A DNA stretch of 64,000 nt from Chiridota heheva (taxonomy: Eukaryota > Echinodermata > Holothuroidea > Apodida > Chiridotidae), in the NCBI GenBank assembly GCA_020152595.1, contig JAIGNY010002993.1, positions 277,001 through 341,000 of the forward strand, given 5' to 3'. Each line of letters begins with the position of its first letter. Positions within the stretch are counted from its first letter, which is position 1. A program made the translations under genes and the position numbers. Of the stretch, positions 1-64,000 are shown in pieces. The notes below the pieces were generated by a model that saw only the letters and a list, made by a program, of their open reading frames with translations, was not told the origin of the DNA and made no database searches.

Positions 1-187
1 ACATACAGTATCTGGATTTCAGGTGTGATTGCATGGAGTATATGCATGCGATGACATTTGAGACAGGTTGGGATGGAATGTGGGATAGTCTGGAATATGC
101 ATTATTAGCAGTGAGGGGATTTGTTTCGTTTCCAATGTCTAGTTTGTCATACTTTAAGCCATAGTGTTTCCCATAATTTTGCTTTAA

Positions 188-410
188 TGTTATTATACAT
201 TTTTCATGTTGCTTGACTTTGCTTGACACACATATTTTCTTTAAATTGGAAGTTGCATTACAATCCTGGATGTAGTTCTTTCAAAGCTCAAGTAATTTGA
301 AATCATCTGCCCCTGCTACCCTATTTCTGTATATACTTCCCTCCATAAGCCCATTCTCTTACTAGCTTTGAATAGTCGAGCATACTGTCCTTCCGACAGT
401 TCTTGTTTAT
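188..410 (-). repeat. Dispersed repeat, copy 1, with coding-like tail
   Basis: Read on the minus strand, this stretch matches the plus strand at about 38,335-38,855. The shared part covers a short open frame with QELSEGQYARLF, the region of its stop codon, and about 130 bases of flank. Copy 2 carries about 295 extra bases at 38,449-38,743 that are absent here. In this copy the frame drifts after LFK. The similarity seems to stop close to where the adjacent minisatellite begins. It may be the 3' end of a mobile element or of a duplicated gene; the protein is not recognised. Confidence 0.6.
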
Positions 411-435
411 AGATGATGTTTGAAATTTTAGGATT

Positions 436-2816
436 GCAGGTGTGTTGGGATGGCAGGTATGTTGGGATGACAGGTATGTCGGGAAGACAGGTGTGTTGGG
501 ATGACAGGCATGTTGGAGATAATGGGTGTTTAAGTGTTGACAGGTGTGTTGGGTGGCAGGTGTGTTGGGATGGCAGATGTGGTGGGGATCAAGGTGTGTA
601 TGGGATGGCAAGTGTGTTGGAGATGACAGGTGTCTTGAAGATATAAGGTGTGTTGGAGATGACAGGTGTGTTTGGGATGGCAAGTGTGTTGGAGATGGCA
701 GGTGTGTTGGAGAGCACAGGTGTGTTGGAGATGACAGGTGTGTTGGAGAAGACAGGTGTGTTGGAGATGACAGGTGTGTTGGAGAAGACAGGTGTGTTGG
801 AGATAATAGGTGTGTTGGAGGTGACAGGTGTATTGGCAGGTGTGTTGGAGATGACAGGTGTGTTGGAGATGACAGGTGTGTTGGAGATGACAGGTATGTT
901 GGAGATGACAGGTATGTTGGAGATGACAGGTGTGTTGGAGGTGACAGGTGTATTGGAAATGGCAGGTGTTTTGGAAATGGCAGGTGTTTTGGAAATGGCA
1001 GGTGTTTTGGAAATGGCAGATGTTTTGGGGAATGCTTCATGGAGGGTTGGAAGGTGAATGAAAGGTGAAATGTGTTGGAGATAGCAGGTATGTTGGGAAT
1101 GGCTGGTGGGTCGGAAGGCAGGTGTGTTGGAGACAACAGGTGTGTTGGGGAGACAGGTGTGTTATGACAGGTGTGTTGGGGATACAGGTGTGTTATGACA
1201 GGTGTGTTGGGGATGACAGGTGTGTTGGGGATAGCAGATGTGTTGGAGAAGATGGGTGTGTTGGGGATGGCAGGTGTGTTGGGGATGGCAGGTGTGTTGG
1301 GGATGGCAGGTGTGTTGGGGATGGCAGCTGTGTTGGGAAGGCAGGTGTGTTGGGGAAGGCTGGTGTGTTGGGGAAGGCAGGTGTGTTGGGAGATGGGTGT
1401 GTTGGGGAAGGTGTGCTGGGAAGGCAGGTGTGTTAGGAATGGTGTTGGGGAAGGCAGGTGTGTTGGGGAAGGCAGGTGTGTTGGGGAAGGAAGGTGTGCT
1501 GGGGATGACAGCTGTGTTGGGAAGGCAGGTGTGTTGGGGAAGGCTGGTGTGTTGGGGAAGGCAGGTGTGTTGGGGAAGGCAGGTGTGTTGGGGAAGGAAG
1601 GTGTGCTGGGAAAGGCAGGTGTGTTAGGAATGGCAGGTGTGTTGGGAATGGCAGGTGTTTTGGGAAAGGCAGGTGTTTTGGGAATGGCAGGTGATTGGGG
1701 AATGGCAGGTGTTTTGGGGAATGCAGGTGTATAGGGAAAGGCAGGTGTTTTGAATGGGTGCATGGGGCAGGTGCATTGGGGAATGCAGGTGCATTGGGAA
1801 TGCAGGTGCATTGGGGAATGCATGTGCATTGGGGAATGCATGTGCATTGGGGAATGCAGGTGCATTGGGGAATGCAGGTGCATTGGGGAATGCAGGTGCA
1901 TTGGGGAATGCAGGTGCATTGGGGAATGCAGGTGCATTAAGGAATGCAGGTGCATTGGGGAATGCAGGTGCATTGGGGAATGCAGGTGCATTGGGGAATG
2001 CAGGTGCATTGGGGAATGCAGGTGCATTGGGGAATGCAGGTGCATTGGGGAATGCAGGTGCATTGGAGAATGCAGGTGCATTGGGGAATGCAGGTGCATT
2101 GGGGAATGCAGGTGCATTGGGGAATGCAGGTGCAATGGGGAATGCAAGTGCATTGGGGAATGCAGGTGCATTGGGGATGGCACATTCATGGAGGGTGGAA
2201 GTTGAATGAAGGGTGGAAGGTGAATGAAGGATGGCAGGTGAATGAAGGATGGCAGGTGAATGAAGGATAACAGGTGAATGAAGGGTAACAGGTGAATGAA
2301 GGATAACAGGTGAATGAAGGATAACAGGTGAATGAACAGGTGAATGAAGGATAACAGGTGAATGAACAGGTGAATGAAGGATAACAGGTGAATGAAGGAT
2401 AACAGGTGAATGAAGGATAAAAGGTGAATGAAGGATAACAGGTGAATGAAGGATAACAGGTGAATGAAGGATAACAGGTGAATGAAGGATAACAGGTGAA
2501 TGAAGGATAACAGGTGAATGAAGGATAACAGGTGAATGAAGGATAACAGGTGAATGAAGGATAACAGGTGAATGAAGGATAACAGGTGAATGAAGGATAA
2601 CAGGTGAATGAAGGATAACAGGTGAATGAAGGATAACAGGTGAATGAAGGATAACAGGTGAATGAAGGATAACAGGTGAATGAAGGATAACAGGTGAATG
2701 AAGGATAACAGGTGAATGAAGGATAACAGGTAATGAAGGATAACAGGTGAATGAAGGATAACAGGTGAATGAAGGATAACAGGTGAATGAAGGATAACAG
2801 GTGAATGAAGGATGTA
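436..2816. repeat. 18-bp minisatellite, about 130 copies in three subfamilies
   Basis: An almost unbroken 18-bp array. Units of the type GGTGTGTTGGAGATGACA occupy about 436-1745, GGTGCATTGGGGAATGCA about 1765-2175, and GGTGAATGAAGGATAACA about 2200-2815. Because 18 is a multiple of three and stops are rare, several frames stay open on both strands for hundreds of codons; these are not genes. The array ends 64 bases before a splice acceptor, so it lies in an intron of gene A. Confidence 0.95.
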
Positions 2817-2880
2817 AGTAAATCTGTGGTGGATCATATATTATTAGTTTCACTCACGATTCAGAATTTTTCTCTTTTAG

Positions 2881-3074
2881 ATATTTAAAAGAAGAGGATG
2901 TTCCAAGAGATTCACCTCCACCATATCAACGCGATTCTTTACTCAGCACACAGTCACAAAGTAACAGCCAATCAAGTCGCAACTATGACCAGCATAGTCA
3001 GCGAAGTGATGAGGTTTCATTATTAAGAAATTCAGTGAGTGGTTCGCTGCCAGCATCTCCTCTCTCAGAAACAG
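2881..3074 (+). CDS. Gene A, penultimate coding exon (PPxY-containing tail)
   Basis: An internal exon bounded by a pyrimidine-rich acceptor (TTCTCTTTTAG) and the donor ACAG/GTCAGT. It is open for 64 codons in one frame, entering with one base and leaving with one base, which joins the exon at 6329 in frame. The peptide starts YLKEEDVPRDSPPPYQRDSL and continues rich in Ser, Gln and Asn. PPPY is a PPxY motif, the usual ligand of WW domains such as those of NEDD4-family ubiquitin ligases. No folded domain or membrane segment is visible, so this reads as a flexible cytoplasmic tail. The rest of the gene lies upstream of the window. The protein is not recognised. Confidence 0.75.
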
Positions 3075-3111
3075 GTCAGTAGCAGTAAATCTGAACTTTT
3101 ATTGTTATCCC

Positions 3112-3530
3112 AAGGATTCCCTTTCCGATTCCAGTAGATATGGTGTTAAAATTGAGAGAATTCAAAGTAAATTCAGCCCAGCTGTGTTCCCTAGTGAACA
3201 CACTGTGTTCTCCAGTTTTGATCTTACAATCATCATTTCATTCAGTGTGTCTCTTATCTCTCATGCTGTTTGCACCATTAATTTTGTTAAAACCCTCTCC
3301 GGCACTACATTGACCGGGGGTTTCGAAGTGCCTCGAGACAACATGATTCTAAAGACATCATTATTGTCATTAATATAATATGCGTATAAGACATGGAAAT
3401 TAAAAATAATCTTATTAAAAATAAGACATGAATAAAAAAAAAAGGCAGAAAAGAAAAACAAAGCCTCTGTTGGTGTGCTTATGTGTTTGTTCCTGTACTG
3501 CCTCACCCACTTACAAATCAGATCTCAACA
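3112..3530. other. Gene A intron, unremarkable stretch
   Basis: AT-rich intron sequence between the exon at 2881 and the SINE-derived array. No exon or repeat with clear borders is seen here. Confidence 0.5.
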
Positions 3531-4190
3531 AAATATTCAATTCAAATTTGGTTGAATTCATTCAAGCCATTAGGCCCATAGGGCCAGTGCTTATCTCCGG
3601 TTTTGTTGGCCTAAGTAGATGAGAGCACATGACTCCATTGCAGGTTAACTCCACAACAATGATGGCACTCAAGTTTACAGCTAGAACACATAGAGAAAAG
3701 TGTCTTGCTCAAGGGCACAATGCAGCGCTTGCAGTGTCTTGCTCAAAGCAGCGCTTGCAGTGTCTTGCTCAAGGACACAATGCAGCGCTTGCGGTGTCGT
3801 GCTTAAGGACACAATGCAGCACTTGCAGTGTCTTGCTCAAGGACAATGCAGCGCTTGCAGTGTCTTGCTGAAGGACACAACGCAGCGCTTGCAGTGTCTT
3901 GCTTGAGGACACAATGCAGCGCTTGCAGTGTCTTGCTCAAGGACACAACGCAGCGCTTGCAGTGTCTTGCTCAAGGACACAATGCAGCGCATGCAGTGTC
4001 TTGCTCAAGGACACAACGCAGCGCTTGCAGTGTCTTGCTCAAGGACACAATGCAGCGCTTGCAGTGTCTTGCTCAAGGACACAATGCAGCGCTTGCAGTG
4101 TCTTGCTCAAGGACACAATGCAGCGCTTGCAGTGGAAATCAAACCCGGTACCTTTCACATACAAGCATGACCCCTTAACCACTGCACCTT
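3530..4190 (-). mobile_element. tRNA-derived SINE, reverse orientation
   Basis: On the minus strand the tRNA-like head lies at about 4188-4130. It has an A-box-like stretch (GCAGTGGTTAAG) and a B-box-like stretch (GGGTTTGATTTCC), with GTGAAAGGTACC between them. The body that follows contains the CATTGTGTCCTTGAGCAAG word also found behind the SINE head at 28,690. The body has expanded into the tandem array at 3696-4136. The tail runs towards about 3530. A tRNA gene is excluded because no cloverleaf can be formed. Confidence 0.7.
3696..4136. repeat. 34-bp tandem array inside the SINE body
   Basis: About 13 units of roughly 34 bp containing CTTGCTCAAGGACACAATGC and AGCGCTTGCAGTGT. Some units are shortened (near 3745 and 3845). 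The unit is the reverse complement of the SINE segment that follows the tRNA-like head, so the array appears to have grown from the SINE itself. Confidence 0.9.
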
Positions 4191-4499
4191 TATGTCAACT
4201 CGTAACTTACAGAACATAAATTGCCCTCAAACTATAACCTTGCGCATATTAGGTTAACATAAAACATGCCAACATGACGTGCATAAACTTAATAATAGTA
4301 TTCAACATAGGAAAACTGAGGATACTTTGGAAAGGAGTGTGAAGAACTACAATAATAGAAATCAACTCAGAATGCAAGGTAAAGGTATTCGATCAACTTA
4401 GATACAACAGAACTGAACGCCAAAGAAAGCAACGTGAGCTAGAGATAAAACAAATTCAACCTTATTTAAGGACACTGTAATGTTTGGAATATTTCGCCC

Positions 4500-6240
4500 T
4501 TGAAAGATGTGTAGTGTGTACATGCTTTTTGGTTCCAATGTGAAAGCATCAGGAACCTATGCAGTGATGATGGCGTGTGTATGTATGTGTGTTTGTGACG
4601 GCCAGCTCGTAAACGTGATATCTTAGGAAGGATACACTGGATTAAAATGTCATATGTGGTACACAAATAGCTTATGGTGCGTAGATGTGCCCTATTGTTT
4701 TTGATGCTGATGTCATGCATATGAGTAAATGGGGCTTAATGTAAACATCTTGAAATGCACATATTTTGATAATTTGTTTCATATTTGTTATAATTATAAT
4801 GTTAGGTAGTGTGTATATGTTCCTGATGTAAACACATTGAATTTCATTATTATGCATAGTGGTGCGGGGCTTAAAATTATTTTGCTGAAAGAGCTTGTAA
4901 ACATTGTATTTCAAGAATGGTAAACTGGATTCATGTATTATTTGGTACACAGATAGCCCATGGTCTGTAGATGTACCCTAACGTTTTGGGTGCTGATATC
5001 ATGCATGGTAATTAGTAGGCGGGGCTTAATTTAAAAATCTTGAAATGCTCTTATTTTGACATCACATGTCTTATTTTGTTTCATACTTGGTATAATAATG
5101 ATCTCAGCTAGTGTGAATGTGTTCATTGTATAAAAACGTTCACTTTCATTAGTATGCATAGTGGGTGGGGCTTAATATGATTTTGTAAACAAAAAGCACA
5201 AGTAAACACGATATCTCAAAAGTATGAACTGGATTCAGGTCATGTGTGGTAAACAGATAGCTCATGGTCTGTAGATCTGCCTTAATGTTTGTGGTGGTGA
5301 TTTCATGCATATTAATAAGTGGGCGGGATTTAAAGTGAAATTTTTGAAAAAGTGATATAGAGCACATGTATGTCCGCTTTGTGTCATATTGAGCATGATA
5401 ATATATTTGGTTATCGTGTATGTGCTTATATTATCAATAGATGTCATTAATATGCATGGTTTCTTAATGTGAAAGTGCTTAATGATGTAAACACCATGCT
5501 GTATCTCATGAACGGTATACCAGATTTATGCCACATGTCGTACACAGAAGGGTCATGGTTTGTACATATCTTCTAGTGTTGTGGTAGTGATATCATGAAT
5601 ATTAATGAGTAGGCGGGGCTTACTGACAAATTATTGAAATAGGATAAATGAGCAACCATTTTTGCATCATACTTGCTATGATAATGTTTTTAATTATTGT
5701 ACAAATGCTAATGTTGTCAACATTTTTATTGATTTGCATGGTGGGTGTGGCTTATGAATAAATATGGAACAAATATTTCATGATATGCAATGACATGACA
5801 GTTAACACAAATTTTGCAAATCAATCAGCTTATGAAAAAAAGAGCATCGGAACCACAAAACCTTTGGTTCTGGTTTATGAGAACATCTTTGCTTTGAAAA
5901 ATGTAGAAAAAGTTCCTTGTTAGTTTTGATGCGATAGCATAAGGAACCTATGTTGTCATGCTGATGTGTGTATGTATGTGTGTAAGTGTGGGTGTATGTA
6001 TGTATGTACGTGTGTCTGTGACAGAAGCTTGTAAACACTATACCTCAAGAACCATGTGGTAGATTTATGTCATACTTGGTATATGGATGTGTTGTGGTCT
6101 GTAGATGATCCCTATAGTTTTTGGTGCTGATGTCATGAATATTAATTAGTGGATGGGACTAAATGTAAGATTATGTTAACAAGCTTGTAAACACGATATC
6201 TCAAGAACTGTTCTCATCCAAAGTTAGCATCGGGACCACA
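4500..6240. repeat. Diverged tandem copies of a ~290-bp repeat
   Basis: The core GGTCTGTAGATGTACCCT or a variant recurs near 4672, 4957, 5262, 5549 and 6091, that is at spacings of about 285-305 bases (one interval is double). Each unit also carries a GTAAACACGATATCTCAAG-like start and a GCGGGGCTTAAT-like end. Two blocks begin with a GGTTCC...GCATCAGGAACC palindrome followed by a TATG/TGTG microsatellite. The same family recurs at 17,980-18,890 in opposite orientation and as a fragment near 48,620. It lies within the last intron of gene A. Confidence 0.85.
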
Positions 6241-6328
6241 TGGGATTTCTCCCTCTGGTTCTTTTGTCCAATTTGTATTTTCCATGTTCCTCAAGATGTT
6301 GATCAAATCTCATTGGTTTCTCTTCTAG

Positions 6329-6468
6329 CTTCACCAGCAGTGTTTGAAATTCCTCCTCAAAGCCCTGGGATTGAATCAGAACCAGCAACAGCAGCAGAAG
6401 AAGGACGCAGTGCTAGTCTGGCCGCATCCGTCTTGCCCTCCTCACCTAGGAGAAACACAACAGTGTAG
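6329..6468 (+). CDS. Gene A, last coding exon with PDZ-ligand-like C-terminus
   Basis: The acceptor is TTCTCTTCTAG. The exon supplies two bases to finish the codon left open at 3074, then 45 codons and the stop TAG at 6466-6468. The peptide is rich in Ser, Pro, Ala and Glu and ends SSPRRNTTV. The final T-T-V fits the class I PDZ-ligand consensus (S/T-x-V). With the PPxY motif of the previous exon this suggests the cytoplasmic tail of a membrane or scaffold protein that is sorted or ubiquitinated through WW and PDZ partners; that role is inference. The sequence shows only the motifs, and no family can be named. Confidence 0.75.
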
Positions 6469-6520
6469 AAAAATCCCAACATAAGCAGAGAATATTTTCA
6501 TGTGTAGATTTCTTGTATTG

Positions 6521-6956
6521 AATACTATAGACTTTTCCATATCTGAATCTGCAATTTCCGGAAAACCTAAATCAAATAGTCTCACATGGCCGAAATTCCT
6601 GTCCTTTATGGACCAATGGTATACTGGGGAATTTTTTTGTTCTATTCAAATACTGGGGGAATCTTTTCGTCCAATCAAATACTGGGGAAATCTTTTCGTC
6701 CAATTAAATAATGGGGGAATCTTGGCCGTCTGCACAGTTCACTCACCATATGGGACCAAGCGTATCAAAAAACAATGCTTTCAAATAGGTATCATACATG
6801 TGTTATACACGAAGGTAAAACGCATGCATCGTTTGTTACAAATTTTTTCTCCAAAACTGCACTTGATTGGTTGGGCAACAAAAGGACAAATTCCCCCATC
6901 AGTTGATTGGTTGAAATACAGAGGAATTAAATTGGTTTGAAAAGGTCTATAGTATT
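6521..6956. mobile_element. Miniature inverted-repeat element in the gene A 3' UTR
   Basis: It starts AATACTATAGACTTTTCCA and ends with the near-perfect inverse (TTGAAAAGGTCTATAGTATT). Inside are four imperfect copies of a ~35-bp unit with AATCTTTTCGTCCAAT (about 6615-6730). One frame happens to stay open for 146 codons, but it resembles no protein and crosses the internal repeats. Because it lies between the stop codon and the first poly(A) signal it would be transcribed as part of the 3' UTR. Confidence 0.65.
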
Positions 6957-7046
6957 ATCGTAATAAGAGGATTGTTACGTGTGTACAGAACAACTCTATT
7001 AACATTAGTGAGAAAACTCTAGATAAAAGTTTTTTTTCCTTGTGGA

Positions 7047-7052
7047 AATAAA
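7047..7052 (+). terminator. Candidate poly(A) signal of gene A
   Basis: The first clear AATAAA downstream of the gene A stop codon, 578 bases after it and just beyond the miniature element. The true cleavage site cannot be told from sequence alone. Confidence 0.4.
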
Positions 7053-7059
7053 AATATAT

Positions 7060-8010
7060 AGAATTAAATTTCTCATCCATCTGATATTATTTTCTGCAAA
7101 ATGATATTCAGTAAAGAATTTTATGTGTAGATTTTGAAATCTGAGCACATTTTTTCTTTGTAGATGAATCGGAAAATAGGATGAGCTTTTTTATTTGGAA
7201 GAAATACGGAAGATATGCAATATAATATAATATATAGAGGAAGAAACTTCCTCCCGATGAGTAAAAGCATCTATCTATTCACTCTAGTTCACAGGTGCAT
7301 CTGTTTTGCCTTTCAAAGCTTTTTATACATCTTATGTCTGCATATGTGTAAGTTGTAAGGACACATCCTCCAATTCTTCAGAAATTGGCTTGCACAAAGA
7401 TGTCATGTTTTTGTCTCATGTTGGTGTAGGATACACTAAATGTTTCATGAACAAAACTCAATGAGAATTTGAAAAATTATGAATTGAAATATAAGTGAAG
7501 GATTAACAACACTGCTTGTTCTAGTGCTGTATTTTTACCCAAATTATGAGCATCATTTCTGTGGTTGTCAAGCGCCTACCAGTTTCTGTATCAAACTATG
7601 ACAAATTTCAGTATCAGTGTTGTTTGAAAGAGTAGTGGTCTGTTTGAAAATTTTACTTGTTTATGGGCTGACAAATTAAAGATATTTCTTTACATGCTTT
7701 TGTTAAATCTGGTATTGTGTTATGATTCATCCTTTAGGAAACAAAACTATAGGATATTTCATTGAGTTAAAAATTTGCAATCGAAGAATAGCAGGAGAGC
7801 ACAATCTGGTTTATTTGATTTTAATCCTAGCCCAACTGCAAGAGATGCAAACCATAGAAAAGATATTTTCATAAGAGCTTTGATAGGTTTGTGAGTGGCA
7901 TGGGACTGGTTTAATGAACGACATGTATTTATTTTGTTCATTTGAGCAATCAGGTGATGTCTCATGAGCCATTATTGACAGTTCACTCTTGTCTATGTGG
8001 CAGTACCTTT
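7060..8010. other. Intergenic, nothing recognised
   Basis: AT-rich sequence downstream of gene A. No open frame of interest and no repeat with clear borders. Confidence 0.5.
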
Positions 8011-8013
8011 ATC

Positions 8014-8413
8014 AGGTAGCATGGAACTAATTATTTGCTCCATTGAAGCCTATGATGAAACGAAGTCCTTTTTATACCAGAATGTTATAGATTTGGGATC
8101 TTTTGTGATGTTTTCCAAACTGTACCATCTAATATCTCTTGGATGAGGGTACTTTTAATAGGGGGTCACCAGAGGTTTTGGCCCTTTTTTTTTTTAGGCT
8201 AAAGTGAAGATGTGTTATACACCCTCACCAAATTTAAGTATGGGTCCATGGTAGAATAGTTCCCCATGAAACTTTTGCTGAAACAAAACTCATCAAGTTT
8301 GGATGTGCATAGTCAAGACCTATCCTTTCTCTACCATTCCTGAAATTTTCAACTTCTCTGAGGATTTTCATTTTTGGATGGCGAAGTGATACCTTATTAG
8401 TTCTGTGCTACCA
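8014..8413. mobile_element. AGGTAGCAC-family miniature element, isolated copy
   Basis: Starts AGGTAGCATGGAACTAAT and ends with the inverse ATTAGTTCTGTGCTACC. The internal sequence (GAATGTTATAGATTTGGGAT, GGGGGTCACCAGAGGTTTTG and others) matches the copies at 59,097, 60,850 and 61,355. It lies immediately beside the TTAA-flanked element that starts at 8422. Confidence 0.85.
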
Positions 8414-8417
8414 TTAC

Positions 8418-9154
8418 TTAAAGGAGCACTCAATCGAAAAGTGAGGGGGTATTTTATTGAAGTCTCCCAAATAAGACAGTGCGTGTCTTGTAGGCTTTTG
8501 ATACAGCCCCTTTGGATTTGAATATTCGTAGCTTTGCTGTGCTGTTGATCATGCACTTAGGCCTAGGTGTGCAGGCTCGTTGTTAGGACTTGACAAATGC
8601 GCAGGAAGTTTATTTCGTTACTATTTGTTCTTGTTACCATTTTACCTAATAAACTTTGCTTGGAGTTGGCAGCTGTTCAAGGTTGGAACGCATTTCAATG
8701 GTCATTTGGTAATAAACCAGTGACGACTTCATATGTCAAGTCTTACTGTGTTGTTAGGCAAGTGTAATAAGATTAGGACATGATATTTTGAAAAGGGTTT
8801 ATTACACTAATGTTACAGTCAAACACTTACAGTCATACGTTACTACAGTATTAGCCAAATCCTCCTAGACCCAGGCTTCTTTATCAGCTAAAAATATCAA
8901 GCTTTAATTTTAACTTGGGCCCTATAATTTTGTCACTATTAGTACTGTGCCAGAAGAAGAAGAGAAGATTAGAATGCTTAACATGTGCAGACGATCACAC
9001 ACAGGGAATTTTCGAGAGCACTGGAGAGTGAACAAACTTTCATTGAGATTAAATTTATGAAAAAAGGGGTTGCAAGATTTTCTTGAATATGGATGATATG
9101 CCCACAAATTATCACAATAAAGACGCCCTCATTTTGGGCTGAGAGCTCCTTTAA
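8418..9154. mobile_element. TTAA-flanked miniature transposon, long member (729 bp)
   Basis: The target-site duplications are TTAA at 8418-8421 and 9151-9154. The terminal inverted repeats start AGGAGCACTC and end GAGAGCTCCT, and similarity extends to about 40 bases (AAAAGTGAGGG against CCCTCATTTT). Shorter members lie at 37,733 and 43,165. The TTAA target is typical of the piggyBac and Kolobok superfamilies; no transposase is visible. Confidence 0.85.
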
Positions 9155-9486
9155 GTCACTTAATGTATATTTAAAATACTTGAATAATGCAGTCTGTAAA
9201 CGAGGGGGTGGGGGAGGGGTGGGGGTATTTCAGTTACATGGAATAGTTTTGGTTTTTTAAGTTTCTCTTCTATTAGCATCAAGACGTCAGAAAGAGTTTT
9301 CTCTCTCGCCGCATGTTAGTTGGAAACATCTCTAAGCTGTGCAATAATCTTGCTTATATAGTGCTTGATGTTTTTTTTGCAATCTTATTCAATGTGATGT
9401 CATTACACATTGAATATTTATGATTAATATGAATATTCATTGGATATAACGTTATAAGATAGTAATAATCTGACACTAGTTGTATA

Positions 9487-9782
9487 TCGTATATTCCCTA
9501 ATAAACGTCCCGGGGGCATTACATTTTCAAAACAGAGGGGGTAAGGTTAAATTTCAAATGTACTTACAGTGTGCATAGCAAGTTCAATTCTTTGGACTAT
9601 TTTTCGGGCAGTTACAGTTTTTAAATGAGATTTGGCTGAGGCCTAGTGTTAAATTACACTGTGTAGATAATATTAAGCTATTACTGTACCAATCAATTTA
9701 TGTGTGACTTTACGATTGTCACCGCACAAAAAAACATGAGGGGTGTTTCTTAGAGTGGGGGTGTTTATTAGGGAATATACGA
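9487..9782. mobile_element. Miniature element with TATA/TA flanks
   Basis: Inverted repeats of about 25 bases: TCGTATATTCCCTAATAAAC on the left and GTTTATTAGGGAATATACGA on the right, flanked by TA on both sides. A TA target fits Tc1/mariner-type elements. No transposase is visible. Confidence 0.75.
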
Positions 9783-9799
9783 TATGGTTTTTTTTTCTG

Positions 9800-10245
9800 G
9801 GAAAGAAAGAAGTGCCCATTTTTTTCCTGTTTTGATATCAGGAATATGATAAAAAAGAATGGTATTTGTTAACGTAATTTCCGTATAATTCGTTTTTGAC
9901 TTATACTTTCATACATAGGCTGAATATTATACTTCCTTCAACGATTTTTTGTTTAATATCATAGAGACTAAGTAAGAAGTGTCCATGTACTATATAACAT
10001 ACACTTATAAAATAAGACTATCCAACATCTTTTTTGACTGTTTCCTGTCATTAGACTAATACAATAGTTGTATTGTGTTATTTATGTAAGTGGAAAAATA
10101 TAAGTACACTTTTATAGGGTCAATGTCTGCTTGAAATGCTAATCTCTGCAGAATTAAAAAACTTCCCTATGTGAAGTTTGTGTTTATATCTAGGGGTCGA
10201 AATTTAAGTTTTTCACCACTGTTCCTTCGAACAGTACTTTCTCAA
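9800..10245. other. Intergenic, nothing recognised
   Basis: AT-rich sequence with homopolymer runs; no feature supported. Confidence 0.4.
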
Positions 10246-10250
10246 ATAAT

Positions 10251-10410
10251 ACTGTTCCGGATACGATTTCACTGTTTCGGATACGATTTCACTGTTCCGG
10301 ATACGATTTCACTGTTCCGGATACGATTTCACTGTTCCGGATACGATTTCACTGTTCCGGATACGATTTCACTGTTCCGGATACGATTTCACTGTTCTAA
10401 ATACGATATC
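10251..10410. repeat. 20-bp tandem array, 8 units
   Basis: Eight units of ACTGTTCCGGATACGATTTC; the second unit and the last one differ slightly. Isolated ACTGTTCC words also occur near 10,218 and 10,751. The array keeps one frame open but no protein is implied. Confidence 0.95.
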
Positions 10411-11235
10411 ACTCTTTTAACTTTTTTGCCGATAACAGAACAAATTCTTTTCTTCAAAATGGGCATAATTTACAACTACTTTATTGGTTAATGTGCAAAT
10501 ATGTATGTCAGTTATAAGTATCTACATGATGTAGCAGCCACTTGCATACAGTCGTACACATGTGAGCACCCTTGCGAGGTTTGCGTATGTGTATTCATCA
10601 TTAATTGTGCAGCCTGTTTGCAGGCAAGGTAAAAAGAGAAAAAATTATCACTTGAATATATTGTTTTTATAATAATCTTGTTTGAAGACATGCAATTTTT
10701 TTATCAGAAATCAAGTTAGTGATCATTGATGCTACATGCTTGTACAAACATCACTGTTCCACCAGAACAGTTATGTTTGAATATTCAGTTCTTTCATGAA
10801 AAGCACTGTTTTCGGAAGAGTGGCAAATTTGACCCCTGGACATCAGAGGGAGGGGTTTTTATATGGTATTATATGGTAAATCAAGGAGAATGATATGGGC
10901 AGATGTACACTCGGAGTTTATAGAATATGACAACATATAAAGGAAAAGCTTTTACAAAATTCAATAGAAAAACATGTTTTTGTTTGTAAATATGAGGAAG
11001 TATATTATTGGCTTTTATTTTGTATTTTTCTGTAAGGCTACATTTTAAACTTCAAATGTCAGACTTTGTCTTTAAGTTTATAGTTGGCAGTTGGTGAGAA
11101 CTTAATTTTTTTTGTTTCTGTTTTATAAGCAAGTGGAACTTGAGAAAACATTTTTTTTGCAAATGGACTATATTATGAAAATAGTGTGAATATGGAACAG
11201 TCAAACTCCTAGCCTGATCCAGAAAGGGGCATTTC

Positions 11236-11668
11236 TAAGGCATGAAGGGCACTATGAGGGCAGAATTGAGGCATGTAGGGCACTGAGGGCAGAATTGAGG
11301 CATGAAGGGCACTATGAGGGCAGAATTGAGGCATGAAGGGCGGGCTTATGAGGGCAGAATTGAGGCATGAAGGGCACTATGAGGGCAGAATTGAGGCATG
11401 TAGGGCACTGAGGGCAGAATTGAGGCATGAAGGGCACTATGAGGACAAAATTGAGGCATGAAGGGCACTATGAGGGCAAAATTGAGGCATGAAGGGCACT
11501 ATGAGGGCAGAATTGAGGCATGTAGGGCACTGAGGGCAGAATTGAGGCATGAAGGGCACTATAAGGGCAAAATTGAGGCATAAAGGGCACTATGAAGGCA
11601 GAATTGAGGCATGAAGGGCACTATGAGGGCAGAATTGAGGCATGAAGGGCACTGAGGGCACTTGAAAT
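11236..11668. repeat. 31-bp tandem array, about 14 units
   Basis: Units contain GCATGAAGGGCACTATGAGG followed by GCAGAATTGAG. Two-base-shorter variants (GCATGTAGGGCACTGAGG) recur at intervals, which indicates a higher-order arrangement made by duplication of blocks. Confidence 0.95.
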
Positions 11669-11679
11669 GTACATAAGGG

Positions 11680-13050
11680 AGTAATCAATGCAACAGGTAG
11701 TGTCCCTGCATCATTTTATATTGGGGATCTGTAATCAGCATGAAAAGAAGGAAAATAGTTCTCATAAGCATGTTTTTGTGAACGAAATGTGCATAGTGAA
11801 ATGAGGTGCAGGGTGGAGCACCCTTCTGATGAAAAAAGCAAAAAAAAAAGCCGACACATGCTGCGCTTCTTTCTTCAGTTGAAACAATTCCATGCATATC
11901 AAACTGGTTGCCATAGTTCCATGTATATATATATATCAAAAATAGATGTTACCATGTGTTCCTGTGATCATGTAACTACATTCAATCAGTTTTTCTGAAA
12001 GTTATGTAATCATTAATTTCCCTCCATTTTCTTGCATATGATTTATATTCACAAACTTCTCTCAGTGCATAGGATTCATATTCACGAACCTCTCTTAGTG
12101 CAGATGTCTGCATTTCTTCATTGGTTTCTCTGTGGATTCGTTTGTTGTAATTGAGTTTATTTCAGAAACCCACACGTTATAACTAGTGCTTGCTTTGAAT
12201 TTCTACATGCCACTGAAGGTCATTGTGTAAATAGATTAATTAAGATTTGGTTTTGGCTTTTTTTTACCACACTTAATATCATGATTGTTAAAATAATGAT
12301 TACAACATAGATAGAAAGATTGTTATTGAAAAGCTAGGCATTGTGTACAGTTGCTTCTCCATAAGTGCATGTGACTGTTTATTGCTGTAATTCAAATCTG
12401 TATCCCATTAAACGTATGATCGATTAGCTTCAATTTAAACTCAAATGTATTATTCACTGGTAATAAGGCAAAATAAGGATTTTGGCAGGTTTCTGAGGAA
12501 AAATAATGCATATTTTGTGGATAGAATAAAGATATATTGTACAAAATCTGTACAGACGTGAATTTTTATAGGAATTAAGAAAGCAGTTATAGCTAGGAAA
12601 ACAAGGTAAAATGAAACTTTCCCCGACTATTTTGGAAGTATGGTCAAACTTGAAAGGTAGGCACAAGTAGCAACTTCATAAAAATAATGTGACTAGCTGT
12701 CAATTTTCCCCATACTTCTAATGCCATATGTTTAAAAAGGGTAAAATACGATATTGGGAATGTTTCATTTAGAGAGCCTGTTCTGGGAAGATAACAAGAT
12801 TTGAATGTTGGGAGGCACCTTACTACATATGAATAACAAAAATCATTGTGTATCAGTTAATAACTGCCAAACGTTCATTTTTGAATCAAGGAAAGAATAA
12901 ATTTTGCCACATGTTAATCATGTAAATATCTGTAATTTTGTGTACGTGTTTCATAATTTGTTGTAAATAAATCAAAACACCAAATAAGCAGCACATCTCT
13001 GTGTTCTTTGTGGCTGTTGCTTTCAGCTTCAACCTATAGAAAAAAAATTC
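11680..13050. other. Intergenic, nothing recognised
   Basis: AT-rich sequence between the array and the AT microsatellite; no exon or bounded repeat seen. Confidence 0.4.
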
Positions 13051-13056
13051 AGATGT

Positions 13057-13245
13057 GTGTATATATCTATATATATCTATATTATATATATCTATAAATA
13101 TCTATATATCTATAAATATCTATATATATCTATAAATATCTATATATATATCTATATATTTATATTATATATCTATATTATATACTATCTATATTGTATC
13201 TATATATATTATATATATATCTATATATATTATATATATATGGTG
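13057..13245. repeat. AT-rich microsatellite (TATC/TATA)
   Basis: Nearly pure alternation of ATATATCT and TATATA words. Apparent tyrosine-isoleucine open frames are artefacts of this composition. Confidence 0.95.
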
Positions 13246-13249
13246 ATCA

Positions 13250-14770
13250 TCGTAAATATTGTTTTGAAGACAATTTCAGTATGAATTATGTGAAGACTGC
13301 CAGTTGTACTCTTGTTACATCACAAGTACTTCCAATGCATAAAGAAAAACTGTTATTAACTATGCTACTGGGGAAAACTAGCATCATTTGACTTCAAGTC
13401 AGCATTTTTAGCACTCATGATGAATGTGTCCCCGAGTCATTGAAAACAATGCTATTTCATTTAGTGAAAAGTATATGGGCAGGTAGGGATTTTTTACCCA
13501 CATAAAAGGGCACTAATTTCCAAGTAGAAGAGTCTGTTAATGGTCACAATATAGTTTTTAAGACAAATCAAAGTTAGTAGAATTTTTCAGCATGCACAGA
13601 AGTGATGATGTATGAACAAGAATACAGCTAAAAAAAATTATTGTAATTTATATTTCATTCCCAAATTTTAAATATCAGTTTTCATAACACATTCTACTGC
13701 TAAATCTGGGTCAAGCTTATAACAATATCCAATTTCCTGTTAACTATAACCAGCTTCTCCAATCCCAAATAATTTGGGAGGGACACAAAAACAATAAGTT
13801 ACCATAAGCAATTTTCTATTGGTCCCATTCACAAAGTACTGCAATTTATGCCAATTAGGTATCAGAATTTTAATGCTGTAAAATAGTCATTTTTTAACCA
13901 ATTTTGATTTGGCATTTTGTTGTTTGCTTGGTTATTCAGTATATTTGAAGCCATTAAAACCGATGTTGTTGTTACCTGTCCACCTTATTGTGCTTTTTGA
14001 ACCGTTTTCGGTTCAATTAACGATTTTGAACCAGAATTGACAAGTTGATATCTACTTCCAAAACACTACTAAACATCAAAAGAATGCTATATTTATTAGT
14101 CAACTGATTTTTTAAATGGTAACCCCCTCCTCTTCCCATGGCATATTTAAGGGAGGTGTCTTCCCCATTGGCAAGAATTGAACAAAAATATACAGCATTT
14201 TAAACACAGCATCACTATCATCTAAAAGGTGCTGGGGCGATTTGTTAACATATATCTATAAACCCCACCCTCTGACCCTAGCAATTATATCGAGTGCCAC
14301 ATTGTGATAGTTTTGTGTAAAGATGTAAATAGTGCCTCCCCTATGAACAAATCCTGGATCCATCACTTCTCGCCCCCAACCCCTCCCCCGATAAGCACCA
14401 AATACACTTATTACTTAGAGAATGAAAACATGAGACATTATTCTTTTATACCAATATATTGTTTCTACGATTCACTCACATGCCATCTCAGAAAAGTAAA
14501 TATTATAAAAGTTTATCTATACCAAATTTACACACACGTTATATTATTATCCTTTAATAAACAATTTACAACAAGTTTCTCCCATAGTGAATGCAAAAAA
14601 AAAAAAAAAGCATCATTCCCTTTTGATAACTAAACAATGTAAAACTTCAAATTTACAATACTATTTTACCATTTATTAAGTATATATCTCTATTATCTTA
14701 CCATTTATTTAGTAGTTTATTTTCAGAAGTTGTGAAAGGCATTCAGATACAGCAATCACAATCATCATGC
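13250..14770. other. Intergenic between gene A and MIOX
   Basis: AT-rich. It contains a perfect 8-bp-arm palindrome (TTGAACCG TTTT CGGTTCAA, 13,997-14,016) and a run of 15 A near 14,597, but no gene is supported. Confidence 0.4.
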
Positions 14771-14778
14771 ACTAAAGG

Positions 14779-14993
14779 TTTATTAAAATACTGTAGATAA
14801 GAACAAAAAGTTATTGTACAAAATTACTTATTTATTATACTTTTGTGATTATACCCTATGAATATACAAGTAATAAAGTTATTATAATTCATGACTTTCA
14901 GAAGTGCATACTGTACAAAAGATATAAAAGACCTTAATATTTGTCATCAAAGCAATATAGTATTTATCAGCTAATATAATAAAGAAATTTATT
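14779..14993 (-). terminator. Candidate poly(A) signals for MIOX
   Basis: Read on the minus strand, AATAAA occurs at 14,988-14,993, 14,831-14,836 and 14,779-14,784, about 1.8-2.0 kb after the MIOX stop codon. Any of them could end a long 3' UTR. No transcript evidence is available. Confidence 0.25.
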
Positions 14994-15567
14994 AGTTTAT
15001 GTCAAAAAGAAATCCATTGAATCTTTTTTTTATATTTTTTTTATTCTCTACATTTGACGAACCAAAATATTATATTAAAAAATTACAGAATTCAAGTACA
15101 TGAAAAGCCATACCACTATTACTTGGTATACAAATGAATTCAGAGGCAAAGTGGGCTAGCTACCTGCTTTTCCCCATGCTTCGAAAGGTGCATGTTCACA
15201 ACAACAATTGCAGTAAGTAGGTGCTTGAGGTATTTCACATTATTTTCTCTCTCAACAACTAAGACTACAGATGTTTCCTACTACAATTGCCAAGCAAGCA
15301 AAGTTCCTTGACTGGGCAAGTAGGTCATAAAGTGAAAGGCATGCCTCATTAATATAAAAAAAAAACTCCCTACAGCTTTGAGTAGGAGGTCATTAAACAC
15401 GACCACTAAACTATCCAAACCCATATGAGGCAATAGTTTCTTATTGCTGTGCATTTATCACTAAATTATCTCTTGCACTCGGATTAATCACCAAACAAAC
15501 CATGCATAAATACCCCCTCTGCTAAAGTACAGTTAAAACATTAATAAGCAACATTAAATTATCAAGC

Positions 15568-15597
15568 AACTTCCAAAAAATGTATTTTTTGGAAGTT
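15568..15597. promoter_or_regulatory. Perfect hairpin in the putative MIOX 3' UTR
   Basis: AACTTCCAAAAAAT, a two-base loop, then ATTTTTTGGAAGTT: 14-bp arms with no mismatch. If the MIOX mRNA extends this far the RNA would form a stable stem with a tiny loop. No function is known. Confidence 0.5.
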
Positions 15598-16820
15598 CAA
15601 GGATTACACAAAGCAACAATACCGAACTGAGAATATGACAATAATATGGCCCTTCAGAAAATGTATAATAAAAATAAATTCTTGGAGTATCAAGATTTTA
15701 AGTTGACGCAAGAAATCTGAGGGTTTAGCATCAACAATCAATCGATATCACTAAGAGGATGAAAAGCACAAAAATCTTATACATTGCATATGAATTTCTT
15801 TATGGTAATGTCAAATGAAGGACATAAGAGCAGACTCGAAATCCTATTTCTTAAAAGGGAGCTGGAACAGAAATTTATGCAAACATTAACAGTATAGTTA
15901 TGCAAACAGGTTGGTTATAGTTATGCAAACATGTTATAGAAATGCATAGAGGTTATAGAAATGCATAGAGGTTATAGAAATGTAGGAACGTACACCTTAA
16001 CCTGATGAATATTCATACAATGAGTGTGTCCTAACTTTGTTGAAATCGTCAAATCTAAGCACTTGAATTAAAAAGAGTAACATAAGCACCACAATACACA
16101 CAAAAGAAACTTAAGAGGTGAGGGATTATTATTCCCCCCCCCCTCCCCCAAAAAGATAATCATTGGAGGTGGGAGTCAAGTCCCCTCACCCTCTGGCACT
16201 ACCCGCCAGTTCTATGACAAAATCCCTCCAAAGTGTCACTGGCCATTTTTTACATACAAAAAGGTAGGTGAACGACAAACACAAATGTAAATTTGAGAAG
16301 GAACATCCATTACTTCTATCCTTGTATCAGAAGCAAAATTTAATGACTAAATATCGAAGAAAGGCAATCTGAGAATTAGTCAAAAATAATAGTAACATTT
16401 GAAGAAAAAAAAACTAGCTCAGAAAAATACTAGAAACAAATAAGAATCATATCCATACCAAAATGTACTATACAAAAAGTTTTATCATCAAAATATTGTT
16501 CCCAGTACACAGTACAGATAGTCATCATTGCTCTTTAAAAATGATTCTTTGCATTACCACTTGCACTTCTCTATTATCATGTGCTATAAGACCAGATATC
16601 GTGTTAACATGGAGATACAAATACACTACAATCCAATGTTTCTAATAGGTCCAAATATTTCCACAATCAACAACAAGCTAATCAATGACATTACTAGTAG
16701 GTATCAGATTAATTAGTGATGGGTCCAGCAATTATCTCAAGACTAGATTGCCTATTTAACAATCTTGAGATAGTACGATGAAAGTTGTCCAGATTCTGCA
16801 TCGGTCATTTCGCTTAATCT

Positions 16821-16929
16821 TTACCACTTGAGTTTTCCTGGGAGGTATTTATCAACGAGACTCTGGTAATATGGACGTAAAGCTTCAATATCTGGCAAGT
16901 TGTCCTCTTTGGAGTACAAATCAAATTGG
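16821..16929 (-). CDS. MIOX: MIOX coding exon, C-terminal
   Basis: One base completes the Asn of the preceding exon, then 35 codons and TAA (16,821-16,823). It contains QFDLYSKEDNLPDIEALRPY and ends YLPGKLKW, matching the conserved MIOX C-terminus (FDLY...LPD...LRPYYQ...DKY.PG...W). The acceptor is TTTTGTTTTTAG on the minus strand. Confidence 0.95.
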
Positions 16930-19900
16930 CTAAAAACAAAAGAAATAGTGATCAATTAATCATAAAGATGAAACACTGTTATAACCATAAAACCTTTTAC
17001 TGTACTTTTTCTGCTATGGATTGATCCTAATGGATACTAAGTCAGATTTCAGGATTTTGTTTGTTTGACCTAATCCAAATTAAAAAGCTACAATTTCCCT
17101 CCATATTGTACCATTACCTCATAAAACAATATTGGTTTGAGTTTTCTGTAAGGCCAACCTTATCTTTTATGAAAGCATAATAATTTGTCAACCTTAGTAA
17201 CTTTTTGTCTGTTTCATGCAAGTTAAATATGTCCTGTAAAGATGTAGAAGTCAAAATCAGCATTGTTTTTAGACTACTTGCTGCTTTGCTTCATCCCTAT
17301 AGCACAAGATACATGAAATAGCAATGGTCTCCTATGCTTTTTTGACTAATTTCTAATAGATTGTTCCTATTTTTAATACTGTACAAAATAATGGAAACTA
17401 TTAAAAATCATGAGTTCTATCTCAGCCTAAAAGTGTACAGGAACAAATGTATCAATTTAAGTAAAAATCACCTAGAACATCCATATAGTATATATGTACA
17501 TTATTCAAAGTAGAAGTTAGGTGTTAAAAAAGGCAAAAATCCTTTATGATGTCAGTCATAACAGATGTAAACACAAATTTCAAGATATATGGACAGGTGG
17601 AAATACCTGGAGCTTCAGAAAAATATGCTATAAACCATGAAAACAGCAAAAGTTTTCATTAAAATCCATCCAAAATTGCCCCCATTTGATAGCATTTCAA
17701 ATTTGACAACCTTTGTTATTACAGATTATGCCAATTTATATGTAAATTTGTGACATCAGAAAGAGATAACCTATGAATTTCCTTATGTTCGTTTACTCAT
17801 TGTTTTTCAATCTTTCTTCAAATTTATTTGAATAGGAGCAGCTGAATATGATGACGAGGTTTTAATCTTCATCATAACCTCAATCAAATGGCAAGAGGAA
17901 AGACTTCTGATGATTTTCAGTGACTGAAAAGTTACATTCAAATTTTGAGCTGCCTTCTCTTTCATACATCAGAACTTGTGTATACATTAACCAGAACCAA
18001 AAGGTCTTGGTTCCAATGCTTTTTCATATGCTGATTGATTTGCAAAATTTGTTTTAACTGTCATGTCATTGCATATCATGAAAAATTTGTGCTATAATAT
18101 CTATTCATAAGCCACACCCACCATGCAGATGAATACTTAGCTAAGTATTGTCAATTATGCAGAAAATAGGTGAAATTAGCTTGAAAAATAGCTGAAATCA
18201 GCTAAATAGCTAAAGTCTCACATGCCTGATATTAATGAAATTCAACCAACATTTTTATACCATGAACACAATACACACTAGCTAACATCATTATTATGAC
18301 AAATATCTAAAACAGACAAAAAGATTGTCAAAATAAGTACATTTAAAAATTATTATATTACGCCCCCCACCTACTCATTAATATGCATGATATCACCACA
18401 AAAAACAATAGGCCACATCTACAGACCATGGGCCATCTGTGTACCACGAAATACATGAATCCAGTTTACTGTTCTTGAAATACCATGTTTAAAGCTCTTT
18501 TCAGCAAAATAATATCAAGCTCTGCCCACTATGCATATTAATACAATTCAAAGTTTTTACATCATAAACATGTACACACCTGCTAACATCATAATTAGAC
18601 CAAATATGAAACAAAACAAACAAGCGGTTGTTAAAATATGAGCATTTCAAGATTTTAACATTTAAGCCCCGCCTACTCATTAATATGCAAGAAATCACCA
18701 TCAAAAACAATAAGGTACATCTACAGAGCATGGGCTACCTGTGTACCACATATGACATAAATCCAGCTTATCGTTTTTAAAATATCATTCTTGAAATATC
18801 ACGTTTGGCCGTCACAAACACACATACACACACACACATACATACGCCATCATGACTGAATAGGTTCCTGATGCTATCGCATCGGAACCAAAAATTCTTG
18901 AAACTTTGATTAGCCATAATTTAGACTCTTGAACCTTTGATTAACCATAATTGGACTCTTAAAACTTTGATTAACCATAATTTGGACCCTTGAAACTTTG
19001 ATTAACCATAATTTGGACCCTTGAACTTCAATTAGCCATAATCTGGACTCTTGAAACTTTGATTAGCCATAATTTGGACTCTTGAAACATTGATTAGCCA
19101 TAATTTGGACTCTTGGAAACTGATTAGCCATAATTTGGACTCTTGGAAACTGATTAGCCATAATTTGGACTCTTGGAAACTGATTGGCCATAATTTGGAC
19201 TCTACAGGTGCTTTTGTTGTAATGTAAAGACTATTCTCTTAAGAACAAAGCTTTTCATATTCTTTTAACACTTAGTGGGTCTGATCTCCTGCATGACCAA
19301 ATTGAAATCTTATGATTTGAAGAAATTTAAGTGAAAGTTCCATAAAACTACAAATAACAAGGAATTAAACATGGACTTACTTGAATTCATTTACCCATGG
19401 AAGCATTTCTTTGTCTTTATTGTTGCACAAATACAAGTAACTTCCAGATTTATGCCACGGGTAGAAGGAGTGGTATCGCACCATCCACAGGCCTTCCTCA
19501 GGAATGGTGCACCCATTATGTATCAGGACGCGGTATAAATACTCTGTCAATGAATAATAAGCGGGAAAAACTATTACACAATTTTATCAATTTTACTCCA
19601 CAATAAAGTAAAATAAGCATTTTAAAGAATAGTACACTAAGTTAGCACTTTAAGTCAAACAGTAGTCAGAGCTGAACCAGAGGCTGTGGGAACTCCTTGG
19701 GACGAAGATGGATGTAGAGCCCTTTCTCAAAGTGTAGGTAAGGGCTCTCATTAAATGCCATCTCCATCCTCATAAACCTTACTTATATGATTGGACCAGT
19801 ATCTAATTTTGTGGGGGACCCTTTGGGTAAAAATAATGCATTGGCTTTTCATCAATTTTAGGTTAAATTTTAACCTCTCAAGCACTACAAGCTCACATTG

Positions 19901-22900
19901 TAAAACTTCTGATAAATTTACCCTGCTAAGCGTAGAGGGGATATTTACAAGAGTTATACTTACCTTCCATGCTATAAATATGCAATCTGGTCTATGACCT
20001 GATTCAAACGCACTTCTAACCGACCTTAAAAACGTAGTTACCAACCAGCCCTAACCTCCAGAATACCTCTAACATCCCTCACTTAACATTCCACCGAGGC
20101 CTGAATGAGATGGGAGCCGGGCCGGGATGCATGGAAGGTAAGTATAGCTCTCCGGGTAAATTTACTTTAAGTTATATCTTACCTTCCATGCTATCAATAT
20201 GAAATCAGATTGCAACCAAGGAACAGAAGGAAGAGAGTTCAGGTCAAAGCCCAATTTTCAAAAGGCTGGTCCTAATACTTTTACTAGTTTTATCCTACTA
20301 AAAGGATTAGATTCCTTAAGGACAAAAAAACCTCTGAATAGGAATAATTCAACCATAGTAAATAACTCCTAGTTGTATTCAAACCAAACAGGTCACTACC
20401 CGTTATCAGTAAGTGAGGCAATCGCCGCATAAACCCGAGTTAGATCAACTCAGAAAGCATGCCAAATGAGAGAGCTATTAAACACAATATAAATATCATA
20501 GTAGGGTCTAAAATGATATTATAAACATCATAGTAGTGTCTAAAATAACGCAACAAAACTCAGCGAGTTCGTCCATGAGACAGAACCTGTGAAGCGTGTG
20601 TTAGCCAATGCAAAATAAGGAATTCCCGAACAGAGGAAAAATTCGCTAGCGTGCAACCTTGTTAAAGCAAACATTAGCGGGGAAACAGGAACATTGTAAA
20701 GTAGGTCAAGCAAATACAGGGGAATAAATGCGACATGCCTTTTCCAAAACAGCTGCACGAATTATCCTCTAGCCTGAGTGCATACCCTGGCTGTTCCATG
20801 AAGAGCGCCGAATATTTTAAGAGATTGCTTTGGTCGATCCCCCGTCCGATGAGATTTTCGTAACGATAAGAAGAATGCATTTGTAACGCCGAGCATCTGC
20901 TGTGTACTTATGAAGCAATTTTAAAGACGCCAGACATGAAGCAATTCTAAAGATGCCAGACAGACAGGGCATTATACCCTGTTTTCTGGTAGGTCTGAAG
21001 GCGCGGAAAGCGGTGGTACGAGTATTGGCTCCGAGTAAAAGATGAAAATGACTTTTTTAAGGAGGAAACGCACAAAAGCACCTCTGCGCTTAGTAGAGTT
21101 CGCGGAAAGCAGACAACTCTTTTAAGCATCAACTCCACAAGTGGGCACGTGAGGGGTGGCTCGAGCAGAGCTTTCACCAGAGTGCCTAAGACAACTTGCA
21201 TGACCCACAGGGATGCATGAATCTGGGAAGGTCTTTATAAGAAGATTGTTTTTTGGCTAATTCACTCAGTGGTCATGAGTCTATGACCTTCAACCCAATT
21301 GGAAAGCCTCAGTGAATGCTGCTACAGCTATCCTAAAGCCCTTGACTACCCCTCCAAAAGGTGGAGGGGGTCATCAACTCCTAAGAAAACCTTGCTACGC
21401 CAAGGATCAGCGGACAGAGGCCACACAGTCAAATGAAGTGCTCAGGGACTGTGGTGCAGTCAGTTTGATGGAGTCCGGGAATGAGACAAAAGTCATCTCT
21501 AACCAGAAGCTCGTACGGGAAGCCCGAAAAAGTTTGAGCAGCTGAGGGAACCACAGTTGGCCAGGCCAAATGGGTGCTACCGGTCGTACATCGCTCTGCC
21601 AAGTACCCTCGGTTCCAACACGAATGGTGGAAAAGGCGTAACCCACGTAGTGAGTCCTTGTGATTGTAAATGCCTCAACTCTGAACACCTGCGGGTCAGA
21701 AGTTGGGACACAGAGAATCGGTAGCTTGTAATCGTTCACAGACACGGACAGACCTACAGGAGGACGAATGTTGTCCAGATCGCTCTGGTCACCTGTGGTA
21801 AGCACGCCCATCCTGTGGGAGTTCCACTGAGGCGAGATGACAGATTCGTGATCACGTTCTCTTAGGACAAAAGCTTCCTCTTGCACCAAGATAAGAGGAA
21901 GGATTCCAGAAATTCCTGGACTCTGTTCCTCCCTGTCTAAAAGAGAGAGAGACCACAACAGTGGTGCAAAGTTGGTGCGTATCTGAACTGTTTTGCTCAG
22001 CACTAGCGGTTTCAGCATATGCCAAGTACCTGCCCAAGTTCCTGAGATTAGGGACCACATTAAATGTGCTCCCCACCCTGTCCAAGACGCATCCGTCACC
22101 TCTGACGGTGAAGGTCTGATGGGTGGAAACTTCGCTCCTCATGACAGGTGGGAGAGGCTGCACCACCACTAAACATGAATGGCCACCGTCTGAAGGTGTG
22201 GAGTGGGAATACTGTGTCCTAGAAGCGACCGCAGAAGGTCTAGCAGAAGGGGACATTGGTCCCTCGTGTGAAACTTGCACATGGGGATTACGTCCACCCG
22301 ACTGGCTAAGCGGTCTAAGAGCATCAGCCAGTCTCTCGTCAGAGACGTTCGCTGTGAGAGGAAATCTGCTATCGCCTTCAACAGCTAGCACTCTCTCCTC
22401 TATCGGCTGTAAATGGCCTTGTGTAAAGTCCAGGACGGTAGAGGTCTCCGTGAGACCATCTTCAGCCCTAGGGGTAGATTTCAAAGACGTCCTCCCTGCG
22501 ACTTGCAAAGTCTGAGAGTGTTGAAAGTATACATCGGTCGCTGCTGGCCGGTGGTGCGGGGAAAGCAGCAGCCTCTCCTCCATGGTGTGTGTGGCCCAAG
22601 ACAGAAGCCTGGGTATTAAGAGTCCGTGAACGTAAGAAACATCTTCCCTCTGATTAACTCCATTTTTCTTCCTATGTCCACGCCTGTGCTCAGATGGGAA
22701 GTGGGGGAAGGATGGAAACTGTCCTCTCAGTTAGTGCTGCTTCCTGCTTCTTTCTCGATCCCTACTCTGGGACTTGCTCCGCTGTGGAGAGGACCGGGAG
22801 GATAAGTAAGCGAAATGCTGAATGTCAGCGATACGGAGCCTTGTGGACCCGTAAAGCTTGGATACGGAGCCGTATGGATCTGTAAAGCTTGGATACGGAG

Positions 22901-25900
22901 CCGTATGGACCAGTAAAGCTTGGATACGGAGCCGTATGGACCTGTGAAGCTTGGATACGAAGCCATGTGGACCTTTAAAGCTTGGATACGAAGCCGTATG
23001 AACCCATAAAGCTTGGATACGGAGCCGTATGGACCCGTAAAGCTTGGATACGGAGCCGTATGGACCAGTAAAGCTTGGATACGGAGCCGTATGGACCTGT
23101 GAAGCTTGGATACGAAGCCATGTGGACCTTTAAAGCTTGGATACGAAGCCGTATGAACCCATAAAGCTTGGATACGGAGCCGTATGGACCCGTAAAGCTT
23201 GGATACGGAGCCGTATGGATCTGTAAAGCTTGGATACGGAGCCGTATGGACCTGTGAAGCTTGGATACGGAGCCGTATGGACCTGTGAAGCTTGGATACG
23301 AAGCCATGTGGACCTTTAAAGCTTGGATACGAAGCCGTATGAACCCATAAAGCTTGGATACGGAGCCGTATGGACCCGTAAAGCTTGGATACGGAGCCGT
23401 ATGGACCAGTAAAGCTTGATACGGAGCCGTATGGACCTGTGAAGCTTGGATACGGCCATGTGGACCTTTAAAGCTTGGATACGGCCGTATGAACCCATAA
23501 AGCTTGGATACGGAGCCGTATGGACCCGTAAAGCTTGGATACGGAGCCGTATGGATCTGTAAAGCTTGGATACGGAGCCGTATGGACCCGTAAAGCTTGG
23601 ATACGGAGCCGTATGGACCCCTGCAATGGCCTGTAAAGCCGTTTCATGGACCCGTGCTGTGGAGCCGTAAGGACCCGTACAGAGCCATACATTGGAGCAG
23701 TGCAGACCACTATGGACCTGTGGAAGTAATCTAATGCCTCTACAGCGAGACGTAAAATTACTTGTAACTCACTTAGGATGCAGCCCCTTTGTGGCCCTAC
23801 CTGTCCCTACACAGAAACGTGGTCCACAGTGGTCTTATAAGGAGTCACCCACCACTACCTACACCACATTGACTCAGTATCGCCAAGACGGGGTGCTAGC
23901 AATGCGTGGTTTATTCTAAGTTCCGTCGTTAAGACCCGAACTTAGCTGATCAAAATGGTTTCAGAAATAACTTACGTCTGACAGAACTCTGCCATTGGCC
24001 CTGCTGATTCGAGTTGGGGGCCCCAGGGGGTAAGTCAGTATAAGTTAACAAAGTAGGCTACTGCCTCTGACCTCCCATCTCAGTATCGTTGAGCTGTAGT
24101 TCGTGGCATAAGCAGAAAACTCTGGACTTTATACTGATATGATATATTTAACATGAAGCGCCTCTTGGCGTCTGAAAATAAATATATATGTATATAAATA
24201 TAGACTTACACCAAAGCTCCCCTACGGAGATGTACTTACGACCTTTAACGTGGGCAAGACGGAACTGCGGAAGACATCAAACATGGTATGAGGCAAGCCA
24301 CAGCAATTTAGTACACCAGAAAAAAGAATCAGTTACACTTATATTGGAAAATTTCAAAAATCCGAGAAAATGCATGAAATGTAAAAACTTTAAATGCATA
24401 GGGGTGGTTTAGAAATCACAAAGCACTGTGATCCTGGTGTTTGTGGAGATAAAAAGAAAGGTGAATTTCTTTAAAAGAGGGCACAAGGGAGCTCTCCCCC
24501 CCTCCCTTCCTGGTCTCTATCGCCAAATGAATCAAGCTCATAAATTAAAAACTCTGTCTTAACTATATGCAAGAGGTATGATCTCACGCTATGTTTGGTA
24601 ACATAAAATAATAAATAACTGTAGCTCCTTGAAGCTGGCTAAAGCCGACTCCGCACTCACTCTGTGGTGACGTCGACCCCTTGTGCATGCACCAACATCG
24701 AAACGAGAAGTTGGCTTAATGCATACAAGAATCTGTACTGAAGACATCCTAACATGTTAATACATATGTACTGTATAACACTAGACTATCCTTGTGGTAG
24801 GGTGGGGGCCTAGAGTGAAAAACACATCTACCCAAGGGAATGGTGTCCTCTAAACAAGCACACCAGGTGCCCTAGGGACTAAAAACATCCGCCGCGAGAG
24901 TTGGACTTTCTCTTTGTAGCCACCCGTTTTGTAGGGATGGAAGCAAAAACACTCTAACTTAAGTCTAAGCTTAATGGGAAAAGTCCTGTGAATTGGACTA
25001 TACTTCCTGGTCCCATGACTACCTCATCTTACTTCAGGTGATTGGAAAAGGCCAGAAGAAAATGCCAAACAATTTACAAACCTGCATGGTAGGAGCTGCA
25101 AGGAAGAAAATTGTTAGAAAAAGGTGAAAATTTAAAGAAATTTTTAGGCCAGTTCCAGCAATGTTGTGACAGCAACACTAAAAAGAAGGGATGTTAGAGG
25201 TATTATGGAGGTTGGGGCTGGGTTGATAACTACATTTTTAAGGTCAGTTAGAAGTGCATTAGAATCAGGTCATTGGACCAGATTGCATATTTATAGCATG
25301 GAAGGTACTATATAACTTTAAGTAAATAATATTCAAAATTTTATAAGCCAATTTTGTGTGCAGCCCTGAAGTACTTGCCCTTTTTGGCTCATTGATAATC
25401 TTGTTTTCGAAATTGTGTGAAACCAAGCTAATAATGTGAATAAATACTAGCTGTTCTATGAATGTCAATGCAAGAGGAAAAAATGAATGTTCTATATTCA
25501 TGAAGAGCATACATCTTCAACTTTGATGACAATGATTAACTTGTTATTTACATCAAACACTTTCCACACTTCAATCATTTATCAAAATTTTTCATCCAGG
25601 TAATTATTCTGCTCTGGTCCTCTACCACCATCTTAAAAGTTAAGACTACTGACACCTACAGCAGAGAATGGAGTGATGATTGATGGATTGTCACAAAATT
25701 TCAAATTTAACACATAAATGTCTTAAATGTCACTAATTTTTGGCACCTTCTGCACAAAATGTCACATCAATTTTGCCTTTGTCACATTTGATTGGCATAG
25801 ATTCACACATCATGACCAGTTGACCGTTGATACTCATAAAAAGGATTATTTGGTTAAGTCTTTTTCATGAAAAATGAAATCCACCACTAAAATGCAATAT

Positions 25901-28900
25901 CAAATTACCAATGAGTGTGAGTGAAGGGGTAAAACATGTCACAAAATGTCAAACAAATTTTAACACATCTGTTTATGTTCATTTTGTCACAAAATTTTCA
26001 AAATGTCACAGATTTTTGGACAATGAAATTTTGTCACTCAATTCTCTGCTACAGTCAATATAAAATAGGCATAAAGCATTCAAAAAATTGATCACAAACA
26101 TCATCACCACTTGACAAATGACTCTCCAGCACATACAGACTACACTCTTCAGCACATGAGACTACACTCTTCAGCACATGACAGAGTACTCTCTTCAGCA
26201 AATGACAAACCACTCTCTTCAGCACATGACAGACTATTCTCTTCAGAACATAACAGATTACTCTCTTCAGCACATGACAGACTACTCTCTTCAGCACATG
26301 ACAGACTACTCTCTTCAGCACATGACAAACCACTCTCTTCAGCACATGACAGACTATTCTCTTCAGCACATGACAGACTACTCTCTTCAGCACATGACAA
26401 ACTACTCTCTTCAGCACATGACAAACTACTCTCTTCAGCACATGACAAACTACTCTCTTCAGCACCAACAGACTACTCTCTTCAGCACACGACAGACTAC
26501 TCTCTTCAACACACGACAGACTCTCTTCAGCACACGACAGACTATTCACTTCAGCACACAACAGATTAGAGCTGTGACCGTTTAGCGTGTACTCGCTACA
26601 CGCTCGCAAATTTTGTAAACGTTTACTAAATATTCATTGCGAGTAATCGTTTTTCATACATTATAGGCCTAGTGTCTTGCCGTTGAAAATCAATATTGAT
26701 GATTCAAATCACACACACATTCGGCTGACAAAATTCCAATCAATGATTTTTTACAAACTGTAAACCCGATTAGCATTAATCTTTTTTAAATGTGCGAATC
26801 ACAAATGCGCAGTAATCACTAATGAATGGGGATATTATGCACTTTGATTTCGCCGAAATCTGAGTAATCTAACTTGTAAAATGTACCGCGAATGTGCAGC
26901 AGTAAACAGTGAAACTAACAATAGGCCTAACGTTAGGCCATAGGGCTTTAAATCCCACACAATCAAGGCCCGTTTCATCGACCAAAAACCACTTGAATCG
27001 TGACAATCAGTACATTTACATGTAAATATTACCTGATGAGTCAAATAAATTTTGCAAGAAAGAAAAAATATTGCATAATAAATAAACAGAAAAAGGTTTT
27101 AACAAAGCTGAAATTCTGCATGCTGCGCAAAGATGGCGGCCATTTTTTCGAGAGGGCTAATATTTCAGAACTTCCTGGCGGTGGTGGCGTAGTTTTGAAA
27201 TGTTTTACGGCGAGGTATATCATAGGCCTCAGTATGCAAGATTTTCACAAAACTTTGGAAGCCGTAGCGAATACGACAAACAAGTTACGCGATGTTGAGT
27301 TTACATGACACTGAAAGGAAGTTATCTGTTCTTTCTAAACTGAATTTCCATGCATATTTTCCATAAAAATGATAATTTGTTCTGTAGAAGTAAACTTTTT
27401 ACGATTTGGAAAGCAAAACTCAGCGTCTATTTGAGCAAAGCAGTCAGTACTTTTGCCATACTAGTTGCGTGATTTTTTTACTTCGCCTTGTAGTTTTGGA
27501 GCAATTTTGGTGTATTTCCGAAAATTACGGTACTAAACTCGTGTACACGATACACGCTCGCTTTTTTTGGCGTGTACACGTTTACTAAAATCCCTAAACG
27601 TTCACAGCTCTACAACAGATTACTCTCTTCAGCACACGACAGACTACTCTCTTCAGCAAACGACAGACTACTCTCTTTAGCACACGACAGACTACTCTCT
27701 TCAGCAAACTACAGACTACTCTCTTCAGCACACGACAGACTACTCTCTTTAGCACACGACAGACTACTCTCTTCAGCACACGACAGACTTCTCTCTTCAG
27801 CACACGACAGACTACTCTCTTCAGCACACGACAGACTACTCTCTTCAGAACACGACAGACTACTCTCTTCAGCACAAGACAGACTACTCTCTTCAGCACA
27901 CGGCAGACTACTCTCTTCAGCACACGACAGACTACTCTCTTCAACACACGACAGACTACTCTCTTCAGCACACGACAGACTACTCTCTTCAGCACACGAC
28001 AGACTACTCTCTTCAGCACACGACAGACTACTCTCTTCAGCACATGACAAACTACTCTCTTCAGCACATGACAAACTACTCTCTTCAGCACATGACAAAC
28101 TACTCTTAGTTTTCCTTCACATGACAGTATCTTCCCATAAAAACTGAACACTAAAAACATAAAAATCCTCATTTATGTTTCTTTGCATTCCATAAAGCAC
28201 ATCAATGATTCTTTCCTAATTCAGTTGAAGAAATTGTGCTAGATTTTATGAGTCAGTCTTTTGCTTCTGTAGTAAGATCTGGAAAATAGTGTTTGGTCAA
28301 TTGACTTGTAGAAATCATTACATCCTGAGTAGTTTATTCTTTGAATTTTGAACCTGGTCATCCGATATATTGCATAACATTAGGTGCAAATCAAGCTGAA
28401 AGTGTCGTCTTCTCCAGCAGTTCCTGTTTTAAAATTCAACCCTGGAGGAAATAGATGGTAGCACCTATCCATTCCCTCAAACATGAAACCAAAGGTTCAG
28501 GACTGATGTTCAATTATCGCTTCCATTTGCTATGAATACTTTCCTACACGGAAAGGAATTGAAGGGCTTCTAATCTGGATTACCTACGTTGCGAGCAAAA
28601 GCTAAGAAATGCTTAATTGTAACCTGGTTGTAAATTTCAGTTTATTGCCATAATCAACAGTTTTGGCTGTTTCTTATCCTTACTTTAAGAGGTGCAGTGG
28701 CTCAGTGGTTAAGAAGTCTAGGTCATATGCGAAAGGTACCAGGTTTGATTCTCGTCGTGAGCACTGCATTGTGTCCTTGAAACCGGGGATGAGCCTAACA
28801 AAACCGGGAATGAGCCTAACAAAACCGGGAATGAGCCTAACAAAACCGGGAATGAGCCTAACGAAACCAGGAATGAGCCTAAATGCTCTGATAGATGTAA

Positions 28901-31900
28901 CTTGACTATCTTTACTTTAGGCATATAAGTGACATTTAGTTCGTTCTACAAAACAACAAAGTAACATTTCTACAAGTAACTCACCGTCATGTCCCCATGA
29001 CATGGTGATATTTTCAATTCCACAATTCTCCTCATAGATACCAAGCTTGGTGTTGTATTTTTCGTTTTGCATGTCGGGATTGTCTGCGAAGCTTTCCAAA
29101 CCATATGCTACAGAGGGGTCAGGAGAACAGCCAACAGGGAATGTATCACCAACAACGCACCACTGAAAGAAATACCCCAAATAGTAAAAACAACGGATTT
29201 ATATGACGATATAAAATCTTTTAATTGGTAGACTGACATAACAGTATCCATGATGACAGCCTTGAGTCACATAGTCTTGTAAATAGTGGCACATATAAAG
29301 AACAGGGGACCCAATCTTTTGAAATAAAACTGAATTTTCACCCATTTCAGCCATAAATGCACCATACAAAGGATGAGTTCAGAGACCAAAAGGCTATCTC
29401 CTGATCTTATATGAAGTTAACAAATGATGATAATGATGAGTCCATTAATAAAGTTTCAAAGTTCAAAGCTTCCAAAACGTTCTTCTTAAAAAACTGGTTT
29501 AAAGATTTCTACACATACCATGATCTCAAAAGTATGTAGTTTTTAAATAATTCTAAAAATGTAGCTTACGTGATCTTAATTCTATTCTGAAAGAACTCTG
29601 AAAACAATCTTTGAATCAGTTATACTTCATAATCAATCAAATAATTTGACAGAAATTCTTTCTGGGTTCATTCCTCTCATGAATGTTCTTGGTGACACCA
29701 TGTTTTTAGACTATTTGTGAAAAGCAAATAGTGCAACTCCTCGTTATGTTTGGTTCTTATTGTTTTACAATGTTGTGTCACTGCACATTATTTTGATAGA
29801 ATACTGGCTCACAATAAGTTTTCATTTATAATTATTCGTAACACAAGATTGTTGTGTACAAATCACAGCTATATCTAAAAAAATACAGAATTTGACATCC
29901 ACAAATCCTTTGACAGTTAATCTTATCAAAATATGCTGCTCTGATACAAATTTGGATCATTTTGGTATGTATATGCTTTTGGTATGTATATGCTTCCTCC
30001 AACTACAAATACACACATAAAAAATCATGAAATGAAAAAAAAGATAAATCAGGCATCCCTTTTTACTAATTTAGAATTGTCCAGAAGAAGAGGTTTGTTA
30101 GCCATGTTGGCTTAAGTTTGATGGCATTAGAGGTGTTGGGGTAGGGGATGGCAGGAGTCTTAGAGGAAGAAAGGTTGGAGAGAGGTGGTTTGGGTAATGG
30201 GTGTGGTTGGCCTATTGGCAATGGTGATGGGCTTAGGACTGGGTAAGAAAAGCCAGGTGAGGTCGGTTTGGGTATGCGAGTCAGTTTTAGTTGTGTTAGG
30301 GTGGGCGGTATTGGTGTTAGAGGAGACTGCGCTAGAGTAGGAAGGTTTAGTGTGAAGGAAAGCGAGAAATTACTTCCTAGCCTCCGGGTTAGTGATGTTG
30401 GGACTAAGGGTTTTGAGTTTGGTTATTTGCTTTTCCTGCAGCCAAGTGGGGCAGTCTTTTGAGGAGAAATGGTTGGCTGGGTGAGTACCGTCGCAATTGG
30501 TGCAGAGCGGGGTGCTGGTGCAGGAGGTGCTGTCATAGTCCAGGGCTCCACAGTTGCCACAGCGCGCTTGGCTGCAGCAGGAGTTTTTACCATGGCCATA
30601 CTTCTGGCACTTATGACAACGGTGGGGGTTAGGAATATAAAGGGTGACTGGTGATGTGGGAGGGGAGAGTTGGTGTGGAAAAAGTCAGGAAGATGGTATT
30701 GGTAGGTGTTTCGGCACCATCTCTCTCTTGAGGACAAGACGACAGGCTTCAATAACGTGTTGATTGGCAAGTTTCTCTAAGAGGTCTTCATCGGTCAGGT
30801 AGGCAAGGTCTCTAGTTTTGACCACACCTTTCCTGGAGTTCAGGGAACGGTAGGGGGTAACTGTAACGTCAATACCGGTATTGGCTATGGTTTTGGTGGT
30901 GAGGAGGGTGGTGGCTTGAGTGTCCCTGGTGCAGTGCACCAGGAGATCGCCAGATCTGAGGGTAGAGACCTTGGGGAGAGTACCGACAAGGTCTTGGAGC
31001 ACCTTGTGTATGAGAAAAATGGAAGCTCTTTTAAAACTTTCTGGTTTATTAGTGGCCTGTATTATTATAATTTTCGGGACTGGGGCCAAAGAATGGTCAA
31101 TGGAGGTAGCAGGTGGGCCACTGGGAGGGAGGGTCAAGGCAGAAGTGTTTCTTCATGATGGAGAAAAAAAACCAAGGGCCAAGAAACCCGAGGCAACTAC
31201 AACAAAAAATCACGGAACTACTATAGGAAACCGCTGTACAGGTAAAGCGCTGTAAGGCGCGAAAGTCTGGTTAGAATGGGAGGGGGGGAAAAAAACAAAA
31301 AAACAATCTCACCGAAAGCAGATACCCATCCACAGAAAGATAATCCCAGAAAATGGAGATACAAAACAAAATTTAGGTGGTAAAGTGCAAGGTAAAGTGA
31401 AACAGAATGAAAAGCTGGAGAGAATAGAATAGAAGTCACGTTGCTCTCAACACCTCGCAAAGTGCAGGAATGTGTTCAAAGTTGTGGGGTCAAAATTAAA
31501 AGACTATAATACATCTTGTGCAATTTTGGCTGAAAAGTGACGGGTGCCCCAAATACCACTGGTTGGGCTATTCCCCCACTCCTTGTCCCCCCCTCCTTTG
31601 CATCTGTTTCCCGTGCCTGTCTCCTGGACTGTAGAAGTAGTCAACAAAAAGTACAATAACCTCCCAACCTCAATTAGTTCATAAAACATCAAAGTAGAAT
31701 TGGTTTCTTGTGCAAAAAAAAACATTTATTTAAAATTCAAATTGAAGCCTGTTACCTTTAAACAGAGGATGCATGCAGCTAGCACATGATCTAACATAAC
31801 CTTAGTAACTTCAAAATATAAATACAAATGCCCATTTTTACACAATTACATCTTGCAAAAATCATTCATCAAGTATCCAATATGGTATGTTATGTTTACT

Positions 31901-34900
31901 TCCATAGCAAATAGGTGTCAAAGTTCAAACTAACAATCTATGCTGACATTTTCACATAGTTTTAATGTCAGAAAATAATCATATCATATGAACACTGTCA
32001 CCCACAAACCTATCACTAACTCACATCCAAGGTTGAAAACATGACAGATGTGTAAAAGCTAAACTATCAATGTCTGTGAAAACAATATTTTGAGTCACAG
32101 AACTCATTGTTAAGATGATAATATTTACAACAGATTTAATGTTTAACATAAGAATGCATATTTCATATTTTTGCTAAATTTGTTACAATTGAAAACAACA
32201 GAACAATACCCCCCCCCCTCCTCTTTCCTCTGCCCCATACACACTTCTTTCTGTATTAATATATATTTTGTTTGGTGATTTTTTGTATCTCAGTGTGATT
32301 TTGACTTTTGATCCCCCTATTTTCAGAAGGTGAGTTGACTTTGCACTCATTACACAAATTTGATTATGTGACTTTGTTACCTCTCACTTTCAGTAAGCAA
32401 ATCTCATCCATGCACCAAAGGCTACATTAAAAGCACAAAACAATTGATAGCATTACAAACAGATTTCAGTCATATCCTTAATTCCCATGTCATCAATTCT
32501 GCATTTAGTAACAATTAGGTGGTACTCAGAAACAAACTAAAAAAACTTCCTTTCCAAAATGTATTTATTTGATTTGTTTTACTAAAATTTTCTAGGTGTG
32601 ATAACATAATAATTTGTGAAAGGAGAGCAAATCATGCACATACATACCTGAGGTTCTCCCCAGATACTCATGACCTTGCCCAGGTCATGAACCAGTCCTA
32701 TCAGATGAAACCAATCCTGGTCCGGGTGCTTTTGGCGGATCCTCTCAGCTGTCTGATATGCATGGTAAATGTTTGGAACACTTATCTGTATCAAAAACAG
32801 GGAATAAATTGGCAAAGAAAAATAACCAATTAATATCTATTGCAAAGTAATCTCTGTTAAATTTACTGATAGATCATTACCAAACTGCACAGATTTCGTA
32901 AAAAAATTATGTATCATTTGTCATAGCTAGAAAAGCAATTACCACTCTTTCACATACCATTCTAAATTTGCCAAGAATAGTTTTGTTACATCACTACAGC
33001 ATAACAAAATCTGAATTACTGATAAATTTGAGTAGGTGCCGTTTCAAGTGTAGCATCATTAGCACTGGAATTCAGTAAATGTGCTCTAGATCAAACACAG
33101 TGGTGGTGTCTTCTTACTGAATAAGCCTTAAATTAAGGAATCGGGTTTTACTGCGCAACTGTAGCAACATAAATCCTTCATTCTGTCCACATTCAAAAGG
33201 TTACTTCATCTCCTAACAAGGCTTGAAACTATCTTTTGTTTAAACATGATCAATTCTTAGAAACTGCTTCTTTAAAATATCTAAGGAATCTTTCGAGTAA
33301 GAAAGATACATTCTAGCTGCTTATTCAGTGAGAAGGGTCCTGACTGATGTTAAAGATTTATAAAGAAAATATGTCGCTTTAAACAATGTAATAAGCCATT
33401 TCTTTTCACTGTGGAAGAAATCAAGGTTGACATGAATCATATTAAGATTAAATCAAACATTGCAAAATAAGAAAAATACTTCCATTCCATCACCATGTTT
33501 TTTATCTACAAAGAAACATATATAGTTTTGTTTGTTAAGTTTATACACACAGTACACATCAAATATGTGATATATTGTCAATAAACCTGTTTAACATGCT
33601 TGTTCCTATTTACCTTCTACCATCTACTGTTCTTAACTTGTTTCCGGTAGTTATGAGGGATAACTTTATTAGCTTTGACGCTTCAAGTGGCGGTAGATCA
33701 GATGAGAGGGGAAACTTTCTTTGTGCAACAGAGGGCTGATGGTGCACTGCTCCTCCATAACCGATGACCTGATTTATTTGTGTATAAAGTTCATCTATGG
33801 ATACTTTCATCTAGTCGAGGCTTGTTCCTCACCCTTCATCTTTAACAACCTTCATAAACTTACCTGTCATTCCTTTATCAAGTGTTATAATACCTGTGAA
33901 ACTGAGGCAATGAGTACAGAAAAAAGATAGAAAACAGTGAAGTGAGTTGTTCCCGGTTGTATCAGCGTAAAGCTGATACATGTCCTATTTACATCTAGTC
34001 ATGCATCATCATATTAAGGTTTCATCAAATCTGTAAAGCGTCACTTGCTATTCCTCTTTTAAGTAAACTAGTAGGATACAAAATATTTACCCCAAAGGAT
34101 TAATGCTGTTTATTGAAATATTTATAAATTTTCAATTATAAATTTAGGAGATGGAATGCACACCATCCTATGATACTCCATATAGTCAATAAATGAACTT
34201 AACTTAATTTATCAATTCGATAATTTGATTAATCTTTTAAAAAATAATACCCTAAAGGAACTATGAAATAACATCATTCTATGTGACAAATTTTAAGTTT
34301 CAATATGCTACCCTTGCTATTCAAATATCAGATATTTACCTATAACTTTCCTTTACATATTTTGCATTGGTTTCTTTAAACAACAAAGCAAAAAGAGAAA
34401 AAAAAACAAAGCTTTTGATAGATTTTCGGAAAGAAATCATCCTAATTATATTTACTCGTATATCGTCGCAGGAAAGTAAAGTTGTCCTATGTCCATTTCT
34501 TGGCAAAATGGACTTTTTCATTGGTAAATAATCTATAACCAAGTAGGCTACTTTCTATACCTCTGACTTAACATATATCATCTAGGAAAAAAAATACTGT
34601 GGAAAAAAAAAATGTGCTATGTCCCAGAAATATATTTGAGGAAAGATAAACTGTCCTATGTCCTGGACATTGCATTATTTTTAATTCCATTTAGACATAG
34701 GACTGTTTTTATTTCCATAAAAACAAAGAAAACTGAAAATATTTGGACATAGCACTTTTACTGAATGGGCAAAAACAAGGTATACTTATAAGGAGGGTTA
34801 AATGGAATACTTTTAGTTTAAAAACGTGTAATTTCGTTTAATCAATTATTTTATAATACCCAGATCCCTGCTTATGTGTTTAATACTATGGCAACTAGTA

Positions 34901-37900
34901 TGAAAAACTTAGTATGTTTCCTCATTAGTATAGTAAGTTAATTGTGCGAACTCCTGATTAATGTAACTAAATTTACTGTTAAATTTACAAAGAGATTTAA
35001 AGGGAAGATCAGCATTAATTGGCATTAGTATTGATCTTCTGTTTAAATCTCCCTTAAATTGTAACACTAAGTATAAGTTACATTAATCAGGAGTTCAGCA
35101 AAATTAACTTACTAGACTACTCTGGCTGGAAAAACCGAGAGAAGCTTCTTTTTCTTCACTAAACATTGTTTGAAGCCACATTTCCCTGGCAAGTATAAAT
35201 AATACAATAATCAGTTTGTTGATTTGTTTTTAAAATCAATTTTGAATGTTTTGTTTTTCTCAGTACAACAGCAACTTTATTTTATCTTGGGTGTCCGCAT
35301 CAGGAATTTCATCACTTTCTCGCAAGCAGTTTTGAAATGAATATTCGTCTTTACAATATAATAGATGAGCCCATTTTACTTGCTGCTCTCTGAAATCTTT
35401 CAGAACTGAATTGTACTTTTGTGAAAGAATCCAAACACTCTGGTTTGTATGCCGACCACTAAAAGTCTATTCACTAATCATACATTTTTGACTCCCCCAA
35501 GCAGCTGGGCCCCCATGTGATCGAAATTTCAACTCTTTTGTTGCGGAACAATCATCAATGAAAAACAAAGTTTCATCTCCCATAAAACGTTTATAGAAAG
35601 CTTTTAATGTTTCATGTAAAGAAACATTTTCCATATTACAAAGGTACACTTCATTATCCCCTCAAATCCCATATTCTGTTTTGATATGCGCGATTCCACT
35701 TATTTGTAGCGCAAATTATACCAATATGTTCACCGCGGGGTAATTATTATTGTAATAAGATTCGCATTTATACCATACTATTATACAATACTAATATTAG
35801 CGATGTACACATTTGCGTTTATTCAAAAACACCATTATAACTATCTGCCAATATTTTCATACTTTAAAATTGTTAATTTTGCATAAGAAATTGTTTAGCT
35901 ATTTTTTATACCCAAATATCAACTTATCGAAAGTAAATCTTGAAATAATATTGTATGTAGATACCATTTGCATATAAAATATATTTTTACACTCAAACAA
36001 TGAATATTCATTTGCATTTCGCACATAGCAATTGTTTGTTTAATATCTTGATTCGATGTTGTGATATAGCAGAGTCTAAAGTTTGAGGGTGTAATTAAGT
36101 ATTTAAAAAACTGGTTACTTGTAGGTTACTTGTAGGTTACTTGCAGGATACTTGTAGGTTACTTAAGTAACTAAGTATCAAATGGCACAATTTGTAACTC
36201 CTCTCTTACAAATGATCTTATTGGGCAACCATTTCCTGGACAATCTAATTAATACAGTACATGTTGATTTCCCTTAATAGTATATGTTCTGATGTTGTAA
36301 GTTTTGATAGACTAAATAGGATCTGTGGCCCTTTTCTCATATCATTTTCAGCTTTCTCCGGAGCATATAAATATCTTACTAGGGCTGTGGCTGGGATAAT
36401 TTCTTCTTCATAACTGACTTCACGCCCTTTCTGAGGGGGTAGTAATGGACTTTACTCAATACTAATGCCAATGCGCTGATCTTCCCTTTAAATCTCTCTG
36501 TAAATTTAACACTAAATTTAGTTACAGTAATCAGGAGTTCAGCACAATTAACTTACTATACTACTTCATTTCATTCACAATCTAAACCTAAATTATTGTT
36601 CTAACCCCTTTTCCAAAATCAAGTGGTCCAATCATCAAGTGAAGCTATTTCTATATTCATGTGCATAGATTTATAATAGGATCAATTGGGTTTATAAAAA
36701 AGATTATGGACATACAACTCTTACTGATTTCCCTCAAAAAAAATATACGTAAAATATCTGCTTTTCAAAATTGTCTTAAGTCCATTTATGACCCAAACAT
36801 AATCCAAAGATGGGCACAATCTTATTGTTAACAATATTACCTATAAATAGTTACATAAGCTCTATTAAAATGCATCTTATATCCATCTTAGCCTATTTTA
36901 ACCAAAGGTGCTAAATTTATGCAGAATTAAGAACTTAAAATACGATTATCTCAGAGTGGCATTTTTGGACATAGGACAACGGTACTTTCCTGCGACGATA
37001 TAAACATACGCTTTCAAGCCATCAGAAATTAGTAGCAGTCTGTGTGGTGGGAAGTACTACTACTCAGTTTCAAGTGGAATCCTAAGAAATATTATTGACA
37101 TTAAAAATCCTAGAATAGACGTACAATTTGGACTTGTGAGGATGTGATGTCATAATTAGTTTGAATTCAGTCGTTTATACACAAATGAGACTTATTTTTG
37201 GATGCTTTCTGCCTTCTGCATGTTGTTTCTTTTGAAATCCTCTTTCATATAAGAAGAAATTGTTTGACCACTGAACTAATCCTTGGTGTTTACTTGTCTA
37301 TGTGAGAAACCACTTAAAATTGTGTTTTAAATTGATACTGTAGGTACATAAATATTTGTTATAAAATCTAATTTGAGTATTTGCATTCAGTACCAGTGCA
37401 TTCAATCCTGGTAATGCACTACCTTGATTATTAGGTTTATTCCATTTTTACAATTGAATTTTACAAGTAAATTTCTTAATAGAGTTGGTTTTTATGCATT
37501 TTAAATAATGTAACATGGAAATGTTATAACTAGCGAATGGTCTTCCCAAAGTAAGGCCATTCTACTCAAGTCCTTTGCCCACTGCATTAAATGCATATAT
37601 AGGCACTGTGCCTCAACATTAATCTTTAAGTAAAACAGATCACTTTGAAGGGAGGTTAGAAAGAAAGAAGTGAGAAAACAAATAGATAATGAATGACACA
37701 TGCAGAGTGTAATGAACTTTCACCATGGTCAAAGGAGCTCTTGGACAAAAAGTGAGGGAGTGTATTCTCCGAAGTCATGGGAAATTTGAAATAACGCAAG
37801 ACTAATTTTTGACACCTTTGTTGTTGAAAATGAGTGAAGTATTCAATAGAAATAATTACGGTTGCTTCGAATGTTCATATCAACAGGTATCAATATAATC

Positions 37901-40900
37901 AAATGAATACAAAGCATCTTCAAATATTCTGGAGACTCCAGAAAAATACATCCCTAACACTTCGGCCGAGTGCTCCTTTAAAACCAACACACAAGAATAT
38001 ACTTGGAAGAAAAGAGGTCAGAGGCAATAAATCCCCAAAAAAGCAAGCGAATTTGCAAAAATGAGAACAGAAACTGGTTTTGTCACTTACATCAGGATCG
38101 CTTTCATCCACTAGGTTGTTTAAAAGATCCAAACCTTCCATGATCGTCATCTCGGCTTTATCAAATCTGCACCATTTTGCAATCTGTAAAGGCAAGTGAC
38201 CAAAGAATATTTAAATTATCTGGAAGTTGTAAAATGTATAATTAAGATTGGTTTAAGGAATATTACTGTGGTTTATCAAATGTATGTTATGTGATAAGAG
38301 GAGAATTAACGATACAATTTGATGAACAAGAACTGTCGGAAGGACAGTATGCTCGACTCTTTAAAGAGAGTGAGTGGGCTTACCGAGGGAAGTATATACA
38401 GAAATAGGGTAGCAGGGGCAGATGATTTGAAATTACTTGAGCTTTGAAGGTGCACTTACATTTTCATTTGCTTTGCTTATTTTCACATTTTACTACAAGC
38501 TTCAAAATATTTTTTGAGTTGCCCCAGATATTTTAAAACAAAAATCTAAAGGTTTAGGACCTCACCTAGTACCTCAGAAAACATGTAAAACATAGCAGTT
38601 TTTATAACTATAACACCTCTTTTATTCTATCAATTGAACAACAAAGAAAGGAGAGGCCCTGACTTACCAATGTCAATAAAAGAATGTAATTAGCATAACC
38701 CCCTTTCCAACCTGTACCCTCCCCCAACCCCAACTCATTCCCTGAACTACATCCCGGATTGTAAACCAACTTCCAATTTAAGAAAATATGTGTGTCAAGC
38801 AAAGTCAAGCAGCATGAAAAATGAAGAACATTAAAGCAAAATGATGCAAAACAATATTGCTCAATGCCAACACCAATGCCGACACCCAGGCCAATGCCGA
38901 CGCCCAGGCCAGAGCCCAGGCCAATGCCAAAACCAACACCGATGACAACGCCAAGGGTAGTGGAATAGCTCTACTATTTTTTGAATAGTCCAGCCAAAAA
39001 AGGATATATTTAGACATGTCTTTCTTTAAAATTCTGTTAAAGCTTTCAACTTGTACATTCTATGACAATTAAGATGTTTACATACTTGGACAGGTAGCAA
39101 CAACACAAGCTTAAATGGTTTAAAATATAAAAATTAACAGCAGAAAGTCAAAATCGATTAAAACTTGCCCATTTTACAGCATTTTAAAACTTAGATACCT
39201 AAATAGCATAAATTGTGCAATATTTTGTGACCTAAGAATGGGACAACTAGAAAATTGCTTACGTGAACTTTATTGTCCTTTGCCCAAATATTTTTAAAAG
39301 CAGAACAAAAATTGAGAACCTATGATATTTGAAATTTGGGGGGAAAAAATAAAACGATTTTTTAGCTGTATTTCTTTTCATACTGTACATAATCACTTTT
39401 ACACATACTGAAAAATTGGACAAACTTTGATTTGTCAAGTCTTAAAACTCTTAAGTGCTATTGTGACTGATTAAAACTGTTCTGCTCTAAATGCAATGCT
39501 CAATCTGGTTTATATATACTGTCCGCTTTAAAATAAGCGAACATGCTTCACTATGACACTGATAGTAAATAGGCCTATAACCCTAATTGGATGCCTCTCA
39601 ACCCCTTCCCCTAGCTCCCAAGCTTCAAAGGGTATCTCAAGGCTCAATTTGGAATTTTTCTCTTCAGCATACATGCAATGCAGACAGCATTTACTACATC
39701 AATGAAAGTAAACAACTACTGTAATACACAACAGGAGAAAGAGCCTTAGGTTTGAAGCTTGCCTGCACACTTGTGCTTCTACTAGGTCAAGCAATCACAG
39801 AAACCATTCAATACCATCAATTATTTTGGTTTAACCCAAAAAAATAAGTGTTTCGGAAGAGCGAATACAGTTTAAGTCCAGATAAAGTCCACATTAGTTC
39901 AGATTTAATCCACTTCCTTTCCAGTCCTCAAAGTTTTGTCAGGTTGACACAATCATCAAGAATATAATTGATAATATTGTTTTGACATATTCAAGTATAC
40001 GTCAATCCAGGAGTTTAATATTTGTTGTATTATATTACAATGCAAACAACTAGAACCCGACAACACATATTGTTCACCTTTTTCTATAATGGTAGTGCCC
40101 AACTTATTTTTATAATTAGAGCTTTAAATAGAATCCCATTATGTTTTTGAAAGTTTTCACTTTTTTCTAATTCCTGCTTTGAAAAATTAATCATATAGTA
40201 TTAATTTTCACTTTTCTAAATATATCAAAATGTCTAGTTTGATTTACAAATGTTTGTAATTATTCTTAAATTTTCTAGTATAGGGAGGGTATCAAAGATG
40301 GCAGATTTTACGCATGGAACATTACGATACTAGTCCTGTCGTGTCCTGAGGGCCACGACAGAAAAGCAAGCACAGTGCTTCTCTAGAACTTAAATGAACA
40401 TAACACAGGTTTGTTAAGAAAATATGGGTTATTTTCTTCCCATGTGGCTGCAATGACACAAATCTATTTCAAGGAATATTCCATGAATTTTCATTTCGTA
40501 TATATGATTAAGGACTATTACAGAAACAAATTGGTGAAAAAACCATGCTGGTATCTTATTTCCTTGAGTTGAAATAAATTTTCATATCATTAAAAAAAAA
40601 AAAATCTTTGAATCTGTAATTATGACAATCAAACTGTACATTGCAAGGTAACTTTTCATCACACCGGTGAAATCTTTGAAATGGAATAAGATATTGCAAC
40701 AACACTGTTTATTTCTTTGTACCAAAGTTTTGCCCAGAGTAATCCCCCCTGGTTCTTGAAGTCACTTGAAGTTCGTCCTTGTTTATTACGAGGCACTGAT
40801 TGTGTTATGTAATCAAGTATGTTAAGTTTCTTGTTAATACTATGGTGATAGAGAAGCTATAGACAATCATTTGCATTTTTTAAGTTATATAAAGAGGGAC

Positions 40901-43900
40901 TTACTGGCCACATTCCCTAAATTCCATTTCTTTTAGGTTCTTGTTGAAGATCATGTATGTAAATGAGATAAACATTTAGGCATCAGGTATGTAAATGAGC
41001 TTGGTAGACACCACTTGTACAAATTCTATTGGTCATGGTTGATCATGTGATACTAGGTGTGGTTCACTAGGAATCAGTGAGTTGTAGTTGAGAAGTAAGC
41101 TAAACAGTGAGCACTTGAGTTCAGAGCTTGAGGACTTCAGACTGGCAGCTGCATTGACCATACAGAAGCCTAGCCAGCTTTACAGGCTTGGCTAATGCGA
41201 TGGGATCTCAGCTACTAGCCTGCATAACCTCACAGTAGGAGTATTTCATTTCACACCAGATTCAGTTTGTTTTCAGTGCTTGGGGAGTGTGGGCTGACAG
41301 CTCAGCAGTGACCAGTCAGAAGCCTAGCCAGCCTATATATATTATAATAGGCTTAGTCAAGGCGATGGGATCTCAGCTGCCAGCTTGTACAACCCAACAC
41401 CAAGAGAAATTGGCTAGCTCTCATCGGTTCAGTTTTAGTGTAAGCAATAACAGGATTAATCTCCCATAGTTGTGAAAGAAAGCACGGGAAAGTAAGATTG
41501 TATGCACTGTTGGATTAATTGTTGGAGTTATGCTTAATAAACATCAGAGATCTGAGGCCTAAACTTCCCTCTTGGTGTTCTGTGTTTCATTTTTATGCCT
41601 AGGCCGGCTCGCTTCATTATCATATCATAATGACTTTTTCACCAATTCGTTTCTTTGATAATCCTCTCTCATATATATAAAAAAGAAAATTGACAATAGT
41701 ATTCCTTTGAAGGCTTATCTATAGTGAACAAGCACCTACATCTTACATGAGGACAAGAATTAATATGGTGAAGAAAGTTTCTACAATCTTATCCCTTTAA
41801 CAAAACGTTAACACTTTCATTTCTACAAGATTTGTAACGGAATGTTTATAATCAGAGAGTGACAAATACAACCCTATGTTTGACAACACACAGTGTATTT
41901 CATTGGAATGAATATACTATGATATTTCGTGCAACCCCAAGTCAGAAGAACACTAAGACAGAATGTGGTAAAGTAACTGGGTTTATCCATCCGCAGAGCT
42001 TTTCAAAAGAAGTTTAAAATTAGTAAATTAGGTCTGTCAAGATATATCAATTATCGCGATATTATGATATTTTTTCCTCTCCATGATATCAAAACTCTGA
42101 CCAACATATTGTGATATGTCATTTTCACATGTAAACTACTTCATTAAATCAAAAACTTGTGAAACAGAGAATTTTAGAAATATATCAAATGAATGAGATT
42201 TTAACAGAAAATCTTGATTCGTTTATGCTTCCCTAATTGCTTCAATAGATCTTAAATTTTATGGGGAAAATTAGTATTTGCATGTTGAAAACCCAAGCAG
42301 TTTTCTGAAATTAATAATCATAACATAGGTTTTGTGATATATTGGGGAATTGTAATATTTTTGTCTGCAATCAACATCTGATTTACACGTATCGTGACAG
42401 CCCTAGTTAAAATAATTCAATTTTCAAAAGGAACCAAACACAACTTAAGGAAAGAGAGTATGGCCTCACTCCCCTATGGTAGACTGTCTACACTAGTCAT
42501 TTTCCATGACACAAGTGTTCAAACTTTTTTGTCCAAGATTGTGTGGCTGATGCTATTTTCTTTTTTTCTTCTGCATAAAATGTGGAACAATTAGCTTATT
42601 ATGCTTGACAATCTTGGCCAAAAGTGGTTAGAACAGATCCCCACTCTTCTTTAACAGCATTAAAAGTTGCATTTACCGTGTTTTTTGAAAAATGACTAAT
42701 TATATGGAAAGGGAACAGGTGTGATTAAAAAAAATTGAGTGATATTGTCCCAAAACATTTGGCAACAATTATAGATGTCACCAGTGCAATGTTGTCCTAT
42801 CTGTTTTTGTGAACTTACCTTTTCTTGAACAAACTCAAAAGTTTGATTTGTGTGCATTGTATAGTACGTTTTCATCACAGTTTCTTGCTCCTATAGAAAA
42901 TGGAAGAACAAATTATACCTCTCCAACTGTGTCAAATAAAAGTAAACTTTTAATCCAATACAAATTATTAAACAAACAAAATATCAAACATCTATTGTGG
43001 TTGAATGTTACACATATCTGCAACAGGAAATCAAATTTATCTACGGCACTGCATAAATACTACACCCCTACAAAAAATAAAAACATTCTGGTATATGAGA
43101 GATCACTTCCCTACCTGGCTGATGTTCTTTCCATTAAGAACATTAAGTATTTCCAATCATTTAAAGGAGCTGATGGCTGAAAAGTGAGTGGGTATTTTTC
43201 TTGAGTCTCAAGAATATCAAATTGATAATTTATGGATGTGATGGGTACTGGAAACCTTTGTCATGAATGTTCAAACTAATCACAATTATTTCTTATGATT
43301 TTTGGAGTAATTTTTCAACCACACGAGTATCAAAAATTAGACCTGTGTTAAATTAAACTTCCCTTGACATAACAAAAAAAAAACGCCCTAACTTCTCGAC
43401 TGACAGCTCCTTTAACAAGGTTTTACAGCACTGGAATTGGGAATTTCTGTTTACAATTGAAAATCCTGCTTGGTTTGACTACACTCACCACCTTTTCATG
43501 TTTCAATCGTCAATGTTGTTTCCTTGTGTACACTTCAACCAAGATCTAAAACAAATAATTAAGTTTTCTCAATCCCTGGTACAGTAGTTTGCACAGAGCC
43601 ATGTCCCAGCCTGTTACATGACAGACTGTAGAATGGCTCTAGATCCACAGGAGATTGGGGACAAAGTGCAGAATGGCCTAGAACATCACTGGGGGACCCT
43701 GAGGGTCTGCTAGGTCTATTTTACAGCCTGATACTTGTGTGACAAGACTATGGAAATCCCCTGGCAAATCAGGTACATCCCTCAATCCCTCAATAAACAA
43801 ATACAGGAATCATTCAAAGCATCTTGTAAATAGTGCTGTTGATTTGCGATTAATTCATTTAATGCTAAACATCTTGTAAACAGTGCTGTTGATTTACATT

Positions 43901-45149
43901 AATTCACTAAACGTTTATTCGCCAAAATTTGCGAGCTTTTAACGATTAAACGCAACCAATCTTCCAAAAAAAAATCGTTCAAAAGAAATAATCTTTTACG
44001 ACTTCAATTAAATTTTTGTGAAACTGGTACAGCTCCCACATATAAAGTCCTTGCATTTTTTGGATATTAATAGGCTAAGAATCTCACCGAAATGCAAATA
44101 TGTCATAAAATTACCAGTAAGGTTGATAAAACTAAATGAAAATAAAGATCTTGGGATTAGATGACCTTCCAACAGGTAAAGAATTGCAGTATCAGCAAAA
44201 ATTATTTTCATACATACAGCTGTACCCAACATAATTTTTTTATACCGAGTACAGCAAGCTAATAAGACAATAAATATAGGAAATAATTATGGTGAGCCTA
44301 TTCTATTGCTTGCTGGCTTTCTCTTTATTTACATTTACACTAGTTTGACCTTGACGCCACTTTTAAACCTACAACACTCCCTACTGTTGTGAAAACTTGC
44401 TGTCGGCATAGTTCCAAATCACATGCCATGTTGAGGCTACCAAAGATATTACTAAATCCTTTCAATTCATGAGTTGTCTAGACATTTTCAAGAGTCTGCC
44501 GCTAAAGGAAAATCAACCTATTTTACTGTATGTATGTTTGCCTATGGACAAATCCTTTTCACGGTGAAAAATGTGGAAGTTTAGTTTCACTTCTACACAA
44601 TCTTTTAGTTAATGCTCAAAACTTGTTCTAGATCAATTGAGTGCATGAGTTACTAGACCAAGTGCACAGATTTGATATTTTTTGATCAGAATTTGCATGT
44701 ATGGTGCATCACATTCTTATTTACTAAATCCATCTATTCATGAGTTATCTAGACTTTTGTAAGAGCTGCAAACAGTGTAAATTCTGCATTTATATGATTA
44801 TATCATTAATAATACTTCATTTATCATAGAAATGCTACTAAAATTGTAAAAGTAGTTTTGTTGTAACTGTGGTTTATTTTTATCTTTAGCAAGAGAATTA
44901 AGAATTAAGCTTTCAAGAGGAAAAATGTCATCATTCTTCCACAAGCAAACTATACTATGAACCCCAAAATACCAGAGTAAAAAGAGAAGTGATCACCTTG
45001 GAAAATACTCTAAAATTCTCATCTGTCTTTCCTGTTTCTGCTGTGAAAACTGTTCCTCTCAATTCCAGGCCAAGTTTCTTCTTTTCTTCATTTGTAAAGT
45101 CGGGTCTGTAAATCACAGATGGATCCAAAATGTGAATTTCTTTATTCTC
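16821..45149 (-). CDS. MIOX: Myo-inositol oxygenase gene (seven coding exons, start exon not located)
   Basis: MIOX is a cytosolic non-heme di-iron enzyme that cleaves the myo-inositol ring with O2 to give D-glucuronate, the first step of inositol catabolism. Exons, 5' to 3' on the minus strand: 45149-44997, 42890-42819, 38183-38091, 32785-32648, 29162-28985, 19543-19381, 16929-16821. All borders are GT-AG and all phases agree, giving about 301 residues up to the stop; human MIOX has 285. The HD-domain iron ligands are all visible: His in YHAYQTAE, His-Asp in LVHDLGKV, His in SWGHDEY, His in VRYHSFYPWH, and Asp in the FDLY segment. Only the exon with the initiator Met is missing. The 28-kb span comes from transposon-filled introns. 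Confidence 0.95.
17220..17960. other. MIOX intron, unremarkable part
   Basis: AT-rich intron sequence with no bounded feature seen. Confidence 0.4.
17980..18890. repeat. ~290-bp repeat family, reverse-oriented block
   Basis: The reverse complement matches the 4500-6240 block. Cores with CTACAGACCATGGGCC-like words lie near 18,421 and 18,724 (spacing about 303). The block ends in the palindromic GGTTCC/GGAACC segment (about 18,865-18,890) preceded by a CACACATACA microsatellite. It lies in the last MIOX intron. Confidence 0.85.
18894..19205. repeat. ~31-bp tandem array, about 10 units
   Basis: Units contain GAAACTTTGATTAGCCATAA then TTTGGACTCTT. The last units are shortened (GGAAACTGATTAGCC). 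The array begins directly beside the palindromic end of the ~290-bp repeat block. Confidence 0.95.
19381..19543 (-). CDS. MIOX: MIOX coding exon with VRYHSFYPWH ligand motif
   Basis: Two bases complete Glu of GHDE, then 53 codons and two bases carried forward. It includes the di-iron ligand His in VRYHSFYPWH and the conserved MLPWVNEF segment. The donor on the minus strand is AA/GTAAGT and the acceptor is TCATTGACAG. Confidence 0.95.
19953..20080 (+). repeat. DIRS left inverted terminus
   Basis: Contains CTTACCTTCCATGCTATAAA, GACCTGATTC and CCTCTAACATCCCT. It is the inverse of 25,188-25,310 with scattered mismatches and small indels. Confidence 0.9.
20540..21210 (-). pseudogene. DIRS tyrosine recombinase fragment
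   Basis: The minus-strand frame at 21,201-20,947 has LGTLVKALLEPPL followed by LKRVVCFPRTLLSAEVL. This resembles the DIRS recombinase region LVLxALxxPPFEPLxxxxLKxLxxKTAFLLALxSAxR. Downstream frames (20,880-20,540) stay open but no catalytic RHRY set can be assembled. It is degenerate. Confidence 0.6.
21407..22583 (-). pseudogene. DIRS reverse transcriptase C-terminus and RNase H, frameshifted
   Basis: One frame carries LLDRLASRVDVIPMCKFHTR (about 22,380-22,170), the DIRS segment after the RT palm. Another begins TDASWTGWGAHL...GTW (about 22,098), the RNase H start, and ends with VGYAFSTI and APIWPGQLWFPQLLKL, which match the conserved linker before the recombinase. At least one frameshift separates them. 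The RT palm with its catalytic box is missing. Confidence 0.85.
22836..23635. repeat. 31-bp minisatellite inside the DIRS element
   Basis: About 26 units containing AAGCTTGGATACGGAGCCGT followed by ATGGACCYGT (31 bp). Variant units (GAAGCCATGTGGACCTTTA, GAAGCCGTATGAACCCATA) recur in the same order, which shows a higher-order repeat. Each full unit has a HindIII site. Three units equal 93 bases, so one minus-strand frame reads as a 31-residue repeat without stops. Confidence 0.95.
23640..25185 (-). other. DIRS upstream region without recognisable ORF
   Basis: Sequence between the 31-bp array and the right terminus, where DIRS elements carry gag. No coding frame is recognised. A basic SR-type stretch (SPQRSKSQSRDRERSRKQ) lies on the minus strand near 22,800-22,720, just on the other side of the array, and may be a gag remnant. 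Confidence 0.4.
25188..25310 (-). repeat. DIRS right inverted terminus
   Basis: Inverse copy of 19,953-20,080, ending at TAGCATGGAAGGTACTATAT. Confidence 0.9.
25659..26050. mobile_element. Miniature element with AGCAGAGAAT termini
   Basis: AGCAGAGAATGGAGTG on the left and CACTCAATTCTCTGCT on the right are inverse to each other. The interior is rich in TGTCACAAAATTT words on both strands. No clear target duplication. Confidence 0.55.
26150..26566. repeat. 24-bp minisatellite, left part
   Basis: About 18 units of CTACTCTCTTCAGCACATGA plus CAGA. Eight-residue repeats appear in several frames on both strands (for example ESSLSCAE on the minus strand); these are not genes. The array is interrupted at 26,567 by the hAT-type element and resumes at 27,613. 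Confidence 0.95.
26567..27612. mobile_element. hAT-type non-autonomous transposon with 8-bp target duplication
   Basis: The 1,046-bp element splits a 24-bp minisatellite. The target duplication CAACAGAT is present at 26,559-26,566 and 27,613-27,620. The termini are TAGAGCTGTGACCGTTTA and the inverse TAAACGTTCACAGCTCTA, with one mismatch. Subterminal CGTGTA..CGCT..ACACGCTCGC words occur near both ends. The 8-bp duplication and TAGAG-type end fit the hAT superfamily. No transposase frame exists. The YY1-consensus-like word AAGATGGCGGC lies at 27,130-27,140. Confidence 0.92.
27613..28106. repeat. 24-bp minisatellite, right part
   Basis: About 20 units, mostly CACACGACAGACTACTCTCTTCAG; the outermost return to CACATGACAAACTACTC. 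The CACACGAC variant is also the one next to the insertion on the left side, so the array is continuous across the transposon and is older than the insertion. Confidence 0.95.
28690..28881 (+). mobile_element. tRNA-derived SINE head with 20-bp tail array
   Basis: GGTGCAGTGGCTCAGTGGTT is A-box-like and AGGTTTGATTCTCG is B-box-like, followed by GCACTGCATTGTGTCCTTGA as in the SINE at 3530-4190. From 28,780 the body is replaced by five 20-bp units (AAACCGGGAATGAGCCTAAC). Confidence 0.8.
28985..29162 (-). CDS. MIOX: MIOX coding exon with SWGHD ligand motif
   Basis: 59 codons plus one base. It contains VGDTFPVGC, DNPDMQNEKYNTKLGIY and TMSWGHD. The His is the di-iron ligand corresponding to His194 of the human enzyme. 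The minus-strand donor is GACG/GTGAGT. Confidence 0.95.
30150..31270 (-). pseudogene. LINE ORF1 (gag-like) relic, Jockey-type
   Basis: Lies within a MIOX intron. The minus-strand order is as in Jockey-clade ORF1: an RRM-like segment (FLIHKVLQDLVGT, LRSGDLLVHC), the PRE_C2HC-like stretch (PYRSLNSRKGVV, RDLAYLTDEDLLEKL), then zinc knuckles at about 30,618-30,440. The first knuckle is an intact CCHC (CHKCQKYGHGKNSC), the second lacks its His (CGNCGALDYDSTSC), and the third is CTNCDGTHPANH..C. A frameshift lies near 30,680, between the RRM part and the knuckles. SYSSAV-type tail residues follow to about 30,150. No ORF2 follows. Confidence 0.85.
31280..32640. other. MIOX intron, unremarkable part
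   Basis: AT-rich sequence with a C-run near 32,211. No bounded repeat or exon seen. Confidence 0.4.
32648..32785 (-). CDS. MIOX: MIOX coding exon with the HD motif
   Basis: 46 codons, phase 0 at both ends. It contains YHAYQTAERIRQKHPDQDWF and LIGLVHDLGKVMSIWGEPQ. The first His and the His-Asp pair are the di-iron ligands matching human His98, His123 and Asp124. The acceptor on the minus strand is TTTTGATACAG and the donor CAG/GTATGT. Confidence 0.97.
32800..34450. other. MIOX intron, nothing certain
   Basis: AT-rich. A 66-codon minus-strand frame at 33,810-33,610 (KVSIDELYTQINQ) has a possible donor at its end but matches nothing known to me. A short hairpin (TATCAGCGTAAAGCTGATA) lies near 33,960. 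Confidence 0.35.
35150..35690 (-). pseudogene. Broken ATPase-like gene (FtsK/HerA packaging type?)
   Basis: On the minus strand: a Walker-B-like hydrophobic run ending in Asp-Asp (ETLFFIDDCSATKEL, near 35,565), then an in-frame stop near 35,475, FSGRH, and a sensor-like VWILSQKYNSVLKDFREQ (about 35,450-35,390). Further on are CKDEYSF and LRESDEIP. After a stop near 35,262 the frame continues one step over as KHSKLILKT. The order Walker B then a Gln-bearing sensor strand fits FtsK/HerA-type ATPases, which include viral packaging ATPases. The Walker A part is missing. Similar hypothetical proteins recur in aquatic animal genomes as far as I recall. The virus-like origin is inference. Confidence 0.5.
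36115..36172. repeat. 11-bp tandem array
   Basis: About five units of GGTTACTTGTA with one variant (GGATACTTGTA). Confidence 0.85.
37005..37725. other. MIOX intron, unremarkable part
   Basis: AT-rich; nothing bounded seen. Confidence 0.4.
37729..37981. mobile_element. TTAA-family miniature element (245 bp)
   Basis: Starts AGGAGCTCTTGG at 37,733 and ends GAGTGCTCCT at 37,977. The flanks are TCAA and TTAA; one target copy has mutated. Shares AAAAGTGAGGGAGTGT near the left end with the elements at 8422 and 43,165. Confidence 0.8.
38091..38183 (-). CDS. MIOX: MIOX coding exon (VDESDPD)
   Basis: 31 codons, phase 0 at both ends: IAKWCRFDKAEMTIMEGLDL then LNNLVDESDPD. The last part is one of the most conserved MIOX stretches (MTVMEAVDLLDGLVDESDPD in human). 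The minus-strand donor is GAT/GTAAGT. Confidence 0.97.
38284..38860 (+). repeat. Dispersed repeat, copy 2, with intact coding-like tail
   Basis: The plus strand is open from about 38,267 to the stop TAG at 38,405-38,407. It includes VIRGELTIQFDEQELSEGQY and then ARLFKESEWAYRGKYIQK. The segment from QELSEGQY, its stop region and the following flank to about 38,855 match copy 1 at 188-410 in inverse orientation, apart from about 295 extra bases at 38,449-38,743. A simple repeat rich in GCCAATGCCGACACCCAGG follows at 38,862-38,955. The peptide is not recognised. A gene is not supported, because no upstream exons are seen. Confidence 0.6.
38862..38955. repeat. Short GCCAATGCC tandem array
   Basis: Six-base-based units (GCCAATGCCGACACCCAG and relatives) giving alternating Ala/Leu/Trp-type frames; not coding. 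Confidence 0.85.
39020..40500. other. MIOX intron, unremarkable part
   Basis: AT-rich; no bounded repeat or exon identified. Confidence 0.4.
40800..41640 (+). mobile_element. Possible LTR-like or retroelement end with internal duplication
   Basis: A ~115-bp segment containing AGAAGCCTAGCCAGC and GCGATGGGATCTCAGCT occurs twice (about 41,125-41,240 and 41,280-41,400). An AATAAA at 41,529-41,534 is followed by CTTCCCTCTTGGTGTTCTGT, an arrangement typical of the R-U5 part of LTRs. No target duplication could be defined and no partner LTR is present. A 20-bp inverse pair (ACAAATTGGTGAAAAA) flanks the region at about 40,528 and 41,632. Confidence 0.3.
42029..42405. mobile_element. hAT-like miniature element
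   Basis: Left end TAGGTCTGTCAAGATA, right end the inverse of TAGGGCTGTCACGATA (13 of 16 match). The interior is rich in ATATCGTGATAT-type words. An 8-bp target duplication is not clear. Confidence 0.6.
42819..42890 (-). CDS. MIOX: MIOX coding exon (short, 24 codons)
   Basis: EQETVMKTYYTMHTNQTFEF then VQEK, phase 0 at both ends. It corresponds to YKLMHTHQTVDFVRSKH of human MIOX. The minus-strand acceptor is TTTTCTATAG and the donor AAG/GTAAGT. Confidence 0.95.
43161..43415. mobile_element. TTAA-flanked miniature transposon (247 bp)
   Basis: TTAA at 43,161-43,164 and 43,412-43,415. The ends are AGGAGCTGATGG and the inverse CTGACAGCTCCT. The subterminal AAAAGTGAGTGGGTATTTTT is shared with the 8422 element. 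Confidence 0.9.
43821..43915. repeat. Two-copy direct repeat of ~50 bp
   Basis: CATCTTGTAAATAGTGCTGT and CATCTTGTAAACAGTGCTGT head the two copies, each followed by TGATTTRC and ATTAATTCA. Confidence 0.8.
43920..44990. other. MIOX intron, unremarkable part
   Basis: AT-rich; nothing bounded seen. Confidence 0.4.
44997..45149 (-). CDS. MIOX: MIOX coding exon, most 5' located
   Basis: 51 codons, phase 0 at both ends. It contains KEIHILDPSVIYRPDF and RGTVFTAETGKTDENFRVF. DPSVIYRPD matches the human N-terminal DPSLVYRPD. There is no Met at the start and an acceptor (GGTTACAG) precedes it, so a short first exon with the start codon must lie further upstream. Confidence 0.93.
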
Positions 45150-45229
45150 CTGTAACCAAAAACAAAAAATTACATAATAAGTAAGGTGTGATTTAAGAGG
45201 CTGCTGAGAACTAAGCCACCACAGACTTT

Positions 45230-45800
45230 AAGTAAAATTTTAACATTAGCACGAGTGCAGCCCTGACCAAATCCACTATGCTAGATATTTCTTAGGACTT
45301 CATATCTCCCCACTTCAATCTATTCCCCCAGAATTCCTAGGCCCACTAAGTTTTATCCTCCACAACAGAGGCATGGTGGCAGGGGAGCCAGGGGGAAACT
45401 TCCACTCAGTGAAGCTTTCAGAGAGGGGGCACCAAAATAGTCCTGAGAATATATTTTTTAAGCGATGGACAAATTTATGTGTTAATCAATAACTTCTTCT
45501 TATATACTATTTGCATGTAATATTCCATTGTTGTCGCCCCAAAGCGCATGAATTTTCCGCAGAAAAGAACAAATTGCCGGGGACTTCACCCCGACACAAC
45601 CATTGGCACTCGAGCGGGCCGCTGGATTTTGTGCCTGGACAATAGATGCATGGAGATAGCTCGTCAGCAATATTCAATATCTTCCCCTGCCATTAAGGGC
45701 AGCAATTTGATTGAATACAGCTGGTAGAAGCTTTCGAGAGGGCGCCGAATGCTCACAGAAGCGCAAAAATTGTCTTGAGAATACATTCTTATATACTTTT
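45230..45800. repeat. Imperfect repeat pair, unclassified
   Basis: GAGAGGGGGCACCAAAATAG with TCCTGAGAATATATT (near 45,420) and GAGAGGGCGCCGAATGCTC with GTCTTGAGAATACATTC (near 45,735) look like two diverged copies about 320 bases apart. The region is more GC-rich than its surroundings. No protein is visible. Confidence 0.4.
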
Positions 45801-45982
45801 TCTTCTCAACCCTGTAAATGTTTTCTCTCAAAGCTTTGCTCTTCCATCAAAAACTAAAGACACATATTGTAGTCAATGGGATGCTACATTTTAACATTCG
45901 TTCCAAAATATATATTCCTTTGAACTAATCTTCTGCTACCAAAATCAAGCCAAATAACGCCTACCAGAATGTCGACCCTGGA

Positions 45983-46019
45983 TTAACCCTTACTCTACCA
46001 CGCGGCGATAGTATCGCCG
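45983..46019. mobile_element. Single piggyBac-like end with palindrome
   Basis: TTAACCCTTACTCTACCACG is followed by the perfect palindrome CGGCGATA-G-TATCGCCG (46,003-46,019). TTAA plus CCCT is the typical start of piggyBac-type elements. No matching AGGGTTAA end was found downstream, so this may be a solo or truncated copy. Confidence 0.4.
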
Positions 46020-46555
46020 TTTTCAGACCTCCTTTTTCTAAAAATAAAATCGGGACTTTACCACAGTCCTATAAGAGTAATCTTGGTATCATTTTAAAGT
46101 ACTCGGATATTTCTATTACAAAATGAAACTTTTTTATAGAAGTCATATTACATAATTTAAAGAAAAAATACATCAAAAAAGGGTAAAACTCAATATTTGC
46201 TACAAAAAAATTCAATTTTTTTAATTTTCTCTTTTACATCTTACGATAATTTCAAGATCACATTTTTGCTTCAAAATCAAACATGCAAGTCCTAAGACAT
46301 GATAGTTTTGGTTCCTGGTATTATTTTTATAATCCCTACGTCCAATCTCTTGTTCTGGAGAAATTTCTTCAAAATTTCATGAATTTCTGCCATTTAAAAA
46401 AAAATGTGTAACCCAAACCTTACATCACGCATGCTTTGTTGAACCGCCGTTCGAAAGCGCTTGAAATTTCCTTTCATTTCATATATAAATAAAGGCATAC
46501 CCCCCTCTAATTAGAACCTATCCTATAAGAACAAAATTACACCACTTCATTTTGA

Positions 46556-46645
46556 ACGGCCACGTGGCACAGAGGAAATGTACGCGACTAGCGTGCGGGC
46601 TATCAGATTAGTATCAAGTCCTCATTTCTGACAATACCTCTGAAT
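46556..46645 (+). mobile_element. Degenerate tRNA-like (SINE) segment
   Basis: CGTGGCACAGAGGAAATG resembles an A box region, followed by GACTAGCGTGCGGGC (anticodon-like part) and TATCAAGTCCTC (B-box-like, degenerate). It cannot fold as a functional tRNA. Confidence 0.35.
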
Positions 46646-46904
46646 TGGGGAAAGATCCATCATTTTAATTACATTTTGTTTGATAAAAATCTATTCAAAT
46701 TCATAGACAGTGCACTGTCTCGATTAGTGCAAACTGCCTCAATTAGTGCGTAGAAATCTGCACCGCTTTTTCGGAGCTGACACCATTCAGTTTTAAGCAA
46801 AAATCTATACACCTTAAAATTTCAAAACCTAAAATTCACAAGATTGCAACTCGGTTAGTCTAAGAAACATTTACCTTATTTATTTTACCCTAACAGAAAT
46901 CCTA

Positions 46905-47530
46905 TAAAATTATATGGCCCAGATATGATTTCCATATATGGGCCATATATATATGGGATTTATATAAATTCCAAAAAAGATATAAGCAATGTAAAGAATT
47001 GGCCAGATAGATAATAAAGTTTTAAATAGCTTAATATAAATATAAATTTTGTATGGCCAGATATAGATATAAAACTTTATATGACATAACATTTTTATAT
47101 GGCCAGATATAGATATAAAACTTGCCAGATATAGATATAAAACTTTATATGACATACAATTTTATATGGCTAGATACATAAAAAGTTATATTTGATACAT
47201 AAACTTTCATACAGGCCATATAAATCTGTATACAAGTTGTGCTGAAATTTTCCATATAAAACTTTATATGGGTGTATAAAATTTGATTCATATATGGCCA
47301 ATTCTTTATATGGCTTTATAAAATAAGCCCTTTTCTATATAATCCATATAAATCTTTATATTGCTGCATACAATTTAATTTACAGATGTGGCTCTATATG
47401 GGTATGTAAAATTTGCTAAACATATATGGCTAATTCTTTTTATAGGTTTATATAGCTATATAAAAGAATCCTTTTTCTTTAATCCATATAAATCTTTATA
47501 TGATTGTAAACAATTATGTAATCCATATAA
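46905..47530. repeat. AT-rich degenerate repeat field (TATATGGCCAGATATAGATA)
   Basis: TATGGCCAGATATAGATATA followed by AAACTTTATATG recurs at about 47,050, 47,098 and 47,122, with weaker copies to 47,500. A perfect CArG-box word CCATATATGG lies at 46,932-46,941. It looks like a locally expanded AT-rich repeat. Confidence 0.7.
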
Positions 47531-48540
47531 AATACACATGTAAAATTACTATATTATTCTTAAAATGGTGGTACAAAATTTGATATATGCATTTCTGATA
47601 CTTGGCTTTACATGGGACATGAAGGTTTCATTTGTAAAGTTCAGGTGCATTTGGTCGATATATCATTTTAGTAAAGCCTTACGAAAGTTAACAATCTTTC
47701 TAAAAGAAATTTACATAATATGGAGCAGTGACCCAAACTGAAACTACCAACATAGGGTTCTAGAGTCCGGGGGTAACCCTTAAAATGAAGTACTTTGAAT
47801 TACCATATAAAATAAGGTAATTTTATGTATTACATCAACGCATGAGCCTATACACATTGCACGAACCCACACTAAAGGAATGGGGTTTTTCATTTTCTGC
47901 TTTGTTTGTCCAAAATTTCACTGGATATCCTGAAATTTTGGAGACGGATAGTAAACAGATAATCAAAACTTTTCACCATTGCCTTTCAAAATTTATTGTC
48001 GCCTTTCTAAGAAAATGAACAAAACTGATTGCTCGTAATCGCCAAGTGGTCGCTTCTTGTTTACACAATTACGCCATTATCCTTATCAAGACATTTAGTG
48101 CATATCTAACATTAACCATGTAATAATATTTGAATTAGTGGTTACAGAAGCCAGTTAACTAGTGCATACGTCTGATTGAATATCAATTTATTATCGGAAG
48201 GAAAAAGGTGAGTCTGAGCCTACGATTTGCAACTAAGTAACTATTGCGCATGTACTGATTTTGGGCGAATACAGTAATAATAAGACATTTCTTTTATCCT
48301 AAAAAATAGGGTTGCACCTGGACTGTAGAGTTCTATATCATACAATGAAGCAAACTTCAATCTTTACACTGCAGCCATATATAATTCACTCTCTCTTTTA
48401 AGAGCCAAAAACTAACAATTTATTATTTCATTCTATTGTCAAGAAAAGAAAATCATCTTATGCCTGCCCTCTCGTGAGTATTCAAGTCTTCCACCTTGCT
48501 ACTGAGTTTGATCTAAGTTGGCTATATCCTTACAAAAATA

Positions 48541-48690
48541 TGGACATTTCAAAATTTGACATTAAGCCTACTTAATAATCACTCACCATCTAAAACAACA
48601 CATGCATTTACTCAACACGACCTGTGTACCACATATGACATATATTGTCTTTGAGATATCATTGATATGGTATTATTCACACATCTTTCC
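48541..48690. repeat. Fragment of the ~290-bp repeat family
   Basis: CTGTGTACCACATATGACAT and flanking words match the block at 17,980-18,890. On the minus strand the fragment contains ATG followed directly by GTGAGT (48,581-48,589), a phase-0 start-exon candidate for MIOX, but it aligns with normal repeat sequence and is probably coincidental. Confidence 0.55.
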
Positions 48691-49349
48691 CACATATCAT
48701 TGATACAACATTTTCCACACATCTTTCCCACATTTGTTCAAATCCCTTACACTTAAGACTTTTTCACATTGTTTCCCTGAGACCAAAATTCAAGTTTAAA
48801 AAGTAAGTTCAGACAAATTTCGAAGACTTGCCAATTGTGATAAAAAAAAAAAATTCTTCTTTTTAGAAAATGACCCCCATTGGCAGCATAATTTAATTAA
48901 GTTAAATACCAAACACATGAATTTTAAACAAAACTACAAAGCTGAATTTGGGCAACTAGACTGTTCAGTGATTTGTTTCAACACTGACTTCTTTCTTCCT
49001 CCATTGCAGTCAGAAGTACCCTTCAAGAACTGTATCACAAACTTCTGTGTTTCTGAAACAATGGCTTTAGAACTTAACAAGTTTTGGGGTTCTTCCGTAC
49101 AGCTTCTGTAAGAATAAACATGATATATTTAAAATAAAATAATATGGATTGAATTGAATTAATAGAAATAGTTGTACCAGGGGTCTGCCAGGGCCATTCT
49201 GCCCAGGGGATTTCTGGAAGACCCCAGTGGTCTGCCAGTTAGGTGACAGACTGGAATGGCCCTGGCAGTGCAGTCCGTCATGTAAGTTACAGACTGTGGC
49301 ACAAATAGTGAGCCTGAAGATTTTGAAGAGAGCATGGGGGTTCGCACCT

Positions 49350-49815
49350 TAAGTAGTGTTGGAGAGAAGGCAGAGAATGTTGAAAGAGCTGTTGCATTTC
49401 TGTTTCAGGTTGGTGATGTGTTGCTTGTAGGAGAGCTTGGGGTCTAGGTTTAAACCCAAGAACTTAATATGGTTAACTTTAGGAATGGGAATGCCATTGA
49501 GCACGAGATTTGGGATAGGGTGGAGGTTGTTGAAATGACAGAAGTGCATGCAGACTGTCTTGTCTTTGGAGAATTTGAAGTAGAAGATGGTGAAGTCCTC
49601 TACGTAGAGGGCACATTTGATGTTGGGGAAAAGGTTGTCCTTGATATCTTTAATGCTTAGGTTGAAGGAAGTGGGAGAGAGGATGCTGCCTTGGGGGATG
49701 CCCTCCTCTTGGGAATAGGGGTTGGAGAGGGTGTGGCCACTACGAACTTGGAACTGTCTGGGTGAGAGAAAGTTTTGAATAAAGATGGGGAGGTGGCCTC
49801 TGTGGTAATCTGGTA
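49350..49815 (-). pseudogene. LINE reverse transcriptase fragment (Jockey-like), altered catalytic box
   Basis: The minus strand reads QEEGIPQGSILSPTSFNLSI, the RT palm motif, then CALYVEDFTIFY at the position of the (Y/F)xDD box, then after a deletion FKFSKDKTVCMHF and IKFLGLNLDPKLSYKQHI, the thumb-side motif. The catalytic box is YVED instead of YADD (49,595-49,606). Residues between the box and the next motif are too few for an intact enzyme. Fragment ends are ragged and no endonuclease part is seen. The family matches that of the ORF1 relic at 30,150-31,270, but the two are 18 kb apart. Confidence 0.85.
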
Positions 49816-49829
49816 ATTATTTAGCACTA

Positions 49830-52800
49830 TCTTAAATGTGGTATAAGGGTATCTTAAAACAGGGTGTTAAGCTGATGTGAATATCCATCCACTAAGTTTC
49901 CAAGAAATTTTGCAGAATGATACAGTATGATGCCATAAACAGCCGAGAACTGATTCTGTACTCAAGAAGGGAACCTTAAACTGGCCATGGTTGGTCAAAC
50001 AAATATTTATTGTAAAGAAAGAATTATTTTCCATCACAAATGTAACTAGTAAAAGTTATCAATGAACAGGTATATTTAGCTACATAAGTGCGAGGATTAA
50101 AGCGAGTAGAAAATCTGACCTGATTATTTACCAGGCAACGATCTTAAAATGGGGTGTAGTGATATCGCCAGCAGTTATCAATATTTTGGGCATGCGTGGT
50201 GAAAGCTCCTCCCCTTCACGTTTTTTATGCTAATTATTTCAGTAACTCTGGCTGTGATATTGCACAAGAGCATGGGAATCGGATTTGACTTTGTCAGATT
50301 CATTTTTAGCGACTATATACTCAATTGATTTGCTGAACAATCCTACCTGAAATCATAAACAGATAATTACAGGCACGAAAGATTTATTTTCTTAAAGAAT
50401 TATAATTCTAACAATCTTTGAAGTAATGCAATAATAATCAATATAACAACAACACAACATTTTATAGAATATTTTTAGAACAATGTTTGAAATGGCATAG
50501 AAGAAAATTAACTCAAGATATTTCACAATTTTCATTTCTCAATTCAGCAGTGTAGAATGAAAATGCGACACATATTTTTGTGAATTCTTTATTCCAAATG
50601 TATTCAAATCATGATATAGGCCTACTTCTTTCTATTCAGTATATTTTTTATTCACCACTTCCAATTGCATTGTTAAATCTCTGGTTAAACTTCTTTGACA
50701 ACGACCCACCCTCTGCTGGAAAAACTATTCATAGAGAGCCTTTGTTGTGATAAGTATGCTGCCAAATGTAACGGATCACATATGCTGTTCTCTTTGTGTA
50801 TCCAGACGTCATGGACTTGTGCACATTGCACAGCAAGCAGGGAAAACTTTTTGTCAGAATCCGATGGTATGATTTAGAGCTTTTTTCTAATCAATCGATA
50901 ATTAACAAAAACTAACACTGACAACAACTCACGTATAATTATCATGGAAAAGTCATGACCCCAATTCAAAAATCTAGCTAATAGGAAATACATGTACTGT
51001 ATGAGGAATTTTATACACCATGTACGATGCGGTCGTACAAGAATGGCATAACAGCTAGAAGAGCTATTTTTAGTGCCATTATGTATGAAATCTGATACTT
51101 TCTTAAAACCTTTCAGGGGCTTTATTTCAAAAAATACATATATCTCTTAGCAAAATACAAGCTATATGAAGCATACAAAAATCTTGCTTGAGCCAGAAAT
51201 TTAAGAGCAAAACTGTGTAAACCTAGGAGGAGATGCACTTTAAAGCAAACTATTGCACAGGCATATATGGGAGCTCATGTACGATTTGATAAGCTCCACT
51301 CATTACACTCTGTGTAATGGGTGGAGCTAAAAATCATTTGATTTTAATCAGTGCTTTAATCAGCATGATCAGCCAACACTGTTTCAATGTCAGATATGTT
51401 GTTTAAATAATTTTTTAAGGGTCATTTAATGGCAGTTCATGGAGCAGGATGGGCCCTGCCTCATTATCTTTTAGTACTTTGTCGAAAAGAGAAGGTAAGA
51501 ACCATTCTTACAAGAACTGGGTCTATTACCAGTCCTAAATGACTGTTGGGCCTGCCACGACCTGGATCAAACTAAGCTAAACATAAAAGAGTGTGACTTA
51601 CTTTCAACAATGTCTTTCATTTTAAGTTCAACAAATGCTCAGTATATTTGTGAGTAGATCCAATAGAATTTATTTGACACATTCGGCAATGGTTGAGCCT
51701 CCAAGGACCGATACTCTCCTTATCTAATTAAACAAACAAATAAATATAAATTCTTAAAATACTAATATTAGTAGTAAACCAGCACCAACACAACTGGCAA
51801 GAAAACAGTAACGATAAAAGGGCACCATTTTTTTTTTTTTAACTGACAAAAAACAAATCCACCAGAAACAAATGATAAACTAGTACTAATTTAATTGTAG
51901 AACTGTCACAATGGCTATATTATGTATCAGTTATCGCAGATAAAAAATATTGTGATATATTGGCACTATTTTTCAAGGAAAAAATGACTGATGATGCAAA
52001 ATGCAACCTAATGTGTCCCCACATGTTTCATTGACCTGCTACTTTTATCAAAACAGCCCTACTAAATAGTATTCTCAGCTTGATGGAAAGCCCAGGAAAG
52101 CTGATCATAATTTTCTTACTCAACATGTGCTGGTGTGCTTTACCTCTAATAGACCAAAATTGAATTCACTCAATATACCAACCAACAAGAGTAAAAAAGT
52201 TGTGTTTTTACTATTACTATAAATGAATTTTCATCACAACTTCCATAAATGTGGGAGTTGTCTAACTACTTTTCAAAGAGGCTGGCCCCAATTTCCCCAA
52301 ATGAGTTTTAAAATTTCAACACAACTTCCAATCAATGTGTGATGATACCCAATTTGTAATCTTTTGTCTAAACCATGTCTAAAACAGTAACCTACAATTG
52401 TACATTCAATTTGTATTTAAGCTCCTAAAACATACTTTCAGGATAAAATAAGATAATAATTAATTATTGATAAGATTTAGTAATAATTTTAGAAAGAAAA
52501 CTGTAAACAAATTACAGAATTTACACTCTAGAAATTCATGCCAACAATATTATCAATTAATATCAAAATTATCAAAAAAACTGGATTTTTTCACATCCAG
52601 GTTAGGAAAAATCAATTTTGGTAATATTCTTTCATTATTTACAGGTAGAACTTGATAAATTTGAGGGGAAGGTTATATATCCATTTATTAAATCTCCAAA
52701 TATTTAATTTCAAAAATGGATTTGCTTGTGTCATGACCACTATGAGGGAAAGTAAAATTTCACAAAAAATATAATAGAATGAACAAATGGACATTCATTG

Positions 52801-53150
52801 GTCCACAACTACCAGCTTCCAATAATTTCATTTCAATGATCTGTGTTATTAAAGACCAAAGTGTCACATTTCCCATGTTTTTTATTTATTTATTATTTAT
52901 TTTTCAAAGCTCTTTACATTGCAAATAAGAACAAATCTGAAGAACTTTTATAAGAGCTGATGAACAGCTTAGCTTGTGTTGTTTGTTCTATGTTTAACAG
53001 CTAAGGTCAAACAGAGATGCAACAACCAGTTGATAAACCAGTTGTGAAGCACAATTTTTGTGTAAAGTTTTCATTTGTGGGGAAAATATAGGACGCATTT
53101 TTCACTTATGAAAAAAGAGCATGAATCAATAATTTGCATTTACATTCAAC
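49830..53150. other. Intergenic, few features
   Basis: AT-rich. A hairpin with 17-bp arms (AGCTCCACTCATTACAC and its near inverse) lies at 51,292-51,328. A block at 50,690-50,880 is open in two minus-strand frames and one plus-strand frame but no coding call is made. Confidence 0.4.
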
Positions 53151-53207
53151 ATACTTTTAAATGTTTTCACTTAGTTATTTTTTCAAAAATACTATGACAG
53201 TACTTAC

Positions 53208-53422
53208 CAGAGATCATTTGCAGTAATGCTGTTACCGTATTACGGGATGAAGACCGATAATGTGATGGTATTGTAGGTGGTGAAGGCGCATGTGGTAACT
53301 CACGATGTGGTGTTGAGGGTGAAGTACGGCAAGGTGTTGCAGTGAGTGTTGATGACAATGGTGGAGATGGAAGATCTAACATGGTGTTATCTTTATCTGA
53401 AGAAATGTATCTTCTGTTCACC
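53208..53422 (-). CDS. Candidate 5' exon of an unidentified minus-strand gene
   Basis: Acceptor ACATACCTAG and donor TCTG/GTAAGT on the minus strand. The frame is open across the exon; the first Met is at 53,382, giving MLDLPSPPLSSTLTATPCRT and a further Ser/Pro/Thr-rich stretch to TVTALLQMIS. It leaves with one base. That phase cannot join the first known MIOX exon (phase 0) directly, so it belongs to another gene or needs an intervening exon. It resembles a disordered N-terminus; the family is not recognised. Confidence 0.4.
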
Positions 53423-53960
53423 CTAGGTATGTAATGAAAAGTATATTATAGTATAATTCATCAATTTATATTATTGTATCAGATAATCAATGAAGCCAGT
53501 GGACACGAGAGGTTCGCTACCCCACACTAAAGCTGAGTCGGGTATCTAGGTTTCTGCCCGCAAGTGCAGGTAAAGGTCCCAAATTAAATTAACAAAAGGT
53601 TAAGACCGATTGCTAGTTATACAAAGATTTTAGAAATTGAAATTTTACAATTCGCACATCTCTATTTTTCTCAACCAACTCAGCTTCAACTCATATCATG
53701 CATCATGAAAATTAACTACTGTACTGAATGAGCCTATATCGAACCACCACATGCTGGAAACTATGACCTGTTGAAACAAATCCATCCCCTTTTATTAAAA
53801 GTCAAACTGTTTTTTCCTGTACTGCTAGTGTATGTTACAGATTTTCATTCATTTTTTTTTTATGTTTGAGCTCTTCAAATGCAGCTTTTTGTAAGGTTTT
53901 AAAGTGTTAAATCTGTGAATATAAACCACGAACTAAAAGCCCTATGGTAAATTTACACAC

Positions 53961-54055
53961 CTTCTTTGTCTTTTATGTGTAATTTCTGCATCAGATTGCA
54001 ATGTCGGAGATTTCTTCAGCCCTTATCTGCATCAAGCGTCCTTTTTCAAATAAAT
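53961..54055 (-). other. Candidate upstream (5' UTR) exon
   Basis: Minus-strand acceptor TTCTCATTGCAG and donor AAGAAG/GTGTGT. When joined to the exon at 53,422 the frame is open only from GLKKSPTLQSDAEITHKRQ onward, with a TAA before it, so the exon is mostly or wholly untranslated. Splicing is inferred from site quality only. Confidence 0.3.
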
Positions 54056-54699
54056 CTGCAATGAGAATAAAATAATGCAAAATATGAGGCCATCCATAAT
54101 TTACTGTTTGGTTGGTGTAGGACCCCTAACCTATCCTGTTTAAAAAAAAAAAAAGGTCGGTAGGTAGGCCAATTCTTTAAGGTTTAAAACAAAAAAAATT
54201 GAAATTGTAAACATGGAATCAGTTGTTAAAGAAAATTTATTTTCATTTTTGGGGGTTTGGGAATGATTTTTACCGTGATTTTACCTTGACGGTCATACCG
54301 ATGTAGGAATAGAAGACTGATGCTCAGATTGCATAGCTTGTTTCTAGTGTGGAAGATCTTCTGTGCTAATTTTTGATTGAGAGAAGTTATTTTTATGATT
54401 TTGGTGCTCAGTTGTGTTCCCTTTTGATTTTTCTAGGTGCACATCTTTAAATAAATTTTAGTTTTCTTTAGTCAAGTCCTTGATATCCTAAAAACACAGG
54501 AAAACTTCTTCATATTGTAACTTCAGCCTTTTGTTCAATATTTTTGTATTAGACCTAACGTTACTATTAAACATTGGGCCTATTTTCAGATAATAATTGG
54601 TGCACATTTATTTTCTATACATTAGACATTGGAGCACATTTTGTAGATCTTGGCACAAATTTTCTAGACATAGGCTAGGTGCCCATTTTTGAGTCCCAA

Positions 54700-55580
54700 A
54701 AATTATCTTCTGCATACACTGCAAACTATGCAATCTGGGCTGACACCCTTGAAAATCTTGCCTTCGCCAATTCTTCTTGAATGCATTAACATTAGGCGCA
54801 AAGAGTAGTGCTTGCACAACTTAGTTCTAGTAAATTATTCAATGGCTTTCATATCCTTACAAAAAAAGAAATCCTAAAATAATCCAATCTAGCCACTTAA
54901 AGCAGGAAAAATGTAATCATATTTTCGCTGATCTGGTACACCTACTGTACTACTACTAGGCTAGTGTTATGCACTTGTCAGTTGTATGACTCACCCCTAC
55001 TACCCCTGGCAATGTCAGTCAAAGGTGAGTCATTGACATATGAAATAGTGACTCACATGTGCGTCATTGTACCAAATTGTCAGTCACCAGAGTGACTCTG
55101 GGGTGGGTCAATTTACTTCAGACCCATGGACTTTGTACAGAGGTGATTGATTCGGGGAAATTCGTTTCACAAAAAATGTCAGTCACCTAAGTGACTGAGG
55201 GGTGCGTCAATAAACATGTTTTGTCCACCCACTTTATGCAATGACTCACCTTGTCCGGGGGTGTATGGTGAGTCACACAATTGACAAGTGCATTACTACA
55301 TTTATCTTCTGCATACACTTTGCAAACTATGCAGTCTGGGCTGACACCCTTGAAAATCATGCCTTTGCCAATTCTTTCTTGAATGCATTAACGTTAGGCG
55401 CAAAGAGTAGTGCTTGCACAACTTAGTTTTGGTAAATTATTCAATGGCTTCCATATCCTTACAAAAAAAAAAAATCCTAAAATAATCCAACTAGCCACTT
55501 AGAGCAGGAAAAATTTAATCATAGTTTCGCTGATCTGGTACACCTACTGTACTAGTACACTAGGCTAGAGTTACACAGCT
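54700..55580. repeat. ~275-bp direct duplication separated by a MITE
   Basis: The segment from TATCTTCTGCATACACT to CTACTAGGCTAG occurs at about 54,706-54,966 and again at about 55,303-55,570, with a few per cent differences. The miniature element 54,970-55,292 sits exactly between the two copies. Confidence 0.88.
54967..55295. mobile_element. Harbinger-type MITE rich in AP-1-like sites
   Basis: 323 bp. TTA target duplications lie at 54,967-54,969 and 55,293-55,295. The inverted repeats read TGCACTTGTCAGTTGTATGA on the left and the inverse of TGCACTTGTCAATTGTGTGA on the right. A 3-bp TTA target is typical of PIF/Harbinger elements. The element carries at least five TGACTCA or TGAGTCA words, the AP-1 consensus, two of them inside the inverted repeats. 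Confidence 0.85.
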
Positions 55581-55928
55581 AGGCCTAGGTCACTAACGTT
55601 AGGCCTGACGTTACATAATTTGGGAATGAAGATTCGTGCTATCATCTGCCTTGCCAATGCTATGGTCGGCCTTGGTGAAGTTTAATTAATGTAAAATACC
55701 TCTTATTTTAATGGATCAATCCGGTCACAACAGCAAGGAAGTATAATATATTTTCAATTAAGCTGCTAGGATTTTGTAAATATTCCATATCGATCAAATG
55801 AAAATTCTAAGCGCCATGCCAAAACTTGAATTTTTTTATTTGAATGACTCACATGTGCTGCATGCAGAGGTGTGTACCGTACACATTGTGTATTAATTAC
55901 GAATTATGCGGGTTGCATTTATAGGCTC

Positions 55929-56256
55929 GTTGTGGTGCACGGCGCTGCAACAATGCTTTTTTGACGATCTCAAACTTCACTTGAAGGGGAAAACAAACAG
56001 TCAGTTATCATTGCAGTCAATGGCAGAAAAACATATTTTTTGTAAATTTCAAACAAATACTTGACAAAATTAATTTTTCTTCAAATATGTTGTGTATTTG
56101 ATAATAGTTTCCAACATATATGAGTACCATTAATTCTCACAGACTGGCTGAGGCAACACAAGTATTTATATAAAAAAAAAAATACCTTATTGACTGTAAT
56201 GATAAAGTTTCCCCTCCAACTTAGCAAAACCGTACCGAGCGCGTACACATTTAGGC
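55929..56256. repeat. Segmental duplication, unit A
   Basis: From GTTGTGGTGCACGGCG to the foldback at 56,257. Matches unit B (56,981-57,600) along its length apart from the LINE insertion in B. Both units end at a foldback element. Confidence 0.85.
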
Positions 56257-56914
56257 CCACAGGTGTTCCTAGCATTATGGCAACCTATATGCTTACTAGT
56301 ATATATATATAAAGAAATGTAGGACTCTTTGTAACGCGACTTTCGAACCGTATATGAAAATTCCTTTTTTTTTGACTACTCGCGAATCTTAATTACACTT
56401 TTTTATTCTACTCACATTTGCTGAAGACCCCCTTCTTCGTGTATAAGCCACAGTATTTGTTAGTTTTTTTCCAATCAGATGTACAAACGATGAATTTTCT
56501 ACCCCACTACCGTCAAGACAGTATATCTGCCTAACAATTTGCTGCAAACTAAAGCAACGTTGCGTACGTCATAAAGAAGCGGCACTTCAATGACGTCATC
56601 GCAACGTTTCTTTAGTTTGCAGCAAATTGTTGGGCGGATAGACTGTCTTGACGGTAATTTGGTAGAAAGTTCATCGTTTGTACATCTAATCGGAAAAAAA
56701 AATAACAAATACTGTGGCTTATACACCAAGAAGGGAGTCTCCAGCAAATGTGAGTAGAATAAAAGTGTACTTAAATTCGCTAGTCAAAAAAAGAAATTTT
56801 CATATACGGTTCGAAAGTCGCGTTAGGAGTCCTACATTTCTTTATAAAAATGATATATATATATACTAATAAGCATATAGGTTGCCATAACGCTAGGAAC
56901 ACCTGTGGTTAGGC
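56251..56914. mobile_element. Foldback element 1 (652 bp, arms ~300 bp)
   Basis: Starts CCACAGGTGTTCCTAGC and ends with its inverse. Nearly the whole element is one long inverted repeat around a centre at about 56,580. TTAGGC flanks both ends (56,251-56,256 and 56,909-56,914) and may be a 6-bp target duplication. A perfect CRE word TGACGTCA lies near the centre (56,591-56,598). No coding capacity. Confidence 0.85.
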
Positions 56915-56980
56915 CTACGTCAACTCCAGTCCGACCTCGAGAATATGCATAGGCCCTATTGAGGTCGGACATCTGGGAAT

Positions 56981-57600
56981 GTTGTGGTGCACGGCGACGT
57001 AACAATGCTTTTTTGACGATCTCGAACTTCAGCCAATGGGAAAAACAAACAGTCAGTTGTCATTGCAGTCAATGGGAGGAAAACCTATTTTTTGCCAGTT
57101 TTCAACAATTACTGTACATAATCAATTTTTCTTCACAAATGTTGTGTATTAGATCCGAATCTAAATCGGTAAAGTCGGCAAAAATCCTTCAAGAGGACAT
57201 GAACGCCGACGGAGCGTAAAAAGTATAAAAAAACTAGTTAGCAATACAAGTGTTAGTAACTTTAGCTTTGAAACAGTTGAGACTTGGTGCATGTACAATG
57301 TCTGACCGTAAAGCATTCCAATCCTTTAGTATGTGAGGGAAGAAAGAGTGTTTAGGCCCCTATATACATTTTTTTTAGCATAGGAAAACTGGAAATTAGG
57401 GTCATGATTATTTCTTGTATAAGTTCTGACGGTGGGGTAATAGTTTTCAACATATATGAGTAGGGCCTACCATTAATTTTCGTTGACTGGCTAAGGCGAC
57501 ACAGGTATTCATAAAAAGTATCCTATTGACTGTAATGATAAAGTTTCCCCTTCAACTTGGCAAAACCGTACTGAGCCCGTACATGGTTACGTCGAACCGA
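56981..57600. repeat. Segmental duplication, unit B
   Basis: Second copy of 55,929-56,256, interrupted at 57,155-57,437 by a LINE tail. It leads into foldback element 2. Confidence 0.85.
57155..57437 (-). pseudogene. LINE reverse transcriptase C-terminal tail (CR1/L2-like)
   Basis: On the minus strand the frame NHDPNFQFSYAKKN is followed, after a frameshift near 57,350, by SFFPHILKDWNALRSDIVHA and PSLNCFKAKV. This is the conserved end of many LINE reverse transcriptases (FFPRTIxDWNxLPxxxxxAPSLxxFKxxL). It interrupts unit B of the duplication and is absent from unit A, so it inserted after the duplication. Confidence 0.8.
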
Positions 57601-58198
57601 CCACAGGTGTTCCTAACGTTATGGCAACCTATATGCTTACACTATATATATATATAAAGGAAGGTAGGACTCTTTCTAACGCAACTATCGAAGCGTACAA
57701 AAAAAATCCCTTTTTTTGACCACTCGCAAATCTTAAACCTTTTTTACTCTACTCACATTTGCTGGAGACTCCCTTCTTTGTGTATAAGCTACAGTATTTG
57801 TTAGTTTTTCTCTGATTAGATGTACAAACGATAAATTTTCATGACGTCATGAAGAGGCAGCGCTGTAATTACGTCATCGCAACGTTTCTTATAGTTTGCA
57901 GCAAATTGTTGGGCGGATAGATTGTCTTGACAGTCATTTGGTAGAAAATGTATCGTTTGTACATCTAATCGGAGAGAAACTAACATATACCGTGGCTTAT
58001 ACACGAAGAAGGGAGTCTCCAGCAAATGTGAGTAGAGTAAAAAAGTTTAATTAAGATTCGAGAGTGGTCAATAAAAAGGATTTTTTTTGTACGGTTCGAT
58101 AGTCGCGTTAGAAAGAGTCCTACCTTTCTTTTTATATATATAGCCTATAGGCCTATAGTGTAAGCATATAGGTTGCCATAACGTTAGGAACACCTGTA
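57601..58198. mobile_element. Foldback element 2
   Basis: Same family as element 1: CCACAGGTGTTCCTAACG at the left end and the inverse at the right, with long inverse arms. A TGACGTCA word lies at 57,842-57,849 and a TTACGTCA relative near 57,872. The possible flanks are AACCGA and AACCAA. The centre is partly deleted compared with element 1. Confidence 0.85.
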
Positions 58199-58744
58199 AA
58201 CCAACCACCTCAATATATTATAACTTAGGCCCTTTCTACTAACTAAACGTAGGCCTATATGTTAGCCATAAATCTGTACATACATATAAAGTTTAAGTTC
58301 TAAAGACATGATTAAATCGACGGCTTAGCCTACCATCTTCACTTCAGAAATATGAGTGATGACACCATACACCACACAAGCGCTGACTGGCTGAAGACCA
58401 AAGGTTTGAGGAGGCCTAACAGTAACACATAGGCTAGGCCTACTAACGTTAGACTAACGTTAGTAACACTTCGGCTGGTTTGGTGACGTTTATCAAACTT
58501 TGTAACAGATTTCTGAATGTTGTTCTCCCGAGATCGATCGTATTCATCAGCACTGGCAAGCAAGACCAGATTAATGATGTTTCAAATAGACTGTACATAA
58601 ACTGTCAGGACTTTAGGCCTGTATGAAATCTGATTGTTTGATAAGTCTGTTTGTTGTGCAAATGCAAAGTTAATTTTAAGACCAACGACGCCAGCAGAAG
58701 TACGTAATTGTTATTTTTTTCAGGCTTATGCCTGGCTTGCTGCC

Positions 58745-58945
58745 AAGGTTAGCACAGAAGGTATCACTCCGCCATCCCAAAATGAGAACCAGAGAGAAAA
58801 GGCTATTACAAAGTTTATCATTTCGGGAATGGTAGAGAAAGGATAGGACTTGACTCTGCATATCCAAACTTGACGAGATTTGTTTAAGTAAAGTTTCATG
58901 GGGAACTACTTTACCATGGACTCAATGGGGCAAATAATTAGTTTC
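58745..58945 (-). mobile_element. AGGTAGCAC-family fragment, inverse orientation
   Basis: The minus strand matches the right half of the family (CATGGTAAAGTAGTTCCCCA, TTTGGATATGCAGAGTCAAG, CCTATCCTTTCTCTACCATT). Confidence 0.8.
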
Positions 58946-58987
58946 GTACGTCACATGATTTGTGCAGTCACGTGCAGTCACAAGTTT

Positions 58988-59096
58988 CAGGTAGCACAGA
59001 ACTAATTATTTTTCCTATTGAAGCCTATGATAAAAGATTCAAGTTCGGGGTCCTTTTTGTCACATAATTTGTGCAGTCACAAGTGCAGGTAGCACG
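58988..59096 (+). mobile_element. AGGTAGCAC-family fragment, left end
   Basis: AGGTAGCACAGAACTAATTA and about 80 further bases of the family, cut off just before the complete copy at 59,097. Confidence 0.8.
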
Positions 59097-59560
59097 GAAC
59101 TAATTATTTGCCCTATTGAAATCTATGATGAAAGAGTCAAGTTTGGGGTCCTTTTTGTACCAGAATGTTATAGATTTGGGATCTTTTCCAAATAGTACCA
59201 TTAAATATCTCTCAGATAAGGGTACTTTCAATAGGGGTCACCAGAGGTTTCAGCTTTTTTTTTTGCTTTTTTGGGCTGATGTAAAGAGGTGTTATACCCC
59301 CTCACAAAATTAGTCACTGGCAAATTAGGATATGGGATGGTAAAATATTTCCTCATGAAACTTTTACTGAAACAAAATTTCGGCAAGTTTGGATATGCAT
59401 AGTTAAGACCTATCCTTTCTTCTATCAATCCTAAAATTTTCAAGTTTTTTGCTTTCTGTCCCATAACATGGGACCTCTCAAAAATATTTGTATAAGCCTT
59501 ATCTCTGAGGGTTCTCATTTTTGGATGGTGAAGCGATACCCTATTAGTTCTGTGCTACCT
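59097..59560 (+). mobile_element. AGGTAGCAC-family miniature element, complete
   Basis: 464 bp. AGGTAGCACGGAACTAAT at the left, ATTAGTTCTGTGCTACCT at the right: perfect inverse apart from one base. No coding potential. Confidence 0.9.
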
Positions 59561-59569
59561 ATAGTAGCG

Positions 59570-60845
59570 CAAACTTCTCCCTATCTCTTTTAGATTTATA
59601 TCACTGCATCCGGTACTTAATTCCGACTAACCTTGTATGACCCAAAATTCCACTGAACCATTTGGGTCCCAGAAAAACAGCTAGCATTTGACTGTGCAAT
59701 GTGTAACATAGTACACACAAGTATGATATGCTCATAATGGTCTATCATTAAAACCAACAAAAACAGTAAGAATATTCCCATGGAAAATAATTTGATAAGG
59801 GTGGTTCCTACAAACATTTAAGTATGTTATTTGGGCTAACTTTGAAGTGTACCCTTGGGAATACAGCTAATAACCAAAAAAAATAGCAAATTTGCATAAA
59901 AATATGATTGGATCCATTAATTTCGCTATTCTATAGCATGGAAACACAGTTTCCCATTGAAAAATAGCCTTTTGCCATTCAATTAAGGTCAGTACTTTTT
60001 TAACAAACAGAAATCTCGAAAAACCATGTCCCCTCTCCCCCTAAAATTCAGCAACAACTATGCCCCCACCAAAAAAAAAAAAAATATATAGTGCAAATTT
60101 AGTCTCTCTGCTTTTCTGGACCATGAAAAATGACTGTTATCTAACTTTAATGACACTTTTAAGTGCAAAGTCAGGACCTTTGTCAATTGGAACAATGCAA
60201 TTTAGTGACCTGTGATGACCTATGTCAATCTGAGTAACAGAGTTTAGCCCAAACGAATTTATGTCCAACCAAACACATTTTCATCAAAATCAAATGCTAC
60301 CATTGGCCAGACCTTCTGCGAAAAACTTAAAATACATCATAAAGGACTCATTTTCAAGAAAAATACCATTTTGTATACAAAAAGTTAACAAAATTCAGAC
60401 TTTCAATAAAATCTAGGGTCAGTTTCCCTCAGCAAATAAATATTCCAATGATGGAAAGTTCTTTAATAGCTTTAAAATCAGGCCCATAGAAAATAAAAAC
60501 TACTGTCCCCCCCCCCCCCCTCTCCCTCTTCCCCTCAATTTCCTCAAGCACATTACTTTAAGAGATATATAATGGTTCTTTGCATGAATAATCATCCAAT
60601 AGCTATGGATTTAGGCCTTAATTTCCTAGCATGCTTTTGAAGCTTACCTTACCATGTATACCTGCCAACAGTTGCAGAATTGATTAAGTGGACCAACGGA
60701 AATGGCCCATTTTCTCCTCAATCTGGGTCACCTGAGCCAGAAATGTCTCTTTTTGTGCATATTTAATGATATTTCTATCAAATATTTTGAAATTGTCACA
60801 CTTTCCTTCTTAAAAGTACATGTAATATACAAATACCCAGTCTGG
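59570..60845. other. Intergenic, nothing recognised
   Basis: AT-rich with A-, T- and C-runs (C run near 60,507). No bounded feature. Confidence 0.4.
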
Positions 60846-60849
60846 CTAC

Positions 60850-61309
60850 AGGTAGCATGGAACTAATTATTTGCTGCATTGAAGCCCAGAGTCAAGTTTA
60901 GGGTCCTTTTTGTACCAGAATGTTATAGATTTGGGATCTTTTGTGATGGTTTCCCAAAAGTAACATCTAATATCTCTCGGATGAGGGTACTTTCAATAGG
61001 GGGTCACCAGAGGTTTTGGTCCTTTTTGGGACTAAAGTGAAGAGATGTTATACACCCTCACCAAATTACTCAAATTTTGGTGTGGGTCCATGGTAAAATA
61101 GTTCCCCATGAAAATTATACTGAAACAAATTTCGTCGAGTTTGGATATGCATTGTCAAGTCCTATCCTTTCTCTACCATTGCTGAAATTTTTACCTTCTC
61201 GGCTTCCTGTCCCATAATAAAGGATTTCTCGAAAATATTTCTATTAGCCTTTTCTCTCAGGGTTCTCATTTTGGGATGGCGGAGTGATACCTTATTAGTT
61301 CGTGCTACC
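60850..61309 (+). mobile_element. AGGTAGCAC-family miniature element, complete
   Basis: Starts AGGTAGCATGGAACTAATTA; ends ATTAGTTCGTGCTACC. Interior as in the copy at 59,097. Confidence 0.9.
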
Positions 61310-61354
61310 ATAAACTTATTAACTGATAGTGCTACCTAAAAAAAAAAAGTTAGC

Positions 61355-61797
61355 AGGTAGCACGGAACTAATTATTTTCCCTATTGAAGCCTATGATAAA
61401 AGAGTCAATTTCAGGGAACTTTTCGTACCAGAACACGAACGGTTTGGAATATTCTGTGATGTTTTTGGAAAAGTACTATATAATACATTTCGGATGAGGG
61501 TACTTGTAATAGGGGGTCACCGAAAGTTTTGGTCCTTTTTTTAGGCTAAAGAGGAGTTGTACACCCTCACCATATCACTCAAATTTTGGTGCAGGGGTTC
61601 ACAAAAAAATAGTTTCCAGATCTCAAGTTTAGATATGCATAGTCAAGACCTATCCATTCTTTACCATTCCTAAAATTTTCAACTTTTCAGCTTCCTGTTC
61701 CATGAAATGGGACTTCTCGAAAATATTTTTATTAGCCTTTTCTCTCAGGGTTCTCATTTTCAGCTGACGCAGTAATGCCTAATTAGTTGTGCTACCT
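61355..61797 (+). mobile_element. AGGTAGCAC-family miniature element, complete
   Basis: Starts AGGTAGCACGGAACTAATTA; ends AATTAGTTGTGCTACCT. It follows a stray right-end fragment (GTGCTACCT, about 61,330). Confidence 0.9.
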
Positions 61798-62168
61798 CAG
61801 CATGAAACTCTTGAAACCTATGATAAGAAAACACATCAAGCATGGGTTTGGAGAAAATTACGTGATGTTTTCTGAAAAGCACAATCACTCAACATCTTTC
61901 GAATAAGGGTGATTTCCATCATGCCAATATTGTGTCCCGACACTGCTACTCACAGCGCCCTCCCTCAATATTTTGTTAATATTGTACACGCGCACGCTGT
62001 ATCCATTAATTAAGTCATTCTCGAAATCAACTCCGTACGTACAGTGTATATATAATTGTACACTATGTATGGAGTGTGAGGGCAGTTATGCTACATGATA
62101 CCAGTCAAAATAATAATAAACAATTGGTAATACAATTCTCAGATTAATACATTTATCATTTTCCACAG

Positions 62169-62291
62169 GCTGAGGAAGAAGAAGGCTCAATGAGATCAAG
62201 GAATTATGGTAACTTGCTGTCCCTGGTGCAATTGAGAGACATCCAAGAGAACAAAACTTTGCATATCATTCTGTTCATCTGCATAAATATG
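62169..62291 (+). CDS. Candidate internal exon of an unidentified plus-strand gene
   Basis: Acceptor ATTTTCCACAG and donor ATATG/GTAGGT. 41 codons, phase 0 at both ends, a single open frame: AEEEEGSMRSRNYGNLLSLV then QLRDIQENKTLHIILFICINM. An acidic/polar start is followed by a hydrophobic run that could open a membrane helix, which would continue in the next exon. The partner exons are not found in the window. The family is not recognised. Confidence 0.45.
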
Positions 62292-62299
62292 GTAGGTTA

Positions 62300-63560
62300 C
62301 ATTGACTTAGACCTCAAGCTGCCCAGTTGTACCCTTAAACTGACTGGACTGATTAAGCGATTGTCCTTCAAACCGATTGTGATTCTTTTCAATACAAATT
62401 CTATGCAAGCTTAAAGTAAAGGCATATATACATGATTTTGGTTTTTGTTTCTTCAGGGGGGTGGGTGCAAATTTGCAGCTTTAATTTCAGCCATACATTC
62501 CATCCACCACCTCACAAAAAAACAAAAAACATATATTTCAGATCTTTTTTCTTCTTCTTGATTTCTTTGTGCCCTGATTAATCAGTAATGATAAAGGTAT
62601 GTGAGTAGAGAAAGACAATACAAAGACCCTTCCTTGTTCGTTTCGTCTCATTTATTGGAAAACTTGACCTTCTCAGCAAAACAAACCAACCAGTCCTGAA
62701 TTTTACTCATCTCACACATCATCATGAATATACAAAAGTTTGCATAAATATTAATCTCGAAAATAAACAAAAACATGCAGCCAATGACTAACTCAGTCAT
62801 CAGACCTCACTCAAATAAGGAAAGGGCATACACTCTCAAAGATACAAAAACCAAAGCTTGAACGTAGAAAGAAAAATAAACCATACATACGTTAGTCACA
62901 CAGGTACAAATTACCACTCATATTTACCATTTGCGCTTACATGTCAGTGGCAATGACAGAAAGAAAACAAACTCTTAAATGATGGTTAAAATGGAATATA
63001 AATAATTTTCAAATATACAGTTATTCTATTTACACTACTTATATGAACTCACAGTATTCATATTTTCTATAATGTGAGCCTCAGATTTTATATTTTTTTC
63101 AATGTTTTCACAATGATTTCCTGAAGGCATTTCTTTAACAACTTGTTGACTAGTAAAGAAATACAATCACCTCTTTGCACTTTTGGGAATAGGAAATCTC
63201 TGATATGTCAGTAAATTGTGGAATCACTACTAATTAGCAGATGTGGTTAAATACTGCTCTAAAATACTTTTTAAGAATCTCTTCATTATACGCTTAACTA
63301 GGACCCCATAGCATTGCATTACAACATCAACTTTATTATTTTGGTTGTCTCCATTCAATGTTGGTATCTAGAAATGAAGCAAACATAACAAGAGTTTGAT
63401 ATGAGCAAGAAGCTGCAATGTTGGTTAAAGTGTGCCAACGCATTTCAAACTCTTTCCTTCAAAATGACACATGATTAAAGCAATCCCTTAACTTTGTCCT
63501 AGTCCCTTTCTTCAGACATAAATTTGATTTTTGCTTCAAATGGTGCTTGTTTGCTTAATA
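62300..63560. other. Putative intron or intergenic, nothing recognised
   Basis: AT-rich sequence after the candidate exon; no further exon of the same phase is evident. Confidence 0.35.
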
Positions 63561-63565
63561 AAAAG

Positions 63566-63609
63566 CTATATATATATGAATATTTATATATATATAAATA
63601 TATATACAT

Positions 63610-63651
<42 letters not shown>

Positions 63652-63692
63652 TATATATTATCACTCATACATATATATATATATATAAATAT
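63566..63692. repeat. AT microsatellite
   Basis: Long TATATA run with short interruptions (TATCATAC). Confidence 0.95.
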
Positions 63693-64000
63693 TACCCTGA
63701 GAGTAGCCTGTACCAAATCGTTAAACGCACCAAAAGGTACCGCCTTGTTTGTTTTATGTACAGAAGGACATAATCATATGAACTTGAGCAGTTACAATTG
63801 TACCTTGCATGCTAATGATCAGAGTTGAATCTAAATCACCTTTTTGAAAAATTATGGTTTATACATTACCTGCTTCAGTACTATTTAACAATGCCAAACC
63901 TAATGAAGAAATCTTAATTACAGAATACAAATACAATGAATCATATGTTACATTTTTCTAAGAGATAGCTCTATTTACATGAGCAATATAGGATACAACT

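Follow-up and report, generated by a model that had tools for sequence, protein, structure and literature searches.

The locus raises a simple question: is the 2.5-kb structure within it, in which inverted repeats enclose the relic of an ATPase gene, one element of a kind that fits no known class, or more than one? The original prediction favoured the former. Having compared the structure with its relatives elsewhere in the genome, we consider it very probable that a MIOX intron holds two nested insertions, a TIR transposon and a later Maverick/Polinton-type element that is now a deleted remnant.

The features from which the original prediction set out are all present in the window (the whole stretch of 64,000 nucleotides that was analysed). 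The outer inverted repeats, described as about 40 bp long, lie at 34459-34495 and 36966-37002 (37 nt, 95% complementary); among 2000 mononucleotide shuffles of that sequence, the best pairing was 54%. The word GTCCTATGTCC recurs near both ends, as claimed: allowing at most one mismatch, it is found at 34484, 34614, and 34653 on the plus strand and at 34693 and 34745 on the minus strand (subterminal words spanning 34484-34755), and again at 36967 on the minus strand, with one more match in the window outside the element, at 22669. The inner pair of roughly 100-bp inverted repeats is located at 34926-35034 and 36456-36563, with a hairpin (34926-35119) at the left arm. Exon-like matches on the minus strand at ~38.1 kb (LNNLVDESDPD), ~32.7 kb (WFHLIGLVHDLGK), 29.2 kb, and 19.5 kb, which we assign to MIOX by its motifs, agree with the proposed location in an intron of this gene.

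Two nested insertions

What did not survive comparison with other loci is the main reading of the original prediction, which joins both sets of repeats and the ATPase gene into a single unclassified inverted-repeat element with an FtsK/HerA-like ATPase of its own. In the window, the two sets of inverted repeats are indeed concentric. However, no match to the inner element was found in any of 19 other outer-element loci, the very outcome that, by the prediction's own reasoning, makes the ATPase an unrelated passenger, and 18 of the 19 cross the insertion site in an unbroken alignment. The inner element (34927-36565, 1.64 kb), which is inserted within the outer one, has independent ends and a 5-bp duplication of its own, and the outer element is known with the site empty: TCATT flanks the insert on the left (34922-34926) and on the right (36566-36570) and is single in the alignment of five empty outer copies. 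Of these copies, L034 has a gap next to the site and L033 reads TCAAT. Because these empty sites speak against it, we reject the idea of one new single element, which is almost certainly wrong. Capture of the gene by the outer element was also considered and set aside, as separate ends and a separate target duplication accompany the gene. The suggestion that a larger virus-like element was reduced by deletion holds for the inner element and fails for the outer one.

For the two nested insertions, we suggest the following order of events. A non-autonomous TIR transposon would have inserted in the MIOX intron, where it is flanked by ATAT. A Maverick/Polinton-type element would then have inserted into it, leaving the 5-bp duplication TCATT seen today; by analogy with known Mavericks, the element's integrase would have carried out the insertion and its own polymerase the copying. 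Internal deletions would finally have stripped nearly all of its genes, as the surviving pieces suggest. A seemingly unclassifiable element would in this way resolve into two ordinary ones whose order is known, the virus-like element having come after the small transposon, and there is a lesson for annotation: where a small inverted-repeat element contains a fragment of a packaging-type ATPase, the fragment can belong to the remnant of a nested Maverick.

The outer element

Alignment to other loci defines a left half (34464-34926) and a right half (36571-36997), both on the plus strand, which without the insert make up an element of ~0.89 kb. Its TIRs (CGTCGCAGGAAAGTAA), placed by inverted-repeat pairing and copy comparison, occupy 34464-34495 (+) and 36966-36997 (-). 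They are flanked by direct repeats of ATAT, the left one (34460-34463) read from the sequence and the right one (36998-37001) from sequence and copy comparison. Each half returns some 300 first-look candidates in the genome, and the complete copies that were fetched measure ~0.9 kb, or as much as 1.3 kb where a further insertion is present. The 4-mers adjoining both TIRs, compared by eye, are identical in 11 of 20 outer copies (the window and L030-L048). In its size of ~0.9 kb, TIRs, ~300 first-look candidates, and short AT-rich direct repeats at the flanks, the outer element resembles MITE-like (non-autonomous TIR) transposons; no parent transposase was found among the copies fetched. Since no long gene fits inside, it needed a transposase from elsewhere, and we infer that it is a non-autonomous TIR transposon moved by such an enzyme.

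Ginger2 elements are described with 4-bp target duplications, an AT-rich target preference, and TIRs of 50-180 bp (PMC2836005). The outer element is similar in flank and target traits but lacks the TGTNR termini of Ginger2; its termini are CGTCGC or TCGTCGC, depending on how the boundary is read, and we have not adopted this identity. A 2-bp duplication (TA/TG) with the TIR TCGTCGC fits the copies equally well as a 4-bp ATRT.

A Maverick/Polinton-type family

The inner element (1.64 kb) derives by deletion from a Maverick/Polinton-type family. The family shares several traits with known Mavericks: its ends are of the AGTAGT...ACTACT type and form long inverted repeats, its target duplication is 5 bp, it has a P-loop ATPase, a retroviral-type integrase piece, and PolB-like motifs, and copies measure 9.8 and 13.2 kb. 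It differs in that the TIR tips are palindromes of ~200 bp and the ATPase gene extends into the TIR; the window copy differs further in being cut down so far. All 20 fetched copies, which were chosen by a query containing the region from the end to the ATPase, resemble the window over the terminal region and on into the ATPase, and the copies are colinear for up to ~8.8 kb. The right end was read in two of the 20 (C202 and C772), and both have long terminal inverted repeats. C202 is ~13.2 kb long, with inverted ends alike over ~550 bp at 84% and the duplication GCTCT/GCTCT; C772 is ~9.8 kb long including a satellite array, with an inverted end of 434 bp at 80% and the duplication AAACA/AAACA.

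A 5-bp duplication is thus present in all three copies read at both ends, the third being TCATT of the window. It requires no mismatch in any of them and leaves the AGT-type ends whole save for one AGT unit lost from the window copy. A 6-bp duplication was tried (CCTCAT/CTTCAT in the window, TGCTCT in C202, AAACAA in C772) and rejected; it needs a mismatch in the window and, in C202 and C772, is obtained only with unequal ends. Mavirus and Maverick/Polinton elements are reported to have duplications of 5-6 bp (PMC8547959), and the end motif reported for vertebrate Mavericks is (AGT)2//(ACT)2 or (AG)3//(CT)3 (PMC8097293). The inner element carries the motif as reported for vertebrates: the window copy ends in ACTACT (36560-36565) and keeps a single AGT unit on the left, while the left ends of the 20 relatives comprise 11 with exact AGTAGT, three with one base changed (L010, L023, and L025), four that differ more (L011, L013, L017, and L026), and two without the tip (L009 and L018).

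The ATPase relic (35150-35700, minus strand) shows the FFIDD and Gln-bearing strand (WILSQKYNS) that had been predicted, in open pieces 35467-35661 and 35260-35466. An in-frame stop separates the two pieces, and more stops and a frame change follow downstream. Walker B (FFIDD or FIIDD) and the Gln strand are found in the window and in relatives alike, and Walker A was found in 7 of the 20 relatives, 838-916 bp from the end, where the window copy keeps 806 bp. The family thus has the motifs of a packaging-ATPase P-loop NTPase; because of its stops, its frame change, and the missing Walker A, the window copy should be unable to make a working ATPase. Of the prediction of an FtsK/HerA-like enzyme, the P-loop ATPase of a larger virus-like element stands, and profiles hint faintly that it may fall in the FtsK/HerA/A32 family. 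The proposed profile search gave no Pfam match for the window pieces alone; among the family, two of nine members match Pox_A32 (best E 0.0032), and for L009 the match (E 0.015) is under the Pfam curated cut-off. A profile of the ATPase pieces retrieved nothing relevant among solved structures in the PDB (pelota, E 1.6), and an IMG/VR scan with one ATPase piece confirmed no relative.

The integrase is of the retroviral (rve) type, and the window keeps only the 3' region of its gene. The piece L016:4873-5184:- matches Pfam rve with E 7.3e-5 and 23.4 bits, under the curated cut-off of 32.6; in the C202 relative, it is the upstream part of the integrase gene that matches rve. For the L009 piece 7835-8326, Pfam returned no match to rve. 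By eye, L016 contains the PolB-like motifs YTDTDS and NSLFG. Pieces searched separately matched no polymerase in Pfam, PHROGs, the PDB, or phages (tblastn of a PolB piece), and an IMG/VR scan with one PolB piece confirmed no relative. PHROGs returned weak HNH and endonuclease VII matches and a weak terminase match (E 0.068), and Pfam gave no match to capsids of eukaryotic viruses for three further ORFs, L009:4109-5014:-, L009:3616-4032:-, and L016:7332-7802:+.

The remnant and its palindromic tips

The window copy begins with a palindromic tip (34927-35121, +), which keeps one of the two AGT units and forms part of a TIR reaching into the ATPase gene (34927-35732, +). This TIR is common to most fetched relatives up to 35730/35732, with the exception of L023, whose similarity ends at ~35669. 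Next come a stretch (35733-36115, +) that adjoins PolB-side sequence in two relatives, and which is probably from the polymerase side, given its position beside the PolB-like pieces in L016 and L049, the 3' end of the integrase gene region (36113-36453, -; open piece 36245-36451), and the outer arm of the other TIR (36456-36565, -). Read in reverse, the remnant starts with half of one TIR and the integrase 3' end; after a jump of ~8.8 kb come the polymerase-side stretch and then the other TIR, which carries the Walker-B half of the ATPase. The whole order is colinear with relatives.

Rearrangement by inversion, which would make 34927-35732 the left end, on the ATPase side, and place the integrase piece next to it in inverted orientation, would account for the full-length match of 34927-35732 to the ATPase-side end of relatives, and the opposite TIR aligns clearly over only the ~550 and 434 bp noted above for C202 and C772. 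However, the opposite TIR of C202 also carries ATPase sequence, and in contig C1755 the polymerase-side stretch lies 8.76 kb from the integrase 3' end, with order and strand as in the window; the reversed window copy therefore needs deletions only. We consider inversion possible but unlikely, and prefer deletion. The junction 35732/35733 may itself be a deletion, because neither of the two loci holding the polymerase-side stretch has a TIR within ~970 bp on its other side. Both end regions and the target duplication are kept, and the remnant could therefore have moved after deletion, as a miniature, MITE-like Maverick derivative that multiplied in its present form. However, no second copy of the structure was seen among the candidates scored with the whole element (40 of 754) or with 35733-36455 (40 of 170) as query, and we regard amplification as very improbable.

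One uncommon trait of this Maverick-type family may merit a specialist's attention: its TIR tips are ~200-bp palindromes, whole in 17 of 20 copies and partial in three. A literature search on palindrome or hairpin ends of Polintons yielded no paper on such ends, judged by title. In 13 of the 20 left ends, the inner palindrome arm ends in its own ACTACT motif. It is conceivable, if rather improbable, that these are fold-back ends in which two TIR tips stand head to head at each terminus and the palindrome serves replication or integration; it may, for example, form a hairpin in displaced single strands or act as an alternative end that frees a ~200-bp unit.

Nesting of two elements

The region 34461-37000 had been predicted to be one unclassified inverted-repeat element. 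We conclude, with little doubt, that it comprises two nested mobile elements, the younger having arisen by deletion from a Maverick/Polinton-type element. The inverted repeats do exist as originally predicted: the outer pair spans 37 nt and is 95% complementary (54% was the best among 2000 mononucleotide shuffles), and the inner pair spans ~110 nt, with a hairpin of ~195 nt adjoining the left repeat. Minus-strand exon-like matches at ~38.1 kb and ~32.7 kb, presumably of MIOX judging from their motifs, flank the element on both sides; it is therefore intronic, in agreement with the prediction. A lone GTCCTATGTCC-like word (TTCCTATGTCC) lies outside the element at 22669.

Searched against the 1.1-Gb assembly, in which the window lies on contig C2929, the left (34461-34920) and right (36567-37002) halves of the outer element each have many matches (305 first-look candidates for the left and 303 for the right, with 40 of each scored). 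For comparison, 19 loci were fetched (L030-L048). Two of them, L032 and L040, lie ~92 kb apart on contig C2860 with nearly identical flanks and are probably a duplication of one locus; both are counted, and both hold an extra ~0.4-kb insertion. None of the 19 loci matches the inner element. The alignment crosses the insertion site in 18 (in L030 it breaks 7 bases short), and a single alignment covers the joined halves in 13; L036 lacks roughly the last quarter of the outer element and L039 nearly the whole right half. Without its insertion the outer element is ~890 bp, within which no gene was found.

Window flanks were also aligned to five outer copies. The empty site reads TTTCCTCATTTCATCC, as in L037; L033 differs by one base and L034 is gapped at the site. 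The window reads ...CCTCATT/AGTATAG... at the left junction and ...CTATACTACT/TCATTTCATTC... at the right (slash, junction), which, compared with the empty site, identifies a 5-bp duplication, TCATT, around 34927-36565. This duplication and the absence of the inner element from the 19 fetched outer loci speak against a single element.

The left and right 4-mers flanking the outer TIRs, read by eye, agree in 11 of 20 copies (the window, L030, L031, L032, L034, L035, L037, L038, L040, L044, and L047). Those of L034 and L044 are ATGT/ATGT and hence not inverted-repeat sequence. The matching 4-mers point to a putative target duplication of 4 bp (ATRT) or 2 bp (TA/TG). The 4-mers are unequal or unplaceable in L033, L041, L042, L043, L046, and L048, and one or both ends were not found in L036, L039, and L045.

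Family of the inner element

The nesting is ordinary, and the inner element is of a known kind, Maverick/Polinton-type, which bears out the suggestion of a deleted virus-like element. Apart from the window itself, the whole-element search matched only 34923-35732 and the inner inverted repeats (40 scored of 754 first-look candidates). From these matches 20 relatives were fetched, one of which (L013) stops at 2.6 kb where its contig runs out; colinearity between the longest and others extends over ~8.8 kb. ORFs were listed in three. The relatives contain broken pieces of ATPase, integrase (Pfam rve, E 7.3e-5, under the curated cut-off), PolB-like (motifs read by eye), and endonuclease VII-like (Pfam E 0.0037, under cut-off) genes.

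Two copies are readable at both ends without joining. The C202 copy (~13.2 kb) has inverted ends alike over ~550 bp and GCTCT duplications; the C772 copy (~9.8 kb including a satellite array) has a 434-bp inverted end and AAACA duplications. Duplications of 5-6 bp are described for mavirus and Maverick/Polinton elements in PMC8547959, and 6-bp duplications are used in PMC8097293. Left ends read exact AGTAGT in 11 of 20 relatives, with one base altered in three and another sequence in four; the tip is absent from two. The AGTAGT end motif is reported for vertebrate Mavericks in PMC8097293.

The left tip is palindromic in 17 of 20 copies (186-252 aligned bases, arm identity 72-87%), the palindrome being found only in part in L009, L018, and L024. 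Its inner arm terminates in the same motif, as ACTACT, in 13 of 20, and both C772 and C202 carry palindromes at both ends. Tandem arrays also occur: a long one of 67-bp repeats between the polymerase side and right TIR of the C772 copy (L015:5700-9800), and one of a 52-bp unit, matching a short stretch of the inner element, in L025 (reverse complement, 4600-7400).

ATPase relic and origin of the remnant

The broken minus-strand ATPase gene of the original prediction is present, as pieces interrupted by stops and a frame change, in which Walker B and the Gln strand survive. In 7 of 20 relatives a Walker A motif (ALICGQTGCGKT or a variant of it) sits 838-916 bp in from the element's end; the window copy keeps 806 bp, so its P-loop is lost. 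Profile searches gave weak Pox_A32 matches in two of nine members (best E 0.0032) and no Pfam match for the window pieces alone. Among solved structures the ATPase profile found no relevant match.

Segment 35733-36115 matches C1755 and C2223, and the adjoining sequence is placed on the PolB side in C202 and C772. Segment 36113-36453 matches the integrase 3' region in many copies. In C1755 the two counterparts lie 8.76 kb apart, on one strand and in the window's order, so the window copy, reversed, is explicable by deletions alone: it would run from half a TIR through the integrase end and a polymerase-side stretch to the other TIR. We infer that 34927-35732 is the polymerase-side TIR, which in the C202 copy carries ATPase sequence. 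No other copy among the candidates scored has the 35732/35733 junction. The integrase piece starts with four 22-nt repeats (GGTTACTTGTA units, 36113-36167) that overlap at a spacing of 11 nt, with the deletion junction at their edge; other copies of the inner family contain longer arrays of this unit.
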